The position numbers and the translations under genes were made by a program. A stretch of DNA of 64,000 bases from Halichondria panicea (lineage: Eukaryota > Porifera > Demospongiae > Suberitida > Halichondriidae): assembly GCF_963675165.1 (NCBI RefSeq), contig NC_087386.1:3350169-3414168 (forward strand). The letters are read 5' to 3'. Position 1 is the first letter of the stretch. Each line of letters begins with the position of its first letter. This document shows, in pieces, positions 1-64,000 of this stretch. The notes under the pieces are model-generated. The model searched no databases and was not told the origin of the DNA. It was given only the letters and a program-made list of their open reading frames with translations.

Positions 1-588
1 ATTAGTTTTCGAAGACGAATGCACTAGGTGTGGTCCGCATCTAGAAGGTCCTGACTCTTTAACCAAGTTCCCCGCTTTTCCAGGTGGCACAAAATCGTCT
101 GTGGCTTGCTTCAATACTCGTGATGTTTGGGAGGAGCTCAAGGACAAACAAGATGCCTATGGGGTATCGTACAAACTTTGTATCTTCTCAGGCTGCAAGA
201 ACGTGGACTCCGGAATTGGTGTATACGCTGGATCACACGACTCCTACAAGACGTTTGCCCTTCTGATGGACAAAGTGATCGAGGACTACCATGGATACAA
301 ACCAGAAGACACTCATGTATCTGACATGGATGCTGGGAAACTTGAATGCCCTCCGCTTCCAGAAGACGAAGCTGCTATGATCGTATCAACCCGAATTAGA
401 GTAGGTCGCAACCTCGATGGTTATCCTCTTGGACCAGGAGTGAGCAAGGAACAGAGGGACGAGATCATGCAGAAGGTGGTGGAGGCTTGCAACACTTTTG
501 AAGGAGACCTTAAAGGCACTTTTTATTCTCTGGAGGGAATGGAAAAAGCTACCCAGGAGCAACTAATTGCGGACCACTTTTTGTTTAA
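1..588 (+). CDS. Arginine kinase exon A (partial): linker and N-half of domain 1
   Basis: Reading frame is open from base 2. It carries a linker ([10 protein letters not shown]) and then the N-terminal half of a kinase domain: [30 protein letters not shown] and DHFLFK. The donor is gtaagt at 589. The linker aligns with the mid-exon linkers of the later exons, so the missing upstream part may hold yet another C-half, or may be the protein's start. The linker and specificity-loop region is more diverged than in the other modules. Confidence 0.9.
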
Positions 589-3500
589 GTAAGTCTGGTT
601 TACATGACATTTAATTATGCCACGGTGCGCATGCGCAAGCGAGGTATACGGTGTGTGTGTGTGTGTGCGTGCGTGCGTGTCTGTGTCTGTGTGTGTCTGT
701 GTCTGTGTAAACTGCTACAGCTGCTCTAGGATCAATGACGTTCAAAAGAGTTTCTATAGGTTGCAAGGCTCTGCTGATGCAGCCAATATTTTAGACTTGA
801 ACTTTTGGCATCGGTCGTTTTTAACAACAATCATTACCCACTGTTTGAGTTTCCATGCAGCAAAAAAACTGGTTCATCATGATAATAATGTGTGTGTATA
901 AAAGCTATTAGTAGCTTAAACCGATGTTATGTAGCTTTGGAATCTCCACCGAGGCATCAGCACATGCGGTGCTTTCATTCATACAGTTGTACTGGCAAGT
1001 TTTAGTACTGCTCAATTAGCACTCACACTAACCCTCAGCGAGTCATACGTGTAGAATGTACCTCGCGAGTACTCTACAACAGCATCATACAGGTTTCCAG
1101 CTAGCATTACGCCTGTACGTACTTTTAACTATCATCAATTAATGGCATGCACAATAAAATAGATTGTCTATTGTGTCTTGCTTGTGGTGCTTTCATGCAA
1201 TGCCAATCCAAATGTTTTTGTGTAGTCTATAGTCCCATCTCGTTATGCAGAGGAGTACGGTAAAGCTGCATGATCGTGTGCATGCTTATGTATGTTTGAA
1301 ATCTTAAATAACAATTTTACTCCAAATGTATTGGCTGTTTTACTTAGGGAGGGAGACCGATTCTTAGAAGCATGTGGCCTCAACAGAGACTGGCCTTCTG
1401 GACGTGGAATCTTCCACAACAGTGACAAGACCTTCCTGGTGTGGGTGAACGAAGAGGACCAGCTCAGGATCATCTCTATGCAAAAGGGAGCTGATATTGG
1501 AGCTGTTTTCGAGAGGCTGAGCAGAGCCGTAGCACACATTGAGACCGTTGCCAAGTTCTCCCACGATGACCACCTTGGTTACATTACTTCATGCCCTACC
1601 AACCTCGGTACTGCCTTGAGGGCTTCCGTTCACGTCAAGCTTCCAAAACTCTCGGCTAGAAAGAAAGAATTCCAGGCTATTGCTGACAAATTCTCTGTAC
1701 AGATCAGAGGCATCCATGGAGAGCACTCTGAGTCATCTGACGGCATATACGACATCTCCAACAAGAGACGTCTTGGTCGATCTGAAATAAATCTAGTCCA
1801 GGACATGTACAATGGAGTCAAAGCAATGATCCTAAGAGAGAAGGAATTAGCCGAAGGAGTACTTTGTAGCTCTGACTTGGAGGGTCCTGATAGCTTGACA
1901 GGTTTTCCTATCTTCCCCGAAGGAACAAATTCCTCTGTTGCACGATTTAATACATACAAAATATGGAACGAGCTCAAGGACGGGAAGGACATGCATGGCG
2001 TTTCATACAAGCTTTGTATTTTCTCAGGCTGCAAGAACGTCGACTCTGGAATTGGTGTATATGCTGGCTCACATGACTCATACAAGACGTTTGCCCCACT
2101 GATGGACAAAGTGATCGAGGACTACCATGGATACAAACCAGAGGATACTCATGTGTCTGACATGGATGCTGCGAAACTTGAATGCCCTCCACTTCTACAA
2201 GATGAAGCCGCTATGATTGTATCAACTCGAATCAGAGTAGGCCGCAATCTCGATGGTTATCCTCTCGGCCCGGGAGTGAGCAAGGAACAAAGAGACGAGA
2301 TCATGCAGAAGGTGGTGGAGGCTTGCAACACTTTTGAAGAAGATCTGAAAGGCTCTTTCTATCCTCTGGAAGGAATGGAGAAAGCTACCCAAGATCAGTT
2401 GATCGCCGACCATTTCCTTTTCAAGTAAGTTACGTCAATAATTAATCCTGTTCCAATTGCGTGAAGAATACTGTTCTTGTTTAATGTCGATAAACAACAT
2501 TGATTGTCATAATTTCGTAGGGACTGTGAGAATATCTCCTCTGAGGTGCTTTTCACATAGATATCTTTTCAACTAGTGTTTAAGGCACACAAAGTCAATT
2601 TGTAGTTTCTCAGGCTTTTATTCCTAAAATAGCAAGCGGATTGAGGGCATTGATAAATATATGAATATCAAGTTGAAAACACCCAACTTTCTCAATAAAC
2701 GGAAGCGCGCGCATAATAAATTTTAGTCATAATTATTTCATGACAAACAAACCATGAATTCATTCTTTTCTTTTCTTTTAGTGCCTTTAAATTATGTGTG
2801 TACCTAAACTGATAAGAGTACCCCCAAGTGATAGTCTACACTAAAAAGTGTACCCCTGAATGTTTATTTTCTATACCAGTTTACAAAAAGAGTACCCCCT
2901 AGATACAAATACGTATATACTCTAATTTTGGCACTAATATTGCGCCATATAATATTGCGCCATACCTGAGAAACTACAAATTGACTTTGCATGTCCTAAT
3001 GTAGCATAGCAAGAGTAGATAAGAGTAAGAGTGTTGAACTGCTGTAGTAATCGTGGAACCGCATTTGCCTTAACATGCGTCATCACTGTCGTCACTATTC
3101 GAGTGCTGTTAAGTAAACTGTGGTCTGTGGTATATAGCACTGAACTGCGCATGCATGTTCGGTTTCTGGGAAGTGTTAATTGCTATTAAACATAACAAAT
3201 TAGCACTGATTACTACCAAGTGATGACGCAAGAGCAGGAAAATGCTAGCAGTTAAACACTTATCTACTCTTGATAAATAAAAGAGAGGGATTAGCTTGTG
3301 GTACAATCCATGTTTCTCCGCGGTTTAATCTAGGATAATTATGGTTGCAAGAGTACAGTAGAGTCTGTGATGGCAAGTAAAGGTCCTGTATCGGGACCTT
3401 AGTTTGGATGCAAGACTGAGTAAAACCCCTAGACCAAAGTACATGTAACGTACTGTCTTTTGTGTCTTGGGTGATATCCAGAGGGGTCCTGTTCTGCCAG

Positions 3501-6500
3501 CCAATTCTATAATCCAACTAGTTATTTATAATTATTACCACTGTAAGCTTCCTGGTGCATTTACACCAACAGTATGGCTGTTGTAGAAATCAAGCCAAAA
3601 ACAGCGTTAAAAGGCAGCTTACCTCATGAATAACAGCAAAAGCCACTGGTCCAGAAACAATACCTGCCAAATAGTAACTTTAGATATATCCAGGATAGTA
3701 CCCCGATAGATTGTACACTGTACACTGACAATCACCCAAGTTGTAAACGTACATGACAGTATAACAATTACAAGACATGCATGGTACAATAATTAATGCA
3801 TTTTCAGAACAGTTTTATTTGTTGCAGAGAGGGTGATAGATTCCTGGAAGCATGTGGCCTCAACAGAGACTGGCCTTCTGGGCGTGGAATATTCCACAAT
3901 GATGACAAGAGCTTCCTGGTGTGGGTGAACGAAGAGGACCAGCTCAGGATTATCTCAATGCAAAAGGGAGCTGATATTGGAGCTGTTTTCGAGAGACTAA
4001 GCCGTGCTGTAGCCCACATTGAGACCGTTGCCAAGTTCTCCCACGATGACCACCTTGGTTACATCACTTCATGCCCTACCAACCTCGGTACTGCTTTGAG
4101 GGCCTCTGTTCACATCAAGCTTCCTAAACTCTCTGCCAGGAAAGATGAGTTCCAAGCTATCGCTGACAAATTCTCTGTGCAGATCAGGGGCATCCATGGA
4201 GAGCACTCTGAGTCGTCTGATGGTGTATATGACATCTCCAACAAGAGGCGACTTGGTCGTTCTGAAGTACAGCTAGTCCAGGATATGTATAATGGAGTCA
4301 AGGCTATGATTCAGAAGGAGAAAGAATTAGCTGAGGAAGATGTTCTATGTAGTTCTCTTCTACATGGTCCTGACAGTTTGACTGGATTTCCAATATTCCC
4401 TAGTGAAACAAAATCGTCTGTAGCTCGATTCAACACTCGTGAAGTTTGGGCCGATTTGAAAAATAAGAAGGATGAATATGGCGTGTCTTACAAGCTTTGC
4501 ATCTTTTCTGGCTGCAAAAATGTGGACTCTGGAATCGGAGTGTATGCTGGATCATACGACTCTTACAAAGCTTTTTCTCCTCTGATGGACAAAGTAATCG
4601 AGGACTACCATAGATACAAACCAGAAGACACTCATGTGTCTGACATGGATGCTGGAAAGCTTGAATGCCCTCCACTTTTAGAAGATGAAGCTGCTATGAT
4701 CGTATCAACCCGAATTAGAGTAGGCCGCAACCTCGATGGATATCCTCTTGGACCAGGAGTGAGCAAGGAACAGAGGGACGAGATCATGCAGAAGGTGGTG
4801 GACGCTTGCAATACGTTTGAAGGAGACCTCAAAGGCACTTTTTATTCTCTGGAAGGAATGGAAAAAGCTACTCAAGAGCAATTGATTGCTGACCACTTCC
4901 TTTTCAAGTAAGTTTTGTGTATACCGTATAACGGAGAATTTGGCGAATGTTTTAATTTGGCGATTGGTGACTTTTACTGAAGATTAAAAATGCCAAATTA
5001 AACTTTACCAGTATGAAATGTCGTTGCTGTAGTAAGCCAAATTAGCCATTAATTTTGGTGCTCATTCCCCAAATAATAATTATAATAGTCGCCAAATTTT
5101 TCTGTTGTATGGCACATGTACGGTGAGATCTAATGCACTATAGGTCATAAGTAATAAATTATTTATTGCTGATCATGTGACTTACATGCAGCCAATGACA
5201 TCCAAAACACTCTCAAAGAACTTTATGCTTATGTTGTGGTGTAGCTCCAAGAAGTTCGGAAGAGTCAAAATTGAATTAAATCTAGTCATGTGACTGTACA
5301 TGTACTTTTAAAATGAACTTTTTCTTCTAATACTCGTGATGTAGGGGCAGATCTATAGGGTAGCAGAGGGTGCTCAAGCAATTTTTAATTTTGTAATTTC
5401 TTGTTTTGACACAGAGAGGGTGATAGATTCTTGGAAGCATGTGGCCTCAACAGAGACTGGCCTTCTGGACGTGGAATCTTCCACAATGATGACAAGAGCT
5501 TCCTGGTGTGGGTGAACGAAGAGGACCAGCTCAGGATCATCTCAATGCAAAAAGGAGCTGATATTGGAGCTGTTTTCGAGAGGCTGAGCAGAGCCGTAGC
5601 ACACATTGAGACCGTTGCCAAGTTCTCCCACGATGACCACCTTGGTTACATCACTTCATGTCCTACCAACCTCGGTACTGCCTTAAGGGCTTCCGTTCAC
5701 ATCAAGCTTCCTAAGCTCTCAGTCAGAAAGAAAGAATTTCAGGCTATTGCTGACAAATTTTCAGTTCAGATCAGGGGCATCCATGGAGAGCACTCTGAGT
5801 CATCTGACGGCATCTACGACATATCCAACAAGAGGCGACTCGGAAGGTCAGAAGTTCAGTTAGTCCAGGACATGTACAATGGGGTCAAAGCAATGATCCT
5901 AAGAGAAAAGGAGTTAGCTGAGGGAGTACTTTGTAGCTCTGACTTGGAGGGTCCTGATAGCTTGACAGGTTTTCCTATCTTCCCCGAAGGAATAAATTCC
6001 TCTGTTGCACGATTTAATACGTACAAAGTATGGAACGAGCTCAAGGATGGGAAGGACATGCATGGCGTTTCATACAAGCTTTGTATATTCTCAGGCTGCA
6101 AGAACGTCGACTCTGGAATTGGTGTATATGCTGGCTCACACGACTCATACAAGACGTTTGCCCCACTGATGGACAAAGTGATCGAGGACTATCATGGATA
6201 CAAACCAGAAGACACTCATGTGTCTGACATGGATGCTGGCAAACTTGAATGCCCTCCACTTCCAGAAGATGAAGCCGCTATGATCGTATCAACCCGAATT
6301 AGAGTAGGCCGCAATCTCGATGGTTATCCTCTCGGCCCGGGAGTGAGCAAGGAACAGAGGGACGAGATCATGCAGAAGGTGGTGGAGGCTTGTAACACTT
6401 TTGGCGGAGATCTCAAGGGCACTTTCTTCCCTCTGGAAGGAATGGAAAAGACTACACAGGAGCAATTGATTGCTGATCACTTTTTGTTCAAGTAAGCTAA

Positions 6501-9259
6501 GTTTTGGCATGTGAGACATGTATCTACATGTGTTAAGATATGCTTGTCATAGTTACGCCTCGGGGTGTATAAACTTCGCGGAAAACCGTTGGTAATTTTT
6601 ATGGAGTTTCACCACACCTACTAGATCTACGGATTTAATATTTGTGGGTATAAATGTCACGATACATGCCTGATAAGCAAAAAAACGTGAACGTTTATAA
6701 CCTCCACTATACAGTATGGTTAGTTTTACGTTATGCATTGAAGGCTCTTCAGAATTGTGCGTATCTAAATCTGTTTCTGTTCAGCTCATTAGTCAGCCTC
6801 GCACTAAATTGCTAGATAGGTACATGGCTGAAAAGAGAGCTGCACTGTCTGTCAAAGGCAGCAGTCGATCATTGTGAAGTTCATCACTCTGTTTTGCAAC
6901 CAGTACCTTGCCTATTTAAGTTTCCGTTTAATTATCTCTCCATGCACACATTTCCCCCATAAAAGATTATGACGCGTACGTGTATCATGATGCAGCATTA
7001 ATTAATTTTGCTTCATGCAAACGGTAATGATAGACCGTGATTGTTGTTAATAAACGATCGATGCCAAAAGTTCAAGTCTAAAATTAATGACTGCATGCAT
7101 CAGCAGAGCCTTGCAGATCTCTTCTCACTCTTGCAGCTAACGTTCTAGTGCAGAGCTAACTACTAAGTAGAGTAGCAACACTCGGTGAACAAGTTTTGCT
7201 ACGCACTCTTCTGAAAAGGCTGCAATGGCATTCCAAGTAAGCAAAACTAGCAAGAACGAAGCATTATTTTGCAAATCCACGAATTAATCGAAGAAAACAT
7301 AACTAGAAACCTACTTGCACTTCATTGATCCTTGAGCAGCTGTAGCAGTCTACACACACAAACACACTACCACATACCTCGCTTGCGCATATGTGCACTG
7401 AGGCATAATTACTGTACCCTCCCAAAAAAATATACCATGTTGAATAATACGGGTATTTTGACTTGATAATACCATGTAGAATGAAGTTTGAGCATGCGCA
7501 GTAGCTAAACATTAGGATCACGTGTTCACAAAGTGAGTAGCATAATTATAGTTAGACCAAAGGTTAGTTACTGGGTACCAAGATATCATGCATCCACTAA
7601 GGTACTCTATAGTTCTGTTTGCCCCCAAATATGTTTATTAGGATTACATAAAAAGTTGTGTCTTCGTACTGGATGTTTCGAATCCTTTAAGCAAAGCTTG
7701 CATTTAAATTGTATTTCTTGGTCATGCAACATAATTATTGTACTGCATGTAGTGAACATTCAACATTAAATACAGTATAGCGGGAAATTTCCGTGGGATG
7801 CAAAGTAGTTAACACGGAAATTAAAACTCACGCACCAGTATTTCACATGCATGCAAAAGCTATTGGTGTGTGTGGTGAAACGTGAATATTAGACATTTCT
7901 GCTGAAGCCAAAATAATAGTGAAAATTTCCTGCTATAGTATACATGTAGCAGGAAATGTTCACTATTATTTTGAAAGGAATTTTAAACTAGAGTACAGTA
8001 TATCGGTATCTTAACCCTTTCCCCACTTTAGCCGCATGGCTACTGCTCATTTTCAAAAAACGATTGTGCGTGTTGTGTTAGAGCTATGCACACGCTGTAG
8101 ATACCAGCACATTCGAATAGGGGACCATTATAATTCAATAATTACGACCTGTATATAGTTACCTACACTGTACGTACGTCATAGGAAAACTTTTGTTGAG
8201 ATCTGCAGAAACTTGTCTATGAGGTCGTATCGGCAGACACTCTTTTCCCGGGAAATGTTTTCTTCACCTACACACAGGTTTACAAGTTCATGCAATGGTG
8301 GCTCATGATGTCCACTGCTGAAGTAACTAAACAAACTTATATTGAAGCTAGGAAGACTCTATAGTTATTGGTCCGTCTCAAGAGCTTCATGCATGAGCTT
8401 CTTCCTCTGTCTCTTTCTTAAACTCTGAGGAGTAGCTTCCTATCTGGCTATGATCCCAGTCACTCCCCCCCCCCCCTGACTCCACAAGGCCATAGGCATC
8501 GATATCCTTACTGTCTAGCTGCACTAGAACCTCGCTGAGATTATCCTACGAAGATCTTGTAGCAATTATCCATTGGTCAATTTTCTTTCGACAATACAGT
8601 ATGAAGCATACCTCGTGGCAGTACAATGAAAATACCACGTGAAAGAGCAGCTCACTGCATGTAGTGAACATTCAACATTAAATACAATACCTGTGCTGGT
8701 ATACCTATATATATGACTTGTGCAGTGTATATACAAACTATTTATTTCACACAGGGAGGGTGATAGATTCCTGGAAGCATGTGGCCTTAACAGAGACTGG
8801 CCTTCTGGGCGTGGAATATTCCACAACAATGACAAAACCTTCCTGGTGTGGGTGAACGAAGAGGACCAGCTCAGAATCATCTCAATGCAAAAGGGAGCTG
8901 ATATCGGAGCTGTTTTCGAGAGGCTGAGCAGAGCCGTAGCACACATTGAGACCGTTGCCAAGTTCTCCCACGATGACCACCTTGGTTACATTACTTCATG
9001 CCCCACTAACCTCGGTACTGCTTTGAGGGCTTCTGTTCACATCAAGCTTCCCAAACTCTCTGCCAGGAAAGATGAGTTCCAAGCTATCGCTGATAAATTC
9101 TCTGTACAGATCAGGGGCATTCATGGAGAGCACTCTGAGTCGTCCGACGGTATCTATGACATCTCCAACAAGAGACGGCTCGGAAGGTCTGAAGCTCAAC
9201 TTGTTCAAGATATGTACGATGGAGTCAAAGCAATGATTCAGAGGGAGAAAGAGTTGTAG
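1..9259 (+). CDS. Multi-domain (at least four) arginine kinase, 3' part of gene
   Basis: Phosphagen kinase: transfers phosphate between ATP and arginine to buffer cytosolic ATP. Exons are 1-588 (5' end outside the window), 1348-2424, 3828-4907, 5415-6491 and 8755-9259. All joins are phase 2 and rebuild a Lys codon in the motif DHFLFK|EGDRF. Each domain shows DSGIGVYAG (guanidine-specificity loop), STRIRVGR (ATP-binding Arg), [11 protein letters not shown] (catalytic Glu), SCPTNLGT (reactive Cys) and GEHSE (second catalytic Glu). CPTN and the sequence DISNKRRLG fit arginine kinase rather than creatine kinase, which usually has CPSN. Single-domain kinases are about 355 residues, and the repeat unit here is 359-360 codons. 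Four C-terminal halves are visible, so there are at least four domains. The first exon runs off the window, so more domains may precede. Known relatives have one or two domains, and flagellar creatine kinase has three. The gene is convergent with PLAA. Confidence 0.93.
589..1347. repeat. Arginine kinase intron with inverted copy of repeat R1
   Basis: Phase-2 intron. About 617-980 is a minus-orientation copy of dispersed repeat R1. It starts with the 'gcgcatgcgcaagcgaggtatacgg' end, contains a (TG)n tract at 645-705, and ends near 'ccgaggcatcagcacatgcggtgctttcat'-like sequence. The rest shows no gene. Confidence 0.7.
1348..2424 (+). CDS. Arginine kinase exon B: C-half of domain 1 and N-half of domain 2
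   Basis: A 1077-nt (359-codon) exon between acceptor ttag at 1347 and donor gtaagt at 2425. It encodes [52 protein letters not shown] and EKELAEG, then the linker and the N-half of the next domain ending DHFLFK. The second half is nearly identical to exon D (5415-6491) at the nucleotide level, suggesting recent duplication or gene conversion. Confidence 0.93.
2425..3827. other. Arginine kinase intron, no gene seen
   Basis: Phase-2 intron of 1.4 kb. It has a short duplicated word (agtgtacccc/agagtacccc, 2817-2900) and 'attgcgccata' twice near 2940-2965. I see no coding exon or full-length repeat. Confidence 0.6.
3828..4907 (+). CDS. Arginine kinase exon C: C-half of domain 2 and N-half of domain 3
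   Basis: A 1080-nt exon, one codon longer than its sisters because the linker reads EEDVLCSS instead of EGVLCSS. Acceptor ttgcag ends at 3827 and donor gtaagt starts at 4908. All active-site motifs are present. The N-half of domain 3 has SYDSYKAF where the sisters have SHDSYKTF, next to the guanidine-specificity loop. Confidence 0.93.
4908..5414. repeat. Arginine kinase intron with inverted-repeat MITE
   Basis: Positions 4922-5113 form an imperfect inverted repeat starting taccgtataacgg and ending in a degenerate complement (ttctgttgtatggca). Subterminal 'tttggcg' is repeated and inverted. It resembles the other TACCGTATA-ended hairpin elements in this window. Confidence 0.55.
5415..6491 (+). 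CDS. Arginine kinase exon D: C-half of domain 3 and N-half of domain 4
   Basis: A 1077-nt exon between acceptor acacag (ends 5414) and donor gtaagc (starts 6492). It has the same module order as exon B, with the intact motifs [28 protein letters not shown] and STRIRVGR. Small private changes include [16 protein letters not shown]. Confidence 0.93.
6492..8754. repeat. Arginine kinase intron with repeat R1 and hairpins
   Basis: The 2.26-kb intron contains a plus-orientation R1 copy (about 7020-7411). A palindromic stretch near 7905-7975 has 'aatagtgaaaatttcctgcta' mirrored by 'tagcaggaaatgttcactatt'. A C-tract lies at 8465-8477. No exon was recognised. Confidence 0.6.
7020..7411 (+). repeat. 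Dispersed repeat R1, 5'-truncated
   Basis: Begins within the repeat near 'gaccgtgattgttgttaat' and runs to the 'aggcataatta' end. Lies in an arginine kinase intron. Confidence 0.75.
8755..9259 (+). CDS. Arginine kinase terminal exon E: C-half of last domain and stop
   Basis: Acceptor cacacag ends at 8754. The exon encodes the C-terminal catalytic half with [19 protein letters not shown] and [12 protein letters not shown]. It stops (tag, 9257-9259) right after QREKEL, the natural C-terminus of a kinase domain, where the internal exons continue into the linker. This fixes the 3' end of the gene. A possible AATAAA polyadenylation signal lies near 9623. Confidence 0.92.
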
Positions 9260-10017
9260 AAAAACAACATTGTGTATTCTATATAATTGTGACAGCATTA
9301 GTTTTTTTATGATACAAACGTTGCGAATAGTTTTAGAGATTATTTTGAACAAGGTATAGTTTCTGTAGTAACCATAATTATTACGATTAACTAGACTACA
9401 GATGTGAACTATGCCAACTGCGGGAAGGGGTCCACAAATCATGCGATTGTGTGGACCATGCATATTATTTCTGCTCTTTGCAACAATTGGTATACCTTCT
9501 CACCACACATTATTTTGTGGTCATACGAGAACATGCAAGAAGGTCCCACAAAACTTTGCATTAATGATTTGTAATTATGGGCACTGTTCCAAAATCTTGT
9601 CATAATGCATACTGAGCCCAGTAATAAAAAAAAATTGTATTCTGGGTCTGAAATTGGTACATAATTATTATTCCTGCTATAATAGGTTTTTAGTATAAAT
9701 CGAAAAATGAATACCGTATACGTATATAAGCGGGGAATTTTCATTGATGCAAATTATGTTCGTATAAACTGCCCAACTAACTATTCATACAGCTCAGGAT
9801 AGCTATATACGTTGAACATAGTGCAGTAGAATAATTTCTTTTCGTATGATGCTCTACAATAAGAAATGTACGCCATCATAAGAAAACAACCCGCTATACG
9901 GTAGCTAACAGAAACACAGCGTCTAGTCTTTAAAAAAAATTAATAACTATACCTACACAATAATAATAATAATAATAATAATAATAATTGTAAATCACTT
10001 ATTGTCACAATCGGTCA
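9260..10017. other. Convergent spacer between kinase and PLAA
   Basis: Shared 3' flank of two convergent genes. It holds a possible plus-strand AATAAA near 9623 and a (TAA)n microsatellite at about 9959-9988, just 3' of the PLAA stop. No ORF is convincing. Confidence 0.6.
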
Positions 10018-13000
10018 TTACTTTAAAGACTCCAGCACAGCTTCTGCACATCGCCTTACCTATAGTATGTACAAAAGTAATGGCCATTAAATTCGACTGT
10101 AGCCTGTTGGACACACATGCAATTCCAACCTATAGTTCGTGCATAAATCAAAATAATTATTATACCCACAGCCACTTTGAGCATACCTTCTCCATATCAC
10201 TTGAGGTAGCTAGTCCACGAGCCATGGCGATTAAATCTCTAGGTTGAGCTGACAACTTGACAGCTTCTTTGCTCACAGACGTCTATTAGTTGAGGTGTAT
10301 AACTCGTCTCATTATTGAATACAAAAGACTTACCAAGCTTCCTAATGAAATTAGAGCTCTAAATTTGGCTTCAGCATCAAATGAAGAATCAATGAGCTAT
10401 ACAAAAACGAAATTCAGAGAGATTACATAATTAAACAAACACACAACACACCACACGCACACGTCTTATTTGAATTGGCTAATGAATAGCATCAGCACTC
10501 GATTGAAGGTTTATGTCTAGCAATAGATCCAGTGGTGCTAATTCTAATTTGCGTTGAGAATGCCCATGGCCCTGGAAGTTCTGTAGTCAATGGCTACATG
10601 TACCTATAATTATGCTTGCCACAACAAGCATGGTGCCGGTTCGTGAGTAGATAGTGCCCACTCAGGTTCTTCCTGTTTCTGTTTTTTTGTCACAAGCATG
10701 CAAAGGTAGATGTTGGAAAACATTATTTTATATAAAAGTTGTACTTTTTTGCTTGCAAGTGCACATGGACGTTGCTTGGCAAACAGTTAGCTAGGTAGCT
10801 ATTAGCTTGTGTGTTTCGTACAGGTTATTACTCATGCAAGAGTTGTATTAGCATTACAGCACGAGGGCACGACGTAATAAACCTACTTATTGCTGATTGC
10901 GTAATAATTCAAAGATCAAATTAGTTATTACCTACCAATCAGATAGCAGGATTCTACCTGACTGCATTGGAATTTACCACACATCAATGCACTCCAGTTT
11001 TACAAAAGCAATGCAAGCTAACAGGGCTGCTTACCTACCTATACTAATAGATTGCAGGATTCTACCTGACTGCATTGGAATTTACCACGCATGCACTCCA
11101 GGGATGCACATCATATAATTATGGGTTGATATTATTACCCAGGCAGAGAAGGTAGGCATACACTCAGCAATAACAATAACATACGTATACGTCGTGGGCG
11201 AATAATTAGTGTCCAATTAATTTCTGAGCTGCACTGCACCTGTCGTACTTCCTCTGTTACCCAGGCATGTACTGTATTTACAACGGTAGTAGTACAATCC
11301 TTTGGATGTCTGACTATAGCTACTATATATTTTTATTGTGCCATCGTCATGGATCTACCTATCATACTCATTGTTCAGTAATCAATGCTAACATCATAGA
11401 AGAGGGGGATTAGAAACGGAAGTACCCACGAAGTATAATCGTTCTACACAAGTAGCCACACCAGGACTAGCCTCCTTCACCGGCCCCACTTCCCTAGTGG
11501 GAAGTGCGGCCTGGGATCGAGGCTACACCAGGACCAGTACAGTAGAATCTGTGAGGGTGAGCAGCGTTGTTAGAGGTGCTGTATTGGAGGACCTTTGGAT
11601 GCAAGTCTGTCATCTGGAGTAAAACTATCTAGTCTACGATGTCTCCACACTTCATTCTGGCATACTATCTATGATGCTAACAGCTTATTATGTGAAAGTC
11701 TGCAATGCGTAGGCATGCTGTAACTTTGCCCTGCCAAGCTCCACCCAGCTAGTGACTGTCCACATTAAATATTCACTTGTCTACGTCACGCGACTTAACA
11801 AGGCAGGCTCTGTCTCTTCCTTATTTCGTCCCGTATTGGTATCTTAATAAACTAGACAAAGAACAGAAAAAGGAGGGTCTGTGAAGGAGGCGACAATTTT
11901 CTATGCTTTTTGCATGTGATTCGCAACAAGTTAGAAACTCAATCAGGCTTGGGCAGTGTAATTCGAAGTAACCTGTTATACAGTAAAAGCACTTCTCATA
12001 AGGAATCCAATATGGCATGAACTTTTGAAATTCAGTAAACTACAGCATGTCAGTCCAGAGGAGGTCCAACAAGGTCAAAACGTCTACACTATGTCTGACT
12101 GACCTTTGAGTATACCGTATAGCTGGTAATTTTCGTGGGGCAAAATATTCGTGGTTTTCGTGGTCGAACACTGGACCACGAATATTTTACCCACGAATGA
12201 AGTGACCTTGCTTGCCTTTACATGTACCTGCAGTGCAAGCAGCAACCACACAAATATTATCCACGAAGTGACTAAATATTGCTCAACCACGAATTTTTTG
12301 CCCCCCGAAAATTACTTGCTATACGGTAATATTTGAAGAGCTTAAATTGATTAAAACACATTGATAAATCTGTACAAAACTAAGCAAAGATTGTGCCCAT
12401 TAAACTGAGGTGGAACTGGGCCGACTTGTATAGAGACACAGAGATGCCAATTAAATCATGAATAGTTGCTAGATTGATTGTTGCTAAGTACAAGTGCATT
12501 TCTCTAGTTGCGCTTTAGTGCAAGGCTAACTCAGTTGAATAGAAAGTTTGTGCAAACAGATGATGCAGCCTTCACTGTGAGTCAAACTAGTCATAGCTCG
12601 AGAAAGAAGCTATAGTTTGCAAATCTACGAATCAAAATCCAAGAGAACGTGGCTACATAGAAACCTATAGAAGCTGTTAGTTTTCGTCGCATTGTAATCG
12701 TTGAGCAGCTAAGCTGGAACAGACACATAGACACACAGACAGCCAGTCAGCTTTACTGTATCCCTCGTGCGGCTACGCCTCGAGGCATAACAAAATCAAA
12801 TGCGTTATCACCAGGACATGTACATGCAGCAGAGCACTTAGCACATTACAAACAAGGAAATATGGTTAGACGATAATGAATCCGCAATACTATAATTATA
12901 CATAGTAAGATATGCTCCATCCCCTCATATCCTCCTGTATGAAATGCCGGAGCACGGCCGTGAATATCTAGCTATAATTATAGCTCTATTATTATAATTA

Positions 13001-15490
13001 TAGCAAACATGCAGCCAAGGGGTAAGCTTCTTGCGCTTCTATTCGACAATGAAGCTTTTATATCAAAATTTCCAGTAATGGCATACAGGTGAGCAGACAC
13101 CGACAAACAGACTACTATAACGGGCCTCGGGTTAATTAGCAAAGTTGTATCAACAGATTTTGCTAGGCACCAGTCTGCATGAAAACAAAGTAGGCAAAAC
13201 TAGCCATAACTCGAGAAAGAACAGGGTGTCATACAGGGAGGATATCCCCCCTAAAAATTGCATTCAGGTACTAACTTTATACGAATGAGTGTCCATATAT
13301 ACATGTATATACTGGCAATGTTACATACAGCATGTACTAACATGGTATTGAAATAGCAGTCGACCTTTTTTTAGCAAAATGTTCTGGTTAATTTTCAAAA
13401 GCATGCCTAGTTCCCCCCTCTACTTCAAAACCCTGTATGACACCCTGAAGAAGCTTTAGGTTCAAATCCACCAATTATAAATCCATTGGCAAGATGGCTT
13501 TTAATATTGTAACAGCATTAACACACGCAGCACGCACACAAACAGACTAGCGTATATATCACTTGCGCTTACACATACACTGAGTGTATGATCTACCATA
13601 TGAATTATAAATGCAGTGGCGAGATGGCTTTTAATATTGCAACGGTATGATCTATCATACAACTCTCACCTTGCAAATGTGCTCCGTACATTCCATGTAA
13701 CCATCAAACTTTTCATTCTTACTATAGTAATGACTATAGCTGCAAAAGTGATTATTAAAAAGGAAGCATACATGTACAACAGCTAGAGTACATACTTGAG
13801 CACCACAGTCGCCAGAGCAATTTGGCTAGGCCGACTTGTACAAGATGGATAGAGCTTACAGAGGTCAGAAAGTACCTATAAATGGTGTAAAAGTACAGAA
13901 CTATTAGGAACACTTCATCACATTACCTTGGATCGAATAGAGTCCATTAGTTGAACTCCAGCATCCTGAGAAAACACGTTGGCAAGACTTCTCAAGACTA
14001 GCAGCAAGTTCTTGCTTTGAGAATGTGGGCCACTGATTATCACAAAAGGCAGATTAGGTAAAGAAGAGCATAAATGTACCATCATAATCCTTACAGTGCA
14101 AAACTGGTCATGATCCTCACAAACTCTGCACCAGTGTGTTGATCAGGGATTAAATGTTTGTGTCCCACGTCACTAAGCAAGGCTAGACGCACAATATCAA
14201 GACCTAAAAAGTTAAAGCATAATTATACCACAATTCAAATTTTGGTTAGTGAACATTTTACGTACCAAAAATGAAACCAAAAGTAAAATTCCTAAACTGA
14301 CCAACGAGGCAGAGATAATATACCTTATATCCTGTTTTCATGCAGTTGCTAGGATATATGGGCATGCAAGGGATAACTGTGATAATTCTTATACTTTTAG
14401 TAACAAATTATGTGATAGTTAAATGTGCTAGAATTATACCTGGAAACAAATTTTGTGATGGCCAGTCAAGCAATTTGTTGATTAACGAGAGATCTGAAAC
14501 ACTGGTCGTGACAGATCCACATGTAAACACACAACATAGCACTGTAGATATAATAAAATGAAGCGTTAGCGGCCTGACATACATATGATAAGAGGGAGAT
14601 TTACCCTCTGTTGCAGTCAACTGATCAGCAGTAAGTTGCTGACTCTATTGGAAGTTACATGGTTAGAATTATAATAAGAATATACAGCGCACTTGATCTA
14701 TAACTTGATTGAACTCCCTGACTTTTCCCATTATTTTTCCTGCATATTCACCAGCGCTTTCAAAAAATTTGTAGTTGGTCTACATGGTTACGATTTTGCA
14801 TGTGTTTCAGATAATTATAACCTTACCAATGGAAACAAATTAGTCTCAGATAACTGAGAGCCTTGAAATTTGACAGTGATTCCAGGCTATAATAATTATA
14901 ATAAACATGATAGCGCAAACAGATATAATATAATCTAACCTTGTTAGCAGGTGGCTGGTTAAATGCTACAGGGCGATAGCCACCTCTTCCTACACAAACC
15001 ACAAACAACTTACAACAACAATTATAGCAGTATAGAGGGCTAACCAGTGAAGGGATCAGCAGCACCCCCCATAGACGAACTACCAACTTCTGGATCATCA
15101 GCACTCGTTTGGTATTGATTCTTCCCTATACGAAATATTGCTGGTGAATTTCCACTTGCAATTATCATGGGTGCATGGTGTAAGATAATCTTATAACATT
15201 TTGGAGACAAACTAGTTTCACCACTGAAAGAATCAGATCCTCTTTCTTGAACTGCTCCTCCAGAATCAGGCACATATCTGGAGCCACCTAAAGAAGTGAA
15301 ACAGGCATAGTTCAAATTTACTCTCATAACTATTTGAAGCACGTACCAGTGAAGGGGTCTGCAGCCATAGAGCTTAATGACCCACTGGAATTTCCAGTGT
15401 TTTGAATGATAAACTCAGCAACTTGGTCTAAGTAGCTAGCTGGGAGGCTGTTAGCACTGAGAAAATCTTCAGCAGCTATGTATGGGTCAG
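10018..15490 (-). CDS. PLAA: PLAA DPFTG-repeat and PUL exons 16-29
   Basis: Exon 16 completes PFU (LDQVAEFIIQNT). Exons 16-18 end or begin at DPFTG motifs (DPFTGGSRYVPDSG, DPFTGGRGGYRPV). Exons 19-29 encode the armadillo-like PUL domain: FESAGEYAGKIMGKVREFN, LINKLLDWPSQNLFPGLDIVRL, NLLLVLRSLANVF, SQIALATVVLKN, FDAEAKFRALISLGSL, and a final helix CAEAVLESLK before the stop at 10018. The last three exons lie 3.3 kb beyond exon 26, across an intron with mobile DNA. Confidence 0.9.
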
Positions 15491-18400
15491 CTGTGGCGAG
15501 GGTTGGATACAGTTATATACACTCTAAATTATTTGCTGGCCACAAACACAAGCCTCACTCTGGAAGCACAAAATGTAATAAATAGAGCACTGATTCAGAA
15601 GTGCTAACCCTCGGCTGTTGATGTGATAAATAGAGGATCGAGTGCTCATGCAGTTACACGAAGCAACTACTTTTAATAGAGACCGGTAAAGGATCACTTA
15701 ATTCAGCTGGAAATGTGTAGCTCTACCTCGAATAAAGAAAGGTCGTGACCTTTATTTAAGAAGCTTGAACTTGCACAGTTCCAGCTTCTTAGCTTTTGCT
15801 CGTTTTTATACAATAACAAAGCTTTAACATCGAAATATGCCACTACTAAATGTTGTGTGAATTAGGCTATCCATACTGTAAACGCAGTGCCATGAAATCC
15901 AGTTGAGTAGACTCGTGTGTCACAAACAAACAAGCACTGAAGTGCTAACCCGCGGCTGTTTTATGTCTCACAACCAAGCAGGTATGATACGGTACGGTAC
16001 ATCGAAGAGCCTAACAGCAACTTACTTGAACTATTTGAGCGCTATGACAATGAAAGCACCTCAGGTGATGATGCCTCGGTGGAGGTGCCAAAGCTACATA
16101 ACATAAAGCTAATAAGCTACTAAGCTAGCTTTTATGTGTAATAAGCTACTAAGCTAGCTTTTATACACATAATTATCACATTTTTAATTTTACTGCATGC
16201 AAAATCCAGGGAAACTCAAAGAGTGGGTAATAATCTACGATGATTGTTGTTAAAAACGATCGATGCCAAAAGTTCAAGTCTAATAAAAATTAATGGCTGC
16301 AAGTCAGCAGCCTTGCAGCTCTCTTCTCACTCTTGCAGCTACCAATAGCTAGCGTTCTAGTGCAGAGCTAACTACTAAGTAGACTAGTAACACTCGGTAA
16401 ACAAGTTTGGCTACGTGCTCTTCTGAAAAGGCTGCAATGGCATTCCAAACAAACAAAACTAGGCGTAACTCGAGAACGAAGCATTATATTATTGCAAATC
16501 CATGAATTAAAATCCAAGAAAACATGACTAGAAGCCAATAGAAACTCTTACTTACACTTCATTGATCCTTGTGCAGCTGTAGCAGTCTACACAGACAGAC
16601 AGACACACTACCGTATACCTCGCTTGACCGAGGAATAATTAAGGCTTTGAAAACGGTAGTGGTCAGACATACACTAGGACCATAGGATCACAGCAGAGTC
16701 AGCAGAAATAAACCGAAAATGTTACAAATAAGGCACCTGACATGCACACCGGGAGTCTTGGAGCGTTATTTGGATCACAGCAGAGCAGGCCGTGAGCGTT
16801 AAAAGTAGAACATTAAGCTGACATGCAGTGAGACCGGAGTAGGCTTACAGTAGCCAGCAAAGAAGCCTAGAGTCTTTTTCCATGAAAACAATTGATCCAC
16901 GTGGCTGTAATAGTGCTTAGCTCAAAGTAAAGCCGCGTTAGCTATAGCTCTATGGCCAACGTGCAAGTTCAAGTTTTTTTTCGCTTTTATTCCACAACGA
17001 AGCTTTAACATCAAAATCTGCCCCTATTCAACTAATAACTTGTTGTGTGAAGGCTTTCCATGCTGTAAACGCACCGCTACAGGGCTCACGCTAAAAATAT
17101 TAGCATGACCGTCAAAATGTCAGTCCAATTAATGTTTTGATCCAACAAAATGTAATTTTGCTCTGACATGCAATCAACAGAAAGTTGGCCATACAATTTA
17201 TGTTTTTAACAAAATATCTTGGGCTATAGCCCATGGTCTTTCCCCGAAAATGAGGATGCTCGAGTATTCCTTGAGCTATCAATAAACTCGTTCAAATTTC
17301 TTAGGCCTGATAGCTTATCAAGAAACTTTGTAGAGAGAGACCACCAAAAAGTGAAAGAACAAACAGATAGTTTGCTTGCTCTCAGCTAGCTAACTACATT
17401 CAATGTACAGCCATGAGGCAATTTGTAATTCTTGGTCATTTTCACCGATCCATTTCTCCACACTTCTTGTTCTGAGCTACTAGAACTCCGACAAGGGCGT
17501 GCTAAAATAGCTAACCCAAACTGGCTAGCTCTACATACATGTATGCTCCGACAAAATATCTGACTAACACGTGCACGAAGTTTGTCAGGTGTCAGACTGT
17601 TATTTCGATCCCTGCGCTATGGCATCCAGGTGAGAAGGCTCAGAAATCACAAACCAACGGACTACTATACCGCCTCGGGTAACAAACAAACTAACAGACT
17701 ACTATACTCGCTAGCCGCGGCACGGCCTCGGCTAACAAACCAACGGACTTCATACCCGATTGCTGACTGTGTGCAATACAGCTGTAACTGCATGCTCAAT
17801 GGTTGTAATGCGACAAAACCTAACGCAGCTTCTTGATAGTTTACCATGGTAGAAGAGTAAATGCGTAATGTATAGACGATCAGAGACCGAGGATGCGGCC
17901 ATACATTTCTAAACCATGGTACAGTAGAACCTAGATTTATTCAAACACACATTAATTTTGTCAGAGCCAGGTCAAGATAACTGAATGGAATAAACCAAGC
18001 CTCAATTCACTTAACTGATAAACAGCAGTAGGACACGTGATATACATTGCGCATCCGCAGAAGATAAACAGGTATATCTCCATAGTAACAGCTGTTATTT
18101 GCGAATACACAATTAAGAGACACGCCTGTTCTAGTTTACTTCAACTCTGTTTTACAGAAATTTGTCCAGCGGAGTCATCAAAGTTCTACTGTATATAACT
18201 ATAACTTGCATTGTCACTCAAATACAGGTCCATGCGGCTTCAATATCATAATACTTACTTGTTCGATTGTATGGTAGTTTGAGAGTATTCTTAGGTGGAG
18301 GCCCCTCATCCAGCTCAATTTCAAACACAAAGTCATACTCCTAAAACAACCATGCAAAAGCACCACTACTATAAGCTGAACACTGAATAACACGTTATTT

Positions 18401-19710
18401 TTAATTACCTTTCCATTGTATACATGAGAGTTTTCTGGAGCCTTTCCAATCGCATTTCCAATCTAGTGGGAATGAAGAATATACTACACCAGAGCCAATA
18501 AATACGAACACACCTAGCCAAGATAAATTTTAATCTGCGTGCTGAGGATGGCCTCGAGGTTAATATGGTGCTTGAGGCGCAGTCGAGTGCATTATAAACT
18601 GAGAGGCCATCCGAGTGCACCAGCATTAAAACACGTGACTTGGCTAGATGTGTTCTAAAGTGCTGTCACATGAGCTAGCTCTAGCCTCGTGGTGCGTGTT
18701 AAACCAGTTTTGTACCTGTTCATCCATGCAGCTACATTTTAAATCAGTTGCTGGTGGCTAGCTAGCTAGCTAGATGGCTAAAACGTAATGGCAAGTTTGA
18801 GTATATATAATAGGTTTGCAGATCCAGTAACTGATGAAAAGGAGGAGATACGGCAAGACGAAAGCAAGCTTAGACTGACTGGGCATGTTCTCGACTGATT
18901 TTCCCTGCCAATGTCGTGTCTCGACTTCTACTAACAATCCCACTGCTGGATAATGCCTCCAGGTGATCTGGATGAACTGATAAGATTTAAAAGCACCTTC
19001 GATGCTGAAATAAAACGATTACATGGATCTGACTTACATTGTAGGTACGTCTTCGAAGCAGACAAAAAAGCGATGCTATCAATACACATGATGGCAAGGC
19101 CTTTGCTTAACATTTGTGGTATGCGTAGAAACATCGCAATCTGAAGCATACACAAGAAATTTGATCAGAATGGTCGTGTTTATCTCGAATATGTTGATTT
19201 CGGAAACAAGGGTGGACTCAAACACATCTTTGCTTGTGTAATGAAAGCACTGCAGGTGCTGATGCCTCGGTGGAGATGCCAAAGCTACATAACATAAAGC
19301 TACTAATAGCACACGATAAACAATATAATTTTGCTGTATGCAAAAACTCAGGAAGTGTGTAATGATTGACCATGATTGTTGTTAAAAACGATTGATGCCA
19401 AAAGTTCAAGTCTAAAATTAATGGCTGCATTAGCAGAGCCTTGCAGCTCTCTTCTCACTCTTGCAGCTACCAATAGCTAGCGTTCTAGTGCAGAGCTAAC
19501 TACTAAGTAGAGTAGCAACACTCGGTAAACAAGTTTGGCTACGTGCTCTTCTGAAAAGGCTGCAATGGCATTCCAAGTAAGCAAAACTAGGCATAACTCG
19601 AGAACGAAGCATTATTTTGCAAATCCATGAATTAAAATCCAAGAAAACATGACTAGAAGCCTATAGAAACTCTTACTTGCACTTGATTCATCCTTGAGCA
19701 GCTGTAGCAG

Positions 19711-19749
<39 letters not shown>

Positions 19750-22700
19750 CCGTATACCTCGCTTGCGCATGCGCACCGATGCATAAATATTCAATGATTG
19801 ATACTCGCTTTGCTTGGTATACATATTTAATCTGCTAGCTTGTATTATAATTAAAAGATTGCATTCTTAAAGCACACTTATACATAAGTGTGGAATAAGT
19901 TATGGTCATGCGGTAGCCAAGCTGGAGATCATGTGATCAGCACTAACTAACCTTAATCCATTCACTGACATCAACGTTCCACTGTGAAAAAAAGCAAGCT
20001 TGAAGATAAATTTAGAATCTACGTATGTGGAGATGCACCTGATACACTTCAGGGACTCCTTCATTGTTGACCATTAGAGTGTCTCCATTCGTATGACCTA
20101 CAAGCATATCACATACGTAATAATATTTGATAGGGCGTATACTAACCTGAAGTGTGCAAAGCTTCCATTCCAGGCAACTTGCTGATATCGATATTACTCT
20201 TCTTCGTTGCGGAGCTGCAAATATTGCACGAGGGAGGGCATGGCGTAATAACTAACATACTTATTGCTGATTGCGTAATGCTGATAGACTACTTGAAGAC
20301 CTCTGGTAAAACACATTCCGTATATTTTAAGGTCTAAGTTCGTGACCAATAATTGATTGCAATCTTTGACCTTTATTAAAACGATCATAACTTTCTAGCT
20401 AGTTGCTTTTGACTGTCTATAATTGCAGCTGGAGCTTCTTTGATCTATGCAGAGTAAGTTAGTACAGTACAGTAGAACCTCGATTATCCGGACACCTTGG
20501 TTCCAGAGGCAGGCCGGATACAGAAAATGCCAGATAATTGAATAGATAAACCACACCTTGATCCACCCACTTAATTGATAAACAATAGTGCCACATGGTT
20601 GTCTGCGCATGAAGCAGGCCTGTATCCATGGTAACAACTGCAATGCGCATGCGCTGTTAAGGGACACGCCCATTTTCTGAAGTATTAAAAAGAAATTTTT
20701 TAGCTGAGTTCTGGATAATCTGTAATATCTCTGTAATCTTGATTTTGTCTGAATATTGTTTTAGCCCTTCTTTACCGGAGCACTTCACTTTTAACCTAGT
20801 TTTTAGTGTCTGTGAGCTTAAAACGTGAGCTTAAAACGTTATTTTTCAGGTCGTCATTTTGCTCAGAAGCAGATCGATCGAAATACAAGTACTTGAGGCC
20901 AGTCATGCATTCATCCGAGAACAAGCCGCTCATGGTATCAGTACGAGAGCATTCACTTGTTCATGTACATGTATCTCTGCTTCTGAACAAAAATTGATAA
21001 TCTGAGCAAAAATTGGCGAAAATAAAATTTGACCTTCCCCTGCAAAAATTAATAATATTTTAAGCTTACAGGCACGATAGACTTCTGCCATTCTTCTATA
21101 ATGATACTTACTGCAACAGTCGATCGGCACTGTAAATTAAACTACATGTAGCATACCTCGAGAAAGAAGCTTTAATTTGCAAAAAAAAAAAAAAAAATCA
21201 AGACAATGTGGCTAGAAGCCTACATAGAAGCTGCTAGTTTTCGCCACACTGTAACCGTTGAGCAGTTACAGCTGGAATAGACAAACACCCACACAATCAG
21301 CTTTACTGTATTCTTTGTGTGGGCTACGCCTCGAGGCATAATCACAATGTATAAACAAATATAATTAGGAAATTCACAACAAAATAACTTACTTGTGTTC
21401 CACTACTTTAGAATTGAAGATCTAAAATAAAGATTAGACAATTCCACACTCAGGTTTGAACACTTTACTATAATTATATACTCACAGCAATTTCTTGGGG
21501 AGGTGCTACTTTCTCTGCGTTGATTGTGAACACTCGAGCAACCCCATCACTGAAAAGTAACAAACACATCTATATACTTCTGTCACTACGCCTACTTCAA
21601 TTTTTTAGTAATATTTATTTTCCTTGAAAGGAAGAGGGCCTGATATCGAGTGCCTTGCACACGCTAGCCAGCCGCCGGTATCTGGTAACAATAAATAAAA
21701 ATCTCACCAAGCAGCACCTGAGTGCTGCCTCGAGGCATGTTTTGCTGTATTATGGAAGAACAGCTTAATTAAAATTTATATAAAACAAAAGTGTGATAGC
21801 TTGAAAGGTTAATAGTAGATGTATAATTTTTGCATTAGTTTGGCATCCAGGTTAGCAGACTCAGAATACACACGCAGACAGACAAACCGACATACTACTT
21901 TAACCAGTACGTGGCTGCCTAATGCGCCTCGAGGTAATCATTCTCACCTTGATCCAGCTACGATGTCTCCATTAGTTTCAACTGCTACTGACCATACTGA
22001 GGTAGCGGGCACTCGTATCACTTGCTTGCACACATCTCCTGGAGCGCACATTCAAGCAGGTAAAAAATAAACACATAATTATGTATACCTTGCCACACTC
22101 TGATGGTCCCATCTTCACCACATGATACAAAGTCTACATCACTTCGACTAGGCATCAGAGCAAGACTGCGCGGAGTACATCTGTCTTAATTTTCCACGTC
22201 AAAATACATACACGTATTATGCAATGTCATATTGACGCACTAATATTAACCAAACAAGATACGTACTGTTACAGTAATGAACATTTACATGAATCACAGT
22301 CTATCTTCTTATACCTGTACACAAACGCCTCATGTCCATACATTTCTCGAAGACACAGCCCAGAATGGATGCTCCATTCACGGATAACACTATATAACAA
22401 ACGCGTGTGGAGGCATGTAGTACTGCAGAGCATATACACAGTCCCTAACTACAAAGATATACACCTATACTCACTGCATAGTTCACTACATGAATGCATT
22501 TGTACAAAGAGTGCTTGATAGAGAGGAAAAACATGCCACAAAAACGTATGCCTACCAGTCATTTGAAGCTGAGAGAAACAGTTCATGAGATGAAACCTTG
22601 ACATCTCTAACAACATCACCATGCCCAGAATATTCTTGTATACACATTTTTGTGTCTACTTCCCACAGTCTCACCACACGGTCAGCCCCTCCTGAGAGCA

Positions 22701-25700
22701 GTAATTGAAACGGAACAACTTGAACAAAATTTAACAATAATTATGTACGTCCAGAAAGAAAACGCCACGAGAGATTTATCACGATTAAAAGCACGATGTC
22801 CGAGGGCGCGTAATCGTGATACATCCTAAGTGGGCGTAATGTACGTATGTAACTTCTTTAACTACATCCATTGGGAGGCCATTGACGTCAGATAGCAACC
22901 GTGCAGCAGATGAAGTTAACAGGCATTATTAACACAACGTGAACCAATTTTAAAATTGGTAATGTCTATAAGGAACAGTTTCCTACCCAATTTGGCAATA
23001 CCTGTTAAAATGCGATTAGTTCCATCGAAAGCAAAGAGTCCAGCGATTGCCCAAACAGCTGGCTTATGTGCCTCAATCACTTCACTACCACACCCGCTCT
23101 TCCAAACCCTCACAGTGCTAAAGAGGAATAATAATATCATTACAACAGCTAGGTGATTGGGCACACATTAATTACCCGAGGCGCGCGTGGGCGGCCACGG
23201 GTATAGTCTGTTGGTTTGTGATAGCCTTTTCTTTTCACCTGGATGCCACAGCACTGCGTTTACAGCATGTATAGCCTTTACACAACACTATCTTGGTTTA
23301 AATAGTGACAGATTTTGATGTTAATTAAAGCTTCTTTGTCGAGCAAAAGCTAAGAAGCTTGAACTTGCACGTGGCAGACTACGTATTTGCAGCTGAAGTA
23401 ATCCCGCACCAGGAACAATGGAATAGGGTCACTAACGTAGAAAGCTAGAATTGTGGCTGCATAGGATAGTGCTGCTGGCTGACTCTGGATCCTATACTCC
23501 AGCCAGCCATATACATAAGACTCCAGGTTTCTTTGATGTGATCCCAGTCCACAGTGAATGTCTCATGTACCGCTAAAACTCTGTTCTCAAATGTTTCAGC
23601 ATGTCTCCAGTCTGGGGTTTAGTTTTATTGCTCTTGAGTTGCTACGTGCACTGCATTATATCACCCCTCTGGTTTCTTTATAATCATGTCACTAGCCAAG
23701 GGTTTGCACTTTAGTACTCTAGTTAGTAGCGCATAAATGAGGGTTTCCCGACTCTCCTTTTTTTTTTTAACATGCATCAGAACTAGAGCACTAAAGTGCA
23801 AACCCTCGGCTGGTGACATGATTATAAAGAAACCGAGGAGTGATACAATGCAGTACATGTAGTATGCATGACTGAGCTGTCTAGCATAGCAACTCAGAGA
23901 AAAATTTGACGTAAAAGAGCATGTAAGTTGTTGCTACAATAGTACATGCATTGTGGACTATGATCATAGTGAAGAAAAGTATGGTCCTGGTGCTAGGATC
24001 CGGTATCCAGAGTCAGCAAAGAAGCTTCCCCGAGACAACAAACCAGTCACAATTCTAGTTTTCTACTTCAATGACCCTTTTCCATTATTCCTGGCACGGG
24101 ATCACTTCAGCTGTAAATACGTACGCCTACCTCGAATAAATAACGGGTGTATAACAGCTGCCAACGTGTAAAGTTCTAGCTTTTATTCGACAACGAAGCT
24201 TTAACATCAAAATCTGCCACTATTAAAACTAACAATTTGTTGTGAGACAGCTATCCATGCTGTAAACGCAGTGCTATGGAATCCAGGTGAGTAAATTCAT
24301 GTGTCACAAACAGACGAGTACTATACCCGCTGGCCACGGCACGGCCTCGGGTAACTGAGCACTAAAGTGCAAACCCTCGGCTAGTGACATGCTTATAAAT
24401 GACTTTAATACATGTAGCTGTCTACCGCAACAACTCAGGAGCAATAAAACTAAACTAGACTGGAGGTATGCTGAAACATAAGTATTACATGTCACATGAG
24501 ACTAGGATCACCAGCAAAAAAGCCTTGGAGAAGTCCTGGTCCAGAGTCAGCAAAGAAGCCTCCGGAGACAACAAACCAGTAACAATTCTAGCTTTCTATC
24601 TAGCGACCCTTTTCAATTGCTCCTGGTACAGGATCACTTCAGCTGCAAATAATTATGTATATCTACCTTGAATAAAGGTCGCGTGTAGAGCTGGTCAACG
24701 TGCAAGTTCAAGCTTCTTAGATTTTGCTCGTTTTTATACGACAACAAAGCTTTAACATCGAAATCTACCATTGTTAAAACTTGTGAAGGCTGTCCATGCT
24801 GTAAACGCAGTGCTATGGCATCCAGGTATAAGCATGTAGACTCAGAAATTATACAAACAGACAAACATACAACTACTATACCCGTGGCCGCCCACGCACG
24901 CCTCGGGTAACAAACCAGATGACTACTATACCCGCTGGCCTCGGGTAAAAATTAACAGGGGGGTTATTAGTCACATTTCAGAAAAATAAATTATTGGGGG
25001 GAGGGACAAGCCGGATAACCATCTAGTGGGGTCTGAGGACATGCTCCCCCAGGAAATTTTTGTTTTTAGACGGTCAGATATCGCATCTATACATATATAT
25101 ATCATTTTGTAAAACTCTAGTTACTGGATGGACACGAGGTTAACAATTATATTAACATAATGAGCTTTTATGATTGCATGTACCAAAGATCATACCTGTC
25201 CCACGAGCCAGAGATCAGTTGGTTGTGTTGATAAATAAGGCAGGTAACCAGACCCTGATGGCCAACATACCTCTCCAAAGGTTCTGCAAAGTGTATAGTA
25301 CGTAAAATTACATTGAAAACCTTGTTTGGGACAGCCAGCACTGGCCGGTAAACGGAATAGCGAGTGTACCATATGAACCTTGGTGACATACATGTACAAT
25401 GTACTTTAAGAAAGAAAAGAACAAGTACGTATACGTGAGTATATGTTCACGTACACAGCAACGAATCTCACCTCCCACGTCCATATCCAGTGAGTGAACG
25501 AGAATAGTGTTGTCCTGCCCACCGGTTACAACGAGAGCTGACAAATAGAGCAATAAATAACACATTCAAAAAAATTATTTAGTATAACAAATAATTACGT
25601 GCTAATAGTAGGGTTGGGTCGAAAACAGCCCCCTCTGAATCTCATTATTACCCGAGGCGGTGCCGAAGCCAGCAGGTATACAGTAGTCGTTTGGTTTGTT

Positions 25701-28227
25701 TGTGTGTGACATGTGAGTGGATGCCATAGCGCTGCGATTACAGCATAGATAGCCTTCATACAAGTTTTTATAGTAGCAGATTTTGATGTTAAAGCCTCGT
25801 TGTGGTGAGCAAAAGCTAAAAGGCCTAAACTTGCACGTTAGCTAGCTAACACGCGGCCTTTATTCGAGGTAGATTTACCTATTTGCAACTGAAGGGCATG
25901 ATCCTTTACTAAATCAGTGGACAAAGCGTTCTATTAAAAAATCTAGGATTAAGGTTATAGTTTCTGAACACTGAAGGTGCATGCCATAATAAGTAACTAT
26001 GTTTGTGGATGGTTTCAGAACAACAAATAACATAATGAAAGCACCGCGGGTGCTGATGCCTCGGTGGAGGTGCCAAAGCTACATAACATAAAGCTACTAA
26101 TAGCGTTTATACACACATAATTATGATGAACATTTTTGCATTAATTTTGGTGCATGCAGGCAGAATCAGAATCACAAAGAGTGGGTAAAGATCGACCATT
26201 ATTGTTATTAAAAACAATCGATGCCAAAAGTTCAAGCCTAAATGGCTGCATCAGTAGAGCCTTGCAGCTCTCTTCTCACTGTTGCAGCTACCAATAGCAA
26301 GCATTCTAGTGCAGAGCTACAGCTAACCCTGTAGCTACTAAGTAGAGTAGCAGCACTCCATAGACAAGTTTCGCTACGCACTCTTCTGAAAAGGCATTCC
26401 AAGTAGGCATAACTCGAGAACAAAGTAATGCTTTGCTGCAAATCCACAAATCGTAATCCAAGTAAACATGACTAGAAGCCTATAGAAACTCTTTCTTGCA
26501 CTCGATTGATCCTTGAGCAGCTGAAATAGTCTACACACACACACACACACACACACAGACACACAAACACACTACCGTATACCTCGCTTGCGCATGCGCA
26601 CCGAGGCATAATTAGTAGTTGGTGAGAGAGTTTCTCTACTCTTCCGATCCTATGGAGAGCTAGATCTAGATTCCAAGATTACGTCCTATCAGATGGACAG
26701 ATTTGTCCAGTTATCTCTAGAATATTGATATTATCAAACTTCTTGCAGAAGAGGGTGGGCGTATTTTCGTTAGGGTACGGTAATATTCGCCAAAACGGGA
26801 AATTCCAGAATGCTAGATACATGCAACCAACACCAGACTCATTTTATTCTTCCCTTGTATTAAAGAAAAATTGGCCTGGAGACAAGGCTAGTAGTGAGGT
26901 AGCTGGGCGTGGCCCCGCACTCGTTCTGACAGGTGCCCGGAGGACACGCTTATATCGGATTTGTACTGCTGTGTTATGCAATACGTACTGCTCTGTAAGC
27001 ATCATATAAACCGCACATCCGGTTATGAATATCAGTATTTGAGTCATAAATATCGTTATCTTGCAATCTGCTTTGGCTAAATCCTATATAAGCGTATCCC
27101 CCGGCCACCCGTCAAAACGGGTGCCGGGCTACGCCCAACTAGTAGTGAGGCTACTGCCTACCGTACTTCTTCTAAAAGAGGGTGACGTATAATTAGGATA
27201 TTAGCCAGGGCTATAATTAGAGACAGAAACATTACCAAAGAGGCACATAATTAGAAGGGTGCCTTATAAATAGAGGTCATTTGAGCAAGTGGTATCCTCA
27301 GGCCGCCCTAAAACATTATGGAACTCGAGGTTCAGCTCTGTCAATGACCTTGGCCTTCCAACTGGCTTTTTTGTGGCAACTACAGGTGGAGGACGATGCT
27401 TCTTAAGTGGAGGTGTCTCACACATCCTCAAGCTTACTGAAATAAAAAGAAGTGATACTGGCCTCCATTTAGCAAGGTGCCGCCAAAAAATAATATCTGC
27501 AGCCACTATAATGGAGACCTCAAAATTACTTTTCAGTCTAGGTGGCGCATAATTACAGGACTTGAGCTCTCTTGACGGGCTTGGGGAGGATGGTGTTGAG
27601 ATACGGCACAAGGCAGTCAACAGCCTTGGAGCCATGGAAGCATTTCTCATGAGAACGCAGTTAAGGTGACACATTTTCACAGGTATAGGTGTTTGCGTTT
27701 TCACTGTTAGCTCATTTTGAAATTCTGCTAAATCCTGTGAAATTATAGCGTTTTTAATTACTCGCAAGTAGTTTTAATGAGATTCATTGCATTTTGCGAG
27801 TACACATTTTTACGATTTTACTCTCATTCGCAGAAATTAATACTCGCAAAAATATGTCATCTTCATAATAGAAGGGCGCCAATTTTAGAAGAAGTACGGT
27901 ACACAATTACAATACCACTCCCCTTGCAATCACAAAAACTCAGCTAGGAATGTAAATATGTTACTTACATTTTCCCCTGCCAGCAGCAACATCTGCAGGA
28001 ATCACACATAGGGATGAAACGTAACCTGTGTGACTATTAATCGTCTTGCTCAGAACGAACTCCCTGTTTGATCCTGCATCAGGGCACCATACACAAGCAG
28101 TGCCATCTCTTGAGGCAGTCAATAGATTTTGTTGAGGACCACTGCCTTGTGTTTCCACAGCACGTACATCAGCACTGTGGCCCATTATCTCGCACGAAAG
28201 TTGGAAATTTAGCCATCCCGATGCCAT
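10018..28227 (-). CDS. PLAA: PLAA / Doa1 / Ufd3 ubiquitin-binding WD40-PFU-PUL protein, 29 exons
   Basis: Adaptor that binds ubiquitin (WD40, PFU) and the Cdc48/p97 ATPase (PUL) for sorting and turnover of ubiquitinated proteins. Exons (high to low): 27969-28227, 25472-25537, 25196-25283, 23002-23117, 22556-22691, 22315-22389, 22089-22165, 21948-22038, 21486-21549, 21393-21421, 20147-20214, 20039-20097, 19952-19981, 18409-18462, 18259-18340, 15347-15490, 15045-15287, 14940-14989, 14827-14886, 14693-14779, 14605-14644, 14440-14493, 14095-14203, 13927-14032, 13796-13854, 13670-13721, 10334-10396, 10187-10282, 10018-10059. Every join has GT-AG sites and matching phase. The total is 2499 nt (832 residues plus stop; human about 795). 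Order: WD40 about 1-325, PFU about 357-480, DPFTG repeats about 475-565, PUL to the end. The start MASGWLNFQLSC matches the family N-terminus. Confidence 0.95.
10397..13669. repeat. PLAA intron 26 with direct repeat, hairpin MITE and R1-like copy
   Basis: Contents: a roughly 33-bp direct repeat (10949-10980 and 11054-11087, 'attctacctgactgcattgg'); a small hairpin repeat with 'ctagcct...cgaggct' ends (about 11468-11525); a TACCGTATAG-ended hairpin MITE at 12113-12328; an R1-related copy (about 12510-12795); and a duplicated 'gcaagatggcttttaatatt' word near 13485 and 13620. No exon seen. Confidence 0.65.
12113..12328. mobile_element. TACCGTATAG hairpin MITE in PLAA intron 26
   Basis: Starts taccgtatagctggtaattt and ends aaattacttgctatacggta. 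Inverted 'aatattcgtggt' words lie inside. Same family as 41533-41741, opposite arms diverged. Confidence 0.8.
16035..16640 (+). repeat. Dispersed repeat R1, near full length
   Basis: Begins 'tgaaagcacctcaggtgatg' and ends in 'cctcgcttgaccgaggaata'. Shared landmarks are 'gatcgatgccaaaagttcaa', 'ttgcagctctcttctcactc', 'gctgcaatggcattccaa' and 'tccttgtgcagctgtagcag'. Its direction is opposite to the copies at 617-980 and 30750-30990. No ORF or tRNA-like promoter was identified. Confidence 0.8.
17922..18191. mobile_element. 270-bp element with CAGTAGAAC/GTTCTACTG ends
   Basis: Nine-base inverted ends. The interior is related to about 20470-20690 ('ataaaccaagcctcaattcac' and 'ataaaccacaccttgatccac'; 'catagtaacagctg' and 'catggtaacaactg'). 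Probably a non-autonomous pogo/Tigger-like family. Confidence 0.55.
18259..20214 (-). CDS. PLAA: PLAA PFU ubiquitin-binding exons 11-15
   Basis: Five short exons (68, 59, 30, 54 and 82 nt). They encode the linker ISKLPGMEALH, the motif GHTNGDTLMVNNEG, YQWNVDVSEWIKIGNAIG, and GKEYDFVFEIELDEGPP followed by KLPYNRTDPY. This is the PFU domain order known from PLAA (KVEAYQW, WIKIGDVVG, YDYVF). The 30-nt exon at 19952-19981 has exactly ten codons. Confidence 0.92.
18463..19951. repeat. PLAA intron 13 with foldback and R1 copy
   Basis: Contains a short imperfect foldback (about 18530-18615), a 63-codon plus-strand ORF at 18953-19144 that I do not recognise, and an R1 copy at about 19235-19790 with a (CA)n tract at 19717-19747. 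Confidence 0.6.
19235..19790 (+). repeat. Dispersed repeat R1
   Basis: Same landmarks as the 16035 copy, highly similar, with a (CA)n at 19717-19747 near its 3' end. Ends 'tgcgcatgcgcaccgatgca'. Confidence 0.8.
20215..21392. repeat. PLAA intron 10 with CAGTAGAAC-ended and R1-like repeats
   Basis: A pogo/Tigger-like end 'cagtagaacctcgattatcc' at 20470 is followed by sequence related to the 17922-18191 element. An R1-related copy lies at about 21150-21345, with an A-run at 21180-21197. Confidence 0.55.
21486..28227 (-). CDS. PLAA: PLAA WD40 propeller exons 1-9
   Basis: Nine exons encode about 324 residues of seven-bladed propeller. Blade signatures seen in order are SRDGTACVWCPD, TGGQDNTILVHSLD, SGSWDSTVRVW, GGADRVVRLW, SASND-CVIREW, CGEDGTIRVW and AGSRDGVARVF-type ends. 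The exons tend to break within or near blade ends (for example SGSWD|S). Intron 1 (25538-27968) is the longest here and carries an R1 copy plus a 743-bp inverted-repeat element. Confidence 0.93.
23118..25195. repeat. PLAA intron 3 packed with R2 copies
   Basis: R2 copies lie at about 23170-23400 (inverted), 24110-24360 and 24610-24930 (direct). An inverted pair of 'gcactaaagtgcaaaccctcggct' words flanks 23690-23850. This accounts for most of the intron, and I see no coding sequence. Confidence 0.6.
24610..24930 (+). repeat. Dispersed repeat R2
   Basis: Landmarks: 'gctgcaaataattatgtata', 'gcaagttcaagcttcttag', 'gacaacaaagctttaacatc', 'gctatggcatccaggtataa' and 'ccgcccacgcacgcctcggg'. Other copies lie at about 15740-15975, 16925-17080, 17590-17720, 21835-21940, 23170-23400 (inverted), 24110-24360, 25645-25930 (inverted) and 34755-34905 (inverted). 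Confidence 0.75.
26035..26612 (+). repeat. Dispersed repeat R1
   Basis: Full-length copy in PLAA intron 1, starting 'tgaaagcaccgcgggtgctg' and ending 'cgcatgcgcaccgaggcata'. Confidence 0.8.
27159..27901 (-). mobile_element. 743-bp element with 19-bp perfect terminal inverted repeats and an internal ORF
   Basis: Ends are TACCGTACTTCTTCTAAAA (27159-27177) and its exact complement (27883-27901). The minus strand holds one 167-codon ORF (27264-27767) filling most of the element. The predicted protein is basic, with a proline/lysine-rich stretch and KKPVGRPRS, which resembles an AT-hook core (GRPR). I do not recognise the family, and no DDE-type catalytic core is visible. It is probably a non-autonomous DNA transposon lying in PLAA intron 1. 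Whether the ORF is translated is unknown. Confidence 0.6.
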
Positions 28228-28610
28228 AACTTGTCGATCAACAGTAGTACACAGGCCAGCTAAGCGAACTTATTCTGAGAGCTGAGTGCCACTGCATTGG
28301 ATATGTCTATTGTTGCGTTCTATTGGATAACAATCGGTAGAAGTCTATGCAACAGACACGTGGACTCTACAACCAAAACCTGTCTCAGAGAGAGCGAGCA
28401 GAGAGAGGCCAATTTGTAAGCTATCATTATAATTATGTATAGGGCTACAAGTTGTTGGAGTAAAGTTGTTCGAATCCCAGAGTAGGGCCTCTAATAATTA
28501 GATATTACTATCTAGATATACTAGATCTAGTATCAGTACAGAATGTGTGGCTCTAGTGACGTGACTTGACAGTGATGATCACGTCATTGTGATAATTTAT
28601 ACCTCGCTTT

Positions 28611-29023
28611 AGTTGGGCGTGGCCCCACCCTGGACGCGAGCGTAGGGTTGGGCACCACTGCAATGTCAGGTTTGTTCCACTGACACTTAGCTTTAGGGTG
28701 TGGCTAAGCATGAATACGATTAATTCCAAGTGGGCGGTAACCGCAAAGCTCAGTTAGAATGCTACTGCAGGAGTCATTTTTGCATACCACTAGCTCTAAC
28801 TGACCTGGCGTGTTCCTGGATCAAGCTGGCTTGTCTACTATTGTTGCATTTTGATTTGACTAAAGAGAATTACTAGTTACTGACTCGTTCATTAATGAGC
28901 CACGCCTTCACACTTGAACTCTGCAATCTGATTGGGCTGCAAATTTTTTGCAGCAGACACAAACCTGACATTGCAGTGGTGCCCAACCCTACGCTCGCGT
29001 CCAGGGTGGGGCCACGCCCAACT
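28611..29023. mobile_element. Foldback element with 63-bp perfect inverted arms
   Basis: Positions 28611-28673 are repeated exactly in inverse orientation at 28961-29023 (ends 'agttgggcgtggcccc'). The 287-bp centre has no ORF. Perfect arms imply recent insertion or ongoing repair between the arms. Confidence 0.8.
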
Positions 29024-29104
29024 ATCCTCGCTTGACTTTATTGTCCTTGAACTGGTAGTTTGTTTGATGTTTTGATTGTGTTGGAATGTTTTTGTCTTTT
29101 GCAG

Positions 29105-29257
29105 TACCGTAGTTGATGTAATTACAGCGCCAGTAAAAAAATAATTATTTTTGCGAGACTATGTACATAAAACAAATGAATTTATATGGTGGTATATGGC
29201 CAACAATTTCGAATTTCGTTTAATTCGACTGGCGCTGTAATTACATCAACTACGGTA
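29105..29257. mobile_element. 153-bp MITE with 30-bp perfect inverted ends
   Basis: The left end starting taccgtagttgatgtaatt (29105-29134) is matched exactly in inverse orientation at 29228-29257. The centre is AT-rich and non-coding. The ends suggest a TA target duplication. Confidence 0.8.
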
Positions 29258-31212
29258 ATCATAATTATCGCACCACCTCTGTACTTGACATTAGGGGTTG
29301 AAGTTGCTCCACCACAACATCCAAACATCGTGCTGAAACAATGAGTGAACTAGATCAGGTAACTTGGTGATTACAGTATGCCTCAGTGCGCATGCGAAAT
29401 TGTTTGGGGTTACGCCCACTTCCAGTCACACGTGACTAGGGAAAATCCCATACTCAGCCAGGGGAAGTCCCATAATAGACTTGCGTAGAGCTAGCTAGCT
29501 GCCACGAACAGTCAACTAGCTAGCCTAGGCTAACCTGAACACTCCTTTGGCAGTTGGTACATTAAAACAACAGGTACAATCATTGAATCAAATTACAATA
29601 GCTACAAAAACGGATAAATAGCTAGCTGGTAGCTGTAGTAAAGCCACAATAGCTAGACTGAAAGGGGGGATCCGTGGCACCCTGGGATCTCCCCCTGTAT
29701 CCGCCACTGTATTGCACATCACAGACCAGAAGAGGTTGGACAGTATCATGTGCACCTATAAGCGAAGTATTTCTATGAAGGCTGGTGAAGGAGGCTACAT
29801 GGATACAAGAGAGATGGCTGTTTCATTTCAATGTTGTAGATCTTTTGAGCACATCATTTTTAGTTTTAGAGTAAGCAGGTCTATCAGTAGAATAATTATG
29901 AAAGTACAATTTTAACAAGAGTATATATATAAAAAATTATACACAATACATTATCAATTATTCTCTGTATACGCCCTTGACATTATGCATATCATGTGAA
30001 TTAACATTGTAAGAGTTCGTGAAGGTCCAGCTGATGCATAAGAATGTTCAGTGAGCGCCTGCCCCAGGAGGAGGTGGTAGCTCCACAGCTACAGGGTGTT
30101 TGTGAAACTGTGCTCTAAGTGTTATCTTGCTTTGGGTGGCCATATCTAGATCACAGACAGTAATATAATGTGATGATGTCATTATTCTACAAACATTTTT
30201 TGGGGGAGGGGGGAAGCTGAGCACTTTGGTGCCCCCCTCCCCCCCCCACTAAATGAAACCCTGTAAATGGTTGCAATGCGATGAAAAGTAACAACTTTTA
30301 TAGGCTTCTAGCCACGTTCTCTTGGATTTTGATTCATGGATTTGCAAACTAAAGCTTTGTTCTCCAGTTATGGCTAATTTCACTTACAGTGAAGGTCGTT
30401 TTAGAATCTTTCGTAGCATCATCTGTTCGCACAAAGTTTCTATTCAACTTATAAGTTAGCCTTGCACTAAAGCGCTAGAAAAGATCTGTAAAACTAGCTA
30501 TACTAGTAACCATTTGTGAATTTGTCCTCTTGCAGACACAACCCCTTATTCCTGTGGATGCATGCGCATGCACGCTCATCCCCACGTGTGAGAGAATCCA
30601 TTTTGAAACCCAACAGAATCAATTTACTTCTTTTTCTTGAGGGCCTGGTAAGACAAAACACTACAATGATATATACCATTATTATGCAATAGATTATACA
30701 ATACTGAATAGATAACAATTAATAATATGCATGTACACAGGTCACAGACTTTTTATACCTCGGTGCGCATGCACAATCGAGGTATACGGTAGTGTGTTTG
30801 TGTGTGTGTGTGTAGACTGCTACAGCTGCTCAAGGATCAATGAAGTGCAAGGAGTTTATATAGGCTTCTAGTCACGTTTTCTTGGATTTTAGTTCGTGGA
30901 TTTGCAAAATAATGCTTCGTTCTCGAGTTTTGCTTACTTGGAATGCCATTGCAGCCTTTTCAGAAGAGCATGTAGCCAAACTAGTTTACTGAGGGGCAAA
31001 ATATTCTTGGTTGGAGGCTGAACACGAATATTTTGCCCACGAATGAAGCGACCTTGCCTATACCTTTACCTGCAGTGCAAGCAGCACCCACGAAATGTCT
31101 CAATATTGCTGTTGCTGAACCACGAATATTTTGTCTCCCGAAAATTACTCGCTATACGGTATAGATGATATAATGCTTCAAAATAAAATTCTACGCACAG
31201 TTTTCTGCTGCA

Positions 31213-32858
31213 ATGTCTCTGAGCAAGCTTTCAGCTGCAGACTTTTCAACTGCAAATTCTAGGCTTCAGAAAGCGCAAGCTAACAGAACATTTTCGATTG
31301 ACACGACGCTTTTCAGCCCATCGTTGGTAAAACTAGTTAATGCTCACGCTGATGCTATTGGTGTATCACCGGAGTTCATTTTTTGGCCATTGCTCACGGC
31401 TACAGCGTCAATGATGGGAACAATACACACATCAAGATTAACCCGAGTGGTGTGAGCCAGCCATGATTTGGTTTGTAATTGCAGCCCGAAATGGGGGGAA
31501 AAAAACAGCTGCCTTACGACGAATCAGCAGGCCAATAATGGATCTTCAGAAGAAGTTGCATGAAGCGTGAAAGTCGAATGACGATCAAGACAAACTACCA
31601 CAACCTTCCCAACTAATTGTCGATCATTTCAGCTTTGAGGAGCTGCACGCGATCATGTGTCGAAATCGTGGCCAAATACAGGGGTTGTTTGACAAGATGA
31701 GCAGTTTTTACGGACAGCTCGACCCACACCCGTCCACGATGGATCGTAAGACCCTATTAACTCTTATAGTGGAGGCTCCTGGGCAAGAAATTACAAGTCT
31801 TAATCTGCTAGCATGGACCACACATCGTTTAATGTCACTGGATTTATACAACCAGCGTTTGTTTACGAAATCTTGTGCGTGACGCAGACGGCCTCAATGA
31901 TAGACAGCTTTTTGATTTCCCTCCTGAACGGGAGCTGCATCTGGACGAACTCGAAGTGTAGGGCTGCATCCAGGATTTTGGATCGGGGGGGGGGGGGGGG
32001 GGTGAATTGGGCAAATTAAAAATGTAGGAGGGGACGAAGTCATCAGAATTATAGCAGTACAAAATGAATCTGCCAGATCCTAGGGGGGGAGAATTACCCC
32101 CTCGCCCCCTCCCTCAACGCAGCCCTGAAGTGTCCATGACATCTGACTCTCCAGATCTGCTTTCGCTCTTTTCAGCAATGTACGACCATTACATGACTGG
32201 TCTCGTAGAGTACCATCTGCAAGGAGATGCATTTAAAATGTACGAGAAAACTCACGACGAATTAGTAGATTTAAAAATAAAGACAACAAATGAAAATACA
32301 AGGGATCCTCTCAAAAGCAAGAGGATACTGCGCCATGCAAGGATCGCAATGGTTATTCATTGCCTTGAACAAGCCCTAGAACGGATTGATGACAATGTCG
32401 ACGAAAACTTTCAGCTTTGGGAATCATTGGTGACACCCAAAGCTTGTAGAAGCAGCAGCAGCAATTACTCACCACCTGAATCATCAGAAGTTTGAAATGC
32501 TGGGTATCAGCTGTATAGACCCTGTTGAAGCAGACAACTTGCTAACAAGCAAAATGATGCGCTTGTTGTCAGCGGAATGGCGCTCAAGCGATGGCACCAT
32601 CACACCTGCCGAAGTTCCCAAAAACACATCAGCGAGAAGGTTGGGCCAAGTTATCCATCATCGAAGGCTCTCGATATGCTGCGACAGGCTGAATCTTTAG
32701 GGTATGGGGAAATGAAGGAGACCACAGCTGCCAACTACTATCGTTCTCAAAAAGAAAGGCCACAGAGAACTTACTGTGTTGAATCCCTAAAAAAAGTAAA
32801 GCTATCCGAAGAAATTACTCAAAAAATTTCGATGAACATAATTATAACTGAAGAGTAG
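31213..32858 (+). pseudogene. Broken DUF3987-like protein gene
   Basis: An opening ORF (31213-31455) has LVNAHADAIGVSPEFIFWPL and MGTIHTS, followed by frames coding MIWFVIAARNGGKKTAA, a sequence like the N-terminal part of DUF3987 proteins. Similarity continues in other frames (DLQKKLHEA, SFEELHAIMCRNRG, DHTSFNVTGFIQPAF), then through 32136-32495 (MYDHYMTGLVEYHL) and 32577-32858. Frame changes near 31445, an in-frame stop near 31570, and a G-run at 31985-32002 break it. The function of DUF3987 proteins is unclear, and they are often tied to mobile DNA. The assignment rests on remembered family character, so it is tentative. Confidence 0.5.
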
Positions 32859-33024
32859 CTTATTATAACAGTCTCATAATAATTATATACTTACTCTATT
32901 ATTTACTTTTAATTTACTATAATTATAGAGAATGTACTAGAGTTATGATAATTATAATTGTACTATGGTTGCACCAAAGATCAAAGGCTTCAGTTGTAGT
33001 TTATACTACTTATACAACCTGTCT

Positions 33025-33090
33025 GACCACAGCCATGGTATATGGCAGTTATACCCTAGTGTATAACTGCCATATACCATGGCTGTGGTC
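33025..33090. repeat. Perfect hairpin, 30-bp arms and 6-bp loop
   Basis: The arm starting gaccacagccatggtatatg (33025-33054) is followed by the loop cctagt, then by its exact complement (33061-33090). It could be a minimal foldback transposon scar or a structured transcript element. No polypyrimidine (terminator-like) context was seen. Confidence 0.85.
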
Positions 33091-33401
33091 AAACTACATG
33101 TACAGCTAGAACTGAATACAGTATCCCACCTTTGCAACAAAATTGACACACTGTTTCAATTAAAACAATGACACACTACTCAATTCAATCAATATTAGCA
33201 AAATTAGAGTTAGAGAGAATTCAATACAAAACAGACTACTAATGATTTTAGTCAACATAAAAAGAGCCAAGTTCGAGCGATGAATAGTTCCAAAAAGGAG
33301 GCAAATTTCGAAGAACTCCGTGATTGTGAATCGAACGATACTGTGTTGCTTTTTTTCAACTTTCAACATTGGTTGTCACAACCTGCTTATTACATTGCTG
33401 C

Positions 33402-36400
33402 ATGGGACCAGGAGCAGTAAGAAGGGTCCAGACTGCCAAGTGTTTCTCAGACTAAAGAGACTGCACTGCACTGGGCCAGTACAGTAGGCTTGTGGAATGA
33501 TATTTTGGGGTACATTTGCACTCTTTGTAGACAAGTAGCACCAGTGTACTTTCTTGAAGTGCCTTCTATAAAGATGCAGAAACACAGCCTTCACAATTGC
33601 TTGCTTGAATCATAGACGCTTGCTTGAATCAGCCATCGCTTTTTAAAAAAATAGCAAATTCATTGCATAGCTATAGCAACAGTGACGTCAAACAGTAGTT
33701 ATAAGCATATTCATTGAAGAAGCATGACAGGAAGTAGCTAAACATAGTAGTACAGTTCTAAACATAGTACAAGCCAGTTAAACTATGGCCTCTCGTGGTA
33801 TATTTGCTTTACACGCTCGAGTAATCAGATAAACCAACTCGGCTGCGCCTCGTGGTTTATCAGATTACTCTCGCGTGTAAATCAAATATACCACTCGAGG
33901 CCATTGTTTAACTATAACTTATACGTCAGTTTTATAATTATTATCCGTTTTCAAGTAATAATTATGATGACAGTTATACACTATACTGTAATAACACTAT
34001 AGTAAGTTATAATCTATGTATAACATCAATAATTATAATGTGGTATAATTATACAAATTAATATACAATTATACAGTTATACAGTACACTATACAACTAT
34101 ATACTGTATAGTTATACGCAATGTATAACATCAATATAAAGTGGTATAATTATACAGTTATACCAAATATACAGCTTTCTACAAGTGTGATGTACAATTA
34201 TACAGCTATACACTATACTTTTTATCAACTATACACTTTATACTGGTTATTTCATAAATATATACTCAGTATAATTATTATACAGTATAGCTGGTATTAT
34301 AATAATAGCAAGCAAATACCTATGGTGTATAAAGTATAATTATAACTGGTATAAAGATCCAATATATGATACAGACCCCAAGTGGGGTTTTACAATAAAA
34401 TAATGTTACGGGAATATAATTATGATTTCCGCATACGTATTAAACAGTCAGTAACAGGCTTCCTTTTCTTCCTTCAAGGCTAGAGACTACACTATATTTC
34501 TGCAACAATTAAATGCCAGAGTGTGCATCAAATTGATTTTCTGTAGGAGTACATTGAGGAATTGGAGAGTCTTCTGACAATTGCTAAACACCCTGGGGTT
34601 GTTGCACTATTTAAGACGAACATAGCCAAAGCAAAGACTTTAAGTCCTGTCACTTCTCAAGCTCCAATATTGCAGAAGGTCAAAGCTCCACCTGTGGATA
34701 AGCAAGTGTCATCTAAAATAAGAATCAAGGAATATGGTACGACTCTGTATGTTAATTCATTGTGGTATAGTAACTCGAGGCACGTGGGTGGCCACGGGTT
34801 ATACATGTAGTAGTCGGTTTGTTTGTTTGTTTGTTTGCCCGTCCGTCTGTTTGTGATTTCTGAGTCTGCTCACCTGGGTACCATAGCGTTGCGTGACGTT
34901 ATAGTTATTGTCCACTACATTAGCATTTATGGCAGTAAACCTCCGATGGCCATAAATTCGTATTAGATTACTGGTAGCAATAATTTTCATTCCAGTGGGT
35001 ATCATTATGCCTCTAGGTGTGATACGGTAAGCTGACTGTTTGTGTGTGTGTCTATCTGTCTATCATCTGTTTGCACTAGCGTTCTACTCGAGTTATGCAC
35101 CAAAGCGCTAGCTGTTTGTTAGCTACAAGAGTCAGGAAAGAGCTGCAAAGCTGTATGCGTACAGTAAATGCGTACAGTGTACTGCCAGAAGCAGGCCTTG
35201 TGAACTCAGATCTCGTTACAGATCCACCCCCTTTTGAATTCATTGACAGGAAATACATTGTAGATCTACATGCTTCTATCATTAATTTTAAGCTTATAAT
35301 TCTCTCACTATAATGACTGTGGGTTCATCGTCAACAATTGCAAACAACAATGATAATAATTATGACATAATTATTATACAATCGTTATGCCTCTGGTCCT
35401 CTGGTTGGTAAAGCCGATTCTGTGTGTGTGTGTGTACATTTTTAGTGTTGAAACGAGCCAATTCCAAGTTACAATCATTGCCTGGCCCATTTTTCACCTT
35501 CCCTTCTATTAAATAAAAATCGCCCTGGAACAGGCTATCTCTGTATTTATGCACTTATTCCCTGACTCGATACATAATAAATTATAGCGTGCTGATTATT
35601 TATATGTATATAGATATACTTGCTAATTGCTCCATAGCTGCAGGGTTTCATCTAGGAATTAAAATTTTTGGGGGGAAGGTTTACGCACGTTGCAAATGTT
35701 TGGTCACTCCCACATTTGTTGACCACACCCCCTATTACATGCTAGTACATCGCAGTGGATCTAGTTACATATTGCACATCATAGACAGTACTAATGTGAT
35801 GATGTCATTATTATACAAACATTTGGGGGGGGGGGGGAAGATGAGCATTTTGGGGGGGAAGGTTCACCCCAGCCCCCCGGCCCCTCCCCACTAGATGAAA
35901 CCCTGAGCTGTACCTGCATACTTCTAGTGCACATAGAAAAAGGCTTTAAAAGCTTCCACTGATGCGCTGTGCTTTCATATTGTACTGTCTTCTTTGCTAT
36001 AATAGGTTGGGACCAAACAGACAAGTTCATCAAAATTTATATTTCCAATGTCCCTCAAGTCAGATTGGAGGATGTTAACAAACAGTTTTTTGAAAGGTGA
36101 GTTCGATCACTGTTATGCATGCCAATTGTTGCAATTTTGACTTAGCTGATGTCCCAGGGCCAATAAAAAACACTTAAGGAACAGATTATTCATGTATACT
36201 TCATCGCTTGAATTAAGGTCCGTGAACCGGTTATATTTAGCCGCGGTCTTATGCAAGCATGCCTGTATGACCTTATCCAGGGTGTCTACCTGCTCTTATC
36301 ATAGAATTAAAGCAAACTGACTCTGTGCAATATTAATTCCAATGCATGGCATGTAGGGGGTTTACAGTTGAAGTCACTACTGATGGAAAAATGTATTCTC

Positions 36401-36834
36401 TGGCCATAAATGATCTTCTGAATTCTATCATTCCGGATCAGAGCGCTGTTAAGGTTCAGATGCACCAATAATTATTCATATACAGTATTATAGTTTCGTT
36501 TGCATTCCAAGGTACGTGGTGGAATGATCTGTGTGCAACTGCGTAAGCGTGCTCAAACCTTGTGGGATTGCCTGTTGTGGAAAGAGAAGAAAAATAATGT
36601 TGAAAAGTATGTAGGTATATAAATGTTGATAAAAGGACTGCATCATGGCAATGCCTTTGCAGGGACAGTGCACCAACAGACAAGGATTCACTGACAGACG
36701 ATGATGACCCAGGAGCTGGTCTCATGAACTTAATGAAAAAAATGTATAATGAGGGTGACGATGATTTGAAAAGAACTATTACGAAATCATGGTATGAAGC
36801 TCAGCAGAAGCGTGGACAATCTTTAGAAGATTGA
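33402..36834 (+). CDS. CACYBP: Calcyclin-binding protein (CACYBP/SIP)
   Basis: Adaptor linking Siah-1 and the Skp1/SCF ubiquitin ligase machinery. It has an N-terminal dimerising/Siah-binding helical hairpin, a CS domain and an SGS C-terminus. Firm exons are 34547-34736, 36006-36096, 36357-36453, 36512-36606 and 36663-36834, all with matching phases (645 nt with stop). Motifs: EYIEELESLL (helical N-terminus), YGWDQTDKFIKIYIS (start of CS domain), DGKMYSLAINDLLNSI, VQLRKRAQTLWDCLL, then DPGAGLMNLMKKMYNEGDDD and RTITKSWYEAQ (SGS). The start is uncertain. ATGGGACCAGGAGCA|gtaaga at 33402-33416 would give five residues in phase 0 and a length matching the human N-terminus, but another short exon is possible. 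Predicted about 219 residues (human 228). Confidence 0.9.
33777..33911. repeat. Imperfect foldback element
   Basis: Left arm 'atggcctctcgtggtatatt' and 'gtaatcagataaacca' are mirrored by the right arm (about 33852-33911) with a few mismatches, around a short centre 'actcggctgcgcctcg'. Confidence 0.7.
34737..36005. repeat. CACYBP intron with R2, R1-like and G-rich repeats
   Basis: Inverted R2 copy (about 34755-34905, 'cgaggcacgtgggtggccacggg'-like start), R1-related piece (about 35000-35170), and G-rich dispersed repeat (about 35640-35905) with a 12-bp G run and 'gtgatgatgtcattattatac', also found near 30170. Confidence 0.6.
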
Positions 36835-38159
36835 TTTGACTTTCATGTTTCCAAGGCATACACTTATGTTTACACTGTTGAATGTCCGGAATGGTACTAC
36901 AAAAGGATGTTTCCAGTATGGTTGTATAATTATAACTAATTATGTGCCCCTAAGTTTATCAGGGTTTCATCCAAATTAAAACACAGTGGGAGTTTTGTTA
37001 TTGTTGCATTACAACCAATAGGTTACAATTAGGACTGGCTGGGAGTGTTAGCAGCTTTTTCGCTGGTTTTTTTATTCAAACTTGCAGGGAAAGACCCTGA
37101 CTGACATTAGTTAAAAACATGGTACATAATAATGTGTTTCCCTTACGTTTCACATTGCATTTAGTTCGATGTATGTATGTCGTGCTTCAGGAATGCGGAA
37201 TTGGGCGTGGCTACATTCGGTTAATATTTAATACACATCCAAACTGATCTACTATTGGCATAATAGCAATAATAATTTCATTAGATAGAATAAGTTGGAA
37301 GAGCTAGCTAGCTATAGGCCGGCTGTAGCCATAGATCTTGTATCTATGCTGTAGCGCTATTATAATAATTATAAGAAAGCGTCTCACATGAACAAAGAGC
37401 CAACAACGACACTACTACTCTTGGAAAGAGAAAGCAGAGACTGATTCTAACCGATAATGTAATGGCTGATCTATATGCGCACGCATTCAATCTCATTCGA
37501 TCTCTATATATAATTATACTCTCTAGCAAGTCTACTCTTCCTTCTTTCTCCTAAAATTGTACTTAACTCGGCGCGAGGCTGCATGTTCATGCATGTGCGT
37601 ATACCTAGTTTTATATATTATTATTTTGTGCATGTCCTCCAACAATGCTGTGATGGAGCACAATTTCTTCATTTCACTTGTTTTCTGGCGCTCTTCACTA
37701 TTTATATTCCTGTGGGGATTATAGGAGCGTCTACTGTAGTCTGAAACTGCAACAGTACATTGTATTATGACATTGTATGAGTCAAATTGTTGTAGGCCGA
37801 TCTACATGTATAACTGCAAGAATCTCCAGACCTGCTCTAATTATTAGGTCTGGTCCTGAGACTATACAGGTATAATTACGTAGTTAACCCACACATGAGT
37901 TAGGATGCTCAGTAGGATGTACAAATGCTGAAAACAACACCATCAACACCTGAGGGTGTCCATTCCATAACTGAAGACATCCAATCAAATTCTGAATGTT
38001 GAATTAGCACATGCCTGTGGTAATGATTCTTGTTTCTTTTTTCCTGCAGTTTTGTGTAGGTTTGCAGCTAGCGCCTTCTGAGTATTGTCAACTGTTTAGC
38101 TTGACAAGTTACAACGTTTACAATGCTTGTTGTCTAGATCTAGTTGCTTGAAAACAAAA
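36835..38159. other. Spacer between CACYBP and the T-box gene
   Basis: About 1.3 kb without repeats that I recognise. It should hold the CACYBP 3' UTR and the promoter/5' UTR of the T-box gene. An in-frame stop at 38097-38099 lies upstream of the T-box ATG. No TATA box or conserved element could be defended. Confidence 0.5.
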
Positions 38160-38752
38160 ATGAGTGTTGGCTCAGAAGACAGTCTCACAGAACTTCCACT
38201 GCCGTTTGATATTTCCTCAGCAGTTTCCCGAGCACTGAGAATAACCAGTTCCTCAGGAGCACATGAAGATGAATCTCATCAAATCCACCCCGCTAGTATT
38301 GGAAATCATTCTCAATCGCTGACTCGATATGAACCAGACTTCTGCTGCATGCAGGAGTATCCCTCTCTTTCACCCTGCTACCAGTATTCCAGGCCTCCAC
38401 CTCCTGCATACCAATGCCGAACAAATGATGCCCAACCTGGCCTTGTAAACATCAATTCCAGTAGCAGCATAGAGCAGTTTTACGAGTTTTCTGATTTATC
38501 ACAGCCACCTTTCTATGGCAGAACGCAATCCCTTTCTTACCAAAACTTTTATCCCGACAAAGAACCATACACACCACCAGCAAAAAGGCGAAGGAACACA
38601 ATCCAATGCTGTCATGATAGCGACTATTCTTTGAATGATCACATTCACGACTACTATTCTGACTGGCCATGGACAGCACTCTTGGAAAACAAATCTCTCT
38701 GGAGAAATTTTGATGAAGTTGGCACAGAGATGGTTGTTACAAAGGGAGGAAG
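38160..38752 (+). CDS. T-box gene exon 1: low-complexity N-terminus and start of T-box
   Basis: Starts MSVGSEDSLTELPLP. Proline and tyrosine are frequent (YQYSRPPPPAYQ). There is a basic patch PAKRRRN, possibly a nuclear localisation signal. The exon ends in GTEMVVTKGG with donor gtgagt at 38753, splitting the Arg codon of GRRMFP as in many T-box genes. Confidence 0.9.
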
Positions 38753-41700
38753 GTGAGTCACATGTTTAAAGAAATAATTACGAGTAACATTAGTTATGTA
38801 GTATGTCACTCATTAACTTCAAGTTACACAATCGGCTTACTGACAGTGCATGTATGTTATCATGGCTGTATACTGGTACTACACTCACTTTTTTTATATT
38901 CAGGAGAATGTTCCCCCACCTGGAAGTGAGCTTTCAGAATCTCAATCCCACCTCAGTATATTCCGTAAATTTCGAGATTATCCCTTGTGATGGAAAACGT
39001 TACAAGTTTATCAAAACAGATTGGATGCCAACTGGTCGAGCTGAGAAGAAACAAGCACAATCAGTCTATGTGCACCCTGACTCTCCCAACAGTGGCAGCT
39101 TCTGGATGAGCAAAACAGTCACCTTCAAGATGGTGAAATTGACTAACAACAAGATGCCGAAATTTAAAGACCAGGTATTGTAGATTCTAATTGTTTGCAG
39201 CATTGGAAGATATGACTCAATGATCCCTATGATTCTGAGATCCCCACACCCATGTTTCCAACAACTATATAATTATATGCACCTGCTGCTGGCGCTTTCA
39301 CAAGGAGGTGACCTCCGTATTAATTTACGTGCATGCGCATGTAGGGCTACTAAACAGGAAATGTCACTAAACAGAAACAACCAATACTGGAGGGGGCATT
39401 CGTTTTTGCTTTGCAACTGTTGAATATGTGTACTGAAAATGGCGATCCAAAGGAGGTTGGTCACACCCGCTGAGTCAGCACTTTTACCTCACTCTTGCAT
39501 TCTCGAGCGTTTATCTCTCTTGTACGCTTTACATATCCTGTTAGTTTTTGAATCGTAGTAAACACGTGTAGTTTTAAACTGACCTGGCTACGGAGAGAAA
39601 ACAGCTAGCCAAAAATCTGCAAACGATTGTAGCATTCTATGCTATATCCAGTCAGTAAACATATCTGAGAATGGAGATACTATAGCCTTCAAGTTAAGTT
39701 TGCAGCACTACTGCACCAGACATGATTTCACAGCAGTATGTAGCCATGCACGCAGCGCCTATCTCACAAGTGGTCACAAGATATTGTGACGTTGCTGCAT
39801 GTGCATGTGAAACAGTCACGTAAAGAGTGTGATATTATATATCATCTGCCTCGCGTGGAAGCAATCGCAAATCTAAGCTTGGAATGCCAGTGCATGTAGC
39901 TGCAAGAGTGAGGAAAGAGCCGCATGCGAAGCCGCGTTTCAGATCAGAGAGCAGCCAATAGTTATGGACTTTGAACTTTTAGCCCTTTTTTTTTAGCAAC
40001 CATCATGGTGGATCATTTCCCACTCTTTAGCACCCATTGCATCCCTGCATTCAAAATTACGCAATTGACACTTCGTAGGTTCATTTCATATAAACGTTTG
40101 GCGTTTCCACAGAGGCATTAGCCACCTAGCTGTGGTGTTTTCATTAACTTTTACAAATAGCCATACAATATTCAACAACATACAGACAATCCATGCAGAT
40201 CATAGATTATAATAGCACAAACAACGATCGCTAAAATAATGCTGACATTCGTAGGTTACTCGTGCAATAAGGATTGTAACAAGCAATGGCAAGGCTACTA
40301 ATTGCACGAGAACCATAAGATTTTCACACATAATTGGAAAAGCTTTGTCGTCGAATCAAAGCGCACGGGAGCACGTACGTAGCACGTTGACTATTCCGTG
40401 TGTGTTAGCAGTGTTGTTCACATGCATAATTATGCTGTTGTACGTGACTACCATGATTATTGTCTATAAAACTGCACTGTTCTGCATAATAAAAATTGAG
40501 TCAGAACAATTTGGGTTAGGCATCTATAGGCGGCTTTAGATCGTGATTCTCTATGTGAACTTCTAGCAGGTCACCGTATAACTAGAATGTTTTGCCACAT
40601 CATTCAATGGTATGAGAATTTTGCGAGTAAATCAATTCGCAAAACAAAACCTAAATTTGTAGCAAGTATACGCGATCCTTGCCAGATAGTCGCAAAGATT
40701 TTTCACCTGCATAATATCCTAGTAATTAATATGGTATGTAGGCAGAATTTATATGGTCGATCATTTAATTCCTACTCTTACCATTCCTGCATGCTAATAA
40801 TACTAAAATTAATTGGCTTGCATGTGTTTTGATTCTTGTGTGGCAATGGCAGTACTTGTGATATCTAATACGTACTAGTTAATACACCGTTGCGAGTGCT
40901 CTATGGATATTATTGGCCAAGCGGAAGTTCGATAAGCTCAGGTAGCTCGAGGCGAAGCCGAGTGCTACGTGATGCTTCGAGAACTTCCACGAGGTCAATA
41001 ATATCCATGGAGCACAAGCGTAAAACGGTGCATTAATTGTAGTTTGCAGCTTCTTGCAACTACCATGTACCAATAGCTATCGCTCTAGTATAGAGCTAAC
41101 TAGAATAGAAACCTTCTACGAACAGATTTCTGCAAGGCCTTCGACTCGGTCCCTCACAAAGACAAAATTAATTGTGGAGAATAGGCATCATAGGCGGCTT
41201 GTGGCTATATGATTTGATTGATCCTTGAGCAGGACGTACACAGACGCACAAACACAGTACCGTATACCTTGCTTGCTCATGCATGCACACCGAGGCATAA
41301 TTATGATTATATTGACCTTAATAAATACAGTGAGTACCAGACACCAGATGAGTTGGAGTTGGTGTGCTGTATGGGTTGATGGCTTTGTGACACTGTCAGT
41401 GTGCCTCTGATTCTAAAATAAACTTGAGTCTTGTTCTCTAGTGCGTGAACCTATAACGATGCATGGGCCACAAGCTAAGTTTAATGGGGAAGTGTAGTAC
41501 GTTATCTCCGTTGCCTCTTTTCACCTCAATATTACCGTATAGCGGGTAATTTTCGAGGGACAAAATATTCGTGGTTCAGCAATATTGAGACATTTCGTGG
41601 GTAATATTTTCGTGGTTGGAGCTTGCACTGCAGGTAAAGGTAGGCAAGGTCGCTTCATTCGTGGATAAATATTCGTGGTCAGACCTCCAACCACGAAAAC

Positions 41701-43096
41701 CATGAATATTTTGCCCCACGAAAATTACACGCTATACGGTATTATGCTATGATTTAAACCAGGAGTACATTAAAAGGAGTATCCAACTGTGGCAGTTGTA
41801 GTGTAACCCACGTTACGGTACAAGTTCATGTAGAAGAGTGAATGAGCGTGGGCATGCAGTGCTAGAGATGTTGGACTGCCCACGTAGAGATCTATGACTT
41901 TGCCTGCAGCAAGCTGGACATGGACTTGAAACTGGAAGTTTGCAGCACTAGCTAACTATTATTCTAAGGTATAGAGTACATGTAGAGCTTATAGCTACAT
42001 GTAGATTGGTCAGTTACTCTTTGCCCGCTCTTTTTTTCTACTAGTCTAGATTGTGTGTTTAGATTCTCAGACTATCACCACTTATCTTTCTTGTGTCTTT
42101 CTAAATGCTAGATCTACAATGTAGCTTAGGTAGTCATCATTATCATCAGGAGCACATTACAGAAGGAGCGTCTTACCTCGGGAATCGCATCTCGTGCAAG
42201 TTTGCAAAGCATGACCTTATGCTAACTAAAGTGGGTCTTCTGCGGGTGAGTGCTAATTGAGCTGACGGGTGCACTCTTACCAAGCATAGGTCAAGAGCTA
42301 CAGCTAGCTAGCTAGCTATAGGCTTGCATGGTAGTAAACTCTCTCTTCTAAGAACCCCAGTAAGACTCCCTACTGCAAAAACAAAACGCCTAGTATGTGT
42401 TAGTCTAAGTCTAGCAAACTTTCTCTTGACAAAGTGACTGGATATGCTCCTATTTCAGAACTTTCTGTACCTCACCAATGATCGACAGTCTCTTCCATGA
42501 TGTATACCAACATCCGTCAAAGATCTAGCTATTCATTTTAGCTCTTTCTGGCTCAACCTAGCTCTCCTGCTGCTGCACTACATACAAAATCCGTTCATAA
42601 TGATATTCACAGGCTGAACGCGGTCTGTAATTTATGTACACAGTACTTACACACTATAAGGCAATGCGGCGTTTAGGAAAGCACACGAGATGCGATTTCC
42701 GAACCCAAGCAGAGTTAGACGCTCCTTCTGTAATGTGCTCCTGTTATCATCTAGCAGGTAGCTACTTTCACCAGAGCTAGCTAGCTGGCCACGCTGGTTC
42801 GATCCCTGATCTCAGCTTGGTGGTTGCCTCACTTATTAACTCTGAATGCATGGGAGAATACTTTACGTACGATTGTGGGCTACATATCGCCCACGTTCAT
42901 AAAAATCCTTGTGGATCACGCGATTTAAACCAGGCCTTACTTTTTATTAACTGTACGCTCATTAATTTCTTTGCTGCCTTATTTTGTCTATTCTTCTTTT
43001 GCTACCTTCTATTGGATAAACAATGACAACAGTAAGAAAAAGTAAGGCCTGGGAACAAGTCTATGGGTGCGTATGTGTTGTGGCTAAAAATGATAT

Positions 43097-43153
<57 letters not shown>

Positions 43154-43155
43154 CG

Positions 43156-43189
<34 letters not shown>

Positions 43190-46100
43190 CGCGTGTGGTT
43201 TGTACCTCCAGCCCACATTTAATTTTATTCATGGCTAACAGTTTACACAACTGCGACGCATTCAGTCCTAAATGTAGAATGGAATGTGCGTGGGAGTTGC
43301 ATACTCCTCTATGACTTAAAATATACATGACTGCTGTTTTCTGTTCAGATTATTCTCAACTCGATGCAAAAATATCAACCTGCCATCAGAATCAAAGATG
43401 AGAAACTTGGGGGCACTAAGTTGATCAGTTTTCCTGAGACGACATTCATTGCGGTGACTGCCTATCAAAACAGTGTGATGACCCAAATGAAGATTGACAA
43501 CAATCCATATGCCCGTGCTTTCAGAGAAGGAGATCAGTCTGGCCTCTATCCTGAGAAGAAAGGCGGTCACTATGATAGGTTCAGGAAATCTTCTTCTTCT
43601 TCCCCATTACATGAAAAGAAGAGTAAACAGAGCTCATCCTCTCCTGGGTACACAACCAGTGCAACTAGCGTTGAGTCAGGTGAGTAGTAGTCACCGAGTA
43701 TACATGCATTACACATGCATTACACACGTACTGTTCAGTTATTCTTTTAATAATTTCATGTGCATGGTAGGTGCTATACATGTACATATAATGTTTTGGG
43801 TTTTGGGAATTTTGCATACCATGTAAAACTCATCAAAAAGAACCAGATCTGAAACTGACTGCACGGCTGTATTCTACTGTCTTTCTTGTGTGTATGCGAT
43901 ATGGGATTGTAAATACGTACGTTCACATGCATGTAGAGATTTAAGTTTTCTTTCTTCACTGTCCCATTTTCACTAGTAGTGAAGGGAGTGTGGGTATGTT
44001 TCTTGAGCTCTTGAATCCCTGTTACACACAGATATTCAGTAGTGAGTCGCTGTAGGTTGAGAGAAATAATGTTAGCGGGATCCAGGCATAGAAGGTGCTT
44101 AGAGAGAAGGTTCATGCGCGTGATAAAAAACGTCCTGCATCTATTATTATGGTGCACCGTCCATCTATTTTTGCATGCATGCATGTAGATCGATCAGCAT
44201 TGAACTGGTCGTGATCCTAGCATGCATGTTTTACGCACATAATTATAAATCATTGAGCTAGTTAGTATCGTTTGTTAAGCCGTAATTAATTGTTGCTAGG
44301 ATAGATAACTGAGATCGAGCAATGCACATGACGCAGTCTATGTGAGTGGCTCTGGGTCTAGCCTAGTTTCCAGTTCGACTTTCACCCCGAAAAATCGGCT
44401 TGGGAACGAGGCTACTCTGGGACTTTGCTTCCAAACTGTCGACCATATCTTCATCGCGTAATGAATTTTGCGAAAGTAGTTCACAGAAAAGAGTGCATGT
44501 GGTTGCCTGTGTTGTGGTTTGGTGGTCATGTGTATATAGCTGCAGCATTTATGCAAACCAACAAGACAGGGAGGTCACGATAACTACATTCCAAAATTTT
44601 TTTTGGGACGAGTCATTGATAGTAACGTTAACCTGGCTAGTCCATTTCCTGGGGCGTGGTTTCCAGTGAACAGAAACTTGTGTGAACAGTTGACATAATT
44701 ATACGCACGAGACTGCAACAACCTTCACTTGTAAACGAAGTGTTCGTTTGTGAATCTAATCCAAAAGAACATGGCTAGATGCCAGCCTATAATTATAGAA
44801 GCAGTACGTTTGTAAGCTAGATGACTCTCTAGCCTCGAATCCAGGCCGATTAAAATACGGCCTGGTATCTATTGCATGTGTAATTAATCATAGGCGTGGC
44901 TGTCCACGCCCATGTACTATCTACTATTATATGAAGCTTTGTATAGCCTAGCTAGCTAGTAGTTGGGCGGAGCTCGACCGTCCCTGACGGGAGGTAGGGT
45001 TTCAAGCCTATGTCAGGATTTGTCTTTGCTGCAACTATAGTTGTAGCCCAATCAGATTGCAGCATTTCTACTGTGGTCTGTGTCACGTCCGGTTGCGCAA
45101 CCTCAAGCAAGATAAAATTGGTTAACACCCACTTCAGAATAATAATATTCATAGAATAAAATGATTATTCATAGCTGCTTATCAGCGTGTTACATAATTC
45201 AGCAAGACAAATCCTGACAATAGGCTTGAAACCCGACTTCCCGTCAGGGACGGTCGGGCTCCGCCCAACTAGCTAGCTAGCTAGCTGTGGCCTTCTCTAA
45301 TGGTGTTGTGTTGAGAAGGCTTGCACACGAAGCCAGAAGAGGCTCTCTCTCATCTGATGGTTGGATGGTCGTGATGTTTTGAACTGGGTTTCTGACAGAC
45401 TATGGCAAGTCTTGGACTTTGTGCTTCCAACTGCAACCATAGGGCCATCGTAGAGGTAGAGATGTGAGCCTCTTCTGGTTTCAAAATAGTGTGCAAGCCT
45501 TCTTGACAACGCAATAGAGAACATAAGCCACAGCTTCACAGGAGACAGAGTTTAAAGACTATGGCAAGCTTTCAACTGCAACCATAGGACCATCGTAGAG
45601 AGCCTCTTCTGGCTTTAGACAAGTGTGTAAGCCTTCTTGACAACACAATAGAGGGCATAAAGCCACAGGAGACAAGTATTTGTTAAAAATAATACGGAAA
45701 GAAACTAGTAAACAAACTAGTTTACGGTATAATTTTACAAAGGTTTACTAACGTAAACGAATTCCCCAGATTCTGCTCAGTTTGCGCATGTGCACTATCA
45801 CCCATGCAATAGAGACCAGGCCGTATTTTAATCGGCCTGGTCTCGAGGCTAGCGACCTTCCAAATATGCGACACCCTCCATCTTAAGACAATTTTCTGGC
45901 CTCTTTAAGTTGGGACTGTTGCGTTGACAATATTTTTTTTATGTTGCGTCCTAGAGGTTAAACCAAAAAATAGTAGTTATAAATACTGTTTTGGAGGTTT
46001 TCAATAGTATTTTGCTACATTATTAAATCCCAGATCTATATAATAGTTAGACACTGTTTAGGAAGTTTCTACATTATTTAGAAACCCAAAGGGCTGGTTG

Positions 46101-49100
46101 TAGTATCACAAACGCAGTGAGGGTTCTACTAGCCCTGAGGACTTCTAAATCTGTGGAAACTTCCTAAACAGTGTCTAAGCATTTTAGATCATAGCAACCA
46201 TGTGTATTTAGCCAATCAGATCTTATGTAATCTTTGCTACATGATTTTCTAAGTGAAGTACATGATTTTCTAAGTAAGTACATGATCTTCTACATAAGTA
46301 CATGATTTTCTAAGTTGGATAGAACACTTCCTTTAGCCAATCAAATTGCAGTATTTATGGCAAACATGATCTAAATGCATGTAAAGTGTATTCTTATTCT
46401 CAGTCAAACTTTTTCTCAAAACTCTCATCTAATGTGTGGCACTCTCAGATACACAGACACAGTGTTGTCGGTGTCCATAAGCTCCCGCCACTTGTAGTAC
46501 CCTCGCTACACTCGGGACTATGTATCTAGATGATTTATGAATGAATTATGATGATGCCTGCCTGCCTAATAGCTGATGTGGAGTAGTAGCTTTGACGTGG
46601 ACATGTGGATATTAGTCTAGCATATTCTAGCATTCAACTAGCCTCAATTCCAGGCCGAGTTGTTTCTAGCTAGGCCGACAACTAGGCCTGGTGTTGATTG
46701 TATCTGGGCGTGGTTAGGAACCAAAAAACAAGAAGCAGAGAGATTTGCAAGAACAACACACCTGTCGACAAGGGCCGGCAGTGTTGGTCCTACCTACTAG
46801 TTTGTAGTCCATCACAAAGGGCAGTGAGTGAAAGCAAGAGATTTGCCATACCATGTTGAAAATCATGGCAAAGACGTTTCTTCCTTCTGCAAGAGCTGGG
46901 CCTGTTCTGCAATGAGAGTGGGACCTTCTTGTAATGTATACGTTAATCTGAACAACTTAAACTTGCAGTAGCTAGCTAGCTAGATAATCTACTTTTAGGG
47001 ACTGCACGAATTCTCTGGAGGGGCGCAGTAGCTAAAAGTTAACTAATTTGCAACAGCAGTAACATGAGGGGGCTACTTTATCACAAGAATCGGGGCGCGA
47101 TGTGCAGTCAAACTTGCAAATTTACTGCACAAAACATAAGCTCAGGTGATTTCATTAGTGACCTTTTGACCCTGTCCACCCTCCTCTGGACTACCGTAAT
47201 GACCTTATTATTGTGGACCCGTAGAAACTGGATTATTAGCTCTTACCATAGATTAAAAAGGAAGGGATTGGAAACGACCAGGCCTCTCCGTGTAACACTC
47301 CGCGTTATGATTTAGCGATCGTGAATATTTTCGTGGTTGACCGTTATGAGGTAGCTCTCCTATCCATTAGCGATCACTCAGGGGCTGGGAGGTACTCTAG
47401 AAGTAAGTTTACACCACTGACAAGCTCTAAGTCCGTTGTCTTTACTCTGTTGTTTGTTGAGTTTAGCTTGCATGTAAATTTTCTCTTTCCCTGTTGTGAA
47501 GCCGAAACAGCAAAGGACATCGCTTGACTTGGTTATTAGAATGGTTTCAAAACCATGGATAAGCTGTACTGTTCATACACTTTAGTATATACTTTTAGAC
47601 ACACTAGGGCCTAGACCTCTCACGACGACTTCATAGTAAGAGCTATTCCTTCTTGTGTAAGCATTTATTTTGTTTAGCTTAGCCAACCTTTTAGAGCTAG
47701 ATTCTCTTTACTTTTTCACATTAAAAATGACCAATTTCACTGCATGCTTCTATGTACAGCACATTGTAGAGCAGTCAAGACACTCACAGATAATGACAAT
47801 GCTGACTATAAATGTAGTTTTAGCCAAGGAAGGGGATTGGAAACGAACATTTTTGCGTGGAACACTCCGCATTATAGGGTGGCTAAAACTACAAAGGATT
47901 AAATTTATAGTCAGCATGCTCATTACCTGTCTTGACTGCTCTACAATGTGCTGTGCGTAGAAGCAGTGAGAGGTCAAGGCCTTATACTAAAGCAGTTTGA
48001 AGGACTATACTGCAAACTTTTATGAACAGTACAGCTTCATCTAAAATCACCCTTTAACCGCCACGGGCCACGTGACTTTTTTGCGAAATTCTAATTCTGC
48101 GATACTTAGGAAGTAGCTCGAACTACGCACCTCCCTGTATAGAGGAAGAGCTGTAGAATCACGTGCAATTTAGTCTAGAATTTTCCAAGCCACGTTGCTA
48201 TGTTAAATTTCATTAGCATCTTACCGCACGAAGTTTATAGCTATGGCTAGGTTGTTTACTTGTGCCGATGTGCTTGAACAGCTTGAGGACAGCAATGGCG
48301 ATGTCTCCTCTGGTGATGACAGTGCCTATGAAGGAGAGGGGATAGTAGGATACCTCCCAAAGGCTACCAGCTTTATGCCAGACGCTGATGAACTGTCTGG
48401 GACTGATGACATGCATGACATGGACCTAGACGCTAGCTATGGACCAGGACGGTGAAAGACCAGGAGAGGGCTCGCTGTGTGACTCTGGTAAGTAGTATAG
48501 TATAGCTAGAATATCAGTAGTGTAAGTATAGTATAGCTAAAATAGAATTAGCAGTAATGAACAGTCTTTATGTGAGCTTGTAAATTTCATAGATCGTTCA
48601 TCGAGCCCTCTGATGTCAAGATATATCTTAGCACTGTTACATTCATATGATGTGAAAATCAAGCTTAGTCAAGCCTTTATACCATGACAGGCTGATCCAT
48701 GAAAAAAATTTTTTGGATTTTATCTCACCGCTGGCCGGGCATTTAAAATGATAAAAACGGGTGGGCGCAATAACCGTGGTTGCTATGGCAACACATGTTG
48801 CACCATTTTATTCCTTGTTGTATGGGCATTCTATTGGTATATGGTTGCTAGGCATTTTATTGCTCTGGAAACCCGATAGAGAATTTACAGACATTTCACT
48901 TCAGTGTTAATTAAGAATCCGACGGTTAAAGGGCCTAATCCTTCACAGCCTAATTCTTCACAAGAACCTTAAGTGGGCAAATCACCTCTGCTCAGCGGCA
49001 TACCGTATTGCTAAAGCGTACATTTTCATCAACCTCAACAGTTCAGAAGAAATTATTAACTTGTTCGATCGCAATTATCGTATTGTTCTCAGATATGGCG

Positions 49101-52100
49101 ACCTGCTCACGAAGCCATTCTATGTAGCACTTAGATACATAATAACCAAGCCAATCAATGTCCTTTGCTTCACAGCAGGGAAAGAGAAAAGTTGACATAG
49201 AAACTCAACAAAAATTTGAAACAGATTAAAGACAACAGACTTAGAGCTTGTCAGTGGTATAAACTTACTTCTCTAGAGTACCTCCCAGCGTCTGAGTGAT
49301 CGCTAGTGGATAGGAGAGCTAGAAACAGTTAAAATACAACACAGAACGTTCAATCACAAAAATATTTGCGTGCGCAAAATATAACGCGGAGTGTTTTAAC
49401 CATTTGTGACAGGGCCTAGGAAAAGGGCCCTTAACGCGGCAAGTATTAAATCATTGATTGTAGAGGAGAGGGATTGGAAACGCATACGTGAATGCCTGGC
49501 CCATCCGTGTCACGGTTATATTTCTTTTTCCTACCTCCGTCACATGAAATTGACCATTGTCCTACCGTAGAAACTGGATTATTAGCGCTTACTCGATTAT
49601 AAGCTTATCTTTATTTTAAGCGCATGCTCAACTGCAGGCAGCGCTTTTCCAATTATGCGAAGGTTATTAGTGTAATTTTAGAATTGATTCAGCTAATTTT
49701 CCATGAGCTAGTTAACTTGTACAGTGCAGGGTAGCTATAGCTGGTGATATCCATTTGTAAGGACTCTCTGGGCGTGCTGTTACCTTGTCTGATCATGCTG
49801 AGAGAATGTGAGACATGGATGAGGTCCTTTTATTCCAAGTTCGTTGCTGGGTGGGGCTCAAAATGACTGCATTATAGGCGCATTCTCGAATATAAGCGTA
49901 TTGAGCTCTGCTATTGACCCTAAAAGCGCATGCATAATCCAGTTTCTACGGTATGGTAATTTCATCTTTGACAGGCAAGAAGGCTACTACTGACTATAGC
50001 CAGAAAGAGACATGAGACAAGCGGGAAGGCTACTAGGATGAAGTTAGGCTACTAGCTTAATTCCATTCGTGTTTCAGAAATTAGTATTAGAGGAGCTCTT
50101 CGCCATTGTATGAAAGAGTTTACTGTGGGATCACACACAGTGTTAATAGAAGTTTAAGAACATAAATCATAAACAATAATTATTATTATCATTGTACTGT
50201 TTGTACTCGTGATGTAAAGACAGAAATAATGATGCAATTTCCTTGAATGTCCTCTTTGGTAAGTGGTTCAGTGAACGTGCTACAGTCTGCCGATGTAAAC
50301 CCTGAAGAAGGATCATCAGATGCACACAATCTGAGATTAAAAACAATATCAGTTTGAGATAACAGTTTACCTTGGGTCTTCCAACTGACACTTCCGTCGT
50401 TTATTCTCTCATAACTCTTCCCCAAAAAACTTGCCGATCCATTCGTATGAACAAATGAAGTGTACGAAAGCATGTAGTAGCATTAAAGGTCACTTCTAGC
50501 CTATAAACATTTGCTACTTCAACACTACACTTCCACAAAATCCCACAAGCGAAAGTCACGAGTGTGATAATAAATTTGTTTGCAAATACTACCATGGAGA
50601 GTCAATCATGAAGTTGCTACATTCAAAACACACTTAACACACCACTGTACCCGTCAAACAGGCTGTAGTTCTTTTTGGAGAGTTAAAAAATCCCACAATC
50701 CTCAGCCAGTCAAGGAAAGCTACATGAAACTTCTTTAGTAGACACTTCTAGGTTAAGGTTACAACTATACTAGGTACATAAGAGCATAGTACTTGCTGGC
50801 ATAGGTGTATTTGTTTGTGAGGCCAAGGCACTTCTCTGTCCTTCTAAAAGACGCCTTGCTTCTGTTGCCACTACAGCATTGCGTGGGCGTGGACGAAACA
50901 CGGATGGGCCAGAATCGTACTGAGTCCACCCATGCGTTTCCAATCACTCTCCTCTACAATAAATTGAGCTATAAGCCAAAACAGTAGAAATGAAGTAAAA
51001 ATTACTTTTTTTCACAGGTGCCTTTCCTCTACCTACTTGTAAAAATTTGCTCTCTACGAAGCTTTAAACAGGTCAAGCGCGGACGTTGAAGAAACTCACC
51101 AAACGTTCTTCATCTTTTACAATGAAATTTACTGTGTGTACGTGGGGGTTATTTAAAAAAGTTACAACTTGTACAGGACTATTTCATCAGCCCAGTACTT
51201 ACAATCATCAAGAGGAGCCATAGCTCCACTTCTTAACAAAGATAATTTAGCAACAAAAATAGAAAGAGCAGCTATCTAACTAGCTAGCTTTGCATAGATC
51301 CACTCTTTTTTCTTTAGATTTACGTATCCCGTGCCACTTGTCCTCATAACCCCTCCATAACAACCTACAGATAAACAGTAAGTTAGGATAGATTCTAGCC
51401 AATAGACTACTGTTTCTCAGGCCTCCGACACTCACCACGACCTAGGGGAACCATCCATATAAATATTATAGGACAATTTCACGGAGTTTCCTAGGCATCA
51501 CCCATCCCACCATGCCTGCTAATACTAAGCACAATGGCAGTGATACCAGTACTACAAGGAGGAAAGCTTCTTGTAAGGCTAATAGTAAGTTGGAAAGCCT
51601 TAATTAGATGAATACTAAGTGAAAGACCACCTATAATAGATCAGTCTCCTTCAAGCTTTAGAGACACTTTCTGTAGAGGCTCCATGCATACAAGTGAGTG
51701 ATCTATTACATAAGACTGTCAGTACAAGCTTATATCATAGATTGAAAAGGAAGGTGATTGGAAACGAAAATGTTTGCGTGAAACACTCCGTGTTATAGGG
51801 TGTGGCTAAAATTATAGTCAACATGCGATTTACCTGTCTTGCTGCCCATACAATGTGTTGTACATAGAAATGGTGAAATTGTTAATGTTGATTATTCTAA
51901 AAAGTAAAGAGAATCTAGCTAAAAGGTAGACTAAGCTATACTGTTCTACACTCTAGTAAACAGTTAATAGTTTCGCATCGATCATAAATCATTTGTTAGT
52001 ATCAGCATGTGGCTATCTAATAATTACACCAATCAAATAAGTACTAGGACCTGGCTAAATATAGAAATAGATAAATATAGCTAGTACCATAAACTAATAA

Positions 52101-55100
52101 TGATTACATAAATAAACATTACGTAACTAGAACATTACATCCCTCCTTTACTTCGGAGAAAAGAAACAGTTATTAGAGTTCAATCAAGTTCCATGTATAT
52201 TCTGGCCATAACGCTGACAGCTTCACCTCTGCCTCGTTGGATATCGTCGTTGGACCTGTACTTGCTGAGCTGGTTGAGTTTCGTCTGGACCATTATCAAG
52301 TTCATCATCTGAACTTTCATAATCAGCTTCTGGTGTTCTCACAGAGGGTTGTATTCGTTTGAAATGGCTAACGTTTCTCGTGATATCTCTTTCATTTCGA
52401 GTTGCCGTTACCATCAAACCTTTGACCTCATCACCTTGTAAGGGGCAGGATCAAATTTAGTTGTGAATTTGTCCTTCTTCTGGCGTACCAATACAGTGTC
52501 ACCAATTTGGATGTTAGGCTGACAACTACGAGATCTCTTGTCGGCTTCATCTTCTTTTTGGCTTATGTGTCTTTGTCTCGTACCAAAGAATCCACTGGAG
52601 TGTCATTTGACACGGTTGCCTCAGGTAGCTTGGTGCCGATCTTTCGGTTGAACAAAAGTTGTGCAGGTGATACTCCTGTTGTACTGTGCGGTGTTGCACG
52701 ATAATTAAAGAGAAACTGGTAGAGAAACTTCTTCCAATCTCTTCCTTCAGCGTGGGCTGATCTAACCGCTTTCCTCTGCATTTCCTTGTGGCCATAGAGG
52801 AGTGCTCTTTCGATGTTTAATGCCTTTTTCTTGAGTGTACTGTTTGAACTCTTCTGAGAAGAATGGGGGACCATTGTCACTCTTCAAAACTTTGGGTATT
52901 CCATGAGTGGAGAAGATTCGATCGAGCTTGCTGATGGTTCCTTTTCCGGCCGTGGAGTGAACAATCTCAACTTCCGGAAATCTAGAGTATGCATCAATGA
53001 CTACCATCAGATACTCACCAGTTGGGAATGGTCCGCAGAAATCGATGTTCACAGTGTGCCATGGTTTGGGTGGCAGTGCTTTCATCTGGAGAGGTGCAGG
53101 TGGTGAGTAGGGACTGTTTGCTTGACATGCAATGCAGCTCTGAATGGTTTTCTGAACTTTCTCCTCGATTCCTGTAAACCAGACTTTCTCACGTAGCAGT
53201 CTCTTAGTCTTCACTATTCCTTGGTGACCTTCATGGGCAAGGTCGATTGATCTCTGTTGGAGTGAGCTTGGTATCACTATTCGGTTGCCACAGAGGATCA
53301 GATTAGATTCTGCGTTGACTTTGCCAAACAGTTTAGTAGCATCTGATTTCTCATACCACTTTCCAGATTGAATGACGTCCATCAATTCACACAGCGTAGG
53401 GTCCGCTTCTTGAATCTCTGTCAAGGACATTGCTTTGGGAATTGCATGTAGGCATAGGAGGTTGACATAGTCTTCTGCCATTTTCTCTGCTCTCCTTTAA
53501 TGTGGTGTGTCGGGAGAGAAAATCAGATGGGTTGTTACTTCCTTTTGTGTGTATCACATTGAATTCGTAGCCTTGTAGCCTCAAGTTCCACCGCTCGATT
53601 CTGGCAGGTGGTTTGGACTTCGGGTTGCCAAAAATCAACTGAACTGGCTTGCAATCGGTGTGTAGGTTAAATCTTTTCCCATAGAGATAGAGGTGTAGTC
53701 GTTCTACTGCCCACACGATTGCAAGAGCTTCCTTCTCTGTTTGTGAGTATCGAGTTTCAACATCTGAAAGCGATCTACTCACATACGCGACAATTTTCCG
53801 GTCTTGCTTTCCTGGTGTTGTCTGAGACAGGATTGCTGATAGACCAACTGGAGAGGCTACCTCTGTCTCTTTGGATGGGTCAAAGTATGCCTCACTGGTC
53901 AACATTTCTTTGATTTTCTCGAAAGAAGACTGATGTTCCAGAGACCACTGGAATGGAACATCCTTCTTGGTCAGGTTGCGGAGAGGATGTGATACATCAC
54001 TAAACGAAGGGATGAATTTAGCACAGTAAGTTGCCATTCCCAGAAAACTTCTGACTTCGGATGCTGATTTTGGAGGGGTCATGTTGTGTATGGCCTTCAC
54101 TTTGTCTGGATCAGCTGAGATGCCTTCTTTGGAGAATACAAATCCGAAAAATGTCAGGGATGACTTGTTGAACTCACACTTGGACTTGTTAAGGGTGAGG
54201 TTTACATCTTTAAACTTCTTCTTCAGTGCTTTGTTATGTTCTTCTCATACACGATGACATCATCACTTATATTCAAAGTACCCGGTATGTCACGAAGTTG
54301 GTCACTGATGATGTTTTGGAAAGTCTCACTGGCTGAGTTTGTGCCAAAATTGAGTCGAGTGTATCGGCGGAGACCTTTGTGTGTCACGAAAGTAGTGACT
54401 GTCTCCGTCCAATGGAATTTGGTGGTACCCAGCTTTCAAGTCAAGCTACCGTTGCTCCATTCAGATTGTGAACAAGATCGTCTACCATGGGGCTGGGGTG
54501 TCTCTCTTAGAATGGCTTTGTTTGGCATCCTCATATCGACACATAGGCGAACACTTCCATTTTTCTTTGGAGCAATGACTAGAGGAGAGACCCATGTTGT
54601 GGGACCGTCGACTTTTTCGATAATCCCTTGACTTTCCAGATTGTCGAGTTCTTCTGAAACCTGTTTTCGGAGGTGGAATGGAATGCGCCGGACTGACTGT
54701 ACGACCGGAGCGACTGAGTCATCGATGTGTAATCGGACATGTGTGTTCTTGAGTTTGCCTATCCCTTTGAACACTTTGGGAAATGAGGCAATTAGTTCTT
54801 CGTCGGTTTGCTGTTCGTTCATTTGGTTGACTTTGATACTGATTAGGTCGAGGTCTTCAGCTGTGCTGCAGTCATAGACTGGACGTGTTTTGAACCGACG
54901 TTAATGTTTGCCATAAACTGGCAGTGAGTTGTGAGTCAGATCCATACGCAAACATGCACTTTGTGGGTGAGTTCAGCTATATTGTACAATGTTTTTGTAT
55001 TTCCTCGAAACTGTCTTCATCAATGATGTTGGCTGATGCACCTGTATCTATCATCACTGTAACAGGGATGTCATTAATGCCCACAGTGACCATTGGTGCT

Positions 55101-58100
55101 TTGGAATAGGTAGAGTTTCCGAGTACGTATAGGTACTCGTCGTCGCTACTGCTTGTATTATCTGACTCTGTGTCTGGTCTGGGTGCAGTTTCAACTTGTC
55201 GTATACGTCTAGTTCCTTGTTTACTGCGTGGCATTGTTGTTTTGGACAAACATACTCGAGCAAAATGGTCGCATTTCTTGCAAGTTTTTCCGATTGCAGG
55301 GCACGGACCTTCCTTGTGGGGCCTTGTGGGGCCATGTGAGTCCACACTTTCGACATTGGTTCGAAGGGGTGTGAGTTTGCTTCATCGGGAATTTACGTGG
55401 AGGTCTCTTCACGTGGAGTTGGTTCACAGACGCAGAGAGTTGTTCCATCCCACTAGCCTGGGTCTCGCTCATTTCACGAAGTGCTATTCTACGGAGTCTT
55501 TTCGATAAACAGTTCTGAATAATGGTCGATTTTATTTCACGGTTTAAATCATTAAACTCACATTCTGGGCCAACTTCCGGAGTCTTGTTGTGTATTGATC
55601 AATAGTTTCTCCATTGTTTTGAGCAGCAGTGCGAAACTTGAAGATCTTGTAATCAACATTCTTCTTGGGGGCAAAGTATTCATCCAGCTTGTCTATAGCT
55701 GTGTCATAGTCATCTCCTGTGTCTGTCAGGGTATCAAAAATTGACTGTGTATCTTCCCCAACTTGATATATGAGAAGAGCTCTCTTTCTTCCTCCATCTG
55801 TGATGTTGAGAGCTGCCAAGTATGTTGCTTTCCATCGCTGTCCTAGCGAGGTAGGGTCTGAGATTGGGTCAAATGGAGTAAGAGGTTGTAGGCTGAGCCC
55901 TGCTTCAGCCATCCTTGTATCCTCGTCGCCAGTTATACTGTTCTACACTCTAGTAAACAGTTAATAGTTTCGCATCGATCATAAATCATTTGTTAGTATC
56001 AGCATGTGGCTATCTAATAATTACACCAATCAAATAGTACTAGGACCTGGCTAAATATAGAAATAGATAAATATAGCTAGTACCATAAACTAATAATGAT
56101 TACATAAATAAACATTACGTAACTAGAACATTACATAAGCAACTATCACTAAACAGCTATACAATAACCCTTTCCTTGCCATTCGTGAAATCTGGAACAG
56201 GAGCGTCTTTAGGTCGATCAATTAGTGTGGATCCGGCCTCACCACGCCTCCATGTCATTCTATTAGTCTAGATCCGGCTAGCAATTCTAGCTGGGACTCC
56301 CAGTTCTAGCTCCTTTTGTTTAGCGTGTCAGAGACTGGGAGAAGATGATTGGCACTCCCTGGCTCCTTTGGATGTACAGCTGTCCAGATCCCTAGAACAT
56401 ACCCTCCATTCTGACGAGTTATCAGTGCATAGGGTGCTTACTAGATTCTTGCCAGCCAGTACAGTTCAAGCTACACACAGCACCGCTCAACTATTCTCTA
56501 CCCCATTATCTAGCTAAATCTGGTCCAACTAGACAGCAGACACAGCTAGTTAATTCAGTAAAGCCAGGGGTAGCCCTACTTCTACGGTTGTTCAGTACCC
56601 ACGGTAACAATTCCTCTGGGCTGGGCTAACTAGTTGAGCCACGCCTCCCAATTCTCAAGGCTAGGTACATGTCTCTGTCTAGCTGCTTCTTCAGCTTCTT
56701 GCTCAGTTTTGTGGCTTAGAGAAAGGCCAGCTACTCAGGGGGAAGAGTCCAGATGAAAGTCTGGCAGCCAGGTGACGTCCAAACGGTCAGTTATTCTTTC
56801 CACCAACTTTTTAATCTAGTCTAGTCCTGCTTGCACTGCTACTACTACTGCTGCTACTCTTCCTAGCTAGTCAAAGGTTTCTTTTTTTTTTTTTTTTTTT
56901 TTATAACTACATATGCACAAAGAGACATCAAAGCTTACATCAAAGGACACAGATTTTTAGCCTACTTGACTGATAAGGCGGTTACCTAGACTACAGTTTG
57001 TTTGTCAGGGAGGAGCTCACATACAACTTCATCTAATTCATCATAACGATTCCTTACCCATTGTTGTAATTTCTACAACAGATTGCCAAGGAAAGAGATA
57101 CAAGAACTCTAAGTCGTGGGAGGTCAAGGTGTCTTAAAGCAGTTTGAAGGACTATACTGCAAATGTTTATGAACAGTACAGCTTATCCATAGCATGAAAC
57201 CATCCTATATAGCACTTAGATACATAATAACCAAGTCAAGCAATGTCCTTTGCTTCACAGCAAGCAGGGACAGAGAAAAGTTTACATGGAGTATTTCAAG
57301 CTAAACTCAACAAAAAGAGTAAAGACACTCTTTCTTTCTTCGAAATTCCTTCCTAGATGCCAAGCAAATCAGCTACATAGCTAGCTAGAGAGTCCTAGAA
57401 TGCATAGCCTTCATCTAACTAATCGTCTTCTCCATAAAATATTTTACTAAGCTTGCATAGTGCATACTTCGTAGCTCCGGATAGAAAATAGTTAGGAGGT
57501 CGATCTTAGTATCATTTTGAAGCTTAGAGAACGCTTTATCTGATTCAAAATAAAAAATAACTCGGGTATACCCGCGTTAAGGGCCCTTTTCTTAGGCCCT
57601 GTCACATATGATGTCTAATTTATAGTTAGAACATAGAATTGATTCAGTAATATCTATGAGCGCTAGCTAGCTTGTACAGTGCATGCTAGCTATAATTATA
57701 GCTGGTGATATCATCTGGAAGGATTCTCTGGGCATGCTGTTACCCATGCTGACCAGTTCCTGGTCAATAATCATTGTTTTTGAATTGTAACATAATTATA
57801 ATAGTATGATATAGGTCTAGCCTCGGTCCCAGGCCGATTTTTGAACAAGGTTGAAAATACGGCCTGGTATTGATTGTATCTGGCGTGGCAGGAAATTCCT
57901 GTCATATTTCCCCGTATAAGTTTAATACCGTAATTTAGCTCCGTGTATGCTCTTAAGTAACTGAAATCTAGCCATAGATTATCTAGCTAGCTAGCTACTG
58001 CAAATTTAAGTTGTTCAGATTAACGTATACATTGTCTGCTTCACAAGAAGGCCTCACTCTCATTGCAGAACAGGCCCAGCTCTTGTCAGAAGGAAGAAAC

Positions 58101-60839
58101 GTCTTTGCCGTGATTTTCAACATGGTATGGCAAATCTCTTGCTTTCACTCACTGCCCTTTGTGATGAACTACAAACTAGTAGGTACTGCCGGCCCTTGTC
58201 GACAGGTGTGTTGTTCTTGCAAATCTCTTTGCAAATCTCTCTGCTTCTTGTTTTTGGTTCCTAACCACGCCCAGATACAATCAACACCAGGCCTAGTTGT
58301 CGGCCTAGCTAGAAACAACTCGGCCTGGAATCGAGGCTAGATATAGGTCCATTGCCTTGCTCACTTTCTAGCCAGCTTGTGAGTCAGCTTTCATCACAGA
58401 GACATCCGTTTACTAGGTGGAGCTAAGCGCATTCTCAAATATGAGCTCTGCTATTGACTCCATGAGCGCATGCGCAGTTTCTACGGTAATGCACTAGTTT
58501 TTGAGCCACACCCCTAAGCTAGTTAGAAAGTGAGCAAGCATCTATTCATACTATTTCCAAGGGCATATGAAGCATGCAACTACTATCACAAATGGGCGGG
58601 GTCTTATAACTGCATTGCACGTGCACGGTGAAGATATACGGAGATATGCGGAAACTTACAGAGAAAGTAGCTATTCTAGCTAAGCTAGCTAAGCTAACAT
58701 ACTGCAGATGATTGTAGCTCTCTATACTAGTAGTAAATAATACTAACAATGCTCAGTGACACTAGAAAGTGAGTAGCCAGAAACCACAAACTTTGAGTTG
58801 TTGCCTCAAATTCTGTAGTGTTAAACTACTACGACTCATAAAACTAACAGGAGATGTTATACAAGAGAGATAAACGAGCTAATGCAAGAAAGTAGATAAA
58901 AGTGCCGACTCAGCAGCTTGGATGGGTTTGGAGTTTTTACATAGAAAACATGAATCTTAATCAATCGTGACCAACCTCCTCTAGTGCATGGGCATTTGGC
59001 TAAATATAGCATACCGTATAGCGGGTATATTTCGAGGGTATAAATTTTCGCAGATGGACCATTACAAAGGATTTCGTGGATTTTATTTTCGTGGTCTGAG
59101 TTCCAGCCTTTTGGCGCATGCGCACATCAACATGCTGCTGTACCTCCACACCGTTAGCCTCGAATCAATATACTGAACATGCCTACTATTCATAAATTTT
59201 CGCGGTACAGGCTCAATCCGCGAACATTTATACCCTCGAAATATACCCGCTATACGGTATCCTGCAGCAGTTTACAGTGTGAGTTGCATGCCCTCTTCTC
59301 TTCATACGCCCTTGCTATTACATTATACAGCTTTTTATAGGATACATTGGGGGGGGAGATTTGGTTTTGTTGACCACACCCCTTATTACATGCTAATACA
59401 GTTACATATTGCACGTATAAATGATGTAAACAATTTCAATTTGGAGGGAAGGTTCACGATAACACATTTACGCCATTGAACATAATTATTAAAAAACATA
59501 CAATGTCATATTGACCAGGAGCTGGGTCCACCTCTCTCAGCATGATGCGACCAGCTACCATACACGGTACCAGCTAGCATAATTGAAAAAGCGCGTACAA
59601 AAAAACCTGCAGTTGCAGTGGAACATCCGAATAACGGACAAGTAGGTGCTATTCCGAGGTTTCCTTTATTGGGAGGTTATACCATAATTATAAGGTTACA
59701 TTACCCCAAATGTGTTTAATGAGACAATAATGACTGATGAGTATACCTGCATGTAGCCATGGTACAGATTAACTGATTAACTACCACAAATTAATCATTG
59801 TAAACTGGAGTTCTCTTTCGTGCAAAGGCGACGTCCGTTGTCCAGAGTGTAGAGGTGTCCGCTATTCGGGATTGCAAGTACACTAGTTAGATGGGAAAAG
59901 CAGTTGGCACAAGGCATGCTGTCCGCTACAACAGAGGGATTCGCTATTTAGAGAGTCATGTAGTTATAAGAGGTTCCACTACATAAAACAAAGATCGCCT
60001 ACAAGTTTCAACGATAACTAGCCTATTTTTTTTCAGTCCATGAAAGTGCTTATTTTTTGTGTCCACACACGATGTCACGCCCCAGCCGATACGTGATACT
60101 TGGATAGTTAAGCGGGGCACATAACAATCAAGGCTCGAGCCTTTAGATATGTGCAAAGATTCAAGACAAAAATAGTTGAAGTGACCCGGATAATGTTTTA
60201 ACGAATTAATTATGGCTCACGCGTTTTGGTGCCGCAAGTGTTTTTCTGCCAAACCACATCCGTAAAACATAGTTTGGGGCAGCCAGCACTGGCCAGTATA
60301 CGGAAATTGAATAGCGAGTGGCCGTACTTCAGGGTGAGTATTGTGCAGTAACTAAACATCGATTCTAGCTAGCAATCCGTGCCAAACCAAATGGCGAGAG
60401 CCGGAATAGCGAGAGTCTACTGTATTACTGTACATGGGGTTTTTAAGTAGCTGATTAGATCTAATAAGCAGTGTATATAATTATAGTGCCATGTCAAGAC
60501 TAACAATTATCCACTATTGTTTTAGGCTCTCACCCAACAACGTTACTGTCAGAAGACACATCTCCTCTCCAGCTAGTTGCTGACGAAACACTGCTCATGA
60601 GCAGCTTGTCAACTAGCAACTCGATCTCCTACTGGGCAGATGACAACAGTATGTGGAATCCTAACTTGATTACTCCCAATCTCCTTATTGATTCCACTGG
60701 CTCATTCTCAGAACCCTACCTCCAACAGACCACTCAGGTGGATTTGGCTAGCCCGATGAAAGACTTAATGAATAGTGATGATAACTTCCTTCAGTTGTCC
60801 GATTCCTGTATACTAGATGATGACGATGTGTTTTTGTAA
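38160..60839 (+). CDS. T-box transcription factor, four coding exons
   Basis: Nuclear DNA-binding regulator. Exons are 38160-38752, 38904-39174, 43349-43679 and 60526-60839. Joins fall at phases 2, 0 and 1 and all fit, totalling 1509 nt (502 residues). Residues 1 to about 175 are Ser/Pro-rich with no domain. The T-box spans about 178-353: LWRNFDEVGTEMVVTKGGRR, MFPHLEVSF, WMPTGRAE, VYVHPDSPNSGSFWMSKTVT, KLTNNKMP, IILNSMQKYQPAIRI, FPETTFIAVTAYQN and KIDNNPYARAFREGD. A Ser/Lys-rich stretch follows. The last exon is acidic (DDDDVFL end), fitting an activation tail. ATG 38160 is chosen because it is the first ATG after an in-frame stop and has A at -3. The class is uncertain: IILNSMQKYQP and KIDNNP recall Tbx2-5 and Tbx1/15/20 types, but the core is divergent. 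The last exon lies 16.8 kb away, so the link is inferred from phase and position. Confidence 0.88.
38904..39174 (+). CDS. T-box gene exon 2: T-box middle
   Basis: Acceptor ttcag ends at 38903. Encodes RRMFPHLEVSFQNLNP through VHPDSPNSGSFWMSK to KLTNNKMPKFKDQ, then donor gtattg at 39175 (phase 0). It lacks the long insertion that some T-box classes have between KLTNN and ILNS. Confidence 0.92.
40890..41030. repeat. Imperfect foldback around 'ctcgaggcgaagccgagtg'
   Basis: The arms share 'tggatattattg', 'ggaagttc' and 'gag(c)actc'-type words in inverse order around a centre near 40955. It is similar in design to the foldbacks at 33777-33911 and 18530-18615. Confidence 0.55.
41533..41741. mobile_element. 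TACCGTATAG hairpin MITE
   Basis: Ends taccgtatagcgggtaattt and its complement. Both halves carry inverted 'aatattcgtggt' words. Closely related copies lie at 12113-12328, about 30990-31161, 59011-59260 and 62346-62551. TA at the ends suggests a TA target site. Confidence 0.8.
42142..42752. mobile_element. About 610-bp element with ~55-bp imperfect inverted ends
   Basis: The left arm (about 42142-42199) contains 'aggagcacattacagaagga' and 'atcgcatctcgtg'. The right arm (about 42684-42752) has both in inverse order. The centre is non-coding with no transposase ORF. Confidence 0.7.
43099..43187. repeat. (CA)n microsatellite
   Basis: Two long CA tracts separated by 'atgcgcgta'. They generate spurious His/Thr and Val/Cys ORFs on both strands. 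Confidence 0.95.
43349..43679 (+). CDS. T-box gene exon 3: T-box C-terminal part and Ser/Lys tail
   Basis: Acceptor gttcag ends at 43348. Encodes IILNSMQKYQPAIRIKDEK, FPETTFIAVTAYQN and KIDNNPYARAFRE. The last two form the recognition helix region and 3-10 helix contacting the minor groove in T-box structures. A KKGGHYDRFRKSSSSSP tail follows. Donor gtgagt starts at 43680 (phase 1). Confidence 0.92.
44831..45853. mobile_element. About 1-kb element with CTAGCCTCG/CCAGGCCG inverted ends
   Basis: Left end 'agcctcgaatccaggccgat' and right end its near complement, each able to form a small terminal hairpin (ccaggccg...cggcctgg). Inside are a second foldback (44961-45270) and another inverted pair (about 45300-45660, 'gttgagaaggcttgcacac'). 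No transposase ORF. Confidence 0.65.
44961..45270. mobile_element. Foldback with ~65-bp inverted arms
   Basis: Arms 44961-45025 and 45205-45270 (ends 'agttgggcgg', 'tgtcaggatttgtctt') are near-perfect inverses. A single right arm with the same flank recurs at about 62208-62316, so the element exists elsewhere in truncated form. Confidence 0.75.
46640..47002 (+). mobile_element. Copy of 533-bp CTAGCCTCG element, truncated
   Basis: Nearly identical, in inverse orientation, to 57975-58340. It contains the hairpin-forming end 'ccaggccgagttg...caactaggcctgg' and ends at 'gctagctagctagataatct', after which similarity stops. Confidence 0.75.
48050..48933 (+). mobile_element. Possible piggyBac-type remnant bounded by inverted CCCTTTAACCG
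   Basis: CCCTTTAACCG at 48050-48060 and its exact complement at 48923-48933 both contain TTAA, the piggyBac target. Between them lies a 70-codon acidic ORF. No catalytic transposase domain remains. Confidence 0.35.
48243..48455 (+). pseudogene. Acidic N-terminus like piggyBac-derived proteins
   Basis: Starts MARLFTCADVLEQLEDSNGD and continues Ser/Asp/Glu-rich (SSGDDSAYEGEG, ADELSGTDDMHDMD), ending after 70 residues. Many piggyBac transposases begin with a short acidic, low-complexity segment of this kind, and the TTAA-containing flanks agree. Only the N-terminus is present, so it is at best a relic. Confidence 0.35.
49564..49953. mobile_element. 390-bp MITE with 20-bp perfect inverted ends
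   Basis: Ends taccgtagaaactggattat and its exact complement. 'gcgctta' and 'gcgcat' words lie inside. A diverged copy (about 57640-58495) is split by another element, and a third partial end lies at about 47192-47245. Confidence 0.75.
50189..50595 (-). CDS. Unrecognised ORF pair with signal-like N-terminus
   Basis: From ATG at 50593-50595 the minus strand reads a hydrophobic start (MVVFANKFIITLVTFACGIL) resembling a signal peptide and stops after 64 codons. An overlapping frame (50473 down to 50189) continues for 94 codons (NLRLCASDDPSSGFTSADCS). A frameshift or an unseen intron would be needed to join them. It lies inside the T-box intron on the opposite strand. I do not recognise the family. 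It may be a relic or chance. Confidence 0.2.
51937..52139 (-). repeat. 3' LTR of the gypsy element
   Basis: On the minus strand it starts TGTAATGTTCTAGTTACG and ends GAACAGTATA. It differs from its partner by very few bases (for example 'aaataagtac' against 'aaatagtac'), so the insertion is young. Confidence 0.9.
52223..55912 (-). pseudogene. Gypsy gag-pol, interrupted
   Basis: Segments on the minus strand: gag-like 55544-55912 (MAEAGLSLQPLTPFD start; QRWKATYLAAL region); nucleocapsid/protease about 54977-55472 with a Cys/His-rich stretch and the aspartic protease motif DTGASANI; reverse transcriptase about 54100-54822 (SPLVIAPKKNGSVRLCVD) continuing past a break to ISDDVIVYE-type sequence; RNase H 53387-54100 (YSQTEKEALAIVWAVE, LHTDCKPV); integrase 52762-53481 (HEGHQGI zinc-binding start, DFCGPFPTGEY, LKSDNGPPF); and a tail 52223-52880 with NYRATPHSTTG. 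Frame changes and stops separate the segments (near 55540, 55220, 54440-54500, 53480, 52760 and 52560), so it cannot make an intact polyprotein. Confidence 0.88.
55934..56135 (-). repeat. 5' LTR of the gypsy element
   Basis: Partner LTR followed (minus strand) by 'actggcgacgagg', the putative tRNA primer site, and then by the gag start about 20 bp on. The flanking TAAGC completes the target duplication. Confidence 0.9.
57809..58342 (-). mobile_element. Complete 533-bp CTAGCCTCG element
   Basis: Both ends carry ctagcctcg plus a ccaggccg...cggcctgg hairpin and a shared 'attgattgtatctgg' word in inverse orientation. It interrupts a relative of the 49564-49953 element (left part about 57640, right part about 58430-58495), showing recent insertion. 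Confidence 0.75.
59011..59260. mobile_element. TACCGTATAG hairpin MITE subfamily (uatattt type)
   Basis: Starts ataccgtatagcgggtatat and ends in its complement. The inside has 'tttcgagggtataaattttcgc' and its inverse. Same termini as the 41533 element but a different subterminal sequence. Lies in T-box intron 3. Confidence 0.75.
59616..59982. mobile_element. 367-bp element with CAGTGGAAC/GTTCCACTA ends
   Basis: Short inverted ends (cagtggaac, gttccacta) with subterminal 'ccgaataacgg', 'ctattccgag' and 'gctattcgg' words, in the style of pogo/Tigger-like non-autonomous elements. No ORF. Confidence 0.5.
60526..60839 (+). CDS. T-box gene putative terminal exon: acidic tail
   Basis: Acceptor tttag ends at 60525, and phase 1 completes a Gly codon with exon 3. 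The 104 codons are rich in Ser, Thr, Leu and Asp (LLSEDTSPLQLVADE, MKDLMNSDDNF) and end ILDDDDVFL before the stop at 60837-60839. Composition fits a transactivation domain. No other gene in the window could claim it, but cDNA is needed to show the 16.8-kb splice. Confidence 0.65.
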
Positions 60840-61972
60840 CCTCATTATCATTCCGTTACACACGGACATCTGATTCAATGTGGCATTTATATTCATGCAG
60901 TGCACGGGGTATAATTTTGATATGTAATTATGTGCACTATGTAATTATGTGCACTATGTAATTATGTGCACTTGTTGAGAAGAAGTTATTGCCATAAAGC
61001 CTTCACACAACGAGTTATAGCCCAGTACCACAAGCTAGATGCTAAAAAAACAGTTTACATAAGCTAAACCATATCTGTAGGTACAAAGTTCAAATTTTGA
61101 AACCCTGATCTAGTGACGCTGATTTTACTGAGGTACATACCGCAATAATCGCATGGAAAAGTAGATATTTGTCATGCTGTAAGGGGTAGCTTGATTATGA
61201 CATACACTGCCTGTTTGTGTGTCACACATCCTAAAATTTTTCGCTGAGCCAGTCTAGGTTTTCCTGGTTAGCGTCTATAGAATCTTCTGTTTCCTTGATT
61301 GTGGTTTACCTGTTCTGCATTTTGTGTACTTCGGAAGCTCTATAGACCAGATCCTTGGAGTTATTAAGTGGCGTCTGGAAACGGAAATACCCTCGTGTAA
61401 CATCTGCTTTACCAGCGGTATGGGCGTGGTCCGGCTATTTCTACACTGCATAACAAACGATGGGCAGATCCAGGAATTTTGAAAAGGGCAGTTTGGAAAA
61501 TAAAAAAGGTCAACAGTTTTTTTAAAGCTCAATCAGTGTAGCTTTTCTGACAGTATGACATACATAGTAGCCAGAGATAGCAGAAATGGATGGAATCATC
61601 TTGCTTTTCAGCTACAACTAGAGATTTTCTGCATGTGATATGCTGCAATAATTGATTTCTGCTCTAAGCCACACCTACTTTGTGAGCTAGTTTTTATTCG
61701 AGTTGGTCAGAAAGGGGGGGCACGTGCCCTGCACTGGATCCGCCACTGCTGAGTATGCCTTCTTTCACGCACTCATCGTATTTTGTGAATAGCATGACAC
61801 TTAGCACAAACTATATACTTTATAAAGAGCTACACTGAGAGATTTGACAGCAATTCGGAATGGTAATGAGCGAGAATAGGATGTGCAAAAATTGAAGAAT
61901 TACAGCAACTGCAGAATCAGAAACCCCAAATTTATATTGCCATGAAAGTAAGAATATCATTATCAATCGAAC

Positions 61973-62164
61973 TTAGTAGTAGATTGAGTTACTATTGTCG
62001 GCCTCATGGTTTCCAACTTCTTCGTCCCAAATTTCACACTCAATTCTAAAACAATCCTGCAGCAGTATGAAACAGTGATGACCCTAATTTCATACCTCTA
62101 AATCACTGTCTATCTCAGAAGATTCATCTGTTGAAGACTCCATCCGGGGCTGAGTTTGGTCCAT
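61973..62164 (-). CDS. Possible small acidic two-exon ORF
   Basis: Minus strand: ATG at 62162-62164 opens MDQTQPRMESSTDESSEIDS and reaches donor gtatga after exon 62096-62164 (23 codons). Acceptor ctgcag at 62057 restarts in phase 0, and exon 61973-62056 encodes CEIWDEEVGNHEADNSN, ending in a stop. An in-frame stop lies 18 bp upstream of the ATG. The 50-residue product is strongly acidic with no known domain. It may be chance, or the 3' end of a larger gene whose other exons I did not find. Confidence 0.25.
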
Positions 62165-62345
62165 TTCAACATCTGATGATCTTCATTGACATAGCCTGAG
62201 CCACCAATGATTATTCATAGCTGCTTATCAGCGTGTTACATAATTAAGCAAGACAAATCCTGACATAAGCTTGAAACCCGACCTCCCGTCAGGGACGGTC
62301 GGGCTCCGCCCAACTAATTAAAGTCGATATCTGCAGCATGTTATA

Positions 62346-62551
62346 TACTGTATAGTGGACAAGTTTCGTGGGGTAAAAAATTTGTTTAACTCGAGAAACG
62401 GTAGTTTTCGTGAGTAAAAATTTTGTTTAGTCTCATGGCTGCACGGGATTCCTACGTTCGCCACGCCTACGATAAAATTTCGTGGAGGTCGGCCTGCCCA
62501 CGAAACTAACGAATATTTTACCCCACGAAAATTACCCGCTATATACGGTAT
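62346..62551. mobile_element. TACCGTATAG-type hairpin MITE
   Basis: Left end tactgtatagtggacaagtt, right end attacccgctatatacggta. Inverted 'cgtggggtaaaa' and 'ttttaccccacg' lie inside. A diverged member of the same family. Confidence 0.65.
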
Positions 62552-64000
62552 ATAATATATAATAGCTAACAAATATGCAAGGCTATGCAAGGCTACAGCA
62601 ATACTAAACCTGATGCAGTTAGATCTTTTGTGATGGTAAAGGTAGTTTTAGAAACTTAGAAACTTCCCTGTCACAATGAGCACAGTAAAAGGACGTTTTC
62701 CGGGTGGCAGACAGATCATGAATAATTAGCAAACTGGGCGGAGCCAGCTCCACTCCAGGCCACGCCCAGTTTGTCACAAGGCCAATTTTTACCTAATGCA
62801 ACGAAAGCTGCGAAAGATGTAGTCCATGCATCAGCCGCCCTGGATAGTCCGTCTGAGCAATTTAGTCTGAACTTTTTTGGCCAATCAAGGATTGACAAAA
62901 AGTATATGCGTTCTCTACAGTATGACGCATAGCTAGCAGCCTAGAGCTATAGTAAGTTGAGTTGACTGCACTAGTGCCGTGCAATCTTTTTCTTGTTCTT
63001 TTGACTTGCTCCAAGAAAAACAAAAATTAATAGTCAAGCATTCGCGGTTGACCTTTTGCATGCGTTGGACGTTGAATTCTTCTGGTTTTGACATTGAGTA
63101 ATGACAATTAACATTCCATTCTAGAGGTCATTCCACAATGACCTCTAGACTAAAGTGGTCAGGCTCGAGGGGTCCGACACTGGAATGTTTAGCGTATAAG
63201 ATTTCAGAGATTTCACAGAGCCTTCCCCACATGCATCACTGGATAATTCTGTTATTATTGAGTGTGTCTTAACTATATAATTATAGTCCAGCCTAGCTAC
63301 TGTAATACCTATCAGGAAACATACGTAATTATTATGAATGAACAAAAAAAAAATACTATAGGTATACTAAGCTAGCTAGCTATTATTATAGCTATACAAT
63401 GTTTACAATGTTTGCAATACCATCTCTTGTTGTATAGTCTATATATCTCTCATGGAACCAATTACCCTCTAGCTTACAATAGCGTCACCATCTTGCTTCC
63501 GTCATCTGGGCAACGGCAGTAACAGAAAACTTCAATATTTACTCTTTGTGGACAATCTGGTGCTTCTTAATGGTTCCATCTTTTCTTTTTCGATGCATTG
63601 CAGAAAATGCTGTCTTATGGCTTCTTGCTTAAACACATACATACAACACATACATACAACCGAACGCAATATGTGTCAATCCGCAATCAATGTGCCACTG
63701 CTACGTTAACATTTAAAACAGACTTGCTCGTGCGTACTATACTTAACTCCGAGATAAAGGTATACAATGATGGTAGATATATCAATCCAGTGATTGCCAC
63801 GCGTGTGTAAAATTGATCTGACAGACTTCGATTGTTGCAATACTGTAGGCTTCAATCGTGGAAATTGACCTCTCAATAGCACATATCATGTGGTAGCCAT
63901 TGGAGCAGAGTAACATGTAGATTATTTATTTGTTTCCAAACAGATTTTGAGCTCCTGGAGTTATCATCATCCCCAATAACAATTATAAATTATTCGCATT

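Follow-up and report, generated by a model that had tools for sequence, protein, structure and literature searches.

A spliced gene predicted to encode five contiguous arginine kinase domains

We describe a single gene that probably encodes a contiguous five-domain arginine kinase (AK) of ~204 kDa, with its sites intact, which would buffer ATP locally and may be held at a membrane. Using phosphoarginine, its five domains would form a fixed string of ATP-regenerating sites. We infer the expression, activity, tethering, location and physiological role of this enzyme from its sequence. Fused phosphagen kinases already known include AKs with two domains and a flagellar creatine kinase (CK) of triplicated origin; the predicted length of five domains is what is added here.

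Structure of the gene

The window, i.e. the whole stretch of 64,000 nucleotides that was analysed, runs from base 3350169 to base 3414168 of the 7.0 Mb contig C10, in an assembly of 131 Mb and 39 contigs. Its left edge cuts the gene inside exon 2, and the start of the gene lies 2378 bases upstream of the window. The model was built after adding 9.9 kb of DNA reaching from upstream to just inside the window. The resulting sequence model has six coding exons and five introns, which give one spliced frame of 1833 residues with a predicted mass of 204.4 kDa. Its parts are listed below, with positions in the window unless preceded by C10; negative positions lie upstream.

Whole gene: C10:3347790-3359427, plus strand (spliced model)
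Exon 1: -2378 to -1702 (C10:3347790-3348466), plus strand, N-terminus and N-half of domain 1 (upstream DNA, spliced model)
Exon 2: -497 to 588 (C10:3349671-3350756), plus strand, C-half of domain 1, linker and N-half of domain 2 (spliced model, GT-AG, phase 2)
Exon 2, part inside the window: 1-588, plus strand, tail of C1 and N2 (spliced model)
Intron 2: 589-1347, plus strand, phase 2, 759 bases (spliced model)
Exon 3: 1348-2424 (C10:3351516-3352592), plus strand, C-half of domain 2, linker and N-half of domain 3 (model; PF00217, PF02807)
Intron 3: 2425-3827, plus strand, phase 2, 1403 bases (spliced model)
Exon 4: 3828-4907 (C10:3353996-3355075), plus strand, C-half of domain 3, linker and N-half of domain 4 (model; Pfam)
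Intron 4: 4908-5414, plus strand, phase 2, 507 bases (spliced model)
Exon 5: 5415-6491 (C10:3355583-3356659), plus strand, C-half of domain 4, linker and N-half of domain 5 (spliced model)
Intron 5: 6492-8754, plus strand, phase 2, 2263 bases (spliced model)
Exon 6: 8755-9259 (C10:3358923-3359427), plus strand, C-half of domain 5 and stop codon TAG (spliced model)

In the spliced model all five introns have GT-AG borders and interrupt the frame in phase 2, and reading through any one of them meets a stop codon immediately. The linkers between the domains (27-30 residues) are wholly exonic, and it is the kinase domain that the introns interrupt. The domains occupy residues 1-393, 394-755, 756-1114, 1115-1474 and 1475-1833 of the product.

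A Pfam profile search of the genome matched PF00217 to five C-halves (E 5.1e-65 to 2.5e-67) and PF02807 to five N-halves (E 1.7e-15 to 3.9e-14), both families being above the cut-off in each of the five domains. Neither family had a match in any of 14 control genomes; given this and the strong E-values, the five-domain match is not a product of chance. On C10 the PF00217 profile also gave four short matches, covering its positions 1 to 43-46; each comes from the last stretch of an N-half exon, ahead of the intron. An NCBIfam scan of three proteins returned protein-arginine-kinase matches only, all below the cut-off. The motifs NEED, CPTNLGT and GIGVYA each occur four times in the coding frame of the window, between positions 212 and 8999, and in the full model each of the five C-halves has GEHSE.

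An earlier note on this DNA had described four C-halves and four N-halves with intact motifs inside the window, in a single spliced frame with consistent intron phases. The frame and the motif counts confirm the first statement, and the uniform GT-AG borders in phase 2 confirm the second. The note had also spoken of at least four fused domains and had pointed upstream for the full count; the fusion stands, but the number becomes five, with exon 1 from the upstream DNA completing domain 1. A stop codon lies in frame four codons before the first ATG of exon 1, so this is the first coding exon. Five would be the full domain count, unless there is an alternative first exon. A sixth domain upstream was rejected on account of the in-frame stop, and the scored candidates included no more profile matches for this gene. 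No further copy or remnant of the gene was found with the Pfam profiles among the scored candidates of the 131 Mb genome, which are the best ones only, so weak remnants could escape.

Catalytic residues

Twenty positions were compared by alignment with Limulus AK, whose numbering is used here: D62, 63-68, R124, R126, H185, R193, E225, R229, C271, T273, R280, H284, R309, E314 and H315. We take these to include the 62-68 specificity loop, the D62-R193 pair, the substrate residues E225, C271 and E314, and five nucleotide-binding arginines. Domains D1-D5 are mutually identical at all 20 positions and the same as Limulus AK at 18. E225, C271, E314, R124, R126, R229, R280, R309 and the D62-R193 pair are as in Limulus AK in every domain, and the two departures, I65 and V67, are conservative changes that other AKs of the alignment (e.g. 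L019 and L020) also combine. The CKs (1qh4 and the gene on C13 of this genome), the C7 kinase and taurocyamine kinase each differ at one or more diagnostic positions. The description of the domains as active-looking in the earlier note is thus borne out by AK-type residues in all five at the positions checked, and each domain should interconvert ATP plus arginine and ADP plus phosphoarginine. With five complete domains in one frame of the spliced model, where two are enough to define the class, the predicted product is a contiguous multi-domain phosphagen kinase; its AK residues and its five domains set it apart from the three-domain flagellar CKs.

Elsewhere in the genome the scored candidates included just two single-copy kinase loci, on C13 and C7. 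The CK gene on C13 (C13:5248611-5249810; L010:2612-3811) has 1qh4 as its best solved match (E 4.2e-179), ahead of mitochondrial CKs. No separate mitochondrial-type CK appeared in the genome profile search, which can miss intron-split genes. The phosphagen kinase on C7 (C7:1730359-1731525; L011:2860-4026) is one uninterrupted frame with Gly at the position of the catalytic Glu225 (NEGD versus NEED), a divergent specificity loop and a very long branch in the tree; it begins MGCSTSN, which, like one of the two starts of the AK described below, is of the myristoylation type.

Other features were noted in passing. The last part of an open frame at 38100-38756 of the window matches the beginning of a T-box DNA-binding domain, with E 3.6e-5 and 24.2 bits versus a cut-off of 26. 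Both this fragment, just below the cut-off, and the presence of AK alongside CK are consistent with an animal genome. Two overlapping retroelement frames with an RNase H-like region and an integrase lie at 52762-54244 on the minus strand of the window. A short piece of COX1, with two TGA codons in its frame and on a nuclear-looking contig (C1:5280527-5280718; L129) may be a mitochondrial insertion.

The N-terminus and a possible membrane site

The predicted N-terminus reads MSSMGTCQSSQQ. The first ATG has T at -3 and T at +4, a weak context, and gives a product starting MSSMGTC; the second, with A at -3 and G at +4, gives MGTCQSS. We take MGTCQSS to be a match to the myristoylation consensus with a cysteine nearby, and assume the usual rules of ATG context. 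This myristoylation-type start would arise if the second ATG is used; with a start at the first ATG, myristoylation at that glycine is impossible. As a myristoyl/palmitoyl motif it may hold the chain at the membrane, where the chain would buffer ATP locally in the manner of flagellar phosphagen kinases. It is this short N-terminal motif that suggests that the five-domain AK may be tethered to a membrane or flagellum. The earlier note's proposal of a scaffolded enzyme, for example in the flagella of choanocytes or sperm, is conjecture. In the accessible portion of PMC4517888 the N-terminal extension of the flagellar AK3 of Trypanosoma brucei is likened to those of acylated calflagins, which may serve as a lead, not a test, for tethering here.

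A location outside flagella would seem as open as a flagellar one, because AK antibodies mark membranes in the spicule canals of a sponge. The excerpted text of PMC3107217 reports that anti-AK antibodies label membranous structures in the axial canal of Suberites domuncula spicules, and describes the cell processes in the axial canal as being without mitochondria. On this ground the five-domain AK might work away from flagella, for example at the membranes of cell processes that form spicules, or beneath the plasma membrane in general, a proposal that we consider possible rather than probable. Against a spicule role, the cathepsin family gives little sign that this animal forms spicules: at 18 loci of the 77 cathepsin-family matches, Ser was found in one of 15 active-site motifs (L111) and Cys in the other 14. 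Ser at this site is presumably the silicatein-like residue. At C8:493345-521186 at least seven cathepsin-family matches stand in tandem, and one of them, L111, has Ser for the catalytic Cys in the motif GSSWAF.

Exon cassettes and growth of the array

Over 332 shared codons, the ten pairs of copies have protein identities of 92.2-95.2% and DNA identities of 85.7-91.4%. Ks between whole copies is 0.40-0.84, and Ka/Ks is 0.046-0.083 in all ten pairs. The array would have grown by duplication of a frame-neutral cassette, consisting of the C-half of domain i, the linker and the N-half of domain i+1, flanked by phase-2 introns within the kinase domain. The internal exons 2-5 are 1077-1086 bases long, each a multiple of three.

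In a tree of 25 rows, with good support on 8 of its 22 inner branches and long branches for the C7 kinase, taurocyamine kinase and CK, the five domains form one clade (100/100). Inside it D2 pairs with D4 (98/94) and D3 with D5 (99/92), with no supported order among D1 and the two pairs. Since the linkers leading into D3 and D5 are 98% identical over 20 codons (other linker pairs, 53-68%), the data point to the exon 3 cassette having been copied as exon 5. Within the domains silent divergence is uneven, with 30-codon Ks ranging from 0 to saturation. When run lengths over 147 silent codons were tested by permutation, p was 0.001 for D1-D2, 0.019 for D3-D5, 0.029 for D3-D4 and above 0.07 in the other seven of the ten pairs; once corrected for ten tests, D1-D2 alone remains under 0.05. 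Exchange between the domain copies is likely, with modest support.

The same exon structure can be read as a modular gene in which phase-2 cassettes are skipped variably, giving AKs of one to five domains; its main product would possibly be N1 joined to C5 (393 residues, 43.6 kDa). All 16 ordered exon subsets between exons 1 and 6 keep the frame and have a single terminal stop, and the divisibility of the internal exons by three favours the same reading. Such frame-neutrality is, however, automatic when one phase-2 cassette is duplicated, and Ka/Ks values of 0.05-0.08 in all five copies suggest that all of them are used. We regard a modular gene as rather unlikely. We find it highly doubtful that a concertedly evolving cassette gene, with its domain number set by tissue through frame-neutral exon skipping, yields both a soluble single-domain AK and long anchored multi-domain AKs, up to a membrane-tethered rod with five ATP-regenerating sites. 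For the contiguous five-domain enzyme, the near-identical repeated exons offer a clean example of domain multiplication via phase-matched exon duplication.

Authenticity of the copies

The coding DNA of the copies is 86-91% identical, and repeats can mislead assemblers, either by stacking haplotypes or reads as extra copies or by collapsing a longer array. We consider such an artefact very improbable, given a single locus in a 7.0 Mb contig, silent divergence of up to Ks 0.84 and introns that range from 507 to 2263 bases. With blastn (E 1e-3, dust on) no collinear homology between the introns was found; the only cross-matches were three pieces that introns 2 and 5 share in opposite orientations, which look more like a dispersed repeat than common intron ancestry. 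A duplicate created by the assembly would have carried its introns along. Because the introns are unrelated and the silent sites differ between copies, duplication by the assembly was rejected for the assembled sequence. Low Ka/Ks together with high Ks and unrelated introns fits genuine copies under constraint.

Five near-identical copies in tandem could also be single-domain AK genes, independently transcribed and misread as one, but this is scarcely credible and was rejected, because each of exons 2-5 is free of stops from its C-half through to the N-half of the following domain, no two exons together yield a complete domain that has a start and a stop of its own, and a stop codon at a domain end is found in exon 6 only. 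The earlier note had named two ways in which the fusion might prove false, separate transcripts per exon pair and an assembly error. The former does not fit the sequence, in which the exons from C-half to N-half are open, and the latter is unlikely in view of the differing introns and silent sites.

Comparison with other phosphagen kinases

The exon carrying C3, linker and N4 has its best solved match in the two-domain AK 4rf6, in an alignment that spans the linker, and the whole five-domain chain matches it with E 1e-225. We take the two-domain AK structure entries (4rf6) to be the Anthopleura sea-anemone enzyme, the structure listing naming them only 'Arginine kinase'. Like the Anthopleura-type enzyme, the predicted chain has contiguous AK domains, with 56% identity per domain; unlike it, the chain has five domains instead of two and linkers ~9-12 residues longer (27-30 versus 18 in the 4rf6 alignment). 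The anemone pair is a clade of its own (100/100), adjoining the five-domain clade with 88/80 support. Because the two sets form separate clades, each with 100/100, the domains appear to have multiplied independently, unless an older common origin has been wiped out by exchange between copies. A shared origin with the anemone pair is unlikely on the evidence of these clades; copy exchange could blur older ancestry.

Conejo in 2008 is said to have treated choanoflagellate and sponge AKs. Neither among the literature matches listed, from coverage that lay mostly outside subscription journals, nor in the accessible portions of PMC6429109, PMC12467219, PMC3107217, PMC4517888 and PMC5473427 was there a five-domain AK or a multi-domain sponge AK. 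In a scan of genome contigs the best 80 of 152 relatives were all bacterial by title, mostly from metagenome-assembled genomes, and none of the 81 motif-bearing open frames in these 80 had two motif copies in one frame. A scan of viral contigs gave 13 pattern matches and no relatives. The bacterial AKs (L019-L098; best 80 of 152) are mostly Campylobacterota by title. Identity to D3 is 53-60% for bacterial AKs (12 of the best 80 aligned), 52% for Limulus AK and 56% for the anemone domains. The same 12 bacterial AKs have nearly all of the listed AK residues, with Ser at 64 in four of the 12 and at 273 in one.

Wothe in 1990 reportedly attributed the sea urchin flagellar CK to gene triplication. 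This CK is myristoylated. The chain predicted here resembles it in having several fused phosphagen kinase domains, which in the sea urchin buffer ATP in a localised manner; unlike that three-domain CK, it has five domains with E314 and H315 in place of the V and D of CK. AK3 of T. brucei is single-domain. According to the excerpts of PMC4517888 it is an AK of the flagellum with an N-terminal extension, and flagellar CK is discussed in the accessible part of PMC5473427.

The two-domain AKs known from clams and the two-domain taurocyamine kinases known from flukes are, like the enzyme predicted here with its five domains, duplicated and fused phosphagen kinases. Their genes have a bridge intron between the domains; unlike them, the present gene has its linkers within exons and its introns within the kinase domain. 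Titles given in PMC6429109 name the two-domain enzymes of both groups, and PDB 4wo8, cited with this group, is among the solved-structure matches. Fused phosphagen kinases have had repeated origins, with two or three domains. Five intact-looking, constrained sites raise the question of whether chain length itself is selected, a possible benefit being the local supply of ATP along a flagellum or membrane.
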